64,000 nt of DNA, taken from NCBI RefSeq assembly GCF_000956465.1, contig NZ_JYJA01000035.1:62001-126000 (forward strand). The letters are read 5' to 3'. A model generated the notes under the pieces. The model saw only the letters and a program-made list of their open reading frames with translations. It did no database searches and was not told the origin of the DNA. Position 1 is the first letter of the stretch; each line of letters starts with the position of its first letter. Origin of the DNA: Microbacterium trichothecenolyticum (lineage in GTDB: Bacteria; Actinomycetota; Actinomycetes; Actinomycetales; Microbacteriaceae). Shown here one piece after another: positions 1-64,000 of the stretch. Both the position numbers and the translations under genes were made by a program.

Positions 1-1
1 G

Positions 2-295
2 ACGCACGTGCTCGTCATGACCCACGACCACGCCGAAGACCTCGCGATCGTCGACCAGGCGCTGCGCATCGAGGGCATCGCCTCGATCGGCCTCATCGGC
101 TCGCGCTCCAAGTGGGCCCGCTTCCGGGCACGCCTCCAGGAGGCCGGCCACGACCAGGCGTCCCTGGCCAGGGTGACGACGCCGATCGGTCTGCCCGAGA
201 TCCCCGGCAAGCAGCCCGCCACGATCGCGGTGAGCGTCTCCGCCCAGCTGCTGCAGCTGATCGAGCAGGCCGCCCCCGTCGCTTCGAGTCCCTGA
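2..295 (+). CDS. XdhC/CoxI family protein, C-terminal part (5' truncated by window edge)
   Basis: The reading frame is already open at the first bases, so only the last 97 codons of a longer gene are here. The visible part is the NAD-binding-like C-terminal domain of XdhC/CoxI proteins. It has the MTHDHAEDL stretch followed by a GLIGSRSKWARFRARL helix region and the LPEIPGKQPATIAVSV end. Family members bind molybdenum cofactor and help mature xanthine dehydrogenase-type enzymes. A purine-type deaminase lies next door, convergent, which fits a purine catabolism neighbourhood, but the oxidase subunits are not in view. The true start lies upstream of the window. Confidence 0.8.
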   Translation, partial: THVLVMTHDHAEDLAIVDQALRIEGIASIGLIGSRSKWARFRARLQEAGHDQASLARVTTPIGLPEIPGKQPATIAVSVSAQLLQLIEQAAPVASSP

Positions 296-321
296 GTGAG
301 CGGGCCGTTCGAGGCGTTTCG

Positions 322-813
322 TCAGTACTCGATGCGGGTCGAGGTCCGGCCCCACTCGGTGAACGGCGCGATGCGATGCTCGGGGGTGAGGTCGATCGAC
401 TCCACGGGCATGATGTCGCGATGCTCGGGGTGGCCGTCGAAGTAGCGGTAGAAGACCGCGTCGTCGAAGCCCGCCGCCGCGGCGTCCTCGCGGTCGGCAG
501 CGAAGTACACCCGGTCCACGCGAGCCCAGAGCGCGGTGCCCAGGCACATCGGGCACGGCTCGCAGCTCGTGTAGAGCGTCGCTCCGGTGAGGTCGAACGT
601 CCCCAATCCCTGGCATGCCCGCCGGATGGCGACGACCTCGGCGTGCGCCGACGGGTCGAGGTCGGCGGTGACGCGGTTCACCCCCTCGAAGACCTGCCCG
701 TCCGCCGACACCACGACCGCCCCGAACGGACCGCCCGCATTGCGGACGTTCTCGGTCGCGATCTCGATGGCCCGGGCGAGGTAGCGGGCGGGCGTCCCGT
801 CGGTGGAGGACAT
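322..813 (-). CDS. Nucleoside/guanine deaminase (CDA fold)
   Basis: A 163-residue zinc deaminase of the cytidine/deoxycytidylate deaminase fold. The zinc motifs are present: H57-A-E59 with the catalytic Glu, then P86-C87-P-M-C90. Length and the C-terminal aromatic tail resemble bacterial guanine deaminases (GuaD), which convert guanine to xanthine, rather than tRNA deaminase TadA. The ATG at 813 is chosen because it follows a GGAGG-type site with good spacing and a TATGGT box at 823-828. The frame stays open upstream but with non-protein-like composition. The neighbouring XdhC end supports a purine degradation role. Substrate assignment is inference; a related pyrimidine or pterin deaminase is possible. 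Confidence 0.8.
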   Translation of the reverse strand: MSSTDGTPARYLARAIEIATENVRNAGGPFGAVVVSADGQVFEGVNRVTADLDPSAHAEVVAIRRACQGLGTFDLTGATLYTSCEPCPMCLGTALWARVDRVYFAADREDAAAAGFDDAVFYRYFDGHPEHRDIMPVESIDLTPEHRIAPFTEWGRTSTRIEY

Positions 814-871
814 CAGGCCTCCACCATACGAGCGCCCAGCGCCCCGCGCATCACCCCCGCGCGCGAGGCCG

Positions 872-1339
872 TCACCGCTCGACCAGCACCCCGTCGGCGT
901 CGGCCCACACATGCTTGTGCGGGACGAAGGCGACGCCCGCGATGACCACCGGCACGTCGACCTCGCCGACGCCCGTCTTCGCGCTCTTGCGCGGGTTGGA
1001 GCCGAGCGCCTTGACGCCGAGGTCGAGCTCGCCGATCGCCACCCGGTCGCGGATCGCGCCGTGCACGATGATCCCCGCCCAGCCGTTCTCGACGGCGGAG
1101 GCCGCGATGAGGTCGCCCACCAGCGCGGACTCGAGCGATCCGCCCCCGTCGATGACGAGCACGGCGCCGACGCCCGGGGTCGCGAGCACCGCCTTCACGA
1201 GCGCGTTGTCGCGGTGGCACCGCACGGTTCGAATCGGCCCGTCGAACGCGACGCGCCCGCCGATGTCGTGCAGCTGCAGCGCGAGCGAGTCCAGCTCGTC
1301 GCCGCGTTCGTCGTAGAGGTCGGCCGTCGCGGTGGTCAT
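872..1339 (-). CDS. rraA: RraA family protein
   Basis: 155 residues matching the RraA / 4-hydroxy-4-methyl-2-oxoglutarate aldolase family along its length. It has the VIDGGGSLESALVGDLIAA core, then NGWAGIIVHGAIRDR and the GVKALGSNPRKSAKTG segment. In gamma-proteobacteria RraA binds and inhibits RNase E. In other bacteria related proteins are class II HMG/CHA aldolases using the same GDLIA and IRDR residues, so catalytic activity is possible. ATG 1339 sits 6 bases after a TAGCGT box, so the message is probably leaderless. It is transcribed toward the deaminase with a 58-bp gap. Confidence 0.85.
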   Translation of the reverse strand: MTTATADLYDERGDELDSLALQLHDIGGRVAFDGPIRTVRCHRDNALVKAVLATPGVGAVLVIDGGGSLESALVGDLIAASAVENGWAGIIVHGAIRDRVAIGELDLGVKALGSNPRKSAKTGVGEVDVPVVIAGVAFVPHKHVWADADGVLVER

Positions 1340-1345
1340 GCTCCG

Positions 1346-1351
1346 ACGCTA
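1346..1351 (-). promoter_or_regulatory. -10 box of a leaderless rraA transcript
   Basis: TAGCGT on the minus strand, six bases before the rraA ATG at 1339. This is the spacing expected when the ATG is the transcript start. No convincing -35 hexamer is visible. Confidence 0.45.
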
Positions 1352-1426
1352 TGACGATGCTGCGCCCCGAGGCATCCGTCATGAAGAGAAGTTCGCGCAC
1401 CCTTCTGCGCACCGCAAGAACGGGCG

Positions 1427-1960
1427 TCAGGCCGGGGAGGGCGGGTTGTCGTCGGGGTGGAGGGTGCTGAAGAACGAGTAGGTGTCGCCGTCAGCGTCGG
1501 GATCGCGCTCCTTGAACTCGTTGACCAGTTCGTACAGGCGGCGCTGGAACTCCTCCTTGTGCTCGTCGTTGAGCTTGAGACCGAGCCAGGTGACGTCCAG
1601 GTCGTCGGGGTCGAGCCCTTCGATCTGCTGGAGGAACGTCTCGACCAGGATCGGCGAGCCGCCCGGCATCGACGTGCGCCACGACAGCCCCGTCGCCTTG
1701 TACGGCACCTCACGGGCGCCCTGCGCGCCGGTGCGCTCGGCCTGCGCGGCGAGATAGCCGGTCTGGACCAGCGTGCGCACGTGGTGGAGCATCGTGCCGG
1801 GGTTCACGCCCAGCAGGCCGGCGAGCTCCTTGTTGGTGCGCGATTCGAACGCGCACAGGCGCAGCACGCGCAATCGGAGCGGCGAACTGAGCGCGCGCAT
1901 CCGGGCCTCCGCCTCGGGGTCTCCCTCGCGCAGTTCGATCCGCTCTTCCTGGTCCGCCAC
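1427..1960 (-). CDS. ArsR-type winged-helix transcriptional regulator
   Basis: A one-component regulator of about 177 residues. After a short acidic N-terminus there is a winged helix (RMRALSSPLRLRVLRLCAFE, then RTNKELAGLLGVNPGTMLHHVRTL) like ArsR/helix-turn-helix family proteins. A charged C-terminal half (WLGLKLNDEHKEEFQRRLYELVNEF) may serve effector binding or dimerisation. GTG 1960 is chosen because it lies six bases after a TACGCT box (1967-1972) with TTGAGG 18 bases further upstream; longer in-frame starts would run through the operators. It is divergent from an MFS exporter, and two matching palindromes lie between them, so it most likely represses the exporter and itself. No metal-binding cysteine motif of classic ArsR is seen. 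Confidence 0.8.
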   Translation of the reverse strand: MADQEERIELREGDPEAEARMRALSSPLRLRVLRLCAFESRTNKELAGLLGVNPGTMLHHVRTLVQTGYLAAQAERTGAQGAREVPYKATGLSWRTSMPGGSPILVETFLQQIEGLDPDDLDVTWLGLKLNDEHKEEFQRRLYELVNEFKERDPDADGDTYSFFSTLHPDDNPPSPA

Positions 1961-1966
1961 GACGTC

Positions 1967-2030
1967 AGCGTACAAGACCGATTGACACACCTCAATCAGT
2001 GACGCAGACTGATTGGCATGTCCCAATCAG
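1967..2030. promoter_or_regulatory. Divergent promoters with two GATTGR-N6-YCAATC operators
   Basis: Two inverted repeats share one consensus. GATTGA-N6-TCAATC is at 1980-1997, and CTGATTGG-N6-CCAATCAG is at 2009-2030. Their centres are 31 bp apart, about three helical turns. Rightward promoter: TTGACA 1982-1987, 17-bp spacer, CAGACT 2005-2010, then ATG 2018. Leftward promoter: TTGAGG (1996-1991), 18-bp spacer, TACGCT (1972-1967), then GTG 1960. Both appear leaderless, so the operators cover the -35 and start regions. Binding by the adjacent ArsR-type protein is inference. Confidence 0.7.
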
Positions 2031-3445
2031 ACGAGGTCCGCGAGGCCGAGGTCGTCGACGACGCCGCCCTCGCGGAGGCCCGGGCCGAGTCCTCCACGCT
2101 CACCTCGCGCGCCGACGCGGGCGAAGCGGTGGAAGCGGATCAGGATGCTGCAGCCGCCCCGGACTCATCTCCACCGGCACCGAAGGGTTCGCTGTGGCGC
2201 GACCGCAACTTCCTGACGCTGTGGTCGGGGCAGGCGCTCAGCCAGTTCGGCGCGCAGATCACCGAGCTCGCCATCCCGGTGCTGGCGGTGCTGATGCTGA
2301 ACGCGACCGAGTGGGAGGTCGGACTGCTCAATGCGGCGCAGGTCGCGGCCTTCCTCGTCGTCGGCCTTCCCGCCGGGGCGTGGATCGACCGGATGCGCAA
2401 GCGCCGCGTCATGATCTGGGCGGACGCGGTCCGGGCAGTGGCGCTCGCGACGCTCCCCGTCCTCGCCCTGCTCGGTGTGCTGGAGATCTGGCACATGATC
2501 GTCGTCGCGTTGATCATGGGCGTGGCGACCGTGTTCTTCGACGTCTCGTACCAGAGCATCATCCCCTCGCTCGTGCGCACCGACCAGATCGGCGAGGCGA
2601 ACGGCAAGCTGCAGTCGACCTACGAGCTCGCCAATATCGCGGGCCCCGGCATCGGCGGCTGGCTCATCGGAGTGCTCACGGCGCCGTTCGCGATCTTCGC
2701 GACAGTCGGCACGTACGTCGCCTCCTTCGTCGCGCTGCTCTTCACACGTGACCACGAGAAGCCTCGCGCCAGGGAGGATCACAAGCCCCTGGTTCAGGAG
2801 ATCGGTGAGGGCCTGCGCTGGGTGTTCGGGAATCCGCTGCTGCGCCGCATCGTCGGCACGACGGGGACGGCGAACTTCTTCGGGACGATCGCGCAGACGC
2901 TGGTGCCGATCTTCGTGCTGCGCGAGCTGGGCCTGAGTCCTCAGCTGTTCGGCATCGTGTTCTCGCTGTCGGCGGTCGGCGGCCTCGTCGGCGCCATGGT
3001 GACGCCGCGGATCATCGCGTGGCTCGGCGAGGCCCGTGCGATCCCGATCAGCGCGATCGCGTTCAGCGTCGCGCCCTTCTTCCTCCCGGTGATCTCCCTC
3101 GTGCCGGCGCTCGCCTTCCCGCTGCTGGTGGTGCAGGGGTTCATCATGAGCTTCACGATCCTGCTGTACAACATCACGCAGGTGACGTTCCGCCAGCGCA
3201 TCACGCCGCCGCGTCTCCTCGGCCGGATGAACGCATCGATCCGCTTCGTCGTGTGGGGCGTCATGCCGATCGGGGCACTCATCGCCGGCGCGCTGGGAAC
3301 GTGGATCGGCACCGTTCCGACACTGTGGATCGCCGCGACCGGCGAGCTTCTCGCGTGCCTGTTCGTCGTCATCGGCCCGTTCTGGCGCATGCGGGAACTC
3401 CCCGACGCGCACGCCGAGCACACTGACCACGAGCCCGCCGGCTGA
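2018..3445 (+). CDS. MFS transporter (exporter-like)
   Basis: 475 residues with about 12 hydrophobic segments after a roughly 60-residue hydrophilic Asp/Glu/Ala-rich N-terminus. The first membrane segment (LWRDRNFLTLWSGQALSQFG) and the loop WIDRMRKRRVMIWADAVRA are typical of the enterobactin-exporter-like / macrolide-efflux (MFS_3) group. Later segments include GPGIGGWLIGVLTAPFAI. The ATG overlaps the right operator, and no ribosome-binding site precedes it, so it is read as leaderless. Expression is likely derepressed by an effector of the divergent ArsR-type regulator. Substrate unknown, probably drug or siderophore export. Confidence 0.85.
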   Translation: MSQSDEVREAEVVDDAALAEARAESSTLTSRADAGEAVEADQDAAAAPDSSPPAPKGSLWRDRNFLTLWSGQALSQFGAQITELAIPVLAVLMLNATEWEVGLLNAAQVAAFLVVGLPAGAWIDRMRKRRVMIWADAVRAVALATLPVLALLGVLEIWHMIVVALIMGVATVFFDVSYQSIIPSLVRTDQIGEANGKLQSTYELANIAGPGIGGWLIGVLTAPFAIFATVGTYVASFVALLFTRDHEKPRAREDHKPLVQEIGEGLRWVFGNPLLRRIVGTTGTANFFGTIAQTLVPIFVLRELGLSPQLFGIVFSLSAVGGLVGAMVTPRIIAWLGEARAIPISAIAFSVAPFFLPVISLVPALAFPLLVVQGFIMSFTILLYNITQVTFRQRITPPRLLGRMNASIRFVVWGVMPIGALIAGALGTWIGTVPTLWIAATGELLACLFVVIGPFWRMRELPDAHAEHTDHEPAG

Positions 3446-3452
3446 CAGACCA

Positions 3453-3494
3453 GGATGCCTCGGCCCGCCGCGCAGGGTGCGGGCCGAGGCATCC
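3453..3494. terminator. GGATGCCTCG-type terminator hairpin
   Basis: A perfect 16-bp stem (3453-3468 with 3479-3494) with a 10-base loop follows the MFS stop at 3445. No U-tract follows. The stem starts with the GGATGCCTCG word that recurs in other gene-end hairpins here (8325, 22072, 23584). Confidence 0.65.
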
Positions 3495-3567
3495 GTCCCC
3501 CTCCGCCCTGCGGTACCCGACCTGCGGGATTCCGGCAAGGTCGTGCCCTTCGGGGTTCGAGCATGCT

Positions 3568-3579
3568 TAGGTTGCACCA
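3568..3579 (+). promoter_or_regulatory. Leaderless promoter of the type III PKS operon
   Basis: TAGGTT at 3568-3573 lies five bases before the ATG at 3579, and no ribosome-binding site is present. This suggests leaderless transcription of the polyketide operon. Confidence 0.5.
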
Positions 3580-4736
3580 TGACGGCCCGCATCGTCTCGA
3601 TCGGCACAGCTGTTCCGCCCACCCGCATCGCGCAGGCGGTCGCGCGCGACATCTTCGCGGCGCAGGAGGGCGCCGACCGGCTCGCGCGGCGCCGCATCCA
3701 GGCGGTCTTCGACGCGTCGGCGATCGAACAGCGGCATACGGTCCTCGCCGAGTTCGCGTCCGGCCCGGCGACCGGCGCCGCTGACCCTGCCGCGTTCGTC
3801 GACGTCGAGGGCCGACTCCTGTCCCCCACCACCGGCGCGCGCAACCAGCGCTTCATCGCGTCGGCGCCGAAGCTCACCGCCGCCGCCGCCCGCACCGCGC
3901 TGGCCGACGGCGGGATCGATCCTTCCGCGGTGACCCACGTCGTCACCGTCTCGTGCACGGGGCTCTTCGCGCCCGGCCCGGACTATCACCTCGTCCGCGA
4001 ACTCGGGCTGCGGCCGACAGTCGAGCGCTGTCACCTCGGGTTCATCGGATGCGCCGCGGCGCTGCCCGCACTGCGCGTGGCGTCGGCCCTGGCGGGGAGC
4101 AAGCCGGACGCGGTCGTGCTGGTCGCCGCGACCGAGCTGTGCACGCTCCACCTGCGGCCCTCGAACGATCCGCAGCAGATCGTCGCAGCATCCGTCTTCG
4201 CCGATGGCGCGGCGGCGGCGATCGTCACCGCCGATCCGGCCGCGGGAAACCCCGGCGGCCTCGAGCTCGACAGGTTCGGCACAGCCCTCACCGACGAGGG
4301 CGAGACCGACATGGTCTGGACGATCGGCGACAACGGGTTCGAGATGATCCTCTCTGCCGAGGTGCCGCGCATCATCGGCCGCGAGATCCAGGGCGCGGTG
4401 GGCAGATTCCTGGGCGACGACGCGCCCCCCGAGGTGTGGGCGGTGCACCCCGGCGGCCGCAGCGTGCTCGATCGCGTCGAGACCGGGCTCGACCTCCCAG
4501 CCCATGCCCTCGCGGTCTCGCGCGCAGTGCTGCGGGACTTCGGCAACATGTCCAGCGCGACGATCCTGTTCATCCTCGCCGCGCTCCTGCGCGACGACGA
4601 CGTCCGCGATGGCGCGCGCGTCGCCGGACTGGCCTTCGGCCCGGGGCTCACCGTCGAGTCGGCGCTGATGACCCGGCGCCGTCCGGCGGTCACGGGCGCG
4701 GAGGACGTCGGCCTCGCCCTGGCGGCCTCCGCGTGA
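3579..4736 (+). CDS. Type III polyketide synthase (chalcone/stilbene synthase family)
   Basis: 385 residues, the usual size for bacterial type III PKS. The thiolase-fold catalytic triad is visible: Cys126 in VTVSCTGLFAPGPDYHL, His290 in EVWAVHPGGRS, and Asn323 in FGNMSSATILF. These enzymes extend a starter acyl-CoA with malonyl units and cyclise the product. It is the first gene of a tight cluster with a methyltransferase (13-bp gap) and an FAD monooxygenase (8-bp overlap). This gene order matches the Streptomyces srsABC type, in which an alkylresorcinol synthase, methyltransferase and flavoprotein hydroxylase make alkylresorcinol ethers and quinones. Product identity here is inference; alkylpyrones are the main alternative. 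Confidence 0.92.
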   Translation: MTARIVSIGTAVPPTRIAQAVARDIFAAQEGADRLARRRIQAVFDASAIEQRHTVLAEFASGPATGAADPAAFVDVEGRLLSPTTGARNQRFIASAPKLTAAAARTALADGGIDPSAVTHVVTVSCTGLFAPGPDYHLVRELGLRPTVERCHLGFIGCAAALPALRVASALAGSKPDAVVLVAATELCTLHLRPSNDPQQIVAASVFADGAAAAIVTADPAAGNPGGLELDRFGTALTDEGETDMVWTIGDNGFEMILSAEVPRIIGREIQGAVGRFLGDDAPPEVWAVHPGGRSVLDRVETGLDLPAHALAVSRAVLRDFGNMSSATILFILAALLRDDDVRDGARVAGLAFGPGLTVESALMTRRRPAVTGAEDVGLALAASA

Positions 4737-4749
4737 CGGCGGCGCCGGC

Positions 4750-5454
4750 ATGACCCTCGCCGTCCGCGACGACCGGCTCGCCGAGCTCATGGACGACCCC
4801 GACTGCGATCCGGATGCCCTGCGCGCCACGCTGCGGCGCTTCGGCACGGTCAACCGCCTCGTGTCGGGCTGGGGCGTCGTGTACCGCACCCGGCTGCGCC
4901 CGCACCTGAGAGCCCTCGGCCGGCCGGCGCACGTCCTCGACATCGGATCGGGCGGCGGAGACCTCGTCGCGCGCCTCGCCGCGGCCGCCCGGCATGACGG
5001 GCTCGAGGTGACCTGGACAGGCATCGACCCCGACCCGCGCGCGCACGAGGTCGCCACGGCACGCGGGCCGATCGCCACGGCGAGCTTCCGGAGATCGGAT
5101 GCCGCCACCCTGGTCGCGGAGGGCCGCACGTACGACGCGGTGCTGTCGAATCACGTCCTCCACCACCTCGGCGACGATCTCCCCGCGTTCGCCGAGGAAT
5201 CGCTCACGCTCTCCCGCGGCATCGTGCTGCACAGCGACATCGCCCGCTCGCGGCTGGCGTACGGGCTCTACGCCGTGGGGATCACGCCGTTTGAGCGCGG
5301 CACCTTCCTTCGCACCGACGGCCTTCGCTCGATCCGCCGCAGCTACACGCGCGCCGAGCTCGCGGCCGCGCTCGAGGACAGCAGCCGGGGCGCCTGGACG
5401 GTGCAGATGCCGGTGCCCTTCCGCCTCGTCGCCGTCGGGCGCGGCCGTGCGTGA
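4750..5454 (+). CDS. Class I SAM-dependent methyltransferase (UbiE/SrsB-like)
   Basis: 234 residues. SAM-binding motif I is HVLDIGSGGGDLVARL (about 61-76), the acidic post-I residue is in GIDPDPRAHEVA, and the motif IV region is AVLSNHVLHHLGDD. The latter is typical of methyltransferases acting on small phenolic or quinone substrates. It sits between the type III PKS and a flavin monooxygenase, so the likely job is O- or C-methylation of the polyketide phenol. The stop overlaps the next start. The C-terminal region (YTRAELAAALEDSSRGAWTV) resembles the cap of UbiE-like enzymes. Confidence 0.85.
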   Translation: MTLAVRDDRLAELMDDPDCDPDALRATLRRFGTVNRLVSGWGVVYRTRLRPHLRALGRPAHVLDIGSGGGDLVARLAAAARHDGLEVTWTGIDPDPRAHEVATARGPIATASFRRSDAATLVAEGRTYDAVLSNHVLHHLGDDLPAFAEESLTLSRGIVLHSDIARSRLAYGLYAVGITPFERGTFLRTDGLRSIRRSYTRAELAAALEDSSRGAWTVQMPVPFRLVAVGRGRA

Positions 5455-6586
5455 CGTCACCGTCGTCGGCGCCGGGCCCGTCGGGATGCTGCTCGCCGGC
5501 GAGCTCGCCCGTCGCGGAGTCGACGTCGAGCTCCTCGAACGGCGACCCGCTGTCGGCGACGGCACCCGGGCCATCGGCATCCACTCCCCCGTCCTGGCGG
5601 CTCTCGAGGCGTCGGGCCTCACGGACCACCTCCTCGCCGAGGCGGTGCGGGTGAGACGCGGCGAGGCACGTTCACGCGGCCGCCTGCTCGGGACGGTGCA
5701 CTTCGACGTCCTCTCGGCGCGCTTCCCCTTCGTGGCGACACTGCCGCAGGCGGCCACCGAGTCCGTGCTCGGCGCCGCGGCCCCCAAGCCGCTGCGCGGG
5801 GCGTACGTGCTCGCGGTGATCCCGCATCGCGACGCCGTGGTGGTGCGCGCAGGCCTCCTCGGCCGCCCGATCGAGTCCGAGAGCCGCATCGTGGTCGTCG
5901 CAGGCGGAGGCGCCGCGCGCGACCTCGTCTACCGGCCCGGCGCCGTGCCGGCGCGGGACTACCGCGACCGATACCTGATGACGGATGCCGCCGCCGACGG
6001 CGCCGCTGACGGCGAGCTCGCCGTGATCCACCTCGATCCTGACGGCGTGCTCGAGTCGTTCCCGCTGCCCGGCGGCCGCCGCCGGTTCGTCGCGTGGGAC
6101 CCGCCGGGCGCAGACGACGAGCCCGAGGCGCGCACTCGGCGGCTGCGCGACGCGCTCGCCCGTCGAGGGGAGGCTGCGGCGGCCGATGGGGTGACGGCGG
6201 CGACGTCGTTCGGCGTGCGCCGAGTCGTCGCGCCCCGGCTGCGCCACGGCCGCGTGTTCGCGATCGGAGACACCGCCCACGAGGTCAGCCCGATCGGCGG
6301 GCAGGGCATGAACCTCGGCCTGCTCGACGCGGTGACGCTGGCGCCGCTCCTGGCCTCCTGGGTGCGCACCGGCCGCGCCCCCGACGTCGGGTTGCTGCGG
6401 TGGGAAGCCCGTCGGGTCCAGTCGGCGCGACGGGCCGCGTCGCTGGCGAGCGTGAACACGGCGCTCGGCCGGCCCAGCGGTCGCGGCGACGCGCTGAGGC
6501 GCGCGGCGGTGCGCGCGATGCTCGCCGGCCCGTCCGCCCGACTGTTCGCGCGTGCCTACTCGATGGGCTTCGACGTCGACGCCTGA
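5447..6586 (+). CDS. FAD-dependent monooxygenase / oxidoreductase
   Basis: 379 residues. The GTG at 5447 overlaps the methyltransferase stop by 8 bp. The dinucleotide fold VTVVGAGPVGMLLAGE begins at residue 4, an acidic strand end follows (VELLERRP), and the second FAD motif GDTAHEVSPIGGQGMNLGLLDA is near residue 274. This is the pattern of group A aromatic hydroxylases (PHBH fold). At 379 residues it is slightly short, and the middle substrate domain is compact. In the srsABC-like context the expected reaction is hydroxylation or oxidation of the methylated resorcinol to a quinone. The exact substrate is inference. Confidence 0.85.
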   Translation: MRDVTVVGAGPVGMLLAGELARRGVDVELLERRPAVGDGTRAIGIHSPVLAALEASGLTDHLLAEAVRVRRGEARSRGRLLGTVHFDVLSARFPFVATLPQAATESVLGAAAPKPLRGAYVLAVIPHRDAVVVRAGLLGRPIESESRIVVVAGGGAARDLVYRPGAVPARDYRDRYLMTDAAADGAADGELAVIHLDPDGVLESFPLPGGRRRFVAWDPPGADDEPEARTRRLRDALARRGEAAAADGVTAATSFGVRRVVAPRLRHGRVFAIGDTAHEVSPIGGQGMNLGLLDAVTLAPLLASWVRTGRAPDVGLLRWEARRVQSARRAASLASVNTALGRPSGRGDALRRAAVRAMLAGPSARLFARAYSMGFDVDA

Positions 6587-6623
6587 CGTGCCGCCGGCCC
6601 GAGGTCAGCCGGGGTCCGGTTGT

Positions 6624-6694
6624 GGGTTTGGGGCGCACAATGTCCGTCGGGGCGCATAAACACCGCCCCAATGGAGGCATCGCGCCCCAAACCC
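6624..6694. repeat. Inverted repeat between convergent genes
   Basis: A perfect 13-bp inverted repeat, GGGTTTGGGGCGC at 6624-6636 against 6682-6694, encloses 45 bp with further GGGGCG/CGCCCC words. It lies between the converging monooxygenase and prenyltransferase. The word GGGTTTGGGGC recurs at 8387-8397. It could act as a bidirectional terminator, but the long loop and the recurrence suggest a dispersed repeat. Confidence 0.5.
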
Positions 6695-6757
6695 GGCCGG
6701 GAGGGGATGGTGCCACCCCTGACCCAGCGAGCGGATGCCTCGACGCCGGGCCCCGCG

Positions 6758-7600
6758 TCACGCGACGAAGGCGCTGCCCGAGGCGACGAGCTGGGCTGCG
6801 AGGAGCAGCGCCGCCAGCATCACGAGGCGGAACAGCGCGCGCGTCGGCGGCCTCGAGATCGCGCGCCACGCGGTCACTGCCGCCACGGCGACGACGGCCG
6901 CGAAGAAGACCCACGACACCGGCGACACGGCCCCGAGGTCACCGCCGGCGGCCCCGAGCAGCACCGCGACCGCACCGCCCACGACGGCGAGCGCGGCGAC
7001 GATCGCCGCCAGCCGCGGTCCGAGCCGGTGCGGAAGACCGCGCACGCCGGTGCGCGCATCGTCGGCGAGGTCGGGCAGCACGTTCGTGAGGTGCACGGCG
7101 GCGCCGAGCGCGGCGCCGGCGATCCACGCCCACGGCGCCGCGAACGAGGGGTCGGGCGCCGACAGCGTCGCGAGCGACGGGAAGATCCCGAAGCTCACGA
7201 GGAACGGCACGATCGACCACGGGGTCGATTTCAGGCCCGCGTTGTAGGCCCAGGCCGAACCGAGCGCCAGAGCGTGGGCGGCCAGCATCCGCCAGCCCAA
7301 CGGCGCGGAGAGAACCAGAGCCGACGCCAGCAGTCCGAGCGCGGCGCCCCACGCGGCCTGCGCCGAGACGTCTCCGCGGGCGATCGGCTTGTCGGTGCGC
7401 CCCACGGCGCGATCCCGCTCAGCGTCGAGGGCGTCGTTCGAGATGCCGACCGACAGCTGCCCCGCGAAGACCGACGTCGTCAGCAGCGCCAGGCGCCAGG
7501 CCTCGAGCCCCGTCGCGATGCCCAGGGCGAGGGCGAGCGCAGTCACGACGAGCGTCGGCCCCGGATGCGAAGAACCCCACAGAGCACGGACGGTGCGCAC
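6758..7600 (-). CDS. UbiA family prenyltransferase
   Basis: 280 residues, mostly membrane helices. The first prenyl-diphosphate/Mg motif is SNDALDAERDRAVGRTDKPI (N55, D56, D59, D63), and the second is LPDLADDARTGVRG (D177, D180, D181). UbiA enzymes transfer prenyl chains to aromatic acceptors, or act in menaquinone, heme and glycolipid synthesis. It converges on the type III PKS cluster with 171 bp between stops, suggesting a prenylated polyketide, but it is a separate transcript, so that is inference. GTG 7600 follows a weak GAGCAT box at leaderless spacing. Confidence 0.88.
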   Translation of the reverse strand: MRTVRALWGSSHPGPTLVVTALALALGIATGLEAWRLALLTTSVFAGQLSVGISNDALDAERDRAVGRTDKPIARGDVSAQAAWGAALGLLASALVLSAPLGWRMLAAHALALGSAWAYNAGLKSTPWSIVPFLVSFGIFPSLATLSAPDPSFAAPWAWIAGAALGAAVHLTNVLPDLADDARTGVRGLPHRLGPRLAAIVAALAVVGGAVAVLLGAAGGDLGAVSPVSWVFFAAVVAVAAVTAWRAISRPPTRALFRLVMLAALLLAAQLVASGSAFVA

Positions 7601-7731
7601 GCGTCGATGCTCTCACGACCCGGTCGACGACGCGGGAGGACATGGAGGGAATGTTCCCAGGTCTATGTCGTTGCATGGATCTGGGCCGACGGGGTCCCGG
7701 AAGAGATCGCTCGACCCCAGAGGAGCAGCCC

Positions 7732-8313
7732 ATGTCCACTCTCACCGCCCGCACCGCCGAGACCGACGCGCCGATCATCGACGTGCTCGCCGAGCGCTGG
7801 AGCACCCGCATCTTCGACCGCGAGTCGGTCATCGACGAGGCCGCCCTCGCGAGCGCGCTCGAGGCCGCCCGCTGGACGCCGACGGCCGCCAACACACAGG
7901 CCTGGCGCGTCATCGTCGCCCGTCGAGGCTCGGCCGCGCACGCCACCGTTCTCGGCTCGCTCGCCGGCTTCAACAGCGCGTGGGCGGGCGACGCCGCCGC
8001 GCTCGTCGTGTTCGTCGCCGAGACCACGCGCGACGGCGAGCCGATGCGCTGGGCTCAGTACGACACCGGCCAGGTCGCGGCGCACTTCACCGTGCAGGCC
8101 CACGCCGACGGCCTGTCGACTCACCAGATGGGCGGCTTCGACCGCGATGCCATCACCGCCGGCTTCGGCCTCAGCTCCGACTTCACTCCCGTCACCGTCA
8201 TGGCGGTCGGCGAGCTCGGCGACATCCGGCTGGCGTCGGAAGAGCTGCAGGCCCGCGAGAACGCCCCGCGCGTGCGCCGCCCCGCCGCCGACTCGGTGCT
8301 CGTGAACGACTGA
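7732..8313 (+). CDS. Nitroreductase family protein
   Basis: 193 residues with the FMN-dependent nitroreductase pattern. The N-terminal FMN-binding RWSTRIFDRE is followed by ARWTPTAANTQAWRVIVAR. Central helices and the C-terminal QAHADGLSTHQMGGFDRDA and VTVMAVGELGD segments follow. Family members reduce nitro compounds, quinones or flavins with NAD(P)H. An AGAGGAG site seven bases upstream decides the ATG at 7732; the open frame further up is not protein-like. It is a single gene ending in a strong hairpin. Substrate not predictable. Confidence 0.88.
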   Translation: MSTLTARTAETDAPIIDVLAERWSTRIFDRESVIDEAALASALEAARWTPTAANTQAWRVIVARRGSAAHATVLGSLAGFNSAWAGDAAALVVFVAETTRDGEPMRWAQYDTGQVAAHFTVQAHADGLSTHQMGGFDRDAITAGFGLSSDFTPVTVMAVGELGDIRLASEELQARENAPRVRRPAADSVLVND

Positions 8314-8324
8314 TCCACTGGTAC

Positions 8325-8375
8325 GGGAAACGGATGCCTCGACCCGCTGCTGCGGGTCGAGGCATCCGTGTTCCC
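8325..8375. terminator. Long terminator hairpin with GGATGCCTCG core
   Basis: A stem of about 22-23 bp (GGGAAACGGATGCCTCGACC... against its complement, one bulge) with a TGCT loop lies 11 bp after the nitroreductase stop. It also faces the clpB end, so it may work both ways. Confidence 0.7.
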
Positions 8376-8434
8376 TCTGTCTTGCCGGGTTTGGGGCACG
8401 CTGAGACGCGGAGGCCGGGGGCGACCTCCCACCA

Positions 8435-10648
8435 TCAGTCGTCGAGCAGCTCGGCCTCGATCACGTCGTCGTCTTCCGTCGGGGGCTCGGCCGCGACGGG
8501 GCCGTCGCTCGTCAGCACGAGCGACGAGCCGTCGGCGGCGACATCCACCCGCACCACGTCGCCGTCGCGCACACCGCCCGAGAGCAGGGCCATCGCGAGG
8601 CGGTCCTGGATCTCGGACTGGATGAGGCGACGCAGTGGCCGCGCACCGAACACCGGGTCGTAGCCGCGCTCGGCGAGCCAGGCACGCGCATCGGGCGTCA
8701 CGGCGAGGGCGAGGCGGCGGTCCTTGAGGCGACGCTGCAACGCGAACACGGCGAGCTCGACGATCTGCGCCAGGTCGTCCTGGCTGAGCGCGGCGAACAT
8801 CACGATGTCGTCGAGCCGGTTCAGGAACTCGGGCTTGAACGCCTGCCGCACGATCGCCATGACGGCGTCGCGCTTCTCGTCGGCCGAGAGCACCGGGTCG
8901 ATGAGGATGGGCGAGCCGATGTTCGACGTCAGGATGAGGATCACGTTCGTGAAGTCGACCGTGCGACCCTGGCCGTCGGTGAGCCGGCCGTCGTCCATGA
9001 CCTGCAGCAGCACGTCGAACACCTCGGGGTGGGCCTTCTCGACCTCGTCGAGCAGCACCACCGAGTAAGGGCGCCGACGCACGGCCTCGGTGAGCTGGCC
9101 ACCCTGCTCGTACCCGATGTAGCCGGGAGGGGCGCCGACGAGGCGCGAGACCGAGTGCTTCTCGCCGTACTCCGACATGTCGATGCGCACCATCGCGTGC
9201 TCGTCGTCGAAGAGGAACTCCGCGAGCGCCTTGGCGAGCTCGGTCTTGCCGACGCCGGTCGGACCGAGGAACAGGAACGAGCCGGTCGGGCGACCGGGGT
9301 CGCTGATGCCCGCGCGGGAGCGTCGCACGGCATCCGACACCGCCTTCACGGCATCCTTCTGCCCGATCAGGCGCCTGCCGAGCTCGGACTCGAGGTGCAG
9401 CAGCCTCTCGGACTCCCCCTGGAGCAGCCGGCCGACGGGGATGCCGGTCCACGCCGCGATGACGGCCGCGATGTCCTCGTCGGTCACCTGCTCGTTGACC
9501 ATGCGCTCCTCGGTCGACGCCGCCTCCGCCTGCTCGGCCTGCGCGATCTCGACCTCGAGGCGCTTGATGGTCTCGTACTCGAGCTTCGACGCCCGCGTGT
9601 AGTCGGCCTCGCGCAGCGCGCGATCGCGGTCGATGATCGCCTGATCGAGCTGCTTCTTGAGCTCGCCGACGCGATTGAGACCCGCGCGCTCGCGCTGCCA
9701 GCGCTGCTCGAGCACCGACAGGTCCGCTTCGGCGGTGGCCATGTGCTCGCGAAGCGTGGCGAGACGCTCCTTCGACGCGGAGTCCTTCTCCTTCTTCAGG
9801 GCGAGCTCCTCGAGCCGCATGCGGTCGATCTGGCGCCGCAGCTGGTCGATCTCGAGCGGGCTCGAGTCGATCTCCATCTTCAGCCGGCTCATCGCCTCGT
9901 CGATCAGGTCGATGGCCTTGTCGGGAAGCTGGCGGCTGGGGATGTACCGATTGGACAGGGATGCCGCGGCCACCAGGGCTCCGTCGTTGATGGTGACGCC
10001 GTGGTGGGCCTCGTAGCGGCCCTTGAGTCCGCGCAGGATCGCGACAGTGTCTTCGACACTGGGCTCGCCGACATAGACCTGCTGGAAGCGACGCTCGAGC
10101 GCAGCATCCTTCTCGATGAACTCGCGGTATTCGTTCAGCGTGGTCGCGCCGATGAGGCGCAACTCGCCGCGCGCGAGCATCGGCTTGAGCATGTTGGATG
10201 CTGCGACCGACCCCTCGCCGCCGCCCGCGCCCATGAGCACGTGCAGCTCGTCGATGAACGTGATGATGCGGCCGTCGGACTCGGTGATCTCCTTGAGCAC
10301 GCTCTTCAGGCGCTCCTCGAACTGGCCGCGGTACATCGCGCCGGCGACGAGGGCGGAGATGTCGAGGGTGACGAGCTCCTTGTTCTTGAGCGACTCGGCG
10401 ACGTCGCCCGCGACGATGCGCTGGGCGAGGCCCTCGACGACGGCGGTCTTTCCGACGCCGGGCTCGCCGATGAGGACGGGGTTGTTCTTCGTGCGGCGTG
10501 TCAGCACCTGGCTGACCCGCCGGATCTCGCTGTCCCGCCCGATGACGGGGTCGAGCTTGCCCTGTCGGGCACGGTCTGTGAGGTTGATGCCGAACTGCTC
10601 GAGGGCGCTCTGCGCGTCCTCCTGCCCGGGCTGTTGCGTGGCGTTCAT
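8435..10648 (-). CDS. clpB: ATP-dependent chaperone ClpB, lacking the N domain
   Basis: 737 residues with two AAA+ modules. The first Walker A is GEPGVGKT (61-68) and the second GPTGVGKT (about 460-467). The middle coiled-coil region ([24 protein letters not shown] onward) distinguishes ClpB from ClpA/ClpC. Usual ClpB is about 850-870 residues. Here the roughly 140-residue Clp N repeat domain is absent, and the protein begins just before the first AAA+ module. An acidic C-terminal tail ([13 protein letters not shown]) ends it. ClpB disaggregates proteins with DnaK. A HAIR operator and readable promoter precede it, tying it to HspR. ATG 10648 has an AGGAG site. Confidence 0.95.
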
Positions 10649-10686
10649 ATGTCTCCTGAAATCTGGGGACCCAACTCTTGGTCAAA

Positions 10687-10734
10687 GTTGAGTCGTCATG
10701 GCTCAAGTTTACCAGCGGGGCGCTCCCCGAGCAA
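10687..10734 (-). promoter_or_regulatory. clpB promoter with HAIR operator (HspR site)
   Basis: The HAIR element is GTTGAGT (10687-10693), CGTCATG, GCTCAAG (10701-10707). It matches the actinobacterial consensus CTTGAGT-N7-ACTCAAG at 12 of 14 arm positions. On the minus strand, TTGCTC (10734-10729) and TAAACT (10711-10706) are 17 bp apart, so the operator starts on the -10 box. HspR binding is expected from the family; the hspR gene is at 39865-40335. Confidence 0.8.
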
Positions 10735-10741
10735 TGCGACG

Positions 10742-12406
10742 CTAGTCCTCGATCTCTGCCCGGGCGTCGGCGTAGGCGCGGCGCAGCCCTTCGCCCACCC
10801 ATTCGGTGCCGCGGTAGACGTTGTCGGCGCCGATGTCGGCGGTGAGTCCACCGGCATCGAGCTGCGAGATGACGCGGTCCTCCGTGGCCACCACCTTGAG
10901 TGTCGAGTCGGCATCTCGCAGCCCGGCCGCGAACCGCCGCAGCACTTCGACGTGCGAGAGGCCGATCTCGTCGGTGCCGCGCAGACGCACGATGACCACC
11001 GATCCGCTCGATTCGCGCCTGACGTCGGGCAGCTGGCGCTCGAACACCGGCGCGCTGGCGAAGAACAGGCTCCCGTAGGGCTGCAGCACCAGCACCTCGC
11101 CCGGTGGAACGACTGCGGGGGGATCGGTCTCGCGCATGCGACCATCGTGGGCGATCACGACGGCCCTCACCCGCACGCTGTTCGACTGCTCGGCGACGTA
11201 CAGGATGACACCGAGCCCCACACCGACGAGCACGGCGAACTGCAACGGGATGATCAGCGTCAGTCCGAACGTCACCGCCATGATCGTCGTCGGCAGCGGG
11301 CCCGACTTGATCACCGAGTAGATGCGGCTCGGCTTGATCGCGCGCCAGCCCACGACGATGAGCAGCCCCGCGAGTGCCGGCATCGCCACGAACGCGACGA
11401 CGTCGGCCAGGGCGAAGATCACGACGGCCATCACGGCCCCCGCGATGAACAACGACATCCGCGTCTTCGCACCCGCCTGCACGATGAGCGACGAGCCGGA
11501 CATCGACCCGCCGACCGGCATGCCCTGGAACAGCCCCGAGACGACGTTGCCGAGTCCTTGCCCCATGAAGTCGCGGTTCGCGTCGGCACGCCTGCCGTCG
11601 GCGGTCGGGATGCCGGCGGAGACGGCTGCCCCCTGCACGAGGCCGATGAAGGTGAGCGACAGCGCCGGAATGAGCAGGGTCGGGGCATCGGCGATGCTCG
11701 GCAGCACCGGCGCAGGCAGCCCGCGCGGCACGTCGACGATGTCGCGCAGCAGCACGACGGAGTCCGGCACCCACACATTCAGCAGCACCGCGCACAGCGA
11801 GCCCACCACCACGGCGATGACGAGCCCCATGCTGCCGACCCGGGTCGGCAGGAGCACCACGATGATGAGGATCGCGATCGCGCCGACGACAAGGGACGGG
11901 ATGTTCCACTGCCCGACATGCACGAGCACGTCGATCGTCTTGAGCAGCCGGTTGGCGCCCTGCGCCTGGTAGCCGGTGAAGTTCGACAGCTGGCCGAGGA
12001 TGATGTTGACGCCGATCGCCGTGACGAAACCGGTCATGACCGGCGTCGGCACGAAGCTGATCAGCCGCCCGCCGCGCAGGAGGCCCGCGATCACCATGAT
12101 GATGCCGGTCAGGATCGCGAGGGTGAAGAGCCCGCGATCCGGATCGGGGAGGGTCTCGAGCCCTGCATCCGAGACGACGAGCGCCATCGCGCTGGTCGCC
12201 TGCACGGCCATGAACGCGCTGCTCGTGAGCACGGCCGCACCCACCATGCCGAAGAGGTACCCGTAGAGGCCGGCGAGCGGGTTCACCCCGGCCAGCAGCC
12301 CCGCGGCGAGGCCGTCGGGCACCGCCTCGACGCCGAGGATCACACCCGCGACGGCGTCCTTGCGCAGCGTCTTACGGGAGAACCACGATCTCGGATCGAA
12401 CCCCAC
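10742..12406 (-). CDS. SulP family anion transporter with STAS domain
   Basis: 554 residues. About 12-14 hydrophobic segments fill the first 430 residues (opening with LRKDAVAGVILGVEAVPDGLAAGLLAGVNP, the SulP signature region). A C-terminal cytoplasmic STAS domain follows (about 440-550, SVVIVRLRGTDEIGLSHVE). SulP proteins move sulfate, bicarbonate or other anions, usually as symporters or exchangers. GTG 12406 lies seven bases after a TAGCGT box, so the message is probably leaderless. It stands apart from the sulfur operon at 52-64 kb, so bicarbonate or another anion is as likely as sulfate. Its stop lies a few bases before the clpB -35. Confidence 0.88.
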   Translation of the reverse strand: MGFDPRSWFSRKTLRKDAVAGVILGVEAVPDGLAAGLLAGVNPLAGLYGYLFGMVGAAVLTSSAFMAVQATSAMALVVSDAGLETLPDPDRGLFTLAILTGIIMVIAGLLRGGRLISFVPTPVMTGFVTAIGVNIILGQLSNFTGYQAQGANRLLKTIDVLVHVGQWNIPSLVVGAIAILIIVVLLPTRVGSMGLVIAVVVGSLCAVLLNVWVPDSVVLLRDIVDVPRGLPAPVLPSIADAPTLLIPALSLTFIGLVQGAAVSAGIPTADGRRADANRDFMGQGLGNVVSGLFQGMPVGGSMSGSSLIVQAGAKTRMSLFIAGAVMAVVIFALADVVAFVAMPALAGLLIVVGWRAIKPSRIYSVIKSGPLPTTIMAVTFGLTLIIPLQFAVLVGVGLGVILYVAEQSNSVRVRAVVIAHDGRMRETDPPAVVPPGEVLVLQPYGSLFFASAPVFERQLPDVRRESSGSVVIVRLRGTDEIGLSHVEVLRRFAAGLRDADSTLKVVATEDRVISQLDAGGLTADIGADNVYRGTEWVGEGLRRAYADARAEIED

Positions 12407-12413
12407 GGGTCAC

Positions 12414-12419
12414 ACGCTA
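12414..12419 (-). promoter_or_regulatory. -10 box of a leaderless SulP transcript
   Basis: TAGCGT on the minus strand, seven bases before GTG 12406; no Shine-Dalgarno is visible. Confidence 0.4.
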
Positions 12420-12528
12420 GCGAAGGCCTCCCCGCACGCGGCGGGAACCTTTCGACGCGCACGGACATCGCGCGTCATTCGCGCGACCTGCATGAAGAGG
12501 ACTCTTCCCAGGATTCTCCCAGGATGGC

Positions 12529-12534
12529 TAGTCT
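12529..12534 (+). promoter_or_regulatory. Putative -10 box upstream of the DUF7144-like gene
   Basis: TAGTCT lies about 85 bases before ATG 12619. A duplicated TCCCAGGAT word lies just upstream (about 12506-12525), where an activator or alternative sigma factor could bind. The rest of this divergent 212-bp gap shows nothing else I can name. Confidence 0.35.
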
Positions 12535-12618
12535 GACGCCTAGCGGCACCAACACCGCACGGGCGCCGCGACGCCCGACGCTGAACGGCCTCCCCGGCCG
12601 ACATGAAGGGACCTCGCC

Positions 12619-13029
12619 ATGACCAACTCTGATGTCAACACCTCCGGTTGGGCCGGATGGGGCGTCTTCGCCGCCGTCGTGCTCATCGTCGGCGGCACGA
12701 TCGACGCCTTCCACGGCCTGCAGGCGCTCATCGGCCCTGACACGGCCTACTTCCTCGGGCAGGAAGCGCTCTTCTCGATCGACGTCCAGGGCTGGGGCTG
12801 GTGGCACCTGATCGCCGGCGCGCTGCTCATCCTCGTCGGCATCTTCCTGCTGCTGGGCGCGACCTGGGCGCGCGTCACCGCGATCGTGCTCGTCGCGATC
12901 AACGCGATCGGCCAGATCACGCTCATCTCGGTGCAGCCGTGGCTGTCGCTGGCACTGCTCGCCGTCGACATCCTCGTGATCTACGCGCTCACCGTGCACG
13001 GCCGCGAGATCGACGCCAAGAAGGCCTGA
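12619..13029 (+). CDS. DUF7144-like four-helix membrane protein
   Basis: 136 residues with four transmembrane helices. The pattern GWGVFAAVVLIVGGTIDAFHGLQ, then the extracellular-type loop DVQGWGWWHLIAGALLILVG, then GATWARVTAIVLVAINAIGQ and VDILVIYALTVHG, is that of a widespread actinobacterial membrane family (DUF7144 in my reading). Function unknown. A GAAGGGA site precedes ATG 12619. It ends in a hairpin shared with the convergent regulator. Confidence 0.75.
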   Translation: MTNSDVNTSGWAGWGVFAAVVLIVGGTIDAFHGLQALIGPDTAYFLGQEALFSIDVQGWGWWHLIAGALLILVGIFLLLGATWARVTAIVLVAINAIGQITLISVQPWLSLALLAVDILVIYALTVHGREIDAKKA

Positions 13030-13035
13030 CCCCGT

Positions 13036-13059
13036 CGTAGGGCGTGAGAACGCCCTACG
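13036..13059. terminator. Bidirectional hairpin between convergent genes
   Basis: CGTAGGGCGT (13036-13045), loop GAGA, ACGCCCTACG (13050-13059): a perfect 10-bp stem. It overlaps the last bases of the GlxA-type gene and serves the DUF7144-like gene as well. Confidence 0.7.
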
Positions 13060-14137
13060 CCACGGACACGAGAACGGATGCCTCGTCCCCCGCTTCGGCG
13101 GAGGCCGAGGCTGGGCCCCCGCGCCCGGAGGCTCCGAACGACGCGTCAGCGGCGTGTGGGGTGGGCGTGGGGACCCTCATCTCATCGAGGTGGCAGGTGA
13201 AGCGCGAGCGGTACCCGGTCGGCGTCGTGCCGAGCACACGCGCGAAGTTCTGGCGTAGCACGGCGGCCGACCCGAACCCGCTCTCGTAAGCGATGCGGTC
13301 GAGACCGAGGTCGGTCTTCTCGAGCAGGCGCTGGGCGTGGATGATCCGCTGGCGGGCGAGCCACGCGGCCGGCGTCGCGCCGTAGTCGGCCTTGAACCGA
13401 CGGGCGAACGTGCGCGGCGACATGTGCGCCTTCGACGCGAGCTGGTCGACCGTGAGGTCGAGGCGCAGGTTGTCGAGCATCCAGTCGGTGACGGGCGCGA
13501 GCGACAGCGACGTCGTGGCCGGAAGCGGGTTCGCGATGAACTGCGCCTGACCGCCGTCGCGCTGCGGCGGAACGACCATGCGGCGGGCGATGATGTTGGT
13601 GAGCTCCGCGCCGAGCTCCTGACGCAGCAGGTGCAGGCAGGCGTCGAGACCCGCGGCGGTGCCGGCGCTCGTGATGATGCGGCCGTCCTGCACGTAGAGC
13701 ACGTCGGGGTCGACGTCGATGGACGGGTACATCTCCTTCATCTTCTGCGCGTACATCCAGTGCGTCGTCGCACGGCGGCCGTCGAGCACGCCGGAGGCCG
13801 CGACGACGAACGACCCGCTGCACACGCTCAGCACCCACGCGTCGCGGGCGACCGCGGCGCGGATGACATCGAGCACACGGTCGTCGACGCTGCCCCAGTA
13901 CTGGTGGGGAACCGGCGACACCACCACGAGGTCGGCCTCGTATGCGAACGAGAGGTCGGCGTCGACGTTGATCGAGAAGCCCATCTTGGACTGCACGACT
14001 CCCGGGTCGGGCGTGACCACGCGGAAGTCGAAGTTCGGGATGCCGTCGTCGGACCGGTCGAGGCCGAACGCCTCGCACGCGACTCCGAACTCGAACGGCG
14101 CGAAGCCGTCCGTGACGATGCAGGCCACCGTTTTCAT
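13055..14137 (-). CDS. GlxA/FtrA-type transcriptional regulator (DJ-1/PfpI + AraC HTH)
   Basis: 360 residues. The N-terminal half is a DJ-1/PfpI-like amidotransferase fold (MKTVACIVTDGFAPFEFGVACEAFG at the start, VLSVCSGSFVVAASGVLDGRRATTHW with the nucleophile-elbow Cys). A C-terminal AraC-type double HTH follows (DLTVDQLASKAHMSPRTFARRFKADYGATPAAWL and IAYESGFGSAAVLRQNFAR). About 50 residues of low-complexity Ala/Gly/Ser tail follow the HTH, which is unusual. ATG 14137 has a GGAGGT site. It is divergent from a 38-aa ORF with TGGCAG palindromes between them, suggesting autoregulation. Effector unknown. Confidence 0.88.
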   Translation of the reverse strand: MKTVACIVTDGFAPFEFGVACEAFGLDRSDDGIPNFDFRVVTPDPGVVQSKMGFSINVDADLSFAYEADLVVVSPVPHQYWGSVDDRVLDVIRAAVARDAWVLSVCSGSFVVAASGVLDGRRATTHWMYAQKMKEMYPSIDVDPDVLYVQDGRIITSAGTAAGLDACLHLLRQELGAELTNIIARRMVVPPQRDGGQAQFIANPLPATTSLSLAPVTDWMLDNLRLDLTVDQLASKAHMSPRTFARRFKADYGATPAAWLARQRIIHAQRLLEKTDLGLDRIAYESGFGSAAVLRQNFARVLGTTPTGYRSRFTCHLDEMRVPTPTPHAADASFGASGRGGPASASAEAGDEASVLVSVA

Positions 14138-14152
14138 GCGAACCTCCGCGAC

Positions 14153-14225
14153 TGGCAGTTTTCGTGCGATGTGTGTCAATTCTGCCACTCGTGGCAGGAC
14201 TGACGCAAGCGTAGCGTTTCTGCCA
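14153..14225. promoter_or_regulatory. Operator region with TGGCAG/CTGCCA sites
   Basis: A perfect palindrome CTGCCAC-TC-GTGGCAG spans 14182-14197. Further half-sites are TGGCAG at 14153-14158 and CTGCCA at 14220-14225, the latter overlapping the divergent ORF start. TAGCGT at 14212-14217 lies seven bases before ATG 14225. The sites probably bind the GlxA-type regulator (inference). Confidence 0.55.
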
Positions 14226-14341
14226 TGTTCATGGTGATTCTTCTCGCAGCCCTGTCCGCGGTGGCCTTCGCATCGACGATCGCCGCCCTTCGCAACGACG
14301 GTTACCGTCGCCTCCCCACCGACCGCACCCGCCTCCCCTGA
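14225..14341 (+). CDS. Small membrane peptide (38 aa), hypothetical
   Basis: ATG 14225 to TGA 14341 encodes 38 residues: a hydrophobic helix (MFMVILLAALSAVAFASTIAAL) followed by a basic tail with DGYRRLPTDR. Short proteins of one helix plus an R-x-DGYRR-x-PT tail are, from memory, common in actinobacteria and usually unannotated. A TAGCGT box at leaderless distance supports expression. It is divergent from the GlxA-type regulator, which may control it. No function known. Confidence 0.55.
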   Translation: MFMVILLAALSAVAFASTIAALRNDGYRRLPTDRTRLP

Positions 14342-14364
14342 TGCGGCGCCGGCCACCCCGACCC

Positions 14365-14448
14365 CTCCTCAACTGAGGATGAGAGCCGGGATGAGGGGCG
14401 GATCCCGCGATTCGCTCCTCATCCCGGCTCTCGTCCTCATATGAGGAG
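14365..14448. repeat. 84-bp nested inverted repeat, copy A
   Basis: Two 32-bp arms (14365-14396 and 14417-14448) pair with three mismatches around a 20-bp centre. Each arm carries its own small palindrome at the outer end: TCCTCA-AC-TGAGGA at 14366-14379 and the perfect TCCTCATATGAGGA at 14434-14447. The same 20-bp loop and TCCTCA/TGAGGA ends appear at 22135, 23277 and 23452. It sits between the 38-aa ORF and the end of a glycosyltransferase gene. Confidence 0.8.
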
Positions 14449-14467
14449 CGAGAGATCCGAGCCGCGA

Positions 14468-15697
14468 TCAGGCGGTGGCGCGGACGTAGACGTCGACCAT
14501 CGCCGCGGTGCGCGACGACTGCCGGAACCGCTCGCGGATGGTCGGGTCGGGCACGCGCGGCGTTCCGGCGGAGATCTCGGATGCTGCCTCCCGCAGCGCG
14601 TCCGCCAGCGCAGCGACCGACGGGTCCGCGGTCGTGCCATCGCCGACCGCCCAGGAGCCCCCGCCGAGTTCGGCCGCGAGGTCGGGGTCGCTGACCACCG
14701 ACGGCGTGCCGAGCGAGGCCGCCTCGAAGATCGTCATGCCCTGCGTCTCGAAGCCGATCGAGGTCTGCACGACGGCGTCGGCGGCCGCGATGCGCCTGAG
14801 GGTCTGGGCGTACGGCATCCGTCCCGCGAAGGTCACGGTCGCAGGGGGCCGGAGCTTTTCGACGAGGCGTCGGGCGGCGCGCAGCTGACCGCCGCCGCCG
14901 ATGATCTCGACCTCGGCCTCGACGCCCGACGCGGCGAGCGCCTCCAGGAAGGGCATCAGACGCTTCTCGGGACTCATGCGCCCCAGCCACACGAACCGCG
15001 CCGGCCCGGGAGCCCGCTCGGTCGGGGTCGTCGCGAGGACGTCGTCGAGGACGTCGTCGTCGATGCCGTTCCAGATCACGTCGACCGCCGGCGCGCCGGA
15101 AGCGGGCAGCACCCCGTTCGCCTCGAGCCGGTGCGCGAAGTGCGCCGACGGCGCGGTGATCGCGGCGGCGCAGGCGCCGAACCGCCGCAGGTACGCCCAG
15201 CCGTCGTGTCCCGGCTCCGGCGCCCCGACGCGGCGCCCGAGCGCCCGGCGCTGCCACGCGTTCAGCACCCGCAGCACGGTCTTCGGGAACGGCGTGGTCG
15301 CCTCGATGCCCACGTCGAGCCGGTTGTGCATCGTGTGGACGATCGGGATGCCGTGTCGCTGCGCGTAGCGCACGCCGATGAACGCACCCCAGAAGTCCGC
15401 CTGGATGTGCACGACGTCGACCGGAGGACGACCCGCCATCGCAGCATCCAACCACCGATCGGTGCTCCGGCCCGGCCACGTCATGGAGTATTCGCGGTCC
15501 ACCGTGATGGGGATCGACGGCAGGTCCACGTACGCGGAGTCGCCTGCCGCCGCGCGCGCCCGTGGGCCGTGCATCGCCGGCGCGACGATCGTCACGGTGT
15601 GCCCGGCCTTCTCGAGGAAGCGGCGCTGCAGGCGCATCGAGACCTGCGCCCCGCCGAGCGACTCGGCGTGCTGGTCGCCGAACATCACGACGTGCAC
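14468..15697 (-). CDS. Glycosyltransferase, GT4 family
   Basis: 409 residues with the GT-B two-domain layout. The N-terminal part shows MHVVMFGDQHAESLGGAQVSM and an HTVTIVAPAMHG strand. The C-terminal nucleotide-sugar part has FVWLGRMSPEKRLMPFLEAL, VEIIGGGGQLRAARRLVEKL and the E-x7-E type segment GMTIFEAASLGTPSVVSDPD. GTG 15697 is six bases from the stop of the second glycosyltransferase upstream, so the two are one operon. A membrane glycolipid or surface polysaccharide role is likely; donor and acceptor cannot be read from sequence. Confidence 0.88.
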   Translation of the reverse strand: MHVVMFGDQHAESLGGAQVSMRLQRRFLEKAGHTVTIVAPAMHGPRARAAAGDSAYVDLPSIPITVDREYSMTWPGRSTDRWLDAAMAGRPPVDVVHIQADFWGAFIGVRYAQRHGIPIVHTMHNRLDVGIEATTPFPKTVLRVLNAWQRRALGRRVGAPEPGHDGWAYLRRFGACAAAITAPSAHFAHRLEANGVLPASGAPAVDVIWNGIDDDVLDDVLATTPTERAPGPARFVWLGRMSPEKRLMPFLEALAASGVEAEVEIIGGGGQLRAARRLVEKLRPPATVTFAGRMPYAQTLRRIAAADAVVQTSIGFETQGMTIFEAASLGTPSVVSDPDLAAELGGGSWAVGDGTTADPSVAALADALREAASEISAGTPRVPDPTIRERFRQSSRTAAMVDVYVRATA

Positions 15698-15703
15698 GGC
15701 GGC

Positions 15704-16921
15704 CTACTCTGGCAGCGGCTCGTCGCGGTACAGGGCCTCGAAGGTGTCGAGCGTGCGCTTCATGTCGTGCACCTTGACGCCTTCGAGCGAGCACCGCTGC
15801 ATGCGCATGCGCTCCTCGGGCGACTGCGTCAGCACCGTCGTGAGCTTGGCGGCGAGGTCGTCGACGTCTCCGGGGCGGAACAGATACCCGTTCTCGCCGT
15901 CGTGGACGAGGTGGGGAAGCGCGACCGCGTCGGCGGCGACGATCGGCAGTCCCGACGCCATCGCCTCCATGGTCGCGATCGACTGCAGCTCGGCGATCGA
16001 GGCGATCACGAAGAGGCTCGCGTCGGTGAGCAGAGCCCGCAGCTCCTCGTCCGTCGTGTGGCCGTGGAAGAAGACGCGGTCGCCGAGCCCCAGCTCGGTG
16101 ACGAGCTGCTCGAGGTTGCGGCGCTGATCGCCCGAGCCCACGATGTCGAAGCGCACGTCGAGCGCCGGGTCGAGCTTCGCGATGGCGCGCAGCACGACGT
16201 CGATCTGCTTCTCGGTCGTGAGGCGCCCCACGAACACCAGACGGTGCGCGCCACGGGGCGTGAGGTCGGCCGTGTAATTCGACGCGTCGATGCCGCAGCT
16301 GACCGGGATGACGCCGTCGATGTCGATCGTGCGCTCGAGGAACTCGGCGGCCTTGCGCGTCGGGGTCGTGACCGCGCGCGTCATCTTGAACGTACGCTCG
16401 GCGTCCTCCCACGCGAGCTTGACCGCGTACTGCGTCCACGACGGCGGCAGCACGGTGAAGTCGAGCACGTTCTCCGCCATGACGTGGTTGGTCGCGACGA
16501 CCGGGATGCCGCGCTTGCGCGCCTCCCGCGTGAGGCCACGGCCGATCACGATGTGCGACTGGATGTGCACCACGTCGGGCTTGACCTCGTCGAGGACGCG
16601 GCGCGCATAGTGCTTCGACATGAACGGCATGACGAAGGTGAGCCAGTCGTGCGGGTACCAGCGCCACGACGGCAGCCGGTGCATCGTCATCGGCTGCCCC
16701 TCGATCACCTCGGTGAAGGTGCCGTGCTCGCGGTGCGTCTTGCTCGGTGCCATCACGTGCACCTCGTGGCCGCGCGCGACCATGCCGGCGGCGAGGCGCT
16801 CCGCGAAGCGGGCGGCGCCGTTCACGTGCGGGAGGAACGTGTCGGCGCCGTAGAGGATCGTCAGTGCGCGAGGACTCGCGGCGTCGGCGGGGGTGTCGTC
16901 GGGCGTCGCAGGATCGGTCAC
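15704..16921 (-). CDS. Glycosyltransferase, GT4 family
   Basis: 405 residues, GT-B fold. The N-terminus LTILYGADTFLPHVNGAARFAERLAAGMVARGHEVHV matches the glycogen/glycolipid-type GT4 start. The donor domain has LVFVGRLTTEKQIDVVLRAIAKL, FDIVGSGDQRRNLEQLV and ELQSIATMEAMASGLPIVAADAVALP. It resembles diacylglycerol or phosphatidylinositol glycosyltransferases of Gram-positive bacteria, but the acceptor is not certain. GTG 16921 is chosen as the first start giving a family-like N-terminus; no strong ribosome site is present. First gene of the two-gene operon. Confidence 0.87.
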   Translation of the reverse strand: MTDPATPDDTPADAASPRALTILYGADTFLPHVNGAARFAERLAAGMVARGHEVHVMAPSKTHREHGTFTEVIEGQPMTMHRLPSWRWYPHDWLTFVMPFMSKHYARRVLDEVKPDVVHIQSHIVIGRGLTREARKRGIPVVATNHVMAENVLDFTVLPPSWTQYAVKLAWEDAERTFKMTRAVTTPTRKAAEFLERTIDIDGVIPVSCGIDASNYTADLTPRGAHRLVFVGRLTTEKQIDVVLRAIAKLDPALDVRFDIVGSGDQRRNLEQLVTELGLGDRVFFHGHTTDEELRALLTDASLFVIASIAELQSIATMEAMASGLPIVAADAVALPHLVHDGENGYLFRPGDVDDLAAKLTTVLTQSPEERMRMQRCSLEGVKVHDMKRTLDTFEALYRDEPLPE

Positions 16922-17037
16922 GGGTTGGGGGCCTGTCTGTGCGGCGGGGGACGCGCGGCAGCGGCTGGCGCCACGCGCCCTCCACCCTACCCGAGGGCTT
17001 TCCGGGGGCTCCCCAGGAACGCGCCAGTGGAGGCACG

Positions 17038-17043
17038 TACCCT
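17038..17043 (+). promoter_or_regulatory. -10 box of a leaderless transcript
   Basis: TACCCT lies six bases before ATG 17050 of the hypothetical gene, and no ribosome site is present. Confidence 0.45.
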
Positions 17044-17049
17044 GGTCGC

Positions 17050-17691
17050 ATGCCCCGCCTGCAGGCCGACGCCGACCCGAACCTCTGGGTGCCCGTGACC
17101 GAATCGCTCGGCTTCCGCGGGCGCCGTCACCGCAAGACCGCGATACGGATGCTGCTGAATCAGGCGGGCGGCTTGATGATCGGCCCTGCGGGCGCGACGC
17201 CGATCGAGTCGTCGGGCGCCGCGAGCGGGCAGCCGCGCTCCGGGAACGGCTTCGCCGCCTGGGCGATGAGCCAGGCCGCACCGTTCCTCATGCGCAAGGC
17301 CGCGGGACGCGTGCTGGTGTGGGTCTGGAAGGCCGATGCCGAGCTCGTCGTCGTGATGGCGCAGGTGCAGCAGGCCACGAACGACCTCCGTGCCGCTCGC
17401 GCCATGATGCCGATGGAGTACGACGACACCGAGAGCTTCCGCAATCCGTACCTCGGCGTCGGCGAGAAGCTCGAGATGGCGCTCCCCTCCGATCAGCGCA
17501 CCCCTCCGTTCGCCACCTACACGTGGGACACCGGCACGCACTTCGTCACCGTCACCGCCGTCTGCTCCGATCGCGAGCGCTTCGGCACCGTGATCGGCAG
17601 CGTCGACGACCTCGCGCGCACGCTCCGTGTCGTGGACGACCTGACGGTCGGCGAGTCGCCCGAGGTGCTCCGCATCGAGCCGAAGAACTGA
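17050..17691 (+). CDS. Hypothetical protein
   Basis: 213 residues, not recognised. It is soluble overall. One Ala-rich amphipathic stretch (GFAAWAMSQAAPFLMRKAAGRVLVWVWKADAELVVVMAQVQQATNDL) could associate with membranes. The C-terminal part is beta-rich (TYTWDTGTHFVTVTAVCSDRERFGTVIGSVDDLARTLRV). The reading frame has normal high-GC3 codon use and a leaderless-type promoter, so it is a real gene. It lies 13 bp before the LLM oxidoreductase on the same strand and may be co-transcribed with it. Confidence 0.75.
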   Translation: MPRLQADADPNLWVPVTESLGFRGRRHRKTAIRMLLNQAGGLMIGPAGATPIESSGAASGQPRSGNGFAAWAMSQAAPFLMRKAAGRVLVWVWKADAELVVVMAQVQQATNDLRAARAMMPMEYDDTESFRNPYLGVGEKLEMALPSDQRTPPFATYTWDTGTHFVTVTAVCSDRERFGTVIGSVDDLARTLRVVDDLTVGESPEVLRIEPKN

Positions 17692-17704
17692 GAGGCTCTT
17701 CGAC

Positions 17705-18544
17705 GTGACTTCGTCGAGGCATCCCGCAGACCATCGTCCGTTGCGGATCGGCGTGCAGCTCGCGCCGCAGCACGGGTCGTACACCGCCTATCGTGATGCC
17801 GTGCTGCGCGCGGAGGAGCTCGGCGTCGACGTCGTCTTCAACTGGGACCACTTCTTCGCGCTCACCGAGCCGTTCGACGCCGCCCATTTCGAGGCGTGGA
17901 CTGTGCTCGCCGCGATGGCCGAGCAGACCGAGCGCGTCGAGTTCGGCCCGCTCGTCAACTGCAGCTCGTACCGCAACCCCGATCTGCAGGCCGACATGGC
18001 GCGCACCGTCGACCACATCAGCGCCCGCGCCACCGGGACGGGGCGGCTCATCTTCGGCACCGGCTCGGGGTGGGCGCAGCCCGACTACGACGCGTACGGC
18101 TACGAGTTCGGCACCGTCGGCTCGCGGCTCGACGACCTCGCCGAGGACCTCCCGCGCGTGCGCGCCCGCTGGGAGCGCCTGAACCCTCCGCCCACACGGC
18201 GGATCCCGATCCTCATCGGCGGTCAAGGCGAGCGCAAGACGCTGCGACTCGTGGCTCGGCACGCCGACATCTGGCACACCTTCACGAAACTCGACGACCT
18301 CCCCCGCAAGATCGGCGTGCTCCACGACTGGTGCGAGCGGGAAGGCCGCGACCCCGCCGGCATCGAGCTGTCGACCGGCTACACCGTGCGCGGATTCGGC
18401 CCGCTGCTCGAGGACGCGGATGCCGCGTCCCGCCTGTACGACCTCGGCTTCCGGCTGATCGTCCCGGCGATCGACGGACCCGACTACGACCTCGCGCCGG
18501 TGAAGGCGCTCCTGGAGTGGCGCGACCGGATCAACGGCGCCTGA
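17705..18544 (+). CDS. LLM class (F420-dependent) oxidoreductase
   Basis: 279 residues of the luciferase-like monooxygenase TIM-barrel family. It has RIGVQLAPQHGSYTAYRDAVLRAEELGVDVVFNWDH at the start, the central GRLIFGTGSGWAQPDYDAYGYEFG loop, and IPILIGGQGERKTLRLVARHADIWHTF. Actinobacterial members of this subgroup commonly use F420 as hydride carrier; that is family knowledge, not visible here. GTG 17705. It follows the hypothetical gene closely. Substrate unknown. Confidence 0.88.
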   Translation: MTSSRHPADHRPLRIGVQLAPQHGSYTAYRDAVLRAEELGVDVVFNWDHFFALTEPFDAAHFEAWTVLAAMAEQTERVEFGPLVNCSSYRNPDLQADMARTVDHISARATGTGRLIFGTGSGWAQPDYDAYGYEFGTVGSRLDDLAEDLPRVRARWERLNPPPTRRIPILIGGQGERKTLRLVARHADIWHTFTKLDDLPRKIGVLHDWCEREGRDPAGIELSTGYTVRGFGPLLEDADAASRLYDLGFRLIVPAIDGPDYDLAPVKALLEWRDRINGA

Positions 18545-18575
18545 CGGCGAACGCCCGATACGGTAGCCACGCCGA

Positions 18576-18581
18576 TATCGT
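18576..18581 (+). promoter_or_regulatory. Putative -10 box for the GAP-family gene
   Basis: TATCGT lies about 23 bases before ATG 18605, with an AGGAGG ribosome site between them. Confidence 0.4.
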
Positions 18582-18604
18582 TCGACGACCCCAGGAGGAC
18601 GCCC

Positions 18605-19276
18605 ATGGGCGCCGTCATCGGAGAGATCCTTCCCCTCGCCCTCGGTGTGGCGATCAGCCCGATCCCGATCATCGCGGCGATCCTCATGCTGCTGTCGCCG
18701 AAGGCGCGGGTCACGAGCGTCGGCTTCCTGCTCGGCTGGGTGCTGGGCATCGTGGTCGCGGTGACGGTGTTCACGCTGCTCTCGTCGATCCTCCCCGCGC
18801 AGGACGCGGATGCCTCGAAGCCGATCCAGGGCGTCATCCAGCTGCTCCTCGGCGCGGGGCTGCTCCTGCTCTCGCTCCGCCAGTGGCGTGGCCGGCCCAA
18901 GGCGGGCGAGGAGCCCCAGATGCCGACCTGGATGCAGGCGATCGACAAGGTCAGCCTTCCCGTCGCGTTGGGCCTCGGCTTCCTCCTCTCGGCGATCAAC
19001 CCGAAGAACCTCCTGATGGCCGCCGCGGCCGGCGTCGACATCGGGTCGGCGGGGCTCGAGGTCGGGTCGATCGTGCTCGTGATCGCGGTGTTCACGCTGA
19101 TCGCAGCATCCACCGTCCTCGTTCCGGTGGTCGGCTACCTCATCGCCGCCGAGAGGCTCCGCGGGCCGCTCGACGCGCTGCGCGTATGGCTCGGCAAGGA
19201 GAACGCGGTCATCATGGCGGTGCTGCTGCTGGTCATCGGCGTCTCGCTCATCGGCAAGGGCATCGGGTCGTTCTGA
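18605..19276 (+). CDS. GAP family (Sap, sulfolipid-addressing-like) membrane protein
   Basis: 223 residues with six predicted helices. It begins ILPLALGVAISPIPIIAAILMLLSPKARVTSVGFLLGWVLG and ends in a hydrophobic helix (VIMAVLLLVIGVSLIGKGI), the layout of the GAP / sulfolipid-1-addressing family related to LysE-type exporters. The conserved half-repeat is seen again as LPVALGLGFLLSAINPKNLLMAAAAG. Role is probably lipid or small-molecule export; the substrate is unknown. A perfect AGGAGG precedes ATG 18605. Confidence 0.85.
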   Translation: MGAVIGEILPLALGVAISPIPIIAAILMLLSPKARVTSVGFLLGWVLGIVVAVTVFTLLSSILPAQDADASKPIQGVIQLLLGAGLLLLSLRQWRGRPKAGEEPQMPTWMQAIDKVSLPVALGLGFLLSAINPKNLLMAAAAGVDIGSAGLEVGSIVLVIAVFTLIAASTVLVPVVGYLIAAERLRGPLDALRVWLGKENAVIMAVLLLVIGVSLIGKGIGSF

Positions 19277-19289
19277 CTCCGCGCCGGGC

Positions 19290-19295
19290 TACGGT
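19290..19295 (+). promoter_or_regulatory. -10 box of a leaderless FGE transcript
   Basis: TACGGT lies six bases before GTG 19302. Confidence 0.45.
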
Positions 19296-19301
19296 GGAGC
19301 G

Positions 19302-20216
19302 GTGACGGCGGCGACCCACGACCAAGTGCTCCTCGACGGCGGCGTGTTCCGCATGGGGTCGGACGAGTTCTACCCCGACGAGCAGCCCGTGCACGAGCGC
19401 AGGATCGGACCGTTCCGCATCGACAGGTACGCCGTCACCAACGCGCAGTACGCCGTGTTCGTCGACGACACCGGCTACGTGACGGTCGCCGAGCGCGAGC
19501 TCGACCCGGCCGCGTTCGAGGGCGCGGATCCCGCCGACCTCGTCCCGGGCGCGATGGTGTTCACTCCGACTCCGGGCCCCGTCGACCTCCGTGACTGGCG
19601 CAACTGGTGGCGCTGGCAGCCGGGCGCGTTCTGGCGCCGGCCGTTCGGACCCGAGTCTTCGATCGACGAGCGGCTGCAGCATCCGGTCGTCCACGTCGCC
19701 TTCGAGGATGCGACCGCGTATGCCGAATGGGCCGGGCTGCGCCTGCCCACCGAGGCCGAGCACGAGTACGCCGCGCGCGGCGGGCTCGAGGGCGCGCGGT
19801 TCGCGTGGGGCGACGAGCCCTACCCGGGCGGCGTCGCGCAGGCGAACTCGTGGCTCGGCCGCTTCCCCTACGACAACCAGGGCGTCGGGGATGCCGCACC
19901 CGTCGGCTCGTACGAGCCCAACGGCTACGGGCTCTACGACATGACCGGCAACGTGTGGGAGTGGACGACCGACTACTACACGCCTCGCCACCTGCGCCTG
20001 TCGGACAAGCCGGTCGACGCCGGCAGGCGCGCGAACCTGCTCGCCGCGGCGAGCGCGCAGGACGGCTTCCCGTCGATCCCGCGCCGCGTGCTCAAAGGCG
20101 GCTCGCACCTGTGCTCGCCCGACTACTGCCTGCGTTTCCGACCCGCCGCGCGCTCCCCTCAGGCCGAGGACACCGGCATGTCGCACATCGGCTTCCGCTG
20201 CGCCTCCGACGCCTGA
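19302..20216 (+). CDS. Formylglycine-generating enzyme (sulfatase maturation, copper type)
   Basis: 304 residues of the SUMF1/FGE fold. It has FRMGSDEFYPDEQPVHERRIGPFRIDRYAVTNAQYA at the start, LRLPTEAEHEYAARGG in the middle, NVWEWTTDYYTP, and GGSHLCSPDYCLRFRPAARSPQ near the end. Cys271 and Cys276 in HLCSPDYC match the copper(I)-binding active-site pair of true aerobic FGEs such as that of Streptomyces coelicolor. These oxidise a sulfatase Cys in C-x-P-x-R to formylglycine. This makes it more than a generic SUMF1-domain protein. No sulfatase gene is visible in the window. Confidence 0.9.
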   Translation: MTAATHDQVLLDGGVFRMGSDEFYPDEQPVHERRIGPFRIDRYAVTNAQYAVFVDDTGYVTVAERELDPAAFEGADPADLVPGAMVFTPTPGPVDLRDWRNWWRWQPGAFWRRPFGPESSIDERLQHPVVHVAFEDATAYAEWAGLRLPTEAEHEYAARGGLEGARFAWGDEPYPGGVAQANSWLGRFPYDNQGVGDAAPVGSYEPNGYGLYDMTGNVWEWTTDYYTPRHLRLSDKPVDAGRRANLLAAASAQDGFPSIPRRVLKGGSHLCSPDYCLRFRPAARSPQAEDTGMSHIGFRCASDA

Positions 20217-20363
20217 CCCAGTCCCCGCTCCCCGCTCGTCGAGCGAGCGAAGCGAGACGAAACGCGCCGAACGCGGCCCGCACGCCGGCCCGCTGACCCA
20301 GTCTCCACTCCCCGCTCGTTGAGCGAGACGAAACGCGCCGAGCGCGGCCCGCACGCCGGCCCG
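20213..20363. repeat. Two tandem 71-80 bp direct repeats (GAGCGAAGCGAGACGAAACG type)
   Basis: Unit 1 (20213-20292) and unit 2 (20293-20363) are nearly identical, starting CTGACCCAGT and ending CACGCCGGCCCG. Unit 2 lacks 9 bp of the GAGCGAGCGAAGCGAGACG stretch. A third start (CTGACCC) follows at 20364. The core word is, from memory, a common intergenic repeat in Microbacteriaceae. The first copy begins on the FGE stop. Confidence 0.75.
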
Positions 20364-20587
20364 CTGACCCTCACTCCGCCGGCGGGAAGACCTCGGACCA
20401 GTCGTCGCGCACGCTCACCACGGTGAAACCATGAGGCATCCGTCCACCTCCGCGTTTCAGGACGTCAGCGCACACCGCGCACCCGAGAGGCGCGAGGCGA
20501 AGCGCGAGACGCGACATCCGCGACGCGCCGCGGAATCACGCGCTTCGAACGACGCGCTGCCGCGTCCGGCGGTGCCACACTGCTCTC
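20364..20587. other. Intergenic remainder before cls
   Basis: Together with the direct repeats this makes a 371-bp gap. On the minus strand an open frame of 22 codons (20439 to 20371, ending VRDDWSEVFPPAE) has protein-like codon use and could be the remnant of a decayed gene end. A GAGGCATCCGTCC word lies at its start. A CACACT box at 20576-20581 lies six bases before the cls GTG. I see nothing else. Confidence 0.35.
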
Positions 20588-22063
20588 GTGGGGTCTCTCT
20601 TCTTCGCCAACCTGTCCTGGTCGCTCGCCGTGCTGGTGCACGCCGCGATCGTCGTCACCGCGCTCATCGTCATCCCGCGCGGGCGAAAGCCCACGGCGGC
20701 GATGGCGTGGATCCTGCTCATCGTCGTCCTCCCCGGCGTCGGGGTGGTGCTCTATCTCGTCATCGGCAACTACCGGCTACCGCAGAAGAGACGTGCCGAA
20801 CAGGCGCACATCGACGAGATCATCCGCAGCCGGGTGGCCGCAGGCGCGCTGGACGAGACGGATGCCTCGTGGCCGCGGTGGTTCCAGCGCGTGGTGCAGC
20901 AGAACCAGAACTTGACGGCGCTTCCCGCCTCGTCGGGCAACGAGGCGACGCTCCTGCCGCACTACCAGGAGTCGATCGACACGATGGCCGCCGAGGTCGA
21001 CACGGCGAAGGACTTCGTGCACATCGAGTTCTTCATCGTCGGATGGGACGACACCACCCGCGGATTCTTCGCGGCGATGGAGCGTGCTGTCGCCCGCGGC
21101 GTCACCGTGCGCCTGCTGGCCGACTACGTGGCGACCAAGAAGGTGGCCGACAGCGACAAGATGCTGGCCGAGCTCGACCGCATCGGCGTGAAATGGGCGT
21201 GGATGCTCCCGGTCGAACCCTTCAAGGGCAAGTACCAGCGCCCCGACCTGCGCAACCACCGCAAGATCGTCGTGGTCGACGGACGCGTCGCGTTCATGGG
21301 CTCGCAGAACCTCATCGCACGGCATTACGACTCGCCCAAGAACATCAAGCGCGGCCTCAAGTGGCAGGAGCTCATGACACGGCTGACCGGCCCGGTCGTG
21401 GCATCCGTCAACACCGTCTTCCTGTCGGACTGGCTCATCGAGACCGGCGAGGATCTGTCGCAGACGGCCCACGTGCCGGCGGCGCAGCTGCCGGTGTCCA
21501 CGGCGCCCGATGCGCTGCAGTGCCAGGTCATCCCGAGCGGACCGGGCTACGACACCGAGAACAACCTGCGGCTGTTCCTGTCGCTCATCTACGGCGCGAC
21601 CGAGAAGGTCATCTTGACGAGCCCGTACTTCGTGCCCGACGAGGCGATGGTCTACGCCATCACGAGCGCCTGTCAGCGCGGCCTCGAGGTGCAGCTGTTC
21701 GTGTCCGAGATCGGCGACCAGTTCATGGTGTGGCACGCGCAGCGGTCGTACTACCAGGTGCTCCTCGAGGCGGGCGTGCGGATCTTCCTGTACCCGGAGC
21801 CGTTCATCCTGCACTCGAAGCACTTCTCGATCGACGACGACATCGCCGTCATCGGCTCGAGCAACATGGACATCCGCTCGTTCAGCCTCAACAGCGAGGT
21901 CTCCCTCATGGTCCGCGGCGAGTCCTTCGTCGCCGGCATGCGCGAGGTCGAGCAGGCCTACCGCGACGCCGGCCGCGAGCTCACCCTCGAGGAGTGGCGC
22001 CGCGAGCCCGCCAAGGCCACGTTCCTCGACGGCCTGATGCGCCTCACCTCTGCCCTCAACTGA
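20588..22063 (+). CDS. cls: Cardiolipin synthase (phospholipase D family)
   Basis: 491 residues. Two N-terminal transmembrane helices lead into two PLD catalytic motifs: H224-x-K226-x4-D231 (HRKIVVVDGRVAFMGSQN) and H409-x-K411-x4-D416 (HSKHFSIDDDIAVIGSSN). This is the ClsA/ClsB bacterial type that joins phosphatidylglycerol units into cardiolipin. GTG 20588 lies six bases after CACACT, so it may be leaderless. A strong hairpin follows the stop at 22072-22104. Confidence 0.93.
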   Translation: MGSLFFANLSWSLAVLVHAAIVVTALIVIPRGRKPTAAMAWILLIVVLPGVGVVLYLVIGNYRLPQKRRAEQAHIDEIIRSRVAAGALDETDASWPRWFQRVVQQNQNLTALPASSGNEATLLPHYQESIDTMAAEVDTAKDFVHIEFFIVGWDDTTRGFFAAMERAVARGVTVRLLADYVATKKVADSDKMLAELDRIGVKWAWMLPVEPFKGKYQRPDLRNHRKIVVVDGRVAFMGSQNLIARHYDSPKNIKRGLKWQELMTRLTGPVVASVNTVFLSDWLIETGEDLSQTAHVPAAQLPVSTAPDALQCQVIPSGPGYDTENNLRLFLSLIYGATEKVILTSPYFVPDEAMVYAITSACQRGLEVQLFVSEIGDQFMVWHAQRSYYQVLLEAGVRIFLYPEPFILHSKHFSIDDDIAVIGSSNMDIRSFSLNSEVSLMVRGESFVAGMREVEQAYRDAGRELTLEEWRREPAKATFLDGLMRLTSALN

Positions 22064-22071
22064 GGTTTCCG

Positions 22072-22104
22072 GGGACGGATGCCTCGGCCCGAGGCATCCG
22101 TCCC
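22072..22104. terminator. GGATGCCTC terminator hairpin after cls
   Basis: GGGACGGATGCCTC (22072-22085), loop GGCCC, GAGGCATCCGTCCC (22091-22104): a perfect 14-bp stem 8 bp after the stop, with the same core as the hairpin at 23584-23612. Confidence 0.75.
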
Positions 22105-22134
22105 TTCTCGTGTGTACGCCGGCGGCGTCACCTT

Positions 22135-22218
22135 CTCCTCATTTGAGGACCATGGCCGAGATGAGGTCGACTCTCGCCGATCCCGTCCTCATCTCGGCAG
22201 AAATCCTCAGTTGAGGAG
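22135..22218. repeat. 84-bp nested inverted repeat, copy B
   Basis: Arms 22135-22166 and 22187-22218 (32 bp each) flank a 20-bp centre. The inner 12 bp (CCTCATCTCGGC) and the outer TCCTCA and TGAGGAG parts pair, while a 5-bp stretch between them does not. Each outer end is a TCCTCA-NN-TGAGGA palindrome. Same layout as copy A. Confidence 0.8.
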
Positions 22219-22339
22219 CAGGCGTGGGCGTCAGTCACCGCTCGATTTCACCTCCTCCCCAGGGCGCACATAGCGGCGGTTCTCACCGGATCGCCGTCGG
22301 CGCGGTGAGTCCACGGCGCGAGGCATCCACCCTGAATCG

Positions 22340-23211
22340 ATGAGGACAGGGACTTCGGAGCCGGCGTGGATGCAGCGGCTGCAGGCGCAGAACGGGATCG
22401 CCCGCCAGTCAGCCCTCCTCGGCAGGGACACCAACAAAAGAGATCTGGCCGATGCGGTCGCAGAAGGGTCTCTCTCGCGAATCCGCCGATCTGGCTGGCG
22501 CTGCCAGGCGCGGATCCGCAGCTGGTCGCCGCCGCACGCGCAGGAGTCGTTCTGGGGTGCATCACGCGGGCTCAACGGCTCGGATTGTGGGTGCACGGCG
22601 ACACTGCACGGCCGCACGTCTGCGCTCCGCCGAGCTCTGGAGGCGTGCGGCCGGAACTGGAGCAGAGCACAGGACGTCCGAAAGCGATCACCCACTGGTT
22701 CGTACCCGTCGTCGCTCGCACGCCGCATGTGCTCGAAGACGGGATCGAGAACACCCTCGTGGCGGTCGCGCAGTGTCAACCCTTCGAACACGCTCTTGCC
22801 GTGTGGGAGTCTGCGCTCAACAAGGGCCTGGTCGACCGCGACGTGCTCGCGCGCCTCAGACTGCCTGGCCGTGCCCGCGACATCCTCTCCGAGGCGACGC
22901 CCTTCGCCGACTCGGGGCTCGAGACCATCGTGCCGCGACGGCTGCGCTGGCTCCGGCTGCGGATCCTCCACCAGATCTGGCTTCACGGCCATCGTGTCGA
23001 CTTCCTCATCGGCGACCGGCTTGTTCTGCAGATCGACGGTGGCCACCATGTCGGCCCCCAGCGCGAGTCCGACAACCGACATGATGCCGAGCTCATGCTC
23101 CGCGGCTACCACGTGATCCGCGTCGGCTACACCCAGGTCATGGATGACTGGCCCTCTGTCCAGCAGCTCGTGATGAACGCCGTCGCCCAGGGACTGCACC
23201 TCGCTCGCTGA
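22340..23211 (+). pseudogene. Frameshifted AbiEi-like wHTH / DUF559 endonuclease-fold gene
   Basis: Two frames are needed to read one protein. From ATG 22340 (or 22370) the first frame gives a winged-helix start of the AbiEi antitoxin type (NGIARQSALLGRDTNKRDLADAVAEGSLSRIRRSGW) and then turns to noise near 22497. The next frame takes over with ALPGADPQLVAAARAGVVLGCITRAQRLGLWVHGD and ends in a Vsr/DUF559-like nuclease fold (LETIVPRRLRWLRLRILHQI, VDFLIGDRLVLQIDGGHH, LMLRGYHVIRVGYTQV). Intact relatives read RRGWYALPGADP across this point, so about one codon plus one base is lost. Most likely a pseudogene, unless a sequencing error explains it. A free C-terminal ORF from 22366 or later could still be made. 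Confidence 0.7.
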
Positions 23212-23276
23212 GGCCGGGATCCCACCGCGGCTCGGCGCCGTCAGCAGGGCCGTGCCCCGGCGCACTGACGAGCGAG

Positions 23277-23360
23277 CTCCTCAGTTGAGGAGCTGCACCC
23301 AGATGCGGAGTCTTCCGGGGCCGACGATCCTCCACTCGGCGTCGCTCCTCGATTGAGGAC
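23277..23360. repeat. 84-bp nested inverted repeat, copy C (diverged)
   Basis: Arms 23277-23308 and 23329-23360 flank a 20-bp centre. The outer palindromes are TCCTCAGTTGAGGA and TCCTCGATTGAGGA. The inner arm parts pair only partly, so this copy has decayed compared with copies A and B but keeps the 32-20-32 geometry. Confidence 0.65.
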
Positions 23361-23380
23361 GATCGCGCGCGGCCGCCGGA

Positions 23381-23440
23381 GCGGCGGAACGTCGCACCGC
23401 GGGCCGGGGAGCGGCGGAACGTCGCACCGCGGGCCGGGGA
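23381..23440. repeat. 30-bp perfect tandem duplication
   Basis: The 30-bp unit starting GCGGCGGAACGTCGCACC occurs twice without change, at 23381-23410 and 23411-23440, between copies C and D of the nested repeat. Confidence 0.85.
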
Positions 23441-23451
23441 CTCAAATCCGC

Positions 23452-23533
23452 TTCCTCGAACGAGGATGCGCCGAGATGCGGAGCATCCGTCCCTGTGCGG
23501 TCCTCGACTCGGCAGCGCTCCTCAATTGAGGAG
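23452..23533. repeat. Nested inverted repeat, copy D (82 bp)
   Basis: The left arm 23452-23481 is 2 bp shorter than in copies A and B. The centre is 20 bp (23482-23501), and the right arm runs 23502-23533. Outer palindromes are TCCTCGAACGAGGA and TCCTCAATTGAGGA. The inner CCGAGATG/CTCGGC parts pair as in copy B. Confidence 0.65.
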
Positions 23534-23583
23534 GGGGAAGGGCTGCGCGCCACACAGGATGCGCGGCGCACACGAGATGTGAA

Positions 23584-23612
23584 GACGGATGCCTCGGCCC
23601 GAGGCATCCGTC
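23584..23612. terminator. GGATGCCTC hairpin at the end of the AI-2E gene
   Basis: GACGGATGCCTC (23584-23595), loop GGCCC, GAGGCATCCGTC (23601-23612), 21 bp beyond the minus-strand stop at 23633. The core sequence and loop are identical to those after cls. Confidence 0.65.
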
Positions 23613-23632
23613 CCCCATCCGCAGAGGACCCG

Positions 23633-24772
23633 CTAGACCTTGAGGTTCTGCCGTGGCACCACGACCTCGCGGATGATCAGCAGGATCGATGCCATCACGG
23701 GCAGGGCCACCAGGACGCCGACGATGCCGGCGAGCGCGCCGCCGGCGAGGGCGCCGATGAGGACGAGGGCGGCGGGGATCTCGATCGCCTTGTTCATCAC
23801 GCGCGGGCTCACGACGTAGGACTCGATCTGGATGTAGACGAGGTACGCGATGAAGAAGATCAGCGCCTGCGTCGGGCTCGTGAACAGCGCGATGATCGAC
23901 GCGAAGATCCAGAAGATCACCGAGCCGAACAGCGGGATCAGCGTCACCACGAATGCGATGACGGCCATGAGCGCAGGGAACGGCAGCTGGATCACGACGT
24001 GCAGGACGAAGACCACGGCCGCGTTGATCGACGAGAGGATGACCGACCCGATGAGGGCGCTGCCGACGGAGTCCGTGATCCGCTCGGTCAGGTCGGCGAG
24101 GCGCACGCGGCTGTGCGCCGGAGCGAGGTCGTAGAAGGCGCGCTTGGCGGCGGTCAGCGACGCGAGGAAGTACAGCGTCAGCGCGATGACGACGAAGCTC
24201 GCCGAGATCGCCGCGACGAACCCGACGCCGACCGCCAGCACACCGCCGCCGAGGGCCGCGAGGGTCGACGGCGCCGAGATCCACTCGGCGATCTGCTCGA
24301 GGGCGCCGAGCACCGCGACCTGAGCGTCGGGGGCGAGCCGCGCGAACCACTCGGATTGCGGGATGTTCTCGACGAGCTCGGGGATCGCCTGCACCAGCTG
24401 CACGATCTGGGCGATGACCGGCGGCAGCACGAAGACGAAGAACGCCACCATCACCAGCGCGAAGCCGCCGAAGACGATCGCGATGCCGGCGCCGCGCTTG
24501 ACCTTGTGGCGCTCCAGCATGCGCACGATCGGGTCCAGCCCGACCGCGAGGAACATCGCCAGGATGATGTAGACCAGGATCGTCGAGATCGACCCGATCG
24601 CCGAGCCGAGCACCAGCGCGCCGAGCACGCCGATGGTGACAAGGAACCCCGTTGCGAGCGGATGGTCGAGGCCGGTCAGCACCTTGGCGAAGCGACGGGG
24701 GCGCTCCTGCTCCACCGCGACGACCTCGTCGGCGGACACGGACGACGAGGCAGATTCGACGGGGTCGGTCAT
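23633..24772 (-). CDS. AI-2E family transporter
   Basis: 379 residues with about eight transmembrane helices in the AI-2E/PerM pattern. It has LVYIILAMFLAVGLDPIVRMLERHKVKRG early, a long extracytoplasmic amphipathic region (VQAIPELVENIPQSEWF), then VTLIPLFGSVIFWIFASIIALFTSPTQALIFF and VSPRVMNKAIEIPAALVLIGALAGGALAGIVG near the end. The family includes autoinducer-2 exporters and Na+/H+ antiporters; the substrate here is open. ATG 24772 is chosen because the segment upstream is not protein-like. It is divergent from the SHOCT operon. A second family member is at 29682-30776. Confidence 0.88.
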   Translation of the reverse strand: MTDPVESASSSVSADEVVAVEQERPRRFAKVLTGLDHPLATGFLVTIGVLGALVLGSAIGSISTILVYIILAMFLAVGLDPIVRMLERHKVKRGAGIAIVFGGFALVMVAFFVFVLPPVIAQIVQLVQAIPELVENIPQSEWFARLAPDAQVAVLGALEQIAEWISAPSTLAALGGGVLAVGVGFVAAISASFVVIALTLYFLASLTAAKRAFYDLAPAHSRVRLADLTERITDSVGSALIGSVILSSINAAVVFVLHVVIQLPFPALMAVIAFVVTLIPLFGSVIFWIFASIIALFTSPTQALIFFIAYLVYIQIESYVVSPRVMNKAIEIPAALVLIGALAGGALAGIVGVLVALPVMASILLIIREVVVPRQNLKV

Positions 24773-24856
24773 GCCCCAATGATGGGGCCTGTGAACGCCG
24801 CGGGAACAGTCCCACGCGGCACGGATTTTCCTTGCTCGTCTGCCGCGTTTAGGTAG

Positions 24857-24862
24857 TACGGT
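24857..24862 (+). promoter_or_regulatory. Putative -10 box of the SHOCT operon
   Basis: TACGGT with TTGCTC at 24832-24837 (19-bp spacer) upstream of ATG 24946. The implied leader is about 75-80 bases. Confidence 0.35.
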
Positions 24863-24945
24863 TCTGCCAGGGGATGACCACGATGTAATCGATCCCTTCG
24901 ACAATCGATTCCGACGGCTCGTCCCGTCGAGGAAGCTGGTGTGAC

Positions 24946-25338
24946 ATGGGTGGCGGTATCTGGGACTTCATCCTCTGGTTCTTCTGGATCTTCGTCTTCG
25001 TCGCGTACCTGATGGTGCTGTTCTCGATCATCGGCGACCTGTTCCGCGACGACTCGCTCAACGGCTGGCTGAAGGCCATCTGGATCCTGTTCCTGATCTT
25101 CGTCCCGTTCCTCACCGCGCTGGTCTACCTGATCGCGCGCGGCAGCGGCATGCAGAAGCGCTCCATCGCCCAGGCGCAGGAGCTTCGCGCCGCACAGGAC
25201 GCCTACATCCGCCAGACGGCAGGCTCCGGCGGCTCCAGCGCGACCGATGACATCGCGAAGGCCAAGTCGCTGCTCGACTCTGGCGCGATCTCGCAGGCCG
25301 AATTCGACGCGCTCAAGGCCAAGGCGCTGGCAGCCTAA
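24946..25338 (+). CDS. Membrane protein with C-terminal SHOCT domain
   Basis: 130 residues. Two transmembrane helices (FILWFFWIFVFVAYLMVLFSIIGDLF and WLKAIWILFLIFVPFLTALVYLIARG) resemble a PLD-nuclease N-terminal membrane hairpin. A hydrophilic linker leads to a SHOCT motif at the end (DDIAKAKSLLDSGAISQAEFDALKAKALA). SHOCT is a short helical hairpin thought to mediate oligomer formation. First gene of a three-gene set in which the third gene also ends in SHOCT; the two may bind each other. Function unknown. Confidence 0.8.
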   Translation: MGGGIWDFILWFFWIFVFVAYLMVLFSIIGDLFRDDSLNGWLKAIWILFLIFVPFLTALVYLIARGSGMQKRSIAQAQELRAAQDAYIRQTAGSGGSSATDDIAKAKSLLDSGAISQAEFDALKAKALAA

Positions 25339-25362
25339 GCCGGCACCGGAACAGGAGAAGAC

Positions 25363-25779
25363 ATGACGACCTTCGACTACGGCCCGATCGAGTTCTACGC
25401 GATCGGGTTCGAGGGCGACCGGCCCGGTCCCGCAGTGCTCCAGGCGATCGACGACCTCGTCGCCGCCGGTACGGTGAACGTGCTCGACCTCGTGTTCGCG
25501 CGCCGCTCGCCCGAGGGCGAGATCGAGGTGCTCGAGCTCTCCGACACGATCGACGACGGCGCTCCCGCCCTCGACCTCGCCGGACTCGCGAGCCAGGACG
25601 ACATCCTGTACCTCGCCGAGAACCTCGAGCCGGGTTCTTCGGCCGCGATCCTCGTCGTCGAGCTCCTGTGGGCGAAGTCGTTCGCCGCCGCGCTCTACGA
25701 CGCCGGCGGCGCCGTCATCGCCCGCGAAGGCATCCCGGCACCGATCGTCAACGCGTTCCTCGCCGAGAACGCGGACTGA
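25363..25779 (+). CDS. DUF6325 family protein
   Basis: 138 acidic residues. It opens YGPIEFYAIGFEGDRPGPAVLQAIDDLVAAGTVNVLDLVFARR and ends AAILVVELLWAKSFAAALYDAGGAVIAREGIPAPIVNAFL. This is the pattern of a family found next to SHOCT proteins in actinobacteria and some proteobacteria (DUF6325 in my reading). No catalytic motif is seen, and the fold looks like a small alpha/beta sensor. A GGAGAAG site precedes ATG 25363. Middle gene of the operon. Confidence 0.78.
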   Translation: MTTFDYGPIEFYAIGFEGDRPGPAVLQAIDDLVAAGTVNVLDLVFARRSPEGEIEVLELSDTIDDGAPALDLAGLASQDDILYLAENLEPGSSAAILVVELLWAKSFAAALYDAGGAVIAREGIPAPIVNAFLAENAD

Positions 25780-25793
25780 AGGAGGAGAGACAC

Positions 25794-26135
25794 ATGCCAC
25801 TCGGAAGAATGGGCCGTCCCGGCCTGATCGGCATGGCCGCCCGCACCGCTGTCGTCGCCGGCACGGCGACGGCCGTCTCGGGCAGCGTCGCGCGCCACCA
25901 GCAGCAGAAGTACTACGACCAGTCGCAGCAACAGGCCTACGAGGCCCAGGCACAGCAGGCGGCCATGGACCAGGCGGCGGCGCAGGCCGTCGCCAACGCG
26001 CAGGCGCCCGCGCCGGCGGCTGCGCCCGCTGAGGACGACCTGATGGCCAAGATCACGCAGCTGGCGCAGCTGCACGCTCAGGGCATCCTGTCGGACGAGG
26101 AGTTCTCGGCCGCGAAGGCCAAGCTGCTCTCCTGA
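25794..26135 (+). CDS. Gln/Ala-rich SHOCT protein
   Basis: 113 residues. A glycine-rich, weakly hydrophobic N-terminus (GRPGLIGMAARTAVVAGTATAVSGSVARH) is followed by a Gln/Ala/Tyr-rich linker with QQQ runs, and a SHOCT domain ends the protein (DDLMAKITQLAQLHAQGILSDEEFSAAKAKLL). GGAGGAG lies before ATG 25794. It ends 13 bp before a strong terminator. Such proteins recur beside DUF6325; the role is unknown, possibly a membrane-stress scaffold. Confidence 0.78.
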   Translation: MPLGRMGRPGLIGMAARTAVVAGTATAVSGSVARHQQQKYYDQSQQQAYEAQAQQAAMDQAAAQAVANAQAPAPAAAPAEDDLMAKITQLAQLHAQGILSDEEFSAAKAKLLS

Positions 26136-26147
26136 CGCACACCGTCG

Positions 26148-26184
26148 AGAAGGCCGCGCTCCCCGCTCGGGGACGCGGCCTTCT
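26148..26184. terminator. Terminator of the SHOCT operon
   Basis: AGAAGGCCGCG (26148-26158) pairs perfectly with 26174-26184, with an inner CCCC/GGGG extension and a TT tail. It also faces the ion-channel stop. Confidence 0.8.
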
Positions 26185-26229
26185 TGCATGTGACGGGACG
26201 GATGCTGCACCCCGCCGGAATGCCCCGAT

Positions 26230-27120
26230 TCAGCCGCCGGGGCGGTCGTCGCCGCCGTCGCCGAGACCCCCCGCGTGCCGCTCCGACCGCGGGGCCCCCG
26301 GCGAGCCGGGCGATTCGTCCGCGTCAGACCGCGCGAGAGGATCCTGGCCACCGATGTCGCTCGACACGTCGTCCCCAGGCGGGGCGCCAGGTGCACCGCC
26401 GACGGGGCCGGCGGGCAGGGCGAGCGCGTCGATCCTCTCGATCAGCGCGCGCAGCTGCGCGCGCGTCGCGGGCTCCTCGTCGTCGTGGTCGCGGGCCGCA
26501 CGCTCGAGCACCCACGATGCAAGCGTCGCCGTGATCACCCCGGCCAGCGCGACCCCGCCGAACATGAGCCCGACGCCGACCCATCGGCCGGAACCGGTGA
26601 CGGGCGTGTAGTCGCCATAGCCGGTCGTCGTGACGGTCACGCACGACCACCAGATCGCGATGTCGAACGTCGTGATGTTGGCGCCGGGCGCGTGGCGCTC
26701 GGCCTCGAGCACGGCAAGTGACGCGATGTAGATCAAGATCAGCGATGCGCCCACGCCGTAGACGAGGATCTGCGTGCGCAGCACTCCGCCGGCCGTCGTC
26801 TTCATCCCCGGGATGTGCGTCAGGAACCGCAGCAGGCGGACGAGCCGCAGCACCGGAACCAGAGCGAACGCCAGGGCGGGCAGATGCCTGCGGAACCACA
26901 GCCGCTTGTTGTCGGCAAGGCTGAGACGCACGAGGTAGTCGGCGATGAACATCGCCCAGGTGACGAGCACCACGACTGTGGCGATGGTCCAGGCGGCTCC
27001 TTGCAGGTCCCCGATCACGCGCCACGAATAGGCCACGAGGTACGCGAGACTCGCGATGATCAGCGGAGTCTGGGTCCGCTTGTGCCAGGTGTGCTCGTCC
27101 ACAGCCGAATCATGGCGCAT
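26230..27120 (-). CDS. Voltage-gated-type potassium channel
   Basis: 296 residues. Six membrane segments (first ones LIIASLAYLVAYSWRVIGDL and IATVVVLVTWAMFIADYLVRL; an S4-like LVPVLRLVRLLRFL with repeated Arg) and a pore helix with selectivity filter VTTTGYGDYTPVT near residue 165. The long hydrophilic C-terminus (about 70 residues, Gly/Pro/Asp-rich after VLERAARDHDDEEP) has no RCK domain. This is the two-domain KvAP-like bacterial channel type. ATG 27120 is divergent from the ClC gene 95 bp away. Confidence 0.88.
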   Translation of the reverse strand: MRHDSAVDEHTWHKRTQTPLIIASLAYLVAYSWRVIGDLQGAAWTIATVVVLVTWAMFIADYLVRLSLADNKRLWFRRHLPALAFALVPVLRLVRLLRFLTHIPGMKTTAGGVLRTQILVYGVGASLILIYIASLAVLEAERHAPGANITTFDIAIWWSCVTVTTTGYGDYTPVTGSGRWVGVGLMFGGVALAGVITATLASWVLERAARDHDDEEPATRAQLRALIERIDALALPAGPVGGAPGAPPGDDVSSDIGGQDPLARSDADESPGSPGAPRSERHAGGLGDGGDDRPGG

Positions 27121-27202
27121 GCCGCTCCGCGGTGCGCGTGGACGCGCCCCACGGTGCGGGATCGTGTCGCGCGCGATCCTCGCGGTGGTGACCCCCTGCC
27201 GA

Positions 27203-27208
27203 TATCGT
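27203..27208 (+). promoter_or_regulatory. -10 box of a leaderless ClC transcript
   Basis: TATCGT lies six bases before ATG 27215; there is no ribosome site. Confidence 0.5.
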
Positions 27209-27214
27209 GTGCCC

Positions 27215-28558
27215 ATGCCCGGCCCCTCCGCCCCCTCGCCCGCACCGGCCACGCCGCCGGGACCGCAGCTCACCGTCCGCCGGCTGATGCTGCTGTCGAT
27301 CCCGGCGATCCTCATCGGCGTGCTCTCGGCCGTCAGCCTCTGGGGCCTCAACCAGATCGCCGGCCAGCTCGAAGACGGTCTCTGGACGAGCCTGCCGAAG
27401 TCGCTGGGGATCGCTTCCGATTCGCCGTGGTGGATCTTCGCCGTCCTCACCTTCACGGGAATCGCGGTCGGGCTCGTGGTGTGGCTCGTGCCCGGGCACG
27501 CCGGTCCGGACTCGGCCACCACCGAGCTCGCGGCCACCCCTCTGCCGCTGTCCGTGCTTCCCGGCCTGGCCGTGGTGGTCATGCTGAGCCTCGCGGGTGG
27601 CGTGAGCCTCGGGCCGGAGAACCCGATCGTCGCCATCAACGTGTCGCTCGCCGTCGCCATCGTGGCCCGGATCTCGAAAGCGGTGCCTCCCGCCCTCATC
27701 GGGGCGCTGGCCATCTCGGCGACGATCGGTGCGCTTTTCGGTACACCCGTCGCGGCGGCGCTCGTCTTCACCGGAATGGTCGGCGAGTTCAAGATGGGCG
27801 GCTCCCTGTGGGACAAGCTCTTCCTCCCGCTCGTCGCCGCCGGGGCGGGCTCGGTCACGACCTACCTGCTCGGCGGCGGCTTCGGAGCTCAGTCGCCGTT
27901 CGATCAGTACGGTGCGCCGCAGCCGTTCGACCTGCTGCAGGGCGCGCTGGTCGCGTGCGCCGCGGCCGCGTTCGGTCTCGTCGGCATCTATCTGTTCCCG
28001 CTCGTGCACCGCGCCTTTCACGCGCTGCGGCACCCGCTGCTGTTCACGGCGCTCGGGGGGATCCTGCTGGGAGCCCTCGGCGCGATCGGTGGTCCGATCA
28101 CCTTGTTCAAAGGCCTGGACCAGAGCGCACAACTGCTCGCCGACCCCAGCGCCTACCCGCCAGGGCAGCTCAGCGTCATCCTGCTCGTCAAGCTCGCGGC
28201 GCTCGTCGTGGCGGCCTCGGCGGGGTTCCGGGGCGGCCGCATCTTCCCCGCGGTCTTCCTCGGCGTGGCGGCGGGCCTGCTGGGCGGGGCGCTCCTGCCC
28301 GGCCTTCCGCTCTCGCTCGCCGTCGCCTGCGGCATCCTCGGTGTCGTGCTGGCGATCGCGCGCGACGGTTGGGTCGCCCTCTTCGTCGCCGTCGCGCTCG
28401 TGGACGACATCACGGTGCTGCCGATGCTCTGCATCATCGTGCTGCCTGCATGGCTGGTCGTGACGCGGGCGCGCGAGATGCTCATCACGCCCGACGACCT
28501 CGCGCGCGAGCGCCCGCCCGCCCGCCTCCCGTGGGGGCAGCCGGCCTCAGTGCGCTGA
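27215..28558 (+). CDS. ClC family chloride channel / ion channel protein
   Basis: 447 residues with about 10-12 helices in ClC order. The anion-site motifs appear as LAGGVSLGPENPIVA (in place of GxEGP), ISATIGALFGTPVAAALVFTGM and GFRGGRIFPAVFLG (GGxFxP). The first motif reads GPENP instead of GREGP, so the gating glutamate position needs an alignment to judge; an uncoupled channel or a fluoride-like variant are options. It overlaps the next convergent gene by 12 bp at the stops. Next to a K+ channel, it may take part in osmotic or pH balance (inference). Confidence 0.87.
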   Translation: MPGPSAPSPAPATPPGPQLTVRRLMLLSIPAILIGVLSAVSLWGLNQIAGQLEDGLWTSLPKSLGIASDSPWWIFAVLTFTGIAVGLVVWLVPGHAGPDSATTELAATPLPLSVLPGLAVVVMLSLAGGVSLGPENPIVAINVSLAVAIVARISKAVPPALIGALAISATIGALFGTPVAAALVFTGMVGEFKMGGSLWDKLFLPLVAAGAGSVTTYLLGGGFGAQSPFDQYGAPQPFDLLQGALVACAAAAFGLVGIYLFPLVHRAFHALRHPLLFTALGGILLGALGAIGGPITLFKGLDQSAQLLADPSAYPPGQLSVILLVKLAALVVAASAGFRGGRIFPAVFLGVAAGLLGGALLPGLPLSLAVACGILGVVLAIARDGWVALFVAVALVDDITVLPMLCIIVLPAWLVVTRAREMLITPDDLARERPPARLPWGQPASVR

Positions 28559-29638
28559 GGCCGGCTGCCGCGAGTCCTGCTGCAGCGCCGCCGCGTTGCG
28601 GATGAACAGCACGATCCACGTGAACACGAGGATGCCCGCCACGAGTTCGACCGCGGTCAGCGTGTAGTAGCCGATGAAGAAGAAGACGGCGAGCAGCAGG
28701 GTGACGGCGAGGAAGAGCCAGCCGAGCACGACGAAGGCCCGCGAGATGCCGGTGATCCACTTCGGAAGCGCGATGACGAGCACGCCGAACGCGGCGACCA
28801 TGCCCGACGCGACGCCGGTGTGCAGCGCGAAGAACCTGTCGACCGGGAACACGCCGACCATGCCGAGGAACACGCCGAGCACGATGAGGGTCACGCGCAC
28901 GCGCCCGATGCCCTTCGAGTTCGCCGTCGGGATGCCGCGCGTCGAGTAGCGAGCCAGGGTCGTCACGAGGAAGCCGGCGACGATGATCGTGATGTTGAAC
29001 GCGAAGGCCGAGACATTCGACGACATGCCGAGGGCGCTCAGGTTGTCCTTCCACCAGTTGGGGTCGCTCGCGGTTAGCATGCTGGCGAGGACGCCGAACA
29101 CCAGGAACACGGCGAGCACGACCGCGAGCAGCTGCAGGTCCATGTGCGTGGCCGAGTAGAACGCGATGTAGCCGCTCATCGCGGCGGTGGCACCCGCGAG
29201 GAGCAGCACCGGCAGAGCGAAGACCGTCGCGCCGATGAAGGCTTGCTCGAGGATCACGGCGAGCAGCGTCCACCCGAGCAGCGCGATCACGCCGTGCGCG
29301 AAGGCGAGTGCCGCGATGTCGACGTAGTCCAGCACGCGCAGGCGGTAGCCGCCGTCATGGCGGTGCACGACGAACCGGCCCGCGATCACGGACAGGAAGG
29401 CGACGACACCCGAGGCGATCGCGGCGAACTGGCCGACCGAGCCGGGACCGGAGATCGGCGCCGCCTGGAACTGGAACGCGATCAGGGAGACGAGGGCGAC
29501 GAGGACGAACGAGATCGCACCCACGCCGAGGGCGAGCGACTCGAGCGATCGCTCGCTCGACGCGTCGAAGACTCCCGCGCTCCGGCGAGGCGAGGCGGGC
29601 TGGGCGGGGGTGGGCCGGTCGAGCGAGGTCTGGGTCAT
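28547..29638 (-). CDS. DUF998-like multi-pass membrane protein
   Basis: 363 residues with roughly nine or ten helices. After a short polar N-terminus: LGVGAISFVLVALVSLIAFQFQAAP, a loop HRHDGGYRLRVLDYVDI, then ALGMSSNVSAFAFNITIIVAGFLVTTLARY and PVDRFFALHTGVASGMVAAFG. The central NxS...N...FN pattern and VFPVDRFFALH segment resemble DUF998 proteins. Function unknown. ATG 29638 lies 43 bp after the AI-2E stop, so it may be the second gene of that operon. Its stop overlaps the ClC stop tail to tail. Confidence 0.7.
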   Translation of the reverse strand: MTQTSLDRPTPAQPASPRRSAGVFDASSERSLESLALGVGAISFVLVALVSLIAFQFQAAPISGPGSVGQFAAIASGVVAFLSVIAGRFVVHRHDGGYRLRVLDYVDIAALAFAHGVIALLGWTLLAVILEQAFIGATVFALPVLLLAGATAAMSGYIAFYSATHMDLQLLAVVLAVFLVFGVLASMLTASDPNWWKDNLSALGMSSNVSAFAFNITIIVAGFLVTTLARYSTRGIPTANSKGIGRVRVTLIVLGVFLGMVGVFPVDRFFALHTGVASGMVAAFGVLVIALPKWITGISRAFVVLGWLFLAVTLLLAVFFFIGYYTLTAVELVAGILVFTWIVLFIRNAAALQQDSRQPASAH

Positions 29639-29681
29639 CGAAGGCTCCGGGAGGACTCGAGGGGTGCGGGCGAGAGGTCGG

Positions 29682-30776
29682 TCAGGCGTCGGTGAGTGAT
29701 TCGCGGGCGGCGGACGCCGGGGTGGCCGTGCGGTCTCCCGACAGCCACCGAAGCCATAGTGAGCCTGGGTCGCCCTCGAGCACCAGCGTCCGCACGAACA
29801 ACGTCAGCGGGATCGAGAGGATCGCACCGAGCGGGCCGATCACGAAGGTCCAGAACACGACCGAGAAGAAGCTCAGCGTGAGACTGAGGTCGACCGCGTC
29901 GCTCACGAACTTCGGCTGCACGAGCACCTGGAGCACGACGTTGACGACGCAGTAGATCGCGATGACCGCGAGGAACATCGGCCATCCGCCGACGACGAAC
30001 GCGAGCACGGCCGGCGGGATGAGGCCGAGCACGAACCCGATGTTGGGGATGAAGTTCGTCACGAACGCGAGCACCGCCCACACGATCGGCGCGGGAACGC
30101 CGAGGGCCCACAGCGCGAGGCCGTCGATGATCGCGACGATCGCGCCGAACGACGCATTGACGACGTAGTACCGGCGGACCCCGGTGTTGAGGCGTCCGAT
30201 CCGGGCGAGGACCGGGCGGCGGCCGGCGCCGAAGACCCGCTCCGCGTCGCGGTACCGCGCGGCGTCGGCCGCGGTGAAGATGATGTACGACACGACGAAG
30301 AACAGGGCCGTGACCACCCCGATCACCGTGCCGCCGATGCTCCCCACGAGACCCAGCAGCGCCTTGGGGTCGAGCACCGAGGCCGCAGCATCCGTCGCCT
30401 GCTGATCCAGCCCCGCCGACCGGAGCCATGCGAGGAACTCGTCGAGGCTGCCACGCAGCTGGTCGAGGTAGTCCGACACGAGGCCCGCGAACTGCACACC
30501 GGCGACCCACAGCAGCACGCCCATGACGGCGAGCACCAGGTACGCGAGCAGGATCACGGCGGTCGTGCCCGCCCAGCGCGGCCAGCCGCGCCGTTCGAGC
30601 GGGCGCCGGATGGGCTCGCAGATCACGACGAGGACGATGGCGAGCGCCAGCGGGCCGATCAGGCTCCGCGCGAAGTACACGCCCGCGAGCACCACCACGC
30701 TGGCTGCGAGCACCAGCAGCACGCGCAGGCTCGGCGTGATCGCAGGCGGTGGAGCGGGCTGTGCGGCGCGGGTCAC
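29682..30776 (-). CDS. AI-2E family transporter (second copy)
   Basis: 364 residues with the same architecture as the protein at 23633-24772 but only distantly similar. It has LALAIVLVVICEPIRRPLERRGWPRW, a long amphipathic extracytoplasmic part, then VLAFVTNFIPNIGFVLGLIPPAVLAFVVGG, VVLQVLVQPKFVSDAVDLSLTLSFFSVVFWTFVIGPLGAILSIPLTL. The latter contains the P-x-G and conserved QP-x-F motifs of PerM-type members. GTG 30776 lies six bases after TACCCT, so it is likely leaderless. Substrate unknown. Confidence 0.87.
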   Translation of the reverse strand: MTRAAQPAPPPAITPSLRVLLVLAASVVVLAGVYFARSLIGPLALAIVLVVICEPIRRPLERRGWPRWAGTTAVILLAYLVLAVMGVLLWVAGVQFAGLVSDYLDQLRGSLDEFLAWLRSAGLDQQATDAAASVLDPKALLGLVGSIGGTVIGVVTALFFVVSYIIFTAADAARYRDAERVFGAGRRPVLARIGRLNTGVRRYYVVNASFGAIVAIIDGLALWALGVPAPIVWAVLAFVTNFIPNIGFVLGLIPPAVLAFVVGGWPMFLAVIAIYCVVNVVLQVLVQPKFVSDAVDLSLTLSFFSVVFWTFVIGPLGAILSIPLTLFVRTLVLEGDPGSLWLRWLSGDRTATPASAARESLTDA

Positions 30777-30782
30777 GGCGTC

Positions 30783-30788
30783 AGGGTA
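30783..30788 (-). promoter_or_regulatory. -10 box of a leaderless AI-2E transcript
   Basis: TACCCT on the minus strand, six bases before GTG 30776. Confidence 0.45.
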
Positions 30789-30830
30789 CCGCTCTTACGG
30801 GCCGGTGCCGCTCAGTGCCACACTGGGCCC

Positions 30831-32228
30831 ATGTCTACGATCGACGACTCGCCCATCGGCCGCACGTGGGCCCCTCTGCCGTCGTACGCCGACCACATCG
30901 CCGATGGCCGCGCCGCCCGCGAGCACACTCCGCGGGAGTCCCTCGCCGAGCTGCCGACGAACGACCGCGACCCGATGGGGATCCTCGACGCGCAGGACGC
31001 GGACCGGGTCCCCGAGCTCGTGCCGGTGCGCACCGAGCGCATGGCGGCGAGCGCCTTCGCCTTCTACCGCGGGACGGCCGCCCTCATGGCCGCCGACCTG
31101 GCGCGTTCACCGTCGAGCGGCGTGAGCGTCGGGTCGTGCGGCGATGCGCACGTGTCGAACTTCGGCCTGTACGCGTCGCCGCAGCGCACCCTCGTGTTCG
31201 ACCTCAACGACTTCGACGAGTCCGCCTGGGCACCGTGGGAGTGGGACGTGAAGCGCCTGGTCACCAGCATCGTCATCGCCGGGCAGTCGACCGGGCGCGC
31301 CGAGTCCGTGGTGCGTGAGGCATCGCTGGACGCGGTGCGCGTCTATGCGCGTGCGATCGGCACGGGCGCCAAGCGCAGCCCGCTGAAGCGTTACTACGAC
31401 CGCTTCGACGCCATGGCCGCCGAGCGGGCCGTGGACGACGACACCCGCGCCGCCATCGACTCCGCGATCAAGGAAGCCGAGAAGCGCACCGGCGCCCGCG
31501 CGGCGAAGAAGATGACACAGGTCGACGCGGAGGGCAGGGTCGTCTTCGTCGAAGCGCCGCCGACGATGACCCACATCGACGCCCAGTCGGAGGAGCGGGT
31601 CCTCAGCGTGTTCGACCAGTACGTGCAGTCGGCCAACATCGACATCCGCGCGCTGTTGCAGAAGTACCGCATGTCGGACATCGCCCTGCGCGTCGTGGGG
31701 GTGGGAAGCGTCGGCACGCGGTGCTTCGTGATCTCGATGCAGGACGGTGACGACGGTGTGCTGCTCCTGCAGGGCAAGGAGGCGGGCGAGAGCGTGCTGA
31801 TCCAGTACGGGAAGGCCGAGCAGCCGGACGTCGTGACGCGGTTCATCGACCAGTACGGCGACGGCGGCCGCGTGGTCGGCATGCAGCGCATCCTGCAGTC
31901 GGTGTCGGACCCCTTCCTCGGCTTCGTCCGCCGCACGACATACGGCGCGCAGCGCGACTTCTATGTCCGTCAGTTCCGCGACAAGAAGGGCGGATTCGAC
32001 ATGGACGAGCTCGACGACTCGGCGTTCCTCTGGTATGCCGATGCGTGCGCGGCGACGCTCGCCCGGGCGCACGGCCAGTCCCCCACCTCCGCCGCCGTCG
32101 CGGGCTACGTCGGCGGAGGCCGCGTGGCGGGCGAGGCGATCCTGGAGTGGGCGTACGCGTACGCCGACCTCTCGCGGGCCGACTGGGAGCTGTTCCGCAA
32201 GCACCGCAAGGTCGACGCGGCGAACTGA
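30831..32228 (+). CDS. DUF2252 family protein (kinase-like fold)
   Basis: 465 residues. The family signatures are RMAASAFAFYRGTAALMAADL, then VGSCGDAHVSNFGLYASPQRTLVFDLNDFDE (kinase-like catalytic HxxN and DxND), then ALRVVGVGSVGTRCFVISMQ and VLLLQGKEAGESVL (Lys and glycine-rich part). DUF2252 proteins are circularly arranged relatives of aminoglycoside-phosphotransferase-like kinases with unknown substrate. CACACT at 30819-30824 is six bases before ATG 30831, so it may be leaderless. Divergent from the AI-2E gene. Confidence 0.88.
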   Translation: MSTIDDSPIGRTWAPLPSYADHIADGRAAREHTPRESLAELPTNDRDPMGILDAQDADRVPELVPVRTERMAASAFAFYRGTAALMAADLARSPSSGVSVGSCGDAHVSNFGLYASPQRTLVFDLNDFDESAWAPWEWDVKRLVTSIVIAGQSTGRAESVVREASLDAVRVYARAIGTGAKRSPLKRYYDRFDAMAAERAVDDDTRAAIDSAIKEAEKRTGARAAKKMTQVDAEGRVVFVEAPPTMTHIDAQSEERVLSVFDQYVQSANIDIRALLQKYRMSDIALRVVGVGSVGTRCFVISMQDGDDGVLLLQGKEAGESVLIQYGKAEQPDVVTRFIDQYGDGGRVVGMQRILQSVSDPFLGFVRRTTYGAQRDFYVRQFRDKKGGFDMDELDDSAFLWYADACAATLARAHGQSPTSAAVAGYVGGGRVAGEAILEWAYAYADLSRADWELFRKHRKVDAAN

Positions 32229-32231
32229 GGC

Positions 32232-32840
32232 TCAGCGGCGGTTCTGCAGCCGCAGGCGCAGCGACGCGACCAGCATCTCCAGACCGATCTCGAAGGCGGC
32301 ATCGCTGCGCTCGGCGCCGTGCGCGGCATCGGTGATCAGTCGTCCGAGCGTCGCCGTGGGCACGGTCGGCTGCCAGATCTCGTCGGGGGAGGCGAGGTCG
32401 AGACCGAAGCCGATCGCGTAGGCGTCGACGATGGCCACGATCGCGAGCACCTCGTCGTCGGGCACGCCCGCATCGACGAGGGCGGTGGCGAGCCTGTCGT
32501 AGCTGCCGATGACACCGGGATCGGTGATCGTCTTGCCGACGATGAGCGGCACGATGAGCGGGTGATCGGCGTACAGGCGACGCAGGCCCCGCACCGTTCC
32601 TGTGACGATCTCGTCCCAGTCCCCCGTGACCGGCTCGGGGAAGTACCGCGCGCCGAGCCGCGAGCGCATGAGCTCGATGATGGCGTCCTTGCCGTCGACG
32701 TGGTTGTACAGCGACGACGGCGTGACCCCGAGCTTGCGGGCGAGGGCGTTCACGCCGAACGTGTCGCCGGAGTCGGCGAGCTCGATCGCGGCATCGGCGA
32801 TGAGATCGACCGACAGCAGGTTCACGCGAGGACGCGGCAT
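32232..32840 (-). CDS. TetR family transcriptional repressor
   Basis: 202 residues. The N-terminal HTH is typical (IADAAIELADSGDTFGVNALARKLGVTPSSLYNHVDGKDAIIELM), and the ligand domain is TetR_C-like (LYADHPLIVPLIVGKTITDPG). It is divergent from an MFS-amidohydrolase operon, with an 8+8 bp palindrome in between, so it most likely controls that operon. ATG 32840 has a GGGAGGGAG site, and TAGGCT at 32862-32867 is a likely -10. Effector unknown, plausibly the amidohydrolase substrate. Confidence 0.9.
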   Translation of the reverse strand: MPRPRVNLLSVDLIADAAIELADSGDTFGVNALARKLGVTPSSLYNHVDGKDAIIELMRSRLGARYFPEPVTGDWDEIVTGTVRGLRRLYADHPLIVPLIVGKTITDPGVIGSYDRLATALVDAGVPDDEVLAIVAIVDAYAIGFGLDLASPDEIWQPTVPTATLGRLITDAAHGAERSDAAFEIGLEMLVASLRLRLQNRR

Positions 32841-32924
32841 CCGTCTCCCTCCCTCGCGGTCAGCCTAGCTTCGGCGGTCTGCCGTAATCGGGGCTTCCCG
32901 GATCCGTCACACCCGTGCAACAAT

Positions 32925-32945
32925 AAACGAATACCGTTCGTTTAC
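32925..32945. promoter_or_regulatory. TetR operator palindrome
   Basis: TAAACGAA-TACCG-TTCGTTTA, perfect 8-bp arms around 5 bp, about 60 bp before the MFS start and about 85 bp before the TetR start. The size and AT-rich arms are typical of TetR operators. Confidence 0.8.
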
Positions 32946-33003
32946 CGGCCAGGCTGGCCGGGTGTCGCACACCGTCGTGCAGGAAACGACAGAAGGATCC
33001 CGT

Positions 33004-34281
33004 ATGAACGACCTCACCGCCCGCGTGCCCCTGCGGTTCCCGACCGCAGCCGCGACCTTCGCCATCGGCATCGCCGGCTACCTCGGCGTCAACCTCTCGC
33101 CCTACATGATCACCGCCCTGCAGACCGGGTTCGCCGTCGACGTGCTCACCGCGAGCTGGATCGTCACCGCCACGCTGCTCGCGACGGCGATCACCGGCCT
33201 CGCGACCGCGCCGCTGTGCGCCGGGGCGCGCCGACGCATGGTCGCGCGCATCGGGCTCGCGGCCGGGCTCGCAGGGTTCGCCGCGGCGGCGCTCGCCCCG
33301 TCGGCGGGCGTCGCGATCACCGGACTCCTCGTCGGCGGCGTCGGCGCCGGCTGCGCTGTCGCCGCCGCGGGCGCCGCACTCGCCGCGTTCCGCAACCCGG
33401 ACCGTGTGGCGGGGTTCAACGGCCTCGCGAACCGCGGTGTCATCACCATCGTGCTCGCGGTGATCCCGGTCATCGGCCTCGCTCCGATCGACGTGTTCGG
33501 CGCGCTCGCACTGTTCTGCCTCATCGGCCTGGTCGCGGTCGGCTGGCTTCCGGTGGCGCCCGTCGTCGACCCGCAGGCAGGCGCCGCGGTGCCGGAAGCC
33601 ATGCCGGTGACGGTTCCCGAGACGGGCGCCGTACGCAGCCCTCGCGCGCGCACCGCCTCGCGCACCGTGACGATCGCCGGCTTCGCGCTGCTGGTCACCT
33701 TCGCGCTCTGGGCGGCGAGCGAGGACTCCCTGTGGGCCATGGCCGGCGTCATGGGCGGCGAGCAGGCGGGACTCACACCGGAAGGCTTGGGTCTCGCGCT
33801 GAGCGGCGCGACCGCCGGCGGGCTCGTGGGCTCCGTGCTGCTCATGATCGTCGGCAACCGGCTCGGCCGCGCGGTCCCCCTCGTGGTGCTGCTCGTCGCC
33901 GGCGGCGCCCTGAAGATCGCGCTCGGCTTCGCAGGCGACCAGACGGCGTTCATCACGCTCTTCATCGTCTGGAACACCATCTACGCGATCGCCTTCATGT
34001 ACTTCGTCTCCACCTCGGCCGCCCTCGACGCGGACGGCCGCTGGTCGGGCCCCCTGCTCGCGGTCTACCTCGTCGGGTCGGCGCTCACGCCGGTGATCGG
34101 CGCGGCGCTCGTCGAGGCGTTCGGCTACCAGGGGTTCACCGTCGTGCTGGGCGTGGCGAGCTTCGTGCTCGCGATTCCGGCGGCGATCGTCGCGACGATC
34201 TCGACAAGGGTGGAATCGGATGCCGCGGCCGGGGCCGCTGTCGAGACCGCTGCGGCGGAGACCGAGGAGCTCCACGCATGA
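33004..34281 (+). CDS. MFS transporter
   Basis: 425 residues with 12 helices. The first is FPTAAATFAIGIAGYLGVNLSPYMITALQTGF, and the loop 2-3 region APLCAGARRRMVARIG is a weak version of the MFS motif A. An AGAAGGA site decides ATG 33004. It overlaps the amidohydrolase start by 4 bp (ATGA), so the two are translationally coupled: probably uptake of a compound that the amidohydrolase then cleaves, or its export. Controlled by the divergent TetR protein. Confidence 0.85.
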   Translation: MNDLTARVPLRFPTAAATFAIGIAGYLGVNLSPYMITALQTGFAVDVLTASWIVTATLLATAITGLATAPLCAGARRRMVARIGLAAGLAGFAAAALAPSAGVAITGLLVGGVGAGCAVAAAGAALAAFRNPDRVAGFNGLANRGVITIVLAVIPVIGLAPIDVFGALALFCLIGLVAVGWLPVAPVVDPQAGAAVPEAMPVTVPETGAVRSPRARTASRTVTIAGFALLVTFALWAASEDSLWAMAGVMGGEQAGLTPEGLGLALSGATAGGLVGSVLLMIVGNRLGRAVPLVVLLVAGGALKIALGFAGDQTAFITLFIVWNTIYAIAFMYFVSTSAALDADGRWSGPLLAVYLVGSALTPVIGAALVEAFGYQGFTVVLGVASFVLAIPAAIVATISTRVESDAAAGAAVETAAAETEELHA

Positions 34282-35903
34282 CCGCCACCATCTACACCGG
34301 AGGACGCATCTTCACCGCGGGCGCGGAGCCCTGGGCGGAGGCGCTCGTCGTCGCCGCGGACGGGGTCTTGTTCGCAGGCGACGCGGAGGGCGCGCGCGCC
34401 GCGGCGGGCGCGGATCCCGCCATCGTCGACCTCGGCGGCCGGCTGCTGCTCCCCGGGTTCACCGACGCTCACACGCACCTCGTGATGATGGGCGAGGCCC
34501 TGGGGCGCGTCGGGCTCACCGACGCCCGCACGCTCGCCGACATCCAGGAGCGCCTCCGTGCCGCACGGGCGGCGCAGCCCGACGCCGCACGCGTGCTGGG
34601 CCGCGGATGGCTGTTCGACTCGGTTCCCGGAGGCAGGCCCACGGCCGCCATGATCGACGCCGCGGTCGCGGACGTGCCTGTCTACCTCGACGCCAACGAC
34701 TACCACTCGTGCTGGGCGAACTCGGCGGCCCTCGCCGAGCTCGGGATCACCCGCGACACCCCCGACCCCCTGGGCGGGCGCATCGGCCGCGACGCCGACG
34801 GCGAGCCCGACGGCATGCTGTACGAGACGGCCGCGCAGACGCACGTGTGGGCGTTCCTGGCGGCGGAGACCGATGACGCCGCCCGCGACGCCGCGGTCGA
34901 GCGCACGCTCGCGGCCTATGCCGCCACCGGCGTCACCGGAGCGGTCGACATGGCGTTCGACGACCTCGGGCTCGCGGCGTTCCAGCGGGCAGCCGAACGG
35001 CGCGGCGGGCACCTGCCGGTGCGCGTCGCCGCCCACTGGTTCGTCGAGAACACCGGCGACGAGGCGGCGAACCTCGGCCAGGTCGCCCGGGCCGTCGAAC
35101 TGGCCGAGACGGTGCGCTCGCCCTGGCTGCGGATCGTCGGCATCAAGCTCGTGATCGACGGCGTGATCGATGCGTGCACGGCCGCGATGCGGCATCCGTA
35201 TTCCAACGGCTCGAACGCTGAACCCATCTGGTCGCTCGCCGACATCACGCCGGTCGTCGCCGCCGCCGACGCGGCGGGGCTGCAGGTCGCGCTGCACGCG
35301 ATCGGCGATCTCGCCAGCGGCATCGCCCTCGACGCGCTCGAGCACGCCGCCGAGGCGAACGGCGACCGCCCGCGTCGTCACCGCATCGAGCACCTCGAGT
35401 ACGCGTCGCCCGGCACAGCCGAGCGCATGGCGCGACTCGGGGTGACGGCATCCATGCAGCCCGTGCACGCCGACCCCGCCATCTTCGACAACTGGGCCGC
35501 GATGCTCGGCGACGAGCGCGTCGACCGAGCGTTCGCGTGGCCCGAGTACGTCGACGCCGGCGCCCTGCTCGCCTTCTCGACCGATGCGCCCACGGCGCCC
35601 CACGAGGCCCTTCCCAACATGTACATCGCGGCGACTCGCCGCTCCGCCCTCGACGACTCGTTCGCCCCGCGGCACCCGCAGTTCGCGCTGCCGCTCGCCC
35701 AGGCGCTCGGACACGCGACGAGGGATGCTGCCGCCTCCGTGGGCGATGGCGCGACGCGCGGGCGGCTCGAGGCGGGGCTCGCCGCCGACTTCGCGATCAT
35801 CGACGCCGACCCGTTCGCGGACGGTCCCGAATCGCTGCTGACCGCCCAGGTCGTGCGCACTGTCATGGCCGGCGAGACGAGATACGACGCGGGAGTGCTC
35901 TGA
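34278..35903 (+). CDS. Amidohydrolase family protein (YtcJ/NfdA-like)
   Basis: 541 residues. The metal-binding H65-T-H67 lies in LPGFTDAHTHLVMMG, and later motifs are KLVIDGVIDACTAAM (carboxylated-Lys region), LQVALHAIGDLASGIALDAL, RHRIEHLEYASPG and LLAFSTDAPTAPHEALPNMYIA. These are the hallmarks of the YtcJ-like amidohydrolase_3 group, which includes N-substituted formamide deformylases and imidazolonepropionase relatives. Substrate not predictable. Second gene of the TetR-controlled operon. Confidence 0.88.
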   Translation: MTATIYTGGRIFTAGAEPWAEALVVAADGVLFAGDAEGARAAAGADPAIVDLGGRLLLPGFTDAHTHLVMMGEALGRVGLTDARTLADIQERLRAARAAQPDAARVLGRGWLFDSVPGGRPTAAMIDAAVADVPVYLDANDYHSCWANSAALAELGITRDTPDPLGGRIGRDADGEPDGMLYETAAQTHVWAFLAAETDDAARDAAVERTLAAYAATGVTGAVDMAFDDLGLAAFQRAAERRGGHLPVRVAAHWFVENTGDEAANLGQVARAVELAETVRSPWLRIVGIKLVIDGVIDACTAAMRHPYSNGSNAEPIWSLADITPVVAAADAAGLQVALHAIGDLASGIALDALEHAAEANGDRPRRHRIEHLEYASPGTAERMARLGVTASMQPVHADPAIFDNWAAMLGDERVDRAFAWPEYVDAGALLAFSTDAPTAPHEALPNMYIAATRRSALDDSFAPRHPQFALPLAQALGHATRDAAASVGDGATRGRLEAGLAADFAIIDADPFADGPESLLTAQVVRTVMAGETRYDAGVL

Positions 35904-35906
35904 CCG

Positions 35907-36335
35907 CTATCCGGTTGACGGCGGGTGAGTCGCGAGCCATTCGGCCGCGACCCGCTTCGTGACCTTGAGCAGCCAGGCGTCGGTGATGACCTCGCGCAGC
36001 TGCTCGAGATCGATGCCCTCGAGACGCACGAGCACGGCCGGGTAGCCGTCGAAATGCGGGATCGTGAAGAACGCGTCGGGGTAGGTCTCGAGAAGGGCCT
36101 CTTTGACCTGCGCCCCGTCGGTGCGCACGCCCACGACGTCGCCCGGGGGCCACCCGCGCCCGAGCGCCGCCAGCTGATCGAGGTCGCGGCCGCTCGGGCC
36201 GCGCTGCCACACGAACGCCCCCGCCGGCGTGCGCCAGCTCGCCCCGCCGCGATGGCCGTCGACGCGCTCGATCACACCCGGAAAGCCGAGCGCGACGGCG
36301 CGGACGTCGTCGAGTGTCGCCATGCCCTCCATCAT
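35907..36335 (-). CDS. MmcQ/YjbR family DNA-binding-like protein
   Basis: 142 residues of the MmcQ/YjbR fold (double-wing-like). It has VRAVALGFPGVIERVDGHRGGASWRT, then VGVRTDGAQVKEALLETYPDAFFTIPHFDGYPAVLVRLEGIDLEQLREVITDAWLLKVTKRVAAEWL. The family binds DNA in a few cases but has no defined function. Two starts are possible: ATG 36335 or ATG 36323; the GGAGG between them is too close to the second to decide. Its stop lies 3 bp beyond the convergent amidohydrolase stop. Confidence 0.82.
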   Translation of the reverse strand: MMEGMATLDDVRAVALGFPGVIERVDGHRGGASWRTPAGAFVWQRGPSGRDLDQLAALGRGWPPGDVVGVRTDGAQVKEALLETYPDAFFTIPHFDGYPAVLVRLEGIDLEQLREVITDAWLLKVTKRVAAEWLATHPPSTG

Positions 36336-36389
36336 GCGCGCTATGCCGGCAGGGGGCGAGCTGTTGATTGTCCGGTTGATCGGGACCGA

Positions 36390-36395
36390 TAGGGT
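36390..36395 (+). promoter_or_regulatory. Putative -10 box for the surface protein gene
   Basis: TAGGGT with TTGATT words upstream (36363-36381). The implied leader before ATG 36450 is about 48 bases. Confidence 0.35.
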
Positions 36396-36449
36396 ACGAC
36401 TACCGAGCGGCGCGCCTCCTCGCGCCCCGGGGGGAGAGGGGCCTCGCGC

Positions 36450-39400
36450 ATGCCACGATTCGATCGCCCACGCCTGCGACGCGTCGTCGCCGGGATCACC
36501 GCGACACTGCTCGCCGCCACCGGCGCAGTCGTCGTGGGAGCGATCGAACCGCAGACCGCCTCAGCCGCCTATCCCGAGTCCGTCAACCCGTTCGCGATCG
36601 CGGGCGGCTTCACCGTCTATGCGCGCCAGAACGCCCTCCTGCAGAACCAGGAGACCGAGGGCAGCATCGCGGTGGGCGGGACCGCGACGGTGCAGGGCAG
36701 CAGCGGGCAGTACACGATCGTGCACGTCGTGGCCGGCACCGGGAATTACGACCTCCCGACCGTCGACGGCGACCCCACCCGGTTCCTCGTCGGTGAATAC
36801 AGCACCGCGAGCACCGGCATCCTGGCCATCACGAGCGCCGGCACGACCGACCCGACGTTGTGGGGCGACCTCAAGATGGTCGACCGCGACGGCGGCTGGG
36901 AGGCCTTTGCACGGGCAGACTGGCTCCGGCTCAACCAGAACCGGTCCAACGCCGACCAGACTCCCCTCATCGACGCCACCCACCAGACGTATCCGACGAG
37001 CGCAGCGCCCCCGGCGGGTGCGGCCGGCAACGGGAGCATCTACACGGCGAACATCTCCGACACCGCGGTCGCCGACTACGTCGAGGCGAACCGCGACGCG
37101 TCGTGGGAGGAGGCGTCGAGCTGCTTCGACGGCATCGCCGACCCTGGAACCGGCGTCGGGTATCCGGTCGGGGTGGCCGAAGACGCGGGCGACCGCGTCG
37201 TGCTCGAGGAGCTGAGCCCCGACCAGCCGAACGTCGTGGACTACTCCGCCATCGAGGGCGCGTCTCTCATCCAGTTCTCCCCCGGACCGACGCCGGGAGT
37301 GTCGAACCCGCTCGTGATCCGGGTGCCCGCGGGGACGACCGAGGTGATCGGAGCGCGCGCCGATCCGCAGGGCGTGCACTCGCCGTACATCGTGTGGGAC
37401 CTCTCGCAGATTTCCGGCGACGTCACCGTGACAGCCGGTCAGGCCCGCATCGACGGCTCGATCTACGCGCCGAACGCGTCGGTCACCGTGAACGCCGCGC
37501 CGCTGGACGGCCAGGTGATCGGCCAGAACGTCACCATCCAGGGCGGCGAGGTCCATTCGTTCCTCTTCTCGGGCGAGATCTCGTGCAACGACGCGAGCGG
37601 CACGTTCACCGTGCGCAAGGAACTCGACGGCATCGAGTCCGGCGACCTCCCGGAAGGCACCACGTTCACCGTCAACTACCGCGCTGTCGACCCGGACGGC
37701 AACGTCACCGTCGGCACGCTCGAGGTGCCGGCCGACGGCACTCCGGTCGCCGCCGGCGAGCGATTCCCGGAGGGCACCCAGGTGAACTTCGAGGAGATCG
37801 CGCCCGAGACGGTGCCGGGGTGGGAATGGGGGGATGCCACGATCGCACCCGACCCCCTCATCATCGGGACGGGCACCGCCCAGGTGGTCGTCACGAACAC
37901 GGCGACCCGATCGACAGGCACCTTCAGCGTCTCGAAGTCGATCGACGATCCGTCGGGCGAACCTCCGGCGCTCGAGGGGACGGTGCCCGTCACGTGGATC
38001 GCGCGATACGGCGGCGAGCAGATCGGCACCGGCACCATGAACGTGCCCTTCACCGGCACGCCCGTCGTTCCGGTCGATGGGAACGGCGCTCCGATCCCCT
38101 TCCCGGTGGGCACCCGCATCATCCTCACCGAGAACCTCGACGGAATCGATCCGCCGCCGGGGTACGACTGGAGCGGCATCGGGTGGAACCCCGGGCGCTC
38201 GTTCGTGATCACCGAGGCCGACACGACCAGGGCCGTCGAGCTCACGAACATCGTCACCCCGACCGACGACGGCCGGACGATCACGATCGTGAAGTCCGCG
38301 ACCGGCTCGGCCGCGGACCCGCGGTTCGGCTACGAGGTCACCTACAACACGAACCCCGCCCCTGAGCGGGCGACACTTCCCCTGCCGGTCGGCGAGCCCC
38401 AGCTGATCGAGGATCTCGAAACGGGCGCTGAGACACTGGAGCTGGCCGAGCTTCCGCCGACGTTCGAGGGCGCTACCGTGGCGAACGTCGGCGACTGGGC
38501 GCCGCCCGTCTTCAACGTCACGATCGACGGCGTGACGACTCCCTACGAGCCGGACGGCTTCGGCGACATCGTGGACATCCCGCTGCCCGCCGACTCGGAC
38601 GCCGACGTCGAGATCGAGGTGACGAACGCGCTCAAGGAAGGCACCTTCACGATCTCGAAGGAGTTCGACGGTGTCCCGCCCGACCAGGTGCCCCCGGGTC
38701 TGGAGTTCAGCGTCGCCTGGACGGCGTACTTCCCGACGACGGAGCCCGAGGACGTGATCCAGCAGGGAGTGCTGCGGGTCCCCGGCAACGGCGACCCCGT
38801 CGGCCCTGTCGACGACGCGGGCGAGCCGCTGCTGTTCCCCTACGGCACTGTCGTGACGTATGAGGAGCAGGCCGCGCCGACCATCCGGCACCTCTCCTGG
38901 CTCGGCGCCGCGTTCGACCTCGACCGGCTCACGATCGGCGTCGACGACCAGGCCGTGGTGCACGCGACACTCACCAACGACGCGTCGCTCATCGAAGGAA
39001 CCTTCCTCGTGCAGAAGAACATGGACGGCATCGATCCGGGCGACCTGCTCGTCGACTCGTTCACGATCGACTACGTGGCGCATCTGCCGAGCCGAGATGT
39101 GCTGGTGGGCCGGTTCGAGCTGCCCGCAGACGGCACGCCGACGGGTCCCGTCGACGATCAGGGCGACCCGATCTCCTTCCCGATCGGCACGATCGTCAAT
39201 CTCCTCGAAGAGGAGCCCGACGCGTCGGCGCTGCCACCGGGCTACGAGTGGGGCGAGACCACGTGGAGCCCGTCGAACTTCGTCGAGATCGGGCCGGAAC
39301 AGACCCCTCCGGTACTCGAGGTGACGAACTCCGTCGTGGCCATGACGCGCTGGGCCGTCACGAAGGTCGTCGCGGGCAGCGGAGCGTCGTCGCTGCCGGC

Positions 39401-39800
39401 GGGGACCACGTTCCCGGCCGACTGGTGGCTGACCGGTGTCGCCCAGCCCCGCATCGAGCTCGAGCCGAACGTCACGATCACATCGCCGTACTTCCCGGTG
39501 GGCACCATCATCGAAGCACGCGAGGCGGATCTGCCGTCGATCCCTGGCGTGGACTGGGGGACGCCGACGTGGACGGTCGACGGCGAGGCCCTCGTCCCCG
39601 ACGAGGACGGCAAGGTCACGCTGCCGATGTCGGGTGTGCGCACCCCGCAGACGGCGGAGCTGACGCTGACCAATACCGCGACGACGCGTCCGCTTCCGGC
39701 GACCGGCGGCGGCGGGCTCTCGCCCCTCGTCCCGCTCGGAGCCGTCGGCCTGATCGCCCTCGGCGTGCTTCTGGCCGCCCGACGCGCGCGACGCACCTGA
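36450..39800 (+). CDS. Sortase-anchored surface protein: choice-of-anchor A domain plus DUF5979-type repeats
   Basis: 1116 residues. A signal peptide (VVAGITATLLAATGAVVVGAIEPQTASA) is followed by a choice-of-anchor A / collagen-binding-like domain (about 45-380: VNPFAIAGGFTVYARQNALLQNQETEG, GSIYAPNASVTVNAAPLDGQVIGQNV). Six repeats of about 106-122 residues begin near residues 384, 490, 609, 731, 850 and 967, each opening like GTFTVRKELDGI and carrying PVGTRI-LTE and VTNT ends (DUF5979-like immunoglobulin fold). The C-terminus is LPATG, a hydrophobic helix and RRARRT: a cell-wall sorting signal. It is probably an adhesin or stalk. No sortase gene is adjacent. Ends at a strong hairpin. Confidence 0.88.
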   Translation: MPRFDRPRLRRVVAGITATLLAATGAVVVGAIEPQTASAAYPESVNPFAIAGGFTVYARQNALLQNQETEGSIAVGGTATVQGSSGQYTIVHVVAGTGNYDLPTVDGDPTRFLVGEYSTASTGILAITSAGTTDPTLWGDLKMVDRDGGWEAFARADWLRLNQNRSNADQTPLIDATHQTYPTSAAPPAGAAGNGSIYTANISDTAVADYVEANRDASWEEASSCFDGIADPGTGVGYPVGVAEDAGDRVVLEELSPDQPNVVDYSAIEGASLIQFSPGPTPGVSNPLVIRVPAGTTEVIGARADPQGVHSPYIVWDLSQISGDVTVTAGQARIDGSIYAPNASVTVNAAPLDGQVIGQNVTIQGGEVHSFLFSGEISCNDASGTFTVRKELDGIESGDLPEGTTFTVNYRAVDPDGNVTVGTLEVPADGTPVAAGERFPEGTQVNFEEIAPETVPGWEWGDATIAPDPLIIGTGTAQVVVTNTATRSTGTFSVSKSIDDPSGEPPALEGTVPVTWIARYGGEQIGTGTMNVPFTGTPVVPVDGNGAPIPFPVGTRIILTENLDGIDPPPGYDWSGIGWNPGRSFVITEADTTRAVELTNIVTPTDDGRTITIVKSATGSAADPRFGYEVTYNTNPAPERATLPLPVGEPQLIEDLETGAETLELAELPPTFEGATVANVGDWAPPVFNVTIDGVTTPYEPDGFGDIVDIPLPADSDADVEIEVTNALKEGTFTISKEFDGVPPDQVPPGLEFSVAWTAYFPTTEPEDVIQQGVLRVPGNGDPVGPVDDAGEPLLFPYGTVVTYEEQAAPTIRHLSWLGAAFDLDRLTIGVDDQAVVHATLTNDASLIEGTFLVQKNMDGIDPGDLLVDSFTIDYVAHLPSRDVLVGRFELPADGTPTGPVDDQGDPISFPIGTIVNLLEEEPDASALPPGYEWGETTWSPSNFVEIGPEQTPPVLEVTNSVVAMTRWAVTKVVAGSGASSLPAGTTFPADWWLTGVAQPRIELEPNVTITSPYFPVGTIIEAREADLPSIPGVDWGTPTWTVDGEALVPDEDGKVTLPMSGVRTPQTAELTLTNTATTRPLPATGGGGLSPLVPLGAVGLIALGVLLAARRARRT

Positions 39801-39825
39801 CGCACCGCCGCGAACGAACGCGAAG

Positions 39826-39854
39826 AGGGAGGGGACGGCATCCGTCCCCTCCCT
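39826..39854. terminator. Strong hairpin between convergent genes
   Basis: AGGGAGGGGACGG (39826-39838), loop CAT, perfect 13-bp complement to 39854. It serves the surface protein gene and the hspR end. Confidence 0.8.
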
Positions 39855-39864
39855 GTTCGGTGAA

Positions 39865-40335
39865 TCAGCCCGCCGGGCTCTCGTCGGGAGGTTCGCTCTG
39901 CTGCGCGAGCGACGCGCGCGGCCGCCACACGACGACCTCGGTCGCGCGGCGGACGCGAGTGCCATGGCGCAGCGTCACGACGGAGCCGGTCGAGCCGGCC
40001 GCGAAGACGCGGGCGCCCGGCCGCTTCTCGAGCTCTGCGCGCATACGGTCCTCGAGGTCGCGGACGCGGCCGTGAAGCTCCTGCACCCGATTCTCGAGCT
40101 CGAGGATGCGCACGATCGCCGGGAGGCCGATGCCGTCCGACGACATGCGGGCGACCTCGCGGAGCTGCTCCACGTGGCGCAGCGAGTAGCGCCGCGATCC
40201 GCCCTGCGTGCGGGCGGGCACGACCAGCCCGAGCCGGTCGTACTGGCGCAGCGTCTGCGGGTGCATGCCCGACAGCTCGGCGGCGACGGCGATCGCGAAG
40301 ATCGGGGCATCCTCATCGATGTCGTCCTCGGACAT
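39865..40335 (-). CDS. hspR: Heat-shock repressor HspR (MerR family)
   Basis: 156 residues. The MerR-type HTH is at the N-terminus (FAIAVAAELSGMHPQTLRQYDRLGLVVPARTQGGSRRYSLRHVEQLREV), and a coiled coil follows (VRILELENRVQELHGRVRDLEDRMRAELEKR). This matches HspR of Streptomyces and Mycobacterium, which binds HAIR elements with DnaK as corepressor. ATG 40335 has a perfect GAGGAGGTG site. Last gene of the dnaK operon, but 107 bp after dnaJ with an inverted repeat in the gap. Its targets here are two HAIRs at dnaK and one at clpB. Confidence 0.93.
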   Translation of the reverse strand: MSEDDIDEDAPIFAIAVAAELSGMHPQTLRQYDRLGLVVPARTQGGSRRYSLRHVEQLREVARMSSDGIGLPAIVRILELENRVQELHGRVRDLEDRMRAELEKRPGARVFAAGSTGSVVTLRHGTRVRRATEVVVWRPRASLAQQSEPPDESPAG

Positions 40336-40360
40336 TCTCGTCACCTCCTCATCGCTCACC

Positions 40361-40431
40361 AGAACAGGAGATCTCGCCAGCACAGGACGCTTCGCGCGGA
40401 ATCGTCCTGGTCTCGCCAGATCTCCTGTTCT
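40361..40431. repeat. 71-bp nested inverted repeat in the dnaJ-hspR gap
   Basis: Outer arms AGAACAGGAGATCT (40361-40374) and 40418-40431 are perfectly complementary (14 bp). Inner arms CAGGACG (40383-40389) and CGTCCTG (40403-40409) also pair, with a CTCGCCAG direct repeat between. It may reduce read-through into hspR or be another dispersed element; it differs from the TCCTCA family. Confidence 0.75.
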
Positions 40432-40442
40432 CGGCAAGCATC

Positions 40443-41441
40443 TCAGCCCTGCGCCTTGGCCATCAGGTCGGCGCGCGGGTTCTCCTTCGACTCGAGGCTC
40501 TGGAAGCGCTCGAGCGCTTCGCGCGCAGCCTCGTCGAGATGCGACGGCACGGCCACCTGCACCTCGGCGAGGAGGTCGCCTGTGCCCTTGGCCGTCTCGA
40601 CACCGCGCCCCTTGACGCGCAGCACGCGGCCGGACGGCGTGCCCGGCGCCACGCGCAGTCGCACCGGATCGCCGCCGAGCGTCGGCACCTCGATGGTGGC
40701 GCCGAGCGCGGCCTCGGTGAACGTCACCGGCACGGTGACGCGCAGGTTCAGCCCGTCGCGCGTGAACACCGGGTGCGGACGCACGGTGACCTGCACGACG
40801 ATGTCGCCGTTCTCGCCGCCGTCGGGCGAGTGACGCCCGCGGCCGCGCAGCCGGATCTTCTGCCCGTCCGAGACGCCGGCGGGGATCTTCACCTTGAACG
40901 GCTTGCCGTCCTCGCCCTGCAGCGTGATGGTCTCGCCCCTGGTCGCCGTGACGAAGTCGATCGTCGTGCGCGCCGTGACGTCGGCGCCGCGCGTCGGGCC
41001 GCCGAAACCGCGGTAGCCGCCGCTCGGCTGCCCGAAACGCCCGGAGCCGAAGCCTGTGCCGCGCTGCTGCTGGTTGAACATCGCGAAGATGTCGTCGAGG
41101 TCCTCGGCGCTCTGGTAGCGCGCGCCGCGGCCCTGGTTGAACATCGAGAAGACGTCCTCGAAGCCGCCGGCGCCGCCCGGGCCACCCGAGGTGAATCGAG
41201 CACCCGAGCCCATCGCGCGGATCTGGTCGTACTCCTTGCGCTGCTCCGGGTCGGAGAGCACCGAGTACGCCTCGCTGACCTCCTTGAACTTCGCCTCGGC
41301 GGCCGCGTCGCCCTGGTTGGAATCCGGATGGTAGGTGCGCGCGAGCTTGCGATACGTCTTCTTGAGGTCCGCCTCACTGACGTCCTTCGAGACGCCCAGC
41401 ACCGAGTAGAAGTCCTTGTCGAACCAGTCCTGACTGGCCAT
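40443..41441 (-). CDS. dnaJ: DnaJ-type co-chaperone without zinc finger
   Basis: 332 residues. The J domain has HPD at 38-40 (KLARTYHPDSNQGD) and is followed by a Gly/Phe/Gln-rich linker (FNQGRGARYQ, FNQQQRGTGFGSGRFGQ). Two C-terminal substrate-binding beta domains follow (GQKIRLRGRGRHSPDGGENGDI to RVLRVKGRGVE). The four CxxCxGxG zinc repeats of full DnaJ are missing, as in the actinobacterial DnaJ1/CbpA type. It stimulates DnaK ATPase. 15 bp after grpE. Confidence 0.93.
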   Translation of the reverse strand: MASQDWFDKDFYSVLGVSKDVSEADLKKTYRKLARTYHPDSNQGDAAAEAKFKEVSEAYSVLSDPEQRKEYDQIRAMGSGARFTSGGPGGAGGFEDVFSMFNQGRGARYQSAEDLDDIFAMFNQQQRGTGFGSGRFGQPSGGYRGFGGPTRGADVTARTTIDFVTATRGETITLQGEDGKPFKVKIPAGVSDGQKIRLRGRGRHSPDGGENGDIVVQVTVRPHPVFTRDGLNLRVTVPVTFTEAALGATIEVPTLGGDPVRLRVAPGTPSGRVLRVKGRGVETAKGTGDLLAEVQVAVPSHLDEAAREALERFQSLESKENPRADLMAKAQG

Positions 41442-41456
41442 GCAGCCTCCTTCGGG

Positions 41457-42074
41457 CTAGTCGGCGGGAACCGCGACGACGACCTTCGCCGGACGCAGCT
41501 CCACCGCGCCGAGGCGGTAGCCGATCTCGACGACCTCGACGATCGTGGTCTCGGTCGCGCCCGGCGTCGGCACCTGGAAGATCGCCTCGTGGTGCTGCGG
41601 ATCGAACGCCTCGCCGGCGGCACCGTACGTGGTGAGCCCGATGCGCTCGGCGACGCCGCGGAGCTTGTCGGCGATCGCCGCGAAGGCGGATCCCTGCTCC
41701 AGGTCGCCGTGCTTCTCGGCGCGGTCGAGGTCGTCGAGCACCGGCAGGATGCCCTTCGCGACCGCGCCCTGGGCGCGCTCGATCTCGACCTCTCGCTGCT
41801 CCTCGGTGCGGCGGCGGTAGTTGGCGTATTCGGCCTGCAGGCGTTTGAGGTCGTTCAGCAGCTGCGACTCGAGGTCGGCGAGCACGGCGTCCTCGGCCGC
41901 GGCGTCGGCGTTCTGCGCGGCGCCGAGGATGTCGTCGACCGTGAGCTCGTCATCCTCCCCGTCCTGCGGCGCGGGGCCGGAGGCGTTCGCCTCCGACCCC
42001 ACACCCTCAGGCCGGACCTCGTCGCCGTCGCCCGGTTCTTCGACCGGTTCCGGGTTGTGGTCCTTGTTCGCCAT
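41457..42074 (-). CDS. grpE: Nucleotide exchange factor GrpE
   Basis: 205 residues. A long N-terminal helix (ESQLLNDLKRLQAEYANYRRRTEEQREVEIERAQG) and the beta domain (FDPQHHEAIFQVPTPGATETTIVEVVEIGYRLGAVELRPAKVVVA) match GrpE, which releases ADP from DnaK. The N-terminal 60 residues are acidic and disordered. ATG 42074 is 2 bp from the dnaK stop, so the genes are co-translated. Confidence 0.95.
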   Translation of the reverse strand: MANKDHNPEPVEEPGDGDEVRPEGVGSEANASGPAPQDGEDDELTVDDILGAAQNADAAAEDAVLADLESQLLNDLKRLQAEYANYRRRTEEQREVEIERAQGAVAKGILPVLDDLDRAEKHGDLEQGSAFAAIADKLRGVAERIGLTTYGAAGEAFDPQHHEAIFQVPTPGATETTIVEVVEIGYRLGAVELRPAKVVVAVPAD

Positions 42075-42076
42075 GG

Positions 42077-44101
<2,025 letters not shown>

Positions 44102-44107
44102 TTACCT

Positions 44108-44644
44108 TCAGATCGAGTGGGCGAGGGTCTGCAGCCCCACCACCAGCAGTCCGAGTGCGACGAGGAGTGCGAGTGCGATCACCTGCTTCCACCACGCGAG
44201 GTCGGAGCGGCGCACCGCGAACCAGCCGATGACGGCGAGCGTCGCGATGTAGACGATGGCGCTGGCCTGCAGCGCCGCGTCGAGCGGCATCACCTCGAGC
44301 CACGCGAGAAGGAGGAGGATGCCGGGGGTCAAGAGGGTGCCGAGCGCACCGCCGGCGATCCGCGTGGAGATGATGAGGTCGACGCGGCCCGGGAACGTGC
44401 GGTGCACCGACAGGTGCGAGATGACGTCGGAGACGAACCCCGCCGCCGTGATGCCGACGACGCCGAGGATCAGCGCCCAGAAGGCGTGGTCGGCCTCCGC
44501 ATGCTCGCTCGAGGCGACGACGAGCACGATCGCGAGACCGGTGAACGTCGCATACACGCGCTCCTTGAAGTAGGCGACGATCGCCTGCTCGCCGCCTTCG
44601 ACCTGCTCGAGCTGCGCCCGCGCGCGGTCCGTGCGCCGGCTCAC
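44108..44644 (-). CDS. Hypothetical membrane protein
   Basis: 178 residues with four or five hydrophobic helices (VYATFTGLAIVLVVAS, FWALILGVVGITAAGFVSDVISHLSVH, LIISTRIAGGALGTLLTPGILLLLAWL, then two C-terminal ones). I do not recognise the family. GTG 44644 overlaps the MFS stop by 4 bp (GTGA), so it is translated with the MFS transporter and may assist it. Its stop lies close to the outer HAIR B of dnaK. Confidence 0.72.
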   Translation of the reverse strand: MSRRTDRARAQLEQVEGGEQAIVAYFKERVYATFTGLAIVLVVASSEHAEADHAFWALILGVVGITAAGFVSDVISHLSVHRTFPGRVDLIISTRIAGGALGTLLTPGILLLLAWLEVMPLDAALQASAIVYIATLAVIGWFAVRRSDLAWWKQVIALALLVALGLLVVGLQTLAHSI

Positions 44645-46224
44645 CCGCCCAGGATCCCTTCCGCAGCCTCGTTCGGCTTCGGATCGGGCAGGCGCCGCAT
44701 GCGGAGTCCGTTGAGCACGCCCAGCACGGTCGCGAGGATCGGGATGAGCAGGGCCACCTGGAGCGCGATATGACGCGCTTCGGTGTTGATGCGGACCACT
44801 TCGGCCGATGCCTCCGGCGGCTCGTCGGCGAGGAGCTGCTCGAGACCGGTGTTCGACATGAGCTCCGCGTCCTCCTCGAGCACCGTGGCGACCTGCTGCT
44901 GCTGCTCGGAGCTCAGCACGGTGCTCGAGTAGGCGAGCGTGGTGAACGACGCCGCCAGGGTGGCGAGCATGATGGCGCCGGCGAACGCGAGGCCGAACGA
45001 CAGGCCGAAGGAGCCCGCGGCCGAGTTGACGCCCGCGGCCTCGCTGACGCGCTCGTCGGAGATCGGCGACAGCGTGTAGTTGTTCAGCTGCGAGACGAGC
45101 AGGCCGAGTCCCGCCCCCGCGACGACGAGCGGGATCGCGAGGTACCAGCCGCTCTCGGCGATGGGCACGAGCGGCACGATGACGATCAGTCCGACGGCGG
45201 CGAGCGAGAACCCGAGCAGGATGAGGTTGGCGGGGCGCCCCTTCGCCCGGCGGCCGGCCCAGATCGCGACCACGAACATGCTGAGCGAGAGCGGCGCGAT
45301 CGACAGGCCCGCCTGCAGCGCGTTGTACTCGAGCACCATCTGCAGATAGAGGGGAAGCACGATCATCGTGCCGCCCAGCGCGATCTGCTGCAGCAGCTGC
45401 CCGCTCACCCCGGTGCGGAACGGCTTCGACGAGAACAGCGCCGGGTCGAGCAGGACCGGCTTGCCGCGCTTCTTGCGCGTGTTGAGCCACCATGCCAAGC
45501 CGCCGAGCGCCACGGCGCCGAGGCCGATGATGAGCCCGACGTACCCGCCGCCCTCCTGCCACACCAGGATGCCGAGCACGACGCCACCCATGCCGATGAC
45601 CGACAGGCCCGCGCCGACGAGGTCGATCGACCGGTCGCCGGTGTACTTGACGTCCTTGACCAGACCCGCGCCCAGCAAGACGATCGCGATGATGACCGCC
45701 TCGAGCGCGAAGGCCACGCGGTACGACCAGAACGTCGTGATGAACCCGCCGAGCAGCGGCCCGACCGCCGCGGCGATCGCGGCCGACGCGCCGACCAGCG
45801 CGTACACGCGCTTCTGATGGCCACCGGAGAAGTTGCCGTGGATGAGCGACTGCATGGACGGGAGGAGGAGGGATGCCCCGATCCCGCCGATCACCGCCCA
45901 GAAGATGATGACGGCGGTCAGACTCTGTGCGAAGGTCATCGCGACCGCGCCGACGGCGTAGCCGAGAAGGCCCAGGATGTAGGCGAGCTTGCGCCCGATG
46001 AGGTCGCCGGTCTTGCCGCCGATGAGGATGAAGGCCGCCGAGACCAGGGCCTCCAGAGCGATCGCGCCCTGCACGCCGCTGGCGGTCGTGCCGAGCTCGG
46101 TCACCACCGCGGAGATCGAGACGTTCATGATCGACGTGTCGACGACGAGGACGAACATCGCCATCGCGAGGAGGATCGCGAGACGGCCGTTGAACTTCGC
46201 CTCCGGCACGTTTTCCCCTGTCAT
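44641..46224 (-). CDS. MFS multidrug exporter, DHA2 (EmrB/QacA) type
   Basis: 527 residues with 14 predicted helices. The opening RLAILLAMAMFVLVVDTSIMNVSISAVVTELG contains the motif D1 region (LDxTIVNVALP-like). GGKTGDLIGRKLAYILG is motif A, and a large late loop holds an Asp/Glu/Gln-rich stretch (SSEQQQQVATVLEEDAELM). This is the DHA2 proton-driven drug exporter group. It is co-transcribed with the small membrane protein 44108-44644 and divergent from the UMF1-type MFS gene, 72 bp between starts. Substrate unknown. Confidence 0.88.
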   Translation of the reverse strand: MTGENVPEAKFNGRLAILLAMAMFVLVVDTSIMNVSISAVVTELGTTASGVQGAIALEALVSAAFILIGGKTGDLIGRKLAYILGLLGYAVGAVAMTFAQSLTAVIIFWAVIGGIGASLLLPSMQSLIHGNFSGGHQKRVYALVGASAAIAAAVGPLLGGFITTFWSYRVAFALEAVIIAIVLLGAGLVKDVKYTGDRSIDLVGAGLSVIGMGGVVLGILVWQEGGGYVGLIIGLGAVALGGLAWWLNTRKKRGKPVLLDPALFSSKPFRTGVSGQLLQQIALGGTMIVLPLYLQMVLEYNALQAGLSIAPLSLSMFVVAIWAGRRAKGRPANLILLGFSLAAVGLIVIVPLVPIAESGWYLAIPLVVAGAGLGLLVSQLNNYTLSPISDERVSEAAGVNSAAGSFGLSFGLAFAGAIMLATLAASFTTLAYSSTVLSSEQQQQVATVLEEDAELMSNTGLEQLLADEPPEASAEVVRINTEARHIALQVALLIPILATVLGVLNGLRMRRLPDPKPNEAAEGILGG

Positions 46225-46258
46225 GAACGAAGCAAAGCACCCCGCGCCCCCGGAGCGC

Positions 46259-46264
46259 TACGTT
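46259..46264 (+). promoter_or_regulatory. Putative -10 box for the UMF1-type gene
   Basis: TACGTT about 32 bases before GTG 46297; GAAGGG lies between as a ribosome site. Confidence 0.4.
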
Positions 46265-46296
46265 GATTGCGCATCAGTTCACCGAAGGGCCTTAAC

Positions 46297-47784
46297 GTGA
46301 CCGACATGAGCTCTCCTGAGCCCGGGGCCGATGAGTCCAGCACACCTTCGCCGCCCGCCGCGCCGACGCCGGGCGCTCCCGCCGATCACGTGCTGTCGAC
46401 GGCGGCCCTCAACACCGACGGCCTCGACGACACGCCGGTGCCGCGGCGGCGCGTGTTCGCGTGGGCGCTGTGGGACTGGGCGACGCAGCCCTTCAACTCC
46501 GTCATCCTGACCTTCGTCTTCGTGTCGCTGTACCTCGTGTCCGACGCCTTCCTGCCGGCCGACGTCGCCGAGCAGAACGCGAACGGCGACATGGCGTGCT
46601 CGAGCGCCGCCGACGCGGGCACGGCGTACTGCGGCGCCCTCGCCGATCTGTCGGAGTGGTACGGCTGGGTGACCTTCGCCGCCGGCATCCTGATCCTCCT
46701 GCTCGCTCCCGTGCTGGGCCAGCGCGCAGACGCCGCAGGCACCAAGAAGCGGTGGGTGGTCGGGGCGACCGCGGTGCTGGCGCTCCTGCAGTTCGCACTC
46801 TTCTTCGTGTACTCCGAGCCGCAGTTCTTCTGGCTCGGGGCGATCCTCGTCGCCCTCGGGTCGGTCTCGTCCGAGATCGCGGGCGTCAACTACAACGCGA
46901 TGCTCGTGCAGGTCTCGACGCCGAAGACGATCGGCCGCGTCAGCGGGCTCGGCTGGGGCATGGGCTACATCGGCGGCATCCTCGCGCTCGCGCTCGTCGT
47001 CGTGCTCAACACCTTCGACTGGTTCGGCCTCGACGTGTCGGACGGCCTCGCCTATCGCCTCATCGCGGTCGGCGCGGCGGTGTGGACCGTGCTGTTCGCC
47101 CTGCCGTTCGTCTTCCTCGTGCCCGAGTCGCCGGCCGACCCCGGCCGTCGGAAGGTCGGCTTCTTCGAGGGCTACGTCGTGCTCGTGCACGACATCGTCG
47201 CGCTCTTCCGCGAGCACCGGCCGACCTTCTGGTTCCTCATCGCGAGCGCGGTCTACCGCGACGGCCTCGCCGGCGTCTTCGCGTTCGGCGGCGTGCTGGC
47301 CGCGGTGTCGTTCGGGTTCAGCGCGACCGAGGTGATCGCGTTCGGCATCGCCCTCAACCTCGTCGCGGGCGTCTCGACGATCATCGCGGGCCGCCTCGAC
47401 GACCGCTTCGGCGCGCGCGCGGTCATCATCACCGCTCTCACGATCCTCATCGTCAGCGCCCTCTTCGTCTTCTTCCTCCGCGAGGGCGGCAAGCCGGTGT
47501 TCTGGGTGGGCGGCATCATCCTGTCGGCCGCCGTCGGTCCGGCGCAGGCGTCGAGCCGGTCGCTGCTCGCACGTGTCACGCCCACCGGGATGCAGGGCGA
47601 GGTCTTCGGCCTCTACGCGACCACCGGCCGAGTGATGAGCTTCCTTTCGCCGCTGCTGTGGGCGACGTTCATCGCGGCGTTCGGCGCGACGCACTACGGC
47701 ATCCTCGGCATCGTGATCGTGCTGCTCGTCGGGCTCCTGCTCCTGCTCCCCGTGAAGCTGCGACCCAAAGACATCGGCCGCTGA
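46297..47784 (+). CDS. MFS transporter, UMF1 / Atg22-like family
   Basis: 495 residues. After a Pro/Ala/Ser-rich 45-residue N-terminus comes RRRVFAWALWDWATQPFNSVILTFVFVSLYL, the WALYDWAxxxF signature of UMF1/Atg22-like permeases. Later segments include SSEIAGVNYNAMLVQVSTPKTIGRVSGLGWGMGYIGGI and ALNLVAGVSTIIAGRLDDRFGARAVI. Substrate unknown; relatives export amino acids from vacuoles in fungi. Start is GTG 46297 or ATG 46306, three codons apart. Confidence 0.85.
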   Translation: MTDMSSPEPGADESSTPSPPAAPTPGAPADHVLSTAALNTDGLDDTPVPRRRVFAWALWDWATQPFNSVILTFVFVSLYLVSDAFLPADVAEQNANGDMACSSAADAGTAYCGALADLSEWYGWVTFAAGILILLLAPVLGQRADAAGTKKRWVVGATAVLALLQFALFFVYSEPQFFWLGAILVALGSVSSEIAGVNYNAMLVQVSTPKTIGRVSGLGWGMGYIGGILALALVVVLNTFDWFGLDVSDGLAYRLIAVGAAVWTVLFALPFVFLVPESPADPGRRKVGFFEGYVVLVHDIVALFREHRPTFWFLIASAVYRDGLAGVFAFGGVLAAVSFGFSATEVIAFGIALNLVAGVSTIIAGRLDDRFGARAVIITALTILIVSALFVFFLREGGKPVFWVGGIILSAAVGPAQASSRSLLARVTPTGMQGEVFGLYATTGRVMSFLSPLLWATFIAAFGATHYGILGIVIVLLVGLLLLLPVKLRPKDIGR

Positions 47785-47907
47785 CCGCCGCGGATCGGTT
47801 CCGACGGTCGCGACAGCCATCGCATCGGATACCCTCGCTTTCGGGCAGCATGCGCACGGGGGGTCGTCGCGCACGCGTGCCTCACCTCGCCCAACCCGAG
47901 AGGCACC

Positions 47908-48489
47908 GTGACGACCCCGCCGATCCTGCGCCTGCGCGCTGAGCGCGCCGAGCGCCTGCGCGCCGCGCGCCACCGCCGCGCGGTCGGCTACTGGTGGGTG
48001 CTGATCGGGTGGCTGCTGTCGCTGTGGATCGGCACGTCGGTCGTTCCGCATGAGTGGCTGCACGCGCCTGCGCTGTTCGGCCACCTGGCATCGGTGATCG
48101 TGGGACTCGGGGCCGCGGTGCTGCTCGAGATGAGCGGACTGCTCTGGATGCTGCGCCGCACCTCGCTCGACGACATGCGCCGCACCGAGCCCCCGGTGAC
48201 CGCCCTCGCCTGGCTGGGCATCGCGGGCCTGCTCGCGACCGGCGCCTTCCTCCAGCCCGATCTCTCCCAGCCGCTCACCGCGATCAAGATGATCGCCGTG
48301 CTGGTGGCCGCGATGAACGGCGTCGCCATGACGAGGCTGACCGACGAACTCGACCGGCTGCCTGGTACGGTGCGCTTCTCGTCGCTGCCGGCCCGGTTGA
48401 AGTTGTGGTGCGTCTGGAGTGCCGTCGTATCGCAAACTGCCTGGTGGACAGCAGTTCTGATCGGCATGCTGAACACCGCTTCACGGTGA
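47908..48489 (+). CDS. Hypothetical four-helix membrane protein
   Basis: 193 residues, basic N-terminus (RLRAERAERLRAARHRRAVG), then helices YWWVLIGWLLSLWIGTSVV, FGHLASVIVGLGAAVLLEMSGLLWML, VTALAWLGIAGLLATGAFL, and LTAIKMIAVLVAAMNGVAMTRL. The end WSAVVSQTAWWTAVLIGMLN is distinctive. I do not recognise the family. GTG 47908 has a GAGAGG site, and TACCCT at about 47829-47834 may be its -10. Confidence 0.7.
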   Translation: MTTPPILRLRAERAERLRAARHRRAVGYWWVLIGWLLSLWIGTSVVPHEWLHAPALFGHLASVIVGLGAAVLLEMSGLLWMLRRTSLDDMRRTEPPVTALAWLGIAGLLATGAFLQPDLSQPLTAIKMIAVLVAAMNGVAMTRLTDELDRLPGTVRFSSLPARLKLWCVWSAVVSQTAWWTAVLIGMLNTASR

Positions 48490-48611
48490 TCTCACGGTCT
48501 TCTCCCGCTCGTCTCGCACGTGCACTCGGGCTAGGCTGTGCCCTGACCGGACTACCCGGCCGGTGACCCCCCGCCCGGCTTCACGGCCGCACCCGCTTTG
48601 AGGATGCCCCC

Positions 48612-50657
48612 ATGCGCGATGGAACGCGCGGCGACGAGGACGTCCCTGGCCCCCGCAGGGGCCAGACCTCCGACCCGAAGACAACACACACGCCCTCGGC
48701 TGTCTCGCCGACCCCTTCTCCCACCTTCTCGACCCGGGCCGCGTCGTCGCAGCCCGCGAAGCCTTCCGCGATCGACGAGCGCCGCGAGCGCCGCCGCAAG
48801 CGCCGCCGCCAGGCGATCATCGCGACGACCATCGTCGGCATCGTGGCGCTCCTCGGCTCGATCGGCACGGTGTCGTACGCGATCGTCTCCAACCTCGCCG
48901 GCGCCGAACAGCCGGCCGCGGGCCCGGCTCCCGAGGCGCCCGCGGTCGCCGAGCCGATCATCTTCCCCGAGGACGAGCCGGCCGCCACCGCCGGCGCGGA
49001 GCCGTGCGCGACGGTGAGTGTGCTGTCGTCGTTCGAGAACGCCGAGATGGTCGAAGGACTCGCGGCCGCGTACAACAGCCAGCCGCGCAATGTCGCCGGC
49101 TCGTGCGTGACGGTGACGACCAGCCGCGAGAAGTCGGGTGTGGCCGCCGCCGTGGTCGCGACCGGCTTCCCGAACCTCGCCGACGACCACAAGCCCACTG
49201 TGTGGCTGCCCGACTCGTCGACCTGGGTCGACGTCGCGCAGGCAGACGGCGCCACCAACCTCCGCGCCGAAGGCACGAGTGTCGCGGTCTCCGACATCGT
49301 GCTCGCCATGCCCGAGAACCTCGCTTCCGCGATCGGATGGGATGCTGAGGCCCCGACCTGGGCCGAGATCTTCACGTCGGCGGGCGACCCCGACCTCTGG
49401 GGCGGCCTCGGCCACCCCGAGTGGGGCGCGTTCAAGCTGGGCAAGACGAGCCCGCTCGTCGCCACGAGCGGTGAGGCCGCGATGTTCGCGTCGTACGGCA
49501 CCGCCGCCGGATCGATGAGGGACTTCACCGTCGCCCAGGTCCAGGACCCCGCCGTGCAGGCGGAGGTGCATGAGAACGAGCTGGCGACGAGCCACTACAT
49601 GGCCACGCCCGAGCACTTCCTCTGGCACGCACGCCAGGCCGAGGCATCCGGTTCCACTGCCGACTTCCTCTCGGCGGTCATCGTCGACGAGAAGTCGGTG
49701 TGGGACTACAACCGCGGCATCACGAGCCGCGACGGCATCACGCGCACGCAGGCCGACCCCCCGTCGGAGCAGCTCGTGCCGATCTACCCGGCCGACGGCT
49801 ACTACTCGGCCGACAACCCGGTCATGCGCCTCACGGGTGAGTGGATCGATCCCGTCGAGTCGGAGGCGGCGGCGGACTTCATCCGCTTCACGCACACCGC
49901 GCAGGGTCAGGCGGCCGTCCGCGCCGCGGGCTACCGTGACCTCAACCGCGACCTCGACGAGGGCGTCCAGCAGGTCGGGCAGCTCGACGGCGACCAGGGC
50001 GGCACCCTCACCTTCCCCAGCGCCGACGTCGTCACCGCCGTCCAGGCGGCCTTCCCCGAGGTCCGCAAGCGCGCGAACGTGCTCTTCCTGCTCGACGTGT
50101 CGGGATCGATGGACGAGCCCATCTCTGCGAGCGACACCAAGCTCTCCCAGGCCCGCAAGGCGATCGAGGCGGCCCTCGGCCACTTCACGAGCGGTGACGA
50201 CGTCGGGCTCGCGGCGTTCGCCCAGGCGCCCGACGGGGCCGTGGTGCCCGGGCTCGTGTCTCCGGTCGCCGACATCGGCTCGTCGCGCGACGGCTTCCTC
50301 GGCGCGCTGGGCGGCCTCACCTCGATGGGCGACACTCCGCTCTATCAGGCCGTCGACACCTTCGCGGCGCAGCAGGCGGCGTCGTGGTCGAGCGACCACA
50401 TCAACGCCATCGTGCTGCTCTCGGACGGCGAGAACGATGCCCCGAACGCGCCGACGATCGGCGCCGACCAGATGCTCGCGAACCTGAAGGACATGCACCA
50501 CGCCACGCCGGTGCTCATCTTCACGCTGGCCTACGGCGCCGACGCCGACGTGGCGACGCTGCAGTCCATCTCGAGCGCGACCGGCGCCCACTACTACGAC
50601 GCGACCGACCCGTCGAAGCTCGAGGCAGTGCTCGGCGACCTCGTCACCAGCTTCTGA
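48612..50657 (+). CDS. Substrate-binding plus VWA domain protein
   Basis: 681 residues. A disordered Thr/Ser/Pro-rich N-terminus and a basic stretch (RRERRRKRRRQ) precede one membrane anchor (AIIATTIVGIVALLGSIGTVSYAIV, about 67-91), so the bulk is extracytoplasmic. Residues about 130-470 resemble a periplasmic solute-binding fold (SBP_bac_11 type). From about 490 there is a von Willebrand A domain with the MIDAS start FLLDVSGSMDE (D-x-S-x-S), then SMGDTPLYQAVDTFAAQQ and IVLLSDGEND. It probably binds a ligand or protein partner through a divalent metal. No signal of an operon; a hairpin follows. Confidence 0.85.
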   Translation: MRDGTRGDEDVPGPRRGQTSDPKTTHTPSAVSPTPSPTFSTRAASSQPAKPSAIDERRERRRKRRRQAIIATTIVGIVALLGSIGTVSYAIVSNLAGAEQPAAGPAPEAPAVAEPIIFPEDEPAATAGAEPCATVSVLSSFENAEMVEGLAAAYNSQPRNVAGSCVTVTTSREKSGVAAAVVATGFPNLADDHKPTVWLPDSSTWVDVAQADGATNLRAEGTSVAVSDIVLAMPENLASAIGWDAEAPTWAEIFTSAGDPDLWGGLGHPEWGAFKLGKTSPLVATSGEAAMFASYGTAAGSMRDFTVAQVQDPAVQAEVHENELATSHYMATPEHFLWHARQAEASGSTADFLSAVIVDEKSVWDYNRGITSRDGITRTQADPPSEQLVPIYPADGYYSADNPVMRLTGEWIDPVESEAAADFIRFTHTAQGQAAVRAAGYRDLNRDLDEGVQQVGQLDGDQGGTLTFPSADVVTAVQAAFPEVRKRANVLFLLDVSGSMDEPISASDTKLSQARKAIEAALGHFTSGDDVGLAAFAQAPDGAVVPGLVSPVADIGSSRDGFLGALGGLTSMGDTPLYQAVDTFAAQQAASWSSDHINAIVLLSDGENDAPNAPTIGADQMLANLKDMHHATPVLIFTLAYGADADVATLQSISSATGAHYYDATDPSKLEAVLGDLVTSF

Positions 50658-50709
50658 CCCGTTCGGAATCGGGTCGTCGAGCGAGCCGGGGACGCTCCTA
50701 CGTCTTGTG

Positions 50710-50765
50710 CTGCAGTTTCCTGCGAGTGCGGCGTCGTGCGACGCAGCACTCGCAGGAAAGTGCAG
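50710..50765. terminator. Near-perfect 56-bp hairpin between convergent genes
   Basis: CTGCAGTTTCCTGCGAGTGC (50710-50729) pairs with 50746-50765 with one mismatch, and the loop itself contains GCGTCG/CGACGC. It lies between the VWA gene and the MarR gene ends. Confidence 0.75.
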
Positions 50766-50788
50766 CCGTCGTGGGGTGAGTCCGGCGG

Positions 50789-51412
50789 TCAGGCGCCGGG
50801 CCAGGAGTCGGCGAGCTTCGTCAGCAGGCGGGCGAGCTCCGCGCGCTCCTCGTCGGTGAAGGCGGCGAGCGCCGAGTCGATCGCCTCGCGCCGCTCACCG
50901 CGGAATCCGCGCACCAGACGGGTTCCGGCATCCGTCAGCGCGACCCGCGTGCGGCGGGCGTCGTCGGGGTCCGCCTCGCGCCGCACCAGGTCGAGCTCGA
51001 CGGACTGCTGCACGAGCCGCGACGCCCGGGGCTGATCGACGCCCACCGCGTCGGCGATCTCCCCGACCGAGAGCGGATGGGATGCTGCGGCCAGCGCCTC
51101 GAGCAGCCTCATGCGCGCGGGGCCGCCGAAGCGGCCGCCTCCTCCGGCCCACGGCGGTGCGCCGAAGCCGGGGCCCGGTCCCCCGCGACCCCACGGACCG
51201 CGACCGCCGGAGCCGTGCATCGTGCCGTCGGCGTGGACGTGCTCCCCGCCATCGCCGCTGTGCCCGTGCGGTCCGGCGGGCCCGTGCGCGTGCGGGCCCG
51301 TGGAGTGCGGACCGACGCCCTCCATCCACGGCGGACGGGGGCCTCGTCGTCCGCGGAGGCGGGCGAGGGCGGCGGCGATCGCGTCGGACGGGTCGTCGGG
51401 AGTGGACGGCAT
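50789..51412 (-). CDS. MarR-type regulator with His/Gly-rich N-terminal extension
   Basis: 207 residues. The C-terminal half is a MarR winged helix (MRLLEALAAASHPLSVGEIADAVGVDQPRASRLVQQSVELDLVRREADPDDARRTRVALTDAGTRLV). The first 90 residues are unusual: HSTGPHAHGPAGPHGHSGDGGEHVHADGTMHGSGG followed by Gly/Pro/Arg/Phe runs, a likely metal-binding or disordered segment. TAAATT (51424-51419) lies six bases before ATG 51412, so it is leaderless. It is divergent from a second MarR-like protein whose tail is also His-rich. Confidence 0.85.
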   Translation of the reverse strand: MPSTPDDPSDAIAAALARLRGRRGPRPPWMEGVGPHSTGPHAHGPAGPHGHSGDGGEHVHADGTMHGSGGRGPWGRGGPGPGFGAPPWAGGGGRFGGPARMRLLEALAAASHPLSVGEIADAVGVDQPRASRLVQQSVELDLVRREADPDDARRTRVALTDAGTRLVRGFRGERREAIDSALAAFTDEERAELARLLTKLADSWPGA

Positions 51413-51530
51413 GCATCCAATTTACATGCGACTTGACATGGATCTGGAATGCATGTCACACTGCATGTACATGCACTTCGACATGTATCACTCGGCGGCC
51501 CTTCGAGCCGCCCCCGAAAGGACTTCCCCC
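51413..51530. promoter_or_regulatory. Divergent MarR promoter with a CATGT/ACATG cluster
   Basis: Six ACATG or CATGT words lie within about 65 bp (51423-51487), including the perfect palindrome TGCATGTACATGCA at 51462-51475 and TGCATGTCAC. TTGACA is at 51433-51438, and a TATCAC word at 51486-51491 could serve as a rightward -10. The pattern fits multiple binding sites for one or both regulators. Confidence 0.65.
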
Positions 51531-52406
51531 ATGAACGACATCAATGACAACGAAGAGAACGACATCCCCGCCGGCACGCGTCCGCTCGGCTATTGGCTGC
51601 GTGCGGTCGACGGCCTGCTGACACGCGAGTTCGCGACGGCGCTCGAGGCCGAGGGCATCACGCGGCGGGACTGGATGGCGCTCAACGTGCTGTCCGGCGA
51701 CATCGACGCCCCCGAGTTCCGCGAGCGTCTCGCCCGCAAGGGCAAGCGCCTGCGCGACCTCGAGGAGCGCGGCTGGGCCGAGGAGCAGGGCGACGGAACG
51801 TGGGTCCTGACCGAGCTCGGCCGCTCCGAGAAGGAGCGCATCGGCGCGATCGTCGACAGCCTCCGCGCCCGTGTGGTCGCCGCCGTCGGCGACGACGAGG
51901 CCTACGCGGCCCTGACCGCCTCACTCGAGGCCATCGCCCGTGAGCTCGGGTGGGACGAGAACGCCACCGGCCGCGATCGCGGTTTCGGCGGTTTCGGACG
52001 CCCCGGGTTCGGCCCCGGCTTCCGTCCGGGCTTCGGTCCGGGCTTCAGCGGCTTCGGCCCGGGCTTCGGAGGCTTCGGCCCTGGATTCGGCGGGCGGCCG
52101 CGTCCGTTCGATCCCGACGTCCACGACGGCTACGGCCGCAACCGCCATCGCGGATTCGCTCCCGGGCGCCCCGGCCACCCCGCCGAGCGCTTCGACGAGC
52201 CCATGCGCGGCTACGGCGATGAGGGCTGCCACGGCCACCACCCGCATGCCGGCCACAGCCACCACGACCACGAGAGCCACGGCCACGGCGGTCATGGCCA
52301 CGGCCACCACGGCAACCACGGGCGCGGCGGACGGCGCACCCAGCAGGCGTACGAACGCGGCTTCGACGCCGGGTTCGCCCGCGGCCGGGAGACCGGCGCG
52401 GCCTGA
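51531..52406 (+). CDS. MarR-like winged-helix protein with GFGPGF repeats and poly-His tail
   Basis: 291 residues. Residues about 12-135 form a MarR/winged-helix fold (LGYWLRAVDGLLTREFATALEAEGITRRDWMALNVLSG, LRDLEERGWAEEQGDGTWVLTELGRSEKERIG). Then come Gly/Phe/Pro repeats (GFGRPGFGPGFRPGFGPGFS), an Arg/Asp region, and a histidine cluster (GCHGHHPHAGHSHHDHESHGHGGHGHGHHGNHG). A GAAAGGA site lies just before ATG 51531. The His-rich tail suggests nickel, zinc or cobalt binding; disorder-driven assembly is another option. No metal transporter is adjacent. Confidence 0.82.
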   Translation: MNDINDNEENDIPAGTRPLGYWLRAVDGLLTREFATALEAEGITRRDWMALNVLSGDIDAPEFRERLARKGKRLRDLEERGWAEEQGDGTWVLTELGRSEKERIGAIVDSLRARVVAAVGDDEAYAALTASLEAIARELGWDENATGRDRGFGGFGRPGFGPGFRPGFGPGFSGFGPGFGGFGPGFGGRPRPFDPDVHDGYGRNRHRGFAPGRPGHPAERFDEPMRGYGDEGCHGHHPHAGHSHHDHESHGHGGHGHGHHGNHGRGGRRTQQAYERGFDAGFARGRETGAA

Positions 52407-52424
52407 GCCGCAGCATCCGTCCCT

Positions 52425-52464
52425 CCGAAGGGTGGTCCCCGCTCGCGCAGGGCCCACCCTTCGG
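52425..52464. terminator. Hairpin after the His-rich MarR-like gene
   Basis: CCGAAGGGTGG (52425-52435) pairs perfectly with CCACCCTTCGG (52454-52464), 18-base loop, 18 bp after the stop. Confidence 0.7.
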
Positions 52465-52477
52465 CGTGTGTCCCGCG

Positions 52478-52525
52478 GTCCGGATTTCGCGGGCGACCCA
52501 GCCTGAGATCCTGCGAAGTCCGGAC
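52478..52525. repeat. 16-bp inverted repeat
   Basis: GTCCGGATTTCGCGGG (52478-52493) against CCTGCGAAGTCCGGAC (52510-52525), 14 of 16 paired around 16 bp. It lies about 75 bp before the chelatase gene; terminator or dispersed element. Confidence 0.5.
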
Positions 52526-52589
52526 ATCGCACCGGGGGGCGGGGGGCGGGGGGAGGAGACGCCGTCACACGCGCGTCACACGCGCGGGG

Positions 52590-52595
52590 CACAAT
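52590..52595 (+). promoter_or_regulatory. -10 box of a leaderless cbiX transcript
   Basis: CACAAT lies six bases before GTG 52602. Confidence 0.4.
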
Positions 52596-52601
52596 GGGCC
52601 C

Positions 52602-53291
52602 GTGAGCACCGCCCCCGCACTCCTCGCCATCTCGCACGGCACGTCGTCGCCGGCGGGTCAGGCGGCGGTCGCGGCGCTGGTCGACGCGGTCGCGCGGCGG
52701 CTGCCCGACGTGACGGTGCGGCTCGGGCATGTGGACGTGCAGCAGCCCGATGTCGCGGCATCCCTCGACGCGATCCCGGAGGGCACCCCCGTCGTGATCG
52801 TGCCGCTGCTCCTTTCGGCGGGCTACCACGTGCGGGTCGACCTCATCGAGCAGTCCGCGGGGCGCGACGGCGTCGTCATCGCTCCGGCGCTCGGCCCCGA
52901 CCCGCGCCTCGTCGACGCGCTCCTCGCACGCCTGGGCCCCGTCGGCCCCGACGACGCCGTCGTGCTCGCGGTGGCCGGCTCGACCGATGACCGTGCGAAC
53001 GAGGACTGCCGAGAGATCGGACGGATGCTGAGCGCCCGGCTCGACCGCGAGGTCACGGTCGGCTTCCTCGCCGCCGCCGACCCTCGCGTCGACGTCGCCG
53101 TCGCGGAAGCCAAGACGGGCGACGACCGCGTGGTCGTGGCCGACTACCTCCTCGCGCCGGGCTACTTCCACGACCTCGCCGTGCGGCTGGCACCCGGCGC
53201 CCGGGTCGCGTCGCCGCTTCTCGGCGATGACGAGCCCCCGGCCTCCCTCGTCGACATCGTGATCGATCGCTACAACGAAGCCGCGAAGTAG
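52602..53291 (+). CDS. Sirohydrochlorin chelatase (CbiX family)
   Basis: 229 residues in two similar halves, as in long CbiX proteins. The metal-binding His in LLAISHGTSSPAGQAAV and the second in LLLSAGYHVRVDL are visible. The later half shows VVLAVAGSTDDRANEDCREI and VADYLLAPGYFHDL. It inserts ferrous iron (or cobalt) into sirohydrochlorin; next to the sulfite reductase and uroporphyrinogen methyltransferase, the product is siroheme. GTG 52602 is leaderless-type. It lies 114 bp upstream of the sulfite reductase on the same strand. Confidence 0.88.
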   Translation: MSTAPALLAISHGTSSPAGQAAVAALVDAVARRLPDVTVRLGHVDVQQPDVAASLDAIPEGTPVVIVPLLLSAGYHVRVDLIEQSAGRDGVVIAPALGPDPRLVDALLARLGPVGPDDAVVLAVAGSTDDRANEDCREIGRMLSARLDREVTVGFLAAADPRVDVAVAEAKTGDDRVVVADYLLAPGYFHDLAVRLAPGARVASPLLGDDEPPASLVDIVIDRYNEAAK

Positions 53292-53350
53292 TCGGACCGA
53301 GTCCACAAAGGCCCGCAGCCGCAACTGTGTGACGCACCGTTACGTCGGTT

Positions 53351-53406
53351 AACGTCACTTGACGTTCGGATAGGTCTGACAGGCCCCCGCTTCTAGCCTC
53401 AGGCAA
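53351..53406 (+). promoter_or_regulatory. Sulfur operon promoter/operator region
   Basis: A perfect inverted repeat AACGTC-ACTT-GACGTT is at 53351-53366, with a further TTACGTC word just upstream, then TAGCCT at 53394-53399 six bases before ATG 53406. The palindrome lies around position -50, where a repressor or activator of sulfur assimilation could bind. No regulator gene is nearby. Confidence 0.6.
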
Positions 53407-55196
53407 TGGACTCGATAGGGTCCCGCCCGGGGGACGCCCCGGGATTCACCCCGGAGGCCCCCGTGACCATCAGCGACACCGAAGCGCGCGCAGCCGACGA
53501 CCGCCCGCGCGCGGCCGTGCGCCCGCCGCGCCCGTCGTCGAAGCCGAACGGCCAGTGGAAGGTCGACGGCACCGCCCCGCTCAACGGCAACGAGGAGTGG
53601 AAGCAGGTCGACAACGGCCTGAGCGTGCGCGACCGCATCGAGAACATCTACTCGAAGGGCGGGTTCGCATCGATCGACCCGACCGACCTTCACGGCCGCT
53701 TCCGGGTGTGGGGCCTCTACACGCAGCGCAAGCCCGGCATCGACGGCGGCCGCACCGCGACGCTCTCCCCCGAAGAGCTCGAGGACGAGTACTTCATGAT
53801 GCGCGTGCGCATCGACGGCGGCCAGCTCACCACCGAGCAGCTGCGCGTCATCGCCGGCATCTCCATCGACTTCGCCCGCGGCACCGCCGACCTCACCGAC
53901 CGCCAGAACGTGCAGCTGCACTGGGTCCGCGTCGAGGACGTGCCCGAGATCTGGCGCCGGCTCGAGGCGGTCGGCCTCGGCACCACCGAGGCGTGCGGCG
54001 ACGTGCCCCGCGTCATCCTGGGCTCGCCCGTCGCCGGCATCTCGGCCGACGAGCTCATCGACCCGACGCCGCAGATCGACGAGATCACGTCGCGCTTCAT
54101 CGGCGACGAGTCGCTCGCGAACCTGCCGCGCAAGTTCAAGTCGGCGATCACCGGCCACCCGAGCCAGGACGTCGTGCATGAGATCAACGACGTCGCCTTC
54201 GTCGCCGTCGAGCACCCGGAGCTGGGCATCGGCTACGACCTCTGGGTCGGCGGCGGTCTCTCGACCACCCCGCGCCTCGCGGAGCGCCTGGGCGTCTTCG
54301 TCTCGCCGGAACGGGTGGCGGAGGCCTGGCACGGCGTCGCGCAGATCTTCCGCGACTACGGCTACCGGCGTCTGCGCAACAAGGCGCGCCTGAAGTTCCT
54401 GCTCGCCGAGTGGGGCGCCGAGAAGTTCCGGCAGGTGCTGCAGGACGAGTACCTCGGCTACTCGCTGCCCGACGGCCCGGCCGCTCCCAAGCCGCTGACG
54501 CAGGGCGACCACGTCGGCGTGCACAAGCAGAAGGACGGCCTCTCCTACATCGGCGCGACGCCGATCGTCGGCCGCGTCTCGGGCCCAACCCTGGCGAAGC
54601 TCGCCGACCTCCTCGAGGCGCACGGCTCGACGCGCCTGCGCACGACGCCCCACCAGAAGCTCGTGTTCCTCGACATCCCCGAGGAGAACGTCGAGCCGTT
54701 CATCGCGGGCCTCGACGAGCTCGGCCTGTCGGCCCGCCCGAGCCTCATCCGCCGCGGCACGATCGCCTGCACCGGCATCGAGTTCTGCAAGCTCGCGATC
54801 GTCGAGACCAAGGCGTACGCGACGGCCGCGGTGCTCGATCTCGAGAAGCGTCTCGAGCAGTTCGAGCTGCCGCATCCGATCTCCCTCCACGTCAACGGCT
54901 GCCCCAACTCCTGTGCGCGCATCCAGACCGCCGACATCGGCCTCAAGGGCCAGCTCGTCACGATCGACGGCGAGCAGGTGCCCGGCTATCAGGTGCACCT
55001 GGGCGGCGGGCTCGTCAACGCCGACCGCGACGACGCCGGCCTCGGCCGCACCGTGCGCGGGCTGAAGGTCGCCGCCGACGGCATCGCCGACTACACCGAG
55101 CGCGTCGTCAAGCGGTTCCTCGCCGAGCGCGACGCCGAGGCCGACGAGACGTTCGCCCAATGGGCGCACCGCGCCGACGAGGAGGCCCTCCAGTGA
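53406..55196 (+). CDS. sir: Ferredoxin-dependent sulfite (or nitrite) reductase
   Basis: 596 residues with two ferredoxin-like repeats and the siroheme/[4Fe-4S] ligands. Cys455-x5-Cys461 is in IACTGIEFCKLA, and Cys499-x3-Cys503 is in NGCPNSCARIQ. Arg/Lys anion-binding residues (RQNVQLHW, TPHQKLVF) are also seen. Sequence alone does not separate sulfite from nitrite reductase; the cysHDN neighbours make sulfite reduction to sulfide almost certain. Start: ATG 53406 has leaderless spacing, while GTG 53463 has a GGAGG site seven bases away. Both are possible and differ by 19 residues. Confidence 0.92.
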   Translation: MDSIGSRPGDAPGFTPEAPVTISDTEARAADDRPRAAVRPPRPSSKPNGQWKVDGTAPLNGNEEWKQVDNGLSVRDRIENIYSKGGFASIDPTDLHGRFRVWGLYTQRKPGIDGGRTATLSPEELEDEYFMMRVRIDGGQLTTEQLRVIAGISIDFARGTADLTDRQNVQLHWVRVEDVPEIWRRLEAVGLGTTEACGDVPRVILGSPVAGISADELIDPTPQIDEITSRFIGDESLANLPRKFKSAITGHPSQDVVHEINDVAFVAVEHPELGIGYDLWVGGGLSTTPRLAERLGVFVSPERVAEAWHGVAQIFRDYGYRRLRNKARLKFLLAEWGAEKFRQVLQDEYLGYSLPDGPAAPKPLTQGDHVGVHKQKDGLSYIGATPIVGRVSGPTLAKLADLLEAHGSTRLRTTPHQKLVFLDIPEENVEPFIAGLDELGLSARPSLIRRGTIACTGIEFCKLAIVETKAYATAAVLDLEKRLEQFELPHPISLHVNGCPNSCARIQTADIGLKGQLVTIDGEQVPGYQVHLGGGLVNADRDDAGLGRTVRGLKVAADGIADYTERVVKRFLAERDAEADETFAQWAHRADEEALQ

Positions 55197-55936
55197 CCGT
55201 CTCCCTCGCGCCCCGCGTCGCGGTGAAGCGCACTCGCGAAGAGCTGAAGGCCCTCGCCGAGCAGGGCAACCTCGAACTGGGCAGCCTCACCGATCACGAG
55301 GCATCCGCTGCCGAAGTGGTCGCGTGGGTCGCGCGCAATTTCGGGACGGATGCTGCCGCCGTCGCCTGCTCGATGGCCGACGCCGCCCTCCCCCACCTCG
55401 TGGCGGAGCAGCTGCCCGGCGTCGACGTGCTCTTCCTCGACACCGGCTACCACTTCACGGAGACGTACGCGACGCGCGATGAGGTGCAGCGCGCGCTCGA
55501 CGTGCGGATCATCGACATCACCCCCGACCAGACCGTCGCCGAGCAGGACGCCGAGTTCGGCGCGAAGCTGTTCGAGCGCGACCCCGGCCTGTGCTGCGCG
55601 CGCCGCAAGGTCGCACCCCTGCAGGACGCGCTGGGCGGTTACGAGGTGTGGTTCACCGGCGTGCGCCGCGACGAGGCGCCCACCCGGACGAACACGCCCC
55701 TGGTGACGTGGGACGAGCGCAACGGGCTCGTCAAGGTGAACCCGGTCGCGGCGTGGAGCTTCGACGACGTCCTCGCCTACGCGGCCGCGCACAAGGCGCC
55801 GGTGAACCTGCTCGTCGGGTTCGGCTACCCCTCGATCGGCTGCGAGCCGTGCACGAAGCCGGTCGCGCCCGGCGAAGACCCCCGGTCCGGCCGCTGGGCC
55901 GGACTCTCGAAGACCGAATGCGGGCTCCACGAATGA
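55193..55936 (+). CDS. cysH: Adenylylsulfate reductase, [4Fe-4S] type
   Basis: 247 residues. Cys134-Cys135 (GLCCARRK) and Cys217-x2-Cys220 (GCEPCTKPV) are the iron-sulfur ligands found in APS reductases and absent from E. coli-type PAPS reductases. Cys243 in the ECGLH tail is the catalytic residue. It reduces APS to sulfite with thioredoxin. GTG overlaps the previous stop by 4 bp (GTGA). No APS kinase (cysC) is seen, consistent with direct APS reduction. Confidence 0.94.
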   Translation: MTVSLAPRVAVKRTREELKALAEQGNLELGSLTDHEASAAEVVAWVARNFGTDAAAVACSMADAALPHLVAEQLPGVDVLFLDTGYHFTETYATRDEVQRALDVRIIDITPDQTVAEQDAEFGAKLFERDPGLCCARRKVAPLQDALGGYEVWFTGVRRDEAPTRTNTPLVTWDERNGLVKVNPVAAWSFDDVLAYAAAHKAPVNLLVGFGYPSIGCEPCTKPVAPGEDPRSGRWAGLSKTECGLHE

Positions 55937-56850
55937 CCGGAACGATCGCCGCCCCCACCACGCTGAGCACCCTCGACCTGCTCGAGGCCGAGGCCATCCA
56001 CGTCATCCGCGAGGTCGTCGCCGAGTTCGAGCGTCCCGTGCTGCTGTTCTCCGGCGGCAAGGACTCCGTCGTCGTGCTCCACCTCGCCACCAAGGCGTTC
56101 GCGCCCGGCAAGGTGCCGTTCCCGGTGCTGCACGTCGACACCGGCCACAACTTCCCCGAGGTCATCGCCTTCCGCGACGAGACCGTCGAGCGACTCGGCA
56201 TCCGTCTCGAAGTCGCGAAGGTGCAGGACTACATCGACGACGGCCGCCTGCAGGAACGTGCCGACGGCACCCGCAACCCGCTGCAGACGCTGCCGCTGCT
56301 GGACGCGATCGCCGCCGGCCGCCACGACGCCGTCTTCGGCGGAGCGCGTCGCGACGAGGACAAGGCGCGAGCCAAGGAGCGCATCATCTCGCTGCGCGAC
56401 GAGTTCGGCCAGTGGGACCCGCGCAACCAGCGCCCCGAGCTCTGGAGCCTGTACAACGGCCGCCACACCCCCGGCCAGCACGTGCGCGCGTTCCCGATCT
56501 CGAACTGGACCGAGCTGGACGTCTGGCGCTACATCGAGCGCGAGGGCATCGCGCTGCCGCCGCTGTACTTCGCGCACGAGCGCGACGTGTACGCCCGCGA
56601 CGGCATGTGGCGACCCGTCGGCCCGTTCTCGCCGCCGCGCGCGAGCGAGACGGTCGAACGCCGTACGGTGCGCTACCGCACGGTCGGCGACATGAGCTGC
56701 ACCGGAGCAGTGGAATCGGATGCCGCGGACCTCGCCGCGATCGTCGCCGAGGTCGCCGTCTCCACCATCACCGAACGCGGTGCGACGCGCGCCGACGACC
56801 GTCTCAGCGAGGCGGCCATGGAGGACCGCAAGAAGGACGGGTACTTCTGA
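55933..56850 (+). CDS. cysD: Sulfate adenylyltransferase subunit 2
   Basis: 305 residues. The PP-loop VLLFSGGKDSVVVLHLA, then VLHVDTGHNFPEVIAFRD, FGGARRDEDKARAKERI and the C-terminal GDMSCTGAVESDA are classic CysD. With CysN it activates sulfate to APS. ATG overlaps the cysH stop by 4 bp. Confidence 0.96.
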   Translation: MTGTIAAPTTLSTLDLLEAEAIHVIREVVAEFERPVLLFSGGKDSVVVLHLATKAFAPGKVPFPVLHVDTGHNFPEVIAFRDETVERLGIRLEVAKVQDYIDDGRLQERADGTRNPLQTLPLLDAIAAGRHDAVFGGARRDEDKARAKERIISLRDEFGQWDPRNQRPELWSLYNGRHTPGQHVRAFPISNWTELDVWRYIEREGIALPPLYFAHERDVYARDGMWRPVGPFSPPRASETVERRTVRYRTVGDMSCTGAVESDAADLAAIVAEVAVSTITERGATRADDRLSEAAMEDRKKDGYF

Positions 56851-58160
56851 TGACCGCGACTCTCACCGCCCAGCCCACGCTGTTCCGATTCGCCACGGCG
56901 GGCTCGGTCGACGACGGCAAGTCGACGCTCGTCGGCCGCCTGCTGCACGACTCGAAGGCGATCCTCGCCGACCAGCTGGAGCAGGTCGCCCGCACGTCGG
57001 CCGACCGCGGCTTCGCGCATGGCGCTTTCGACTTCGCCCTGCTCACCGACGGCCTGCGCGCCGAGCGCGAGCAGGGAATCACGATCGACGTCGCGTACCG
57101 CTACTTCTCCACGGGCACCCGATCGTTCATCCTCGCCGACTGCCCCGGGCACGTGCAGTACACCCGCAACATGGTCACCGGCGCGACGACGGCCGACGCC
57201 GTGATCGTGCTCGTCGACGGACGCAAGGGCGTGCTCGAGCAGACGAAGCGGCACCTCGCCGTGGTGGCGCTGCTGCGGGTGCCTCACGTGATCGTGGCCG
57301 TCAACAAGATCGACCTGGTCGGCTTCTCGCAGGAGACGTTCACCGAGGTCGCCGCCCAGGCCGAGGCCGTGGCGACCGAGCTCGGCATCGAGGACCTGCA
57401 CGTCATCCCGGTGTCGGCCCTCGAGGGCGACAACATCGTCGACCGCTCCGAGCGCACGCCCTGGTACGAGGGCCCGGCGCTGCTCGAGCTGCTCGAGACG
57501 CTTCCCGCCGCCGATGACGCCGAGCGCGAGCTCGAGCCGCTGCGTCTGCCGGTCCAGCTCGTGCTGCGCCCGCAGGGCGGCCTCGCCCCGGGCATCGACC
57601 CCGCCGAGGCGGAGCGCCTGCGCGACTACCGCGCCGTCGCAGGCCGTATCTCGAGCGGCATCGTGCGCGTGGGCGACCGCGTCGAGATCTTCCCCGGCGG
57701 CTCGGCGACCACGGTCACCGGCATCCGTGCCGCGGGCGCCGAGGTCGAGGAGGCCACGGCTCCGCAGTCCGTCTCGCTCGAGTTCGACCGCGACATCGAC
57801 ACCGCGCGGGGCGCGCTCGTCGTCGCCGCCGGCACGCTTCCGACGGGTCGCCGCGAGTTCGATGCCGAACTGTTCCAGCTCGACGCGCGGGCGCTGACCC
57901 CCGGCATCCGTGTCCTCGTCAAGCACGGCACCGCGACCGTGCAGGCCATCGTCGCGCAGATCGAGTCGCGCTACGACCTCGACGCGCTCACGCACGAGCC
58001 GGCGCAGACGCTCGAGACCAATGACATCGGCCGCGTGCGGCTGCGGCTGGCGGCCGACCTGCCGCTCGAGCCGTACGCCGCCAGCCGCCACGGGGGCTCG
58101 TTCCTCGTGATCCATCCGTCCGACGGCGCAACGCTCGCCGCCGGCATCGTGCGCGACTGA
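56850..58160 (+). CDS. cysN: Sulfate adenylyltransferase subunit 1 (GTPase)
   Basis: 436 residues, an EF-Tu-like GTPase. G1 is GSVDDGKSTLVGRLL, G3 is ADCPGHVQYTRNM, G4 is NKID, and G2 lies in EREQGITIDVAYRYF. Two beta-barrel domains follow. No C-terminal APS kinase fusion. GTP hydrolysis drives sulfate activation by CysD. Start and cysD stop share one base. Confidence 0.96.
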   Translation: MTATLTAQPTLFRFATAGSVDDGKSTLVGRLLHDSKAILADQLEQVARTSADRGFAHGAFDFALLTDGLRAEREQGITIDVAYRYFSTGTRSFILADCPGHVQYTRNMVTGATTADAVIVLVDGRKGVLEQTKRHLAVVALLRVPHVIVAVNKIDLVGFSQETFTEVAAQAEAVATELGIEDLHVIPVSALEGDNIVDRSERTPWYEGPALLELLETLPAADDAERELEPLRLPVQLVLRPQGGLAPGIDPAEAERLRDYRAVAGRISSGIVRVGDRVEIFPGGSATTVTGIRAAGAEVEEATAPQSVSLEFDRDIDTARGALVVAAGTLPTGRREFDAELFQLDARALTPGIRVLVKHGTATVQAIVAQIESRYDLDALTHEPAQTLETNDIGRVRLRLAADLPLEPYAASRHGGSFLVIHPSDGATLAAGIVRD

Positions 58161-58214
58161 TCCGGCGCGCACAACCCCACCACTGAGCAACACCGAATCT
58201 AAGGAGGCGACACC

Positions 58215-59297
58215 GTGAACAAAATCCGCACTGCGACAGCACTCACAACCCTGGGACTCGTGGCGGCGATGATGGCCGGCTGCGCCTCCGCCGCGGCGTC
58301 GCCGAGCGAGACCTCGGCCGGTGACGCCGGGCCCTCGGTCGACGAGCTGCGGCTGGGCTACTTCGCCAACGTGACGCACGCGCCCGCGCTCGTGGGGCTG
58401 GAGGAGGGCCTCTTCCAGGACGCCGTCGGCGACGACGTCACCATCACGACGCAGGTCTTCAACGCCGGCCCCGCCGCCATCGAGGCGCTCACCGCCGGCG
58501 CGATCGACGCGACCTACATCGGCCCGAACCCGTCGATCAACACCTTCATCCAGTCCGGCGGGCAGTCCGCGCGCATCATCGCCGGTGCCGCCACCGGCGG
58601 TGCGGCGCTGGTGGTGCGTGACGGCATCGACGACCCCGCCGACCTGGAGGGCACCACGATCGCGACGCCGCAGCTGGGCAACACGCAGGACGTCGCGGCC
58701 CGGGTGTGGCTGGCGGACCAGGGCTTCGAGACCGACACGTCGGGTGGCGGCGACGTGCAGATCACGCCGACCGAGAACGCACAGACGCTGACGCTGTTCC
58801 AGGACGGTCAGCTCGACGGCGCCTGGCTGCCCGAGCCGTGGGTGTCGCGGCTGGTCATCGACGCGGGCGCCCACGTGCTGCAGGACGAGGCCGACCTCTG
58901 GGAGGACGGCGAGTTCCCCACCACCGTGCTGCTGGTGCGCAAGGAGTTCCTCGACGAGCACCCGGATGTCGTCGCCGACCTGCTGAAGGGCCACGAGGCC
59001 GCCGTGCAGTGGATCGCCGACAACGCCGACGAGGCACCGGCCGTGATCAACGACGCGATCGAGAAGGAGACCGGCAAGCCGCTCGCGGACGCCGTCATCC
59101 AGCGCGCGCTCGAGCACGTGACGTTCTCGGTCGACCCGCACGCCGACACGTTCGAGACGCTCGTCGACAACGGCATCCAGGCAGGCACCCAGAAGGACGG
59201 CTCGATCGAGGGCCTGTTCGATCTTCGCCTGCTCAACAAGCAGCTCGAAGCCGAGGGCGAAGAGCCCATCTCGGCAGCAGGACTCGGCGAGGACTGA
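58215..59297 (+). CDS. ABC transporter substrate-binding lipoprotein (SsuA/NrtA-like)
   Basis: 360 residues. The signal peptide has a lipobox (LGLVAAMMAGC, Cys at residue 23). The mature part is the NMT1/SsuA fold (ELRLGYFANVTHAPALVGLEEGLFQDAVG, then IDATYIGPNPSINTFIQSGG and ATPQLGNTQDVAARVWL). Relatives bind aliphatic sulfonates, taurine or nitrate. The sulfur context favours a sulfonate. An AAGGAGG site precedes GTG 58215. It begins an ABC set of three inside the cys operon; no sulfonate monooxygenase (ssuD) is visible. Confidence 0.88.
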   Translation: MNKIRTATALTTLGLVAAMMAGCASAAASPSETSAGDAGPSVDELRLGYFANVTHAPALVGLEEGLFQDAVGDDVTITTQVFNAGPAAIEALTAGAIDATYIGPNPSINTFIQSGGQSARIIAGAATGGAALVVRDGIDDPADLEGTTIATPQLGNTQDVAARVWLADQGFETDTSGGGDVQITPTENAQTLTLFQDGQLDGAWLPEPWVSRLVIDAGAHVLQDEADLWEDGEFPTTVLLVRKEFLDEHPDVVADLLKGHEAAVQWIADNADEAPAVINDAIEKETGKPLADAVIQRALEHVTFSVDPHADTFETLVDNGIQAGTQKDGSIEGLFDLRLLNKQLEAEGEEPISAAGLGED

Positions 59298-59299
59298 AC

Positions 59300-60175
59300 A
59301 TGAGCACCGCTCCCGCCTCCGCCTCCGGGTCCGCACACGCGGGCCCGGAGGCGGGCGCGCCCGCTCCGGCGGGCACGACCAAGCCGCTCGCGCCGAGCTT
59401 CGACAGCGTGACGCCGGTGCCCGTCGCGGCGCCCGCACCCCCACCCGCGGTGCGCGTCGACGGCGTCTCCAAGCGCTTCGGCGCCGGGCCGGTCGTGCTC
59501 GAGGACGTGTCGCTCGACATCGCGCCGGGCGAATTCGTGTGCCTCCTGGGCGCGTCGGGATGTGGCAAGTCGACTCTGCTCAACCTCATCGCGGGCCTCG
59601 ACCGGCCCACCGCGGGCCGCATCGAGACTCCCGACGAGGGCTCGGCGGTGATGTTCCAGGAGTCGGCACTCATGCCGTGGCTCACGGCCCGCCGCAACGT
59701 CGAGCTCGCCCTGCGTCTGCGCGGCGTCCCGCGGGGGGAGCGTCGCGAGAAAGCGCTGTCACTGCTGGATGCCGTGAATCTGGCGGATGCCGCGGAGAAG
59801 CGTCCTCACGAACTCTCGGGCGGCATGCGGCAGCGCGTCGCCCTCGCCCGCGCGCTCGCTCAGGACAGGCCCGTCCTCCTGATGGACGAGCCGTTCGCAG
59901 CGCTCGACGCCATCACCCGCGACCTCCTCCACGAGGAGCTCGAGCGCGTGTGGCGTGCCACCGGACGCACCATCGTGTTCGTGACCCACAACGTCCGCGA
60001 GGCCGCCCGCCTCGGTCAGCGCGTGGTGCTGATGGGCAGTCGCCCGGGTCGCATCGTGCAGCAGTGGCAGATCGCGAAGACCACGGGCCGTCGTATCGAG
60101 TCCCCCGAGGTCGCCGCCCTCTCGGTGGAGATCACCGAGCAGCTGCGCAAGGAGATCCGCCGAAATGCCGCATGA
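59300..60175 (+). CDS. ABC transporter ATP-binding protein (SsuB/TauB-like)
   Basis: 291 residues. The first 50 are Ala/Pro-rich and absent from most homologues. Walker A is GASGCGKSTLLNLIAG, the signature is LSGGMRQRVALARAL, and Walker B is LLMDEPFAALD. The Q-loop sequence VMFQESALMPWLTARRNV is typical of nitrate/sulfonate importers. Starts 2 bp after the binding protein stop. Confidence 0.9.
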   Translation: MSTAPASASGSAHAGPEAGAPAPAGTTKPLAPSFDSVTPVPVAAPAPPPAVRVDGVSKRFGAGPVVLEDVSLDIAPGEFVCLLGASGCGKSTLLNLIAGLDRPTAGRIETPDEGSAVMFQESALMPWLTARRNVELALRLRGVPRGERREKALSLLDAVNLADAAEKRPHELSGGMRQRVALARALAQDRPVLLMDEPFAALDAITRDLLHEELERVWRATGRTIVFVTHNVREAARLGQRVVLMGSRPGRIVQQWQIAKTTGRRIESPEVAALSVEITEQLRKEIRRNAA

Positions 60176-61091
60176 CACCACCGCGACCATCGCTCGCGAC
60201 ACGATCGACGCGAAATCGGTGCTGCCCGACGACCTCCGCAGCCTCTCGACGGGGCTCGACCGGCTGCAGACCGACGCCGAGCGCGGTCCCAGCCGCTGGC
60301 GCCGCTTCGCCCAGAGCGTCGTGCCTCCCGTGGTCTTCGTGATCCTCCTGATCGTGGCGTGGCAGCTGTACGTCGTGATCGCTGAGCCTCGGCCCGACAA
60401 GGTGCCCAGCCCCGCCGATGTCTGGAACGCGCTCGGCCTCGCGTGGGAGACCGGCCGCCTGCAGGAGGCCGTCGCGACGAGCCTCGAGCGCGGCGTCGTC
60501 GGCTTTCTCATCGCGATCGTCGTCGGAACGCCCCTCGGCCTGCTGCTGGCAGAGGTGCGCCCGATCCGGCGCGCCGTGGGGCCGATCATCTCGGGTCTGC
60601 AGGTCCTCCCGTCCGTCGCGTGGGTGCCTGCCGCCATCATCTGGTTCGGCCTGTCGGACGCCACCGTCTACTTCGTCATCCTCATGGGCGCCATCCCGTC
60701 GATCGTCAACGGCCTCATCGCCGGCATCGACCAAGTGCCGCCGCAGCTCCGCCGCGTCGGCACGGTACTGGGCGCCTCACGGTGGCAGCTGGCCACGTCG
60801 GTGATCCTCCCCGCCGCACTGCCGGGATACCTCGCGGGCCTGAAGCAGGGCTGGGCCTTCTCGTGGCGCTCGCTCATGGCAGCGGAGATCATCGCGACCG
60901 GCGGCTCGATCGGCTTCGGCCTCGGCTCGATGCTGCAGCAGTCGCGCGAGCTGGCGGACCTCGCCGGCGTGCTGGCGACGATCATCCTCATCCTCGCCAT
61001 CGGCATCCTCATCGAGCTCGTCTTCTTCGGACCGCTGGAGCGACGGATGCTGAAGCGCCGGGGCCTGCTCATCTCGGGAGGTTCGCGATGA
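60165..61091 (+). CDS. ABC transporter permease (SsuC-like)
   Basis: 308 residues with six helices. The EAA-type loop AAALPGYLAGLKQGWAFSWRSLMAAEII is the BPD-transporter coupling site. Overlaps the ATPase gene by 11 bp. The N-terminus carries about 50 soluble residues before the first helix (VVPPVVFVILLIVAWQLYVVI). Confidence 0.9.
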   Translation: MPHDTTATIARDTIDAKSVLPDDLRSLSTGLDRLQTDAERGPSRWRRFAQSVVPPVVFVILLIVAWQLYVVIAEPRPDKVPSPADVWNALGLAWETGRLQEAVATSLERGVVGFLIAIVVGTPLGLLLAEVRPIRRAVGPIISGLQVLPSVAWVPAAIIWFGLSDATVYFVILMGAIPSIVNGLIAGIDQVPPQLRRVGTVLGASRWQLATSVILPAALPGYLAGLKQGWAFSWRSLMAAEIIATGGSIGFGLGSMLQQSRELADLAGVLATIILILAIGILIELVFFGPLERRMLKRRGLLISGGSR

Positions 61092-61894
61092 CCGCGGTCG
61101 GCAAGGTCTGGCTCGTCGGAGCCGGACCGGGCGATGCGGGCCTGCTCACCGTGAAGGGCCTCCGCGCCCTCGAGGCGGCGGACGTCATCGTCGCCGATCG
61201 GCTCGGCGCGCGCGCGGTGCTCGACGGTCTGGAGGCCGACGGGATCGAGCTGCGCGCCGAGGTGGTCGACGTGGGCAAGCGCCCCGGCCACCACGCCGTG
61301 CCGCAGGACGCCATCAACGCGCTGCTCGTGCACCTCGGCCAGGAGGGCAAGACCGTCGTCCGCCTCAAGGGCGGCGACCCGTACGTCTTCGGCCGCGGCG
61401 GCGAGGAGCTCCACGCCTGCCAGGAGGCCGGCGTGCCCGTCGAGGTGGTGCCCGGCATCACCAGCGCCATCTCGGTGCCCGCGATCGCCGGCATCCCCCT
61501 GACCCATCGCGGCGTCGCGACGGCCTTCACCGTCGCCACCGCCCACGACCAGATCCAAGCCCTCGGCGGCGGCCGCGACCACACGGTCGTGCTGCTCATG
61601 GGCATCGGCACACTGGCGAACTCCGCGATCACACTGGCCCGCGGTCACCGCGGTGCGGACTGCCCCGTCGCCGTCGTGGAGGACGGCTACGGGCCACGCC
61701 AGCGGGTCACCGTGGGCACGCTCGCGACCATCGCGCACCAGGCCGCGGAACGAGGCATCCGTTCGCCCGCCGTCGTGGTCGTCGGCGACGTCGTCCGGCT
61801 CAGCCCCTACGCGCCCGCCGAGCTCGCGACCCTCGATCTCTCCCAGTACGACCCGCTCGCACCCGAGCGCCTCCGAAAGGCCCCCACGCAGTGA
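61088..61894 (+). CDS. cobA: Uroporphyrinogen-III C-methyltransferase
   Basis: 268 residues. SUMT motifs: VGAGPGDAGLLTVKGLRALEAADVIVADRL, VVRLKGGDPYVFGRGGEEL, and EVVPGITSAISVPAIAGIPLTHRG. It makes precorrin-2 for siroheme. It is a free-standing SUMT, not a CysG fusion; the precorrin-2 dehydrogenase must be encoded elsewhere. 4-bp overlap with the permease stop. Confidence 0.94.
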   Translation: MTAVGKVWLVGAGPGDAGLLTVKGLRALEAADVIVADRLGARAVLDGLEADGIELRAEVVDVGKRPGHHAVPQDAINALLVHLGQEGKTVVRLKGGDPYVFGRGGEELHACQEAGVPVEVVPGITSAISVPAIAGIPLTHRGVATAFTVATAHDQIQALGGGRDHTVVLLMGIGTLANSAITLARGHRGADCPVAVVEDGYGPRQRVTVGTLATIAHQAAERGIRSPAVVVVGDVVRLSPYAPAELATLDLSQYDPLAPERLRKAPTQ

Positions 61895-63288
61895 CTTCCT
61901 CGAGCCTCCAGAACCTCCGCGTCGCGATCGTCGGCGCCGGTCCCGCCGGCATCTACGCGGGCAACATCCTCACCAACTCGGTCGTCGAGGCGGGCGGAAC
62001 CGTCGCCATCGACCTGTTCGAGTCGCTCCCGGCACCCTACGGACTGATCCGCTACGGCGTCGCGCCCGACCACCCCCGAATCAAGGGCATCGTCAACTCG
62101 CTGCACGAGATGCTGGATGCCGGCACCACGCGCTTCATCGGCAACGTCGAGGTCGGCCGTGACATCTCGATCGACGAGCTGCAGGAGCGCTACGACGCCG
62201 TGATCCTCGCCACCGGCGCGATCCGCGACGCCGCGCTCGACATCCCCGGCATCGATCTCGAGGGCTCCTACGGCGCGGCCGACTTCGTGGCGTGGTTCGA
62301 CGGCCACCCGGACGTGCCCACCGAGTGGACGCTCGACCAGCGCGAGGTCGCGGTCATCGGCAACGGCAACGTCGCACTCGACGTCGCCCGTATGCTCGCC
62401 AAGCACGCCGTGGACCTCCGCTCGACCGAGATCGCCGACAACGTGCTCGCCGGACTCGAAGCCTCGGCCGTCACCGACGTGCACGTGTTCGGCCGCCGCG
62501 GCCCCGCCGACATCAAGTTCACGCCCATCGAGCTGCGCGAGCTCGGCGAGGTGCCGAACGTCGACATCGTGGTGCACGACGAGGACTTCGCCCACCTCGA
62601 GGGCATCGTGCCGGCGAACAACCAGCTGAAGGTCATGCTCCGCATCCTGCAGAGCTGGCGCACACGCGAGTCGACCGGGGCCAGCCGCCGCCTGCACCTG
62701 CACTTCTACCACTCGCCCGTCGAGGTGCTCGGCCACGGCAGGGTCGAAGCCGTCCGCTTCGAGCGCACCGAGCCCACCGGCGAGGGCAGCGCGGTGCGCG
62801 GTACCGGCGAGTTCCGCGAGATCGCGGTGCAGCAGGTCTACCGGGCCGTCGGGTACTACGGCACTCCGGTCATCGACGCGCCGTTCGACGAGAAGGCCGG
62901 CGTCGTCTCGAACGTCGAGGGACGCGTGAAGGATGCTGCGGTGACGGGTGACACGGAGGCTCCCGTGATCGCCGGGCTCTACGCCACGGGCTGGATCAAG
63001 CGCGGGCCCGTCGGCCTCATCGGCCACACGAAGTCCGACGCGATGGAGACCATCGCGCACCTCGTCTCGGACGTCCGGGATGGACGCCTGTCGGCCCCGA
63101 CCGTGGACGCAGACGTGCTCGACGTGCTCGAGGAGCGCGAGGTCGCCTACACGACATGGGACGGCTGGCTGGCCCTCGACGCGCACGAGCGCGAGCTGGG
63201 TGCGAACCACCTTCACACGCGCGAGCGTGTCAAGGTCGTGCCCCGCGACGAGCAGGTCGCGATCTCGCGAGGAGCGCTCGTCCCGTGA
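61891..63288 (+). CDS. fprA: Ferredoxin-NADP+ reductase, FprA (adrenodoxin reductase) type
   Basis: 465 residues. FAD-binding VAIVGAGPAGIYAGNIL, then LFESLPAPYGLIRYGVAPDHPRIKG, NADP-binding VAVIGNGNVALDVARML, and the final ATGWIKRGPVGLIGHTKSDA. These are hallmarks of mycobacterial FprA/adrenodoxin reductase. It likely passes electrons from NADPH to the following ferredoxin and on to the sulfite reductase. GTG overlaps the cobA stop by 4 bp. Confidence 0.93.
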   Translation: MTSSSLQNLRVAIVGAGPAGIYAGNILTNSVVEAGGTVAIDLFESLPAPYGLIRYGVAPDHPRIKGIVNSLHEMLDAGTTRFIGNVEVGRDISIDELQERYDAVILATGAIRDAALDIPGIDLEGSYGAADFVAWFDGHPDVPTEWTLDQREVAVIGNGNVALDVARMLAKHAVDLRSTEIADNVLAGLEASAVTDVHVFGRRGPADIKFTPIELRELGEVPNVDIVVHDEDFAHLEGIVPANNQLKVMLRILQSWRTRESTGASRRLHLHFYHSPVEVLGHGRVEAVRFERTEPTGEGSAVRGTGEFREIAVQQVYRAVGYYGTPVIDAPFDEKAGVVSNVEGRVKDAAVTGDTEAPVIAGLYATGWIKRGPVGLIGHTKSDAMETIAHLVSDVRDGRLSAPTVDADVLDVLEEREVAYTTWDGWLALDAHERELGANHLHTRERVKVVPRDEQVAISRGALVP

Positions 63289-63614
63289 CCTACGTGATCG
63301 CCCTGCCGTGCGTCGATGTGAAGGACCGCGCCTGCATCGACGAGTGCCCGGTGGACTGCATCTACGAGGGTGAGCGGTCGCTGTACATCCACCCCGACGA
63401 GTGCGTGGACTGCGGCGCCTGCGAGCCGGTGTGCCCGGTCGAGGCGATCTACTACGAGGACGACCTGCCGGAGGAATGGCAGGACTACTACACCGCGAAC
63501 GTCGAGTTCTTCGACGACATCGGGTCGCCCGGCGGTGCGGCCAAGACCGGCGTCATCGCGAAGGACCACCCCGTCATCGCGGCGCTTCCTCCCCAAGGAG
63601 ACGGCCATGACTGA
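63285..63614 (+). CDS. fdxA: Ferredoxin, 7Fe type
   Basis: 109 residues. Cysteines 9, 17, 21 and 25 in the N-terminal half and C40-x2-C43-x2-C46-x3-C50 follow the [3Fe-4S]/[4Fe-4S] FdxA pattern. It is electron donor to the sulfite reductase, reduced by the overlapping FprA gene product. GTG overlaps the previous stop by 4 bp. It ends in an 8-bp overlap with the next gene. Confidence 0.92.
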   Translation: MTYVIALPCVDVKDRACIDECPVDCIYEGERSLYIHPDECVDCGACEPVCPVEAIYYEDDLPEEWQDYYTANVEFFDDIGSPGGAAKTGVIAKDHPVIAALPPQGDGHD

Positions 63615-64000
63615 AAGCGCTCGCCCCGACCGCGACGCCCGCCCCGCCGCGCCCTCGACCGAGGTCGACGTCGTCATCGTCGGCGGCGGCCCCGCCGGGC
63701 TGTCGGCCGCGCTCAACCTCGGACGCGCCCGCGCGTCCGTCGTCCTCGTCGACGCCGGTCGTCCGCGCAACGCCGCGACCCTGCGTTCGCACGGCTTCCT
63801 CACGCGCGACGGGGTTCCGCCGCTCGAGCTGCGCAAGCTCGCACGCGCCGAGCTCGCCGCCTACCCCGATGTGCAGGTGTTCGACCGCACCGTCGTGACC
63901 GCGCTGCAGGAGCGGGACTGCGGCGAGGGACTCCGCTTCCTCGCGGCGCTCCAGGGCAGGGGCGCCGGTATCCCGCCCGCGGTCGCCGCGCGCTCCGTGC
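63607..64000 (+). CDS. NAD(P)/FAD oxidoreductase, thioredoxin-reductase-like (3' truncated by window edge)
   Basis: The frame from ATG 63607 stays open to the window end (131 codons). After 17 polar residues comes the FAD-binding VDVVIVGGGPAGLSAALNLGRARASVVLVDAG, followed by RPRNAATLRSHGFLTRDGVPPLELRKLARAEL. That is the start of the thioredoxin-reductase-like group lacking the CxxC in this part. An AAGGAG site precedes it. It overlaps the ferredoxin stop by 8 bp and is therefore part of the sulfur operon; a redox role in sulfide or thiol handling is an inference. Confidence 0.85.
   Translation, partial: MTESARPDRDARPAAPSTEVDVVIVGGGPAGLSAALNLGRARASVVLVDAGRPRNAATLRSHGFLTRDGVPPLELRKLARAELAAYPDVQVFDRTVVTALQERDCGEGLRFLAALQGRGAGIPPAVAARSV

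Follow-up and report, generated by a model that had tools for sequence, protein, structure and literature searches.

Within the window, by which we mean the whole 64,000-nt stretch of Microbacterium trichothecenolyticum DNA that was analysed, two genes that we call P1 and P2 diverge from an intergenic region of 118 bp (Table 1). P1 is a true MarR protein by profile, scoring above the Pfam thresholds for MarR_2 (45.7 bits, cut-off 27) and MarR (25.9 bits, cut-off 24.6); two generic helix-turn-helix models, HTH_IclR and HTH_27, were also above theirs. It scored below the cut-offs of the NCBIfam AdcR zinc-regulator model NF038251 (18.4 bits against 175) and of the ArsR/SmtB model NF033788 (27.6 bits against 55). 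A defence-system identity of the pair was rejected, since a PADLOC search returned weak matches only for P1 and none for P2.

Table 1. Features of the P1–P2 locus and of the recurrent transporter gene, with positions in the window.
Feature	Position	Strand	Basis
MFS transporter (Atg22 type), positional companion	46267..47784	+	Pfam
P1, MarR-family regulator, 207 aa	50789..51412	-	Pfam MarR_2 profile; predicted winged helix-turn-helix (wHTH) and two C-terminal helices
P1 recognition helix, residues 127-139	50996..51034	-	predicted helix; GVDQPR and following SRL invariant
P1 His/Gly/Pro-rich insertion between helix 1 and winged helix, residues 22-97	51122..51349	-	low pLDDT; length varies (21-row alignment)
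-10 box of P1, TAAATT, 6 nt before start codon	51419..51424	-	spacing kept in orthologues
Candidate operator element A, ACATGCGACTTGACATG	51424..51440	+	exact element confined to array in own genome
-35 box of P2, TTGACA (putative role)	51433..51438	+	all six columns at least 90% in 77-locus consensus
Candidate operator element B, ACATGCAGTGTGACATG	51452..51468	-	exact element confined to array in own genome
-10-like box of P2, CACACT, 18-nt spacer (putative assignment)	51457..51462	+	consensus CAcacT
Palindrome TGCATGTACATGCA, back-to-back junction of elements B and C	51462..51475	.	single copy in genome
Candidate operator element C, ACATGCACTTCGACATG	51469..51485	+	exact element confined to array in own genome
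Ribosome-binding site of P2, AAAGGA	51517..51522	+	sequence; comparable motif upstream of many orthologues
P2, MarR-fold protein with long tail, 291 aa	51531..52406	+	translation; predicted fold
MarR-like core of P2 with short wing and recognition helix, residues 16-142 (approximate)	51576..51956	+	mean pLDDT 89.1; best PDB match Rv2887
P2 GF(GP)-rich repeats, about residues 150-187	51978..52091	+	sequence
P2 His cluster with single Cys (Cys233), residues 233-263	52227..52319	+	sequence
P2 C-terminal motif YERGFDAGFARGR, residues 274-286	52350..52388	+	version in 103 of 117 distinct P2

The predicted structure of P1 places a first helix at residues 8-21, a low-confidence stretch rich in His, Gly and Pro at 22-97, a winged helix at 98-159 and then two C-terminal helices. 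The His/Gly-rich stretch had been taken for an N-terminal extension in a preliminary description of this DNA made from the sequence alone; both the alignment and the predicted structure place it instead after a conserved first helix, as an insertion that is probably disordered. Its His content has a median of 12% and a minimum of 4.7% among the 52 of 61 P1 measured (the remaining nine were missed by the pattern), and 60 of the 61 P1 have no Cys at all. In the P1 of a second family (f7), the insertion is richer in Gly and Phe than in His. The recognition region is invariant in its GVDQPR and SRL residues across 12 P1 from two families (genera g1, g80 and g50 of one family, and one genus of f7).

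P2 is a MarR protein by predicted fold only. It reached no Pfam or NCBIfam cut-off, and the two Pfam families listed for it, neither of them MarR, were both below theirs. The model of its core (mean pLDDT 89.1) shows six MarR-like helices and a short wing, and the five best Foldseek matches were all Rv2887, with E-values from 2.9e-4 to 7.7e-4; the best of them has a TM-score of 0.59 by query length and 26% identity. The earlier reading of two divergent MarR-type proteins is therefore sound for P1, while for P2 it stands at the level of the predicted fold. The two are not close duplicates, a possibility rejected because their hhalign alignments gave a probability of 15% over 32 columns. The GF-rich repeats and the His cluster at residues 233-263 of P2 are present as first described.

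The intergenic region holds the six ACATG/CATGT words and the palindrome TGCATGTACATGCA that had been noted, with CATG cores at 51425, 51437, 51452, 51464, 51470 and 51482; they are organised as three copies of a 17-bp element, ACATGC-N5-GACATG. An order-1 model of the intergenic sequence gives a mean of 1.8 CATG, with at least six in 0.6% of simulations. The density alone is modest evidence; the conservation of the array is strong evidence. Counting at least three CATG on the two sides of a TTGAC box as an array, we found one in 77 of the 80 named loci recovered with P1, the others being L081 and L129, where the match lies near the contig start, and L094. In the consensus of the 77 loci the TTACATG, TTGACA and CATGTCA columns each reach at least 90%. 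A related pattern with up to two mismatches occurs in 132 of the 149 Microbacterium genomes, chance matches included. In L022, and in L103 and L114 (Microbacterium testaceum), TTGTCA or ACAACT words replace mid-array CATG words, which suggests that the half-site extends beyond CATG. The preliminary description had advised looking for the palindrome at metal-transport genes elsewhere in the genome. Neither it nor the exact element turned up there: the 4.52-Mb genome has a single copy of the palindrome and three of the exact element, all at the pair.

The array covers the putative promoter of P2 and the -10 box of P1. On the P1 strand, all 29 readable orthologues show a CATG, then a TAnnnT-type box, then the start codon 6 nt (26 loci) or 7 nt (3 loci) further on. 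With a strict pattern, a spacing of 6 to 8 nt was recovered in 61 of the 80 named loci, and 16 of the 19 missed carry the array; these patterns required a TAnnn(T/A) box and limited the spacing to 4-10 or 4-9 nt, so that the box is partly built into the counts. The P1 messenger is probably leaderless, because no space remains for a ribosome-binding site between the -10 box and the start codon. Overlap with a promoter is the usual place for a repressor. Since the array extends over the P1 -10 box and the -35, -10 and start region of P2, P1 most likely represses both genes.

Searching the 149 genomes of the genus, we found P1 in 121 (E-values up to 1e-20) and the P2 core in 119 (up to 1e-6): both genes occur in 118 genomes, neither in 27, P1 only in three and P2 only in one. 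All three P1-only genomes (G041, G111 and G120) have a reduced P2, which in G041 and G120 is core-less, and the P2-only genome (G051) has a remnant. One P1 (L273) was missed by the motif pattern and recovered by the profile search, and that of G104 lies on another contig. Within Microbacterium the two genes, their array and their His-rich segments are conserved together, in support of the preliminary reading.

To follow P2 where its core is weak or missing, 13 Microbacterium regions were fetched for reading. Seven P2 (L270-L274, L277 and L282) have lost the wHTH and keep the array and the tail, a loss called by HMM in five (in L274 through its duplicate L121) and by eye in L273 and L282. Two more (L278 and L279) have lost the whole MarR core and retain the array, a His-rich stretch and an ERGF-type end. 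A divergent wHTH is still present in L275, L276 and L280. The last region (L281, from G051) has a short P2 remnant with few His, no P1 and no array, and one exact element at the start codon of the remnant.

The wider survey yielded 117 distinct P2 from 150 loci after merging of duplicates, 13 loci giving none; the P2 picker rewarded His and the end motif, and those counts lean upward. The wHTH is kept in 101 of the 117, only the last helices in 13, and nothing was scored in three, one of which (L228) shows helices by eye. An ERGF-like end is found in 88 of the 101, in 12 of the 13 and in all three, respectively. The same loss extends to family f7: all eight P2 score no wHTH, and a Pfam scan of six of them gave no match. 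Profile alignment (hhalign) nevertheless relates them to P2 with a probability of 98.6 and an E-value of 1e-15, mainly over the first and the last two helices. The other groups have CATG arrays as well: eight loci of f7 hold 5-7 CATG in 90 bp, four of g80 hold 3-4, and g50 has 6; locus L231 is cut by a contig end. The recognition region of P1 is invariant, and P2 can be without a winged helix at the same array; P1 rather than P2 is therefore likely to be the protein that binds the array. The idea of two equal DNA binders was rejected for the same loss, and the two proteins are not equivalent sensors, P1 being the likely DNA binder.

What P2 keeps is its tail. Tail His has a median of 12.5% and a minimum of 5.9% among the 51 of 59 P2 measured, eight being missed by the pattern. 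Among the 117 distinct P2, exactly one Cys is present in 89, none in 19 and two in nine; the Cys lies in the tail in 98, and core Cys number three in all. The nearest His is within 3 residues of the tail Cys in 73 of the 98, as compared with 47% for random tail positions. A metal site would be expected to look like this, with Cys close to His in a tail that survives the loss of its domain; Gly/His repeats in GC-rich genes can drift, however, and such low-complexity drift or a redox role may also account for the pattern. Seven P2 (L098, L104, L140, L143, L152, L230 and L232) carry, in their C-terminal part, an alternating H[VIT]H[VIT]H strand, of the HVHVHVH or HIHIHTH type; all seven are without the ERGF-type end motif, and one feature may replace the other.

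Beyond the genus, a search of 199 genomes from the family gave P2 relatives in 55; the reading covered the hits that had loci, and the hits without loci included some split matches (genera g51, g29 and g56). In 26 loci of other genera (L154-L179) the P2-relative frame mostly ends soon after the core, and none has a CATG array, with at most 3 CATG in 75 bp. An MFS gene lies within the 1.5-kb flanks of 16 of these 26 tail-less relatives. As 19 of 20 Microbacterium loci have an MFS match too, this tail-less gene is the probable ancestor of P2. A further 31 loci with weaker P1-like matches include four (L235, L244, L245 and L246) with a divergent P2-like gene, and 27 without one. In these four, the P2-like E-values range from 1.4e-17 to 5.9e-31, the frame ends no more than about a dozen residues after the core, and the P1-like protein has no His-rich insertion; L245 has four CATG near the P1-like start, one of which is at the P2 start codon. 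Judged by this distribution, the divergent pair is old in actinobacteria and the His and GF segments look like later additions, since tail-less pairs exist in distant actinobacteria. Homologues without conserved His, named beforehand as evidence against a metal-sensing pair, are found among the distant homologues and nearly so in f7, where the eight P2 have 3 to 17 His each (1.1 to 6.2%); the Microbacterium loci measured do not show this.

The surroundings of the pair are variable. Among 20 relatives' 16-kb loci, two families recur that we recognised by eye and take to be dnaK (12 loci) and dcd (11), and the sulfite-reductase gene of the window recurs in eight. As the neighbours change while the pair stays, the pair is not part of one pathway operon. 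An MFS match is found in 19 of the loci, L045 being the exception; in the window the MFS gene and P1 point towards each other, some 3 kb apart. The initial statement that no transporter lies beside the pair is correct for the immediate neighbours and misses this gene. A metal-transporter target beside the pair was rejected, the only recurrent transporter gene being the MFS one, at which the own genome has no exact element. The protein encoded next to P1 (48612-50657) matches extracellular solute-binding and von Willebrand A models, and no counterpart was found in the 16-kb loci of several relatives.

These observations lead us to propose, with a probability of roughly 0.45, an autoregulated two-protein module made of a repressor, P1, and a MarR-derived partner, P2, carrying a His/Cys metal-binding tail. 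Mechanistically, P1 dimers would bind the three elements, to which the conserved array and recognition helix point indirectly, and bound P1 would repress both genes. The ancestor of P2, probably a tail-less MarR protein, would have gained in this lineage the GF-rich and His-rich tail, usually with one Cys and an ERGFxxGF-type end, while its own DNA-binding part became dispensable. The tail would bind a transition metal, and P2 in its metal-loaded or metal-free state would alter the hold of P1 on the array, perhaps through the remaining MarR dimer helices; the P1 insertion may add to the sensing. As no second target is established, what the module controls would be the amount of P2, acting as metal buffer and co-regulator. 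More tentatively, the gene pair may have become a two-part metal sensor, in which one MarR protein binds DNA and its sister sheds the DNA-binding part (in two species the whole fold) and persists as a His/Cys tail that feeds back on the shared operator.

The metal-sensing idea of the preliminary description gains from the co-conservation, from a tail that outlives part or all of the MarR domain in nine genomes and from the Cys in 98 of 117 tails, the last two being our reasons for favouring metal; it loses from the inconstant His content of f7 and of the distant pairs. There are further difficulties for a metal-reporting partner. The P2 of L278 and L279 lack any MarR helix through which they could contact P1, those of f7 contain few His, 19 of 117 P2 have no Cys, and the four tail-less distant pairs indicate that the pair can work without a metal tail. 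Some of these facts would suit a P2 that tunes P1 by mixed dimers or competition, with the tail as a flexible, unselective extension and no metal sensed: 13 of the 117 P2 keep the last helices without the wHTH, the four distant pairs are tail-less and f7 is poor in His. We nonetheless consider this unlikely, as L278 and L279 keep the tail and lose all MarR helices, the reverse of what it predicts, and as a tail Cys is so widespread.

The recurrent MFS gene, found both in the Microbacterium loci and beside most of the tail-less relatives, would fit an ordinary MarR pair answering a small molecule, perhaps the MFS substrate, with near-neutral low-complexity segments. This is distinctly unlikely given the convergent orientation and the distance of that gene in the window, the confinement of the exact element to the array of the pair in its own genome, and the partial or complete loss of the P2 MarR core in nine species. 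The Gly/Phe/His-rich low-complexity segments of both proteins (that of P1 predicted to be disordered), the three sites side by side and the retention of Gly and Phe in f7, where His are few, could instead point to a condensate, responsive to pH or crowding, that would concentrate P1 at the multi-site array; such a condensate has no need for the Cys of 98 tails and does not agree with the tail-less distant pairs, and we regard it as improbable. There is similarly little chance that the usually single Cys acts as a redox or thiol switch, for example through a disulfide between two P2 tails. Exactly one Cys in 89 of 117 P2, and a tail Cys in 98, would agree with it, against which stand the proximity of Cys to His beyond random expectation and the 19 P2 without Cys.

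Compared with known systems, the proposed repressor and metal-reporting partner share features with several. AdcR-type zinc regulators (NF038251) have the MarR fold in common with both proteins and use metal as ligand, which is only proposed here; the AdcR metal sites lie within the fold, whereas the site proposed for P2 is in the tail. MexR and its antirepressor ArmR (PDB 3ech) are likewise a MarR repressor tuned by another protein; unlike P2, ArmR is not known to be a decayed MarR protein with a His tail. Rv2887, the Mycobacterium tuberculosis MarR protein (PDB 5hso and 5hsm) that best matches the P2 core, has matched chains of 122-137 residues and so lacks the long His tail of P2; we know of no partner of Rv2887 resembling P2. 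In Streptomyces griseus, the DNA-binding repressor SrnR, of the ArsR/SmtB family, forms a complex with the nickel-binding SrnQ, which resembles no known protein, and the target is sodF (PMC7055735). The two-protein regulation is alike and the target differs, being sodF rather than the pair's own genes. P1 and P2 would work like SrnR and SrnQ without membership of that system or a claim of shared ancestry, P1 not being ArsR/SmtB by score.

The pair is widespread in the genus (118 of 149 genomes), and no paper on it was found in the open-access library searched. A P2 that can lose its DNA-binding part and still keep its tail points to an unstudied kind of two-protein sensor. If our proposal is true, the locus offers a species-by-species view of a transcription factor turning into a metal-reporting partner, with the DNA-binding domain lost and the operator and low-complexity tail kept. 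The conserved operator and recognition helix make binding by P1 directly testable.

Outside the locus, the element with up to two mismatches gave 199 and 205 matches in the own genome against control counts of 171 and 199, a small excess at most. For the looser ACATGYN5GACATG, 69 genomes of the genus yielded 84 matches against 66 control matches; on our reading of the sites, 21 of these fall outside the array of the pair, including one at the G051 remnant of P2. A regulon of the element was rejected and is kept as a lead, the exact element occurring only at the pair in its own genome. Of four off-locus places that were read, two belong to one coding gene shared by two species, a third overlaps the beginning of a coding frame, and the fourth, in G041, is intergenic. 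The G041 site is an extra exact element, ACATGCAATGTGACATG, at L283 1180-1196 (G041 contig 2), just before an apparent ABC transporter gene; its last CATG is followed by TAAACT, an arrangement much like that of the P1 promoter, and in this genome P2 is reduced to a His-rich peptide. The site is a possible second target in one species. A sequence close to the promoter palindrome (CTCGACATGCACGCGTCGATCATGTCA, with one variant) also recurs in several species, at G067 contig 2:44616, G049 contig 1:2598495, G101 contig 1:869452 and G047 contig 1:2185692, and is perhaps coding.
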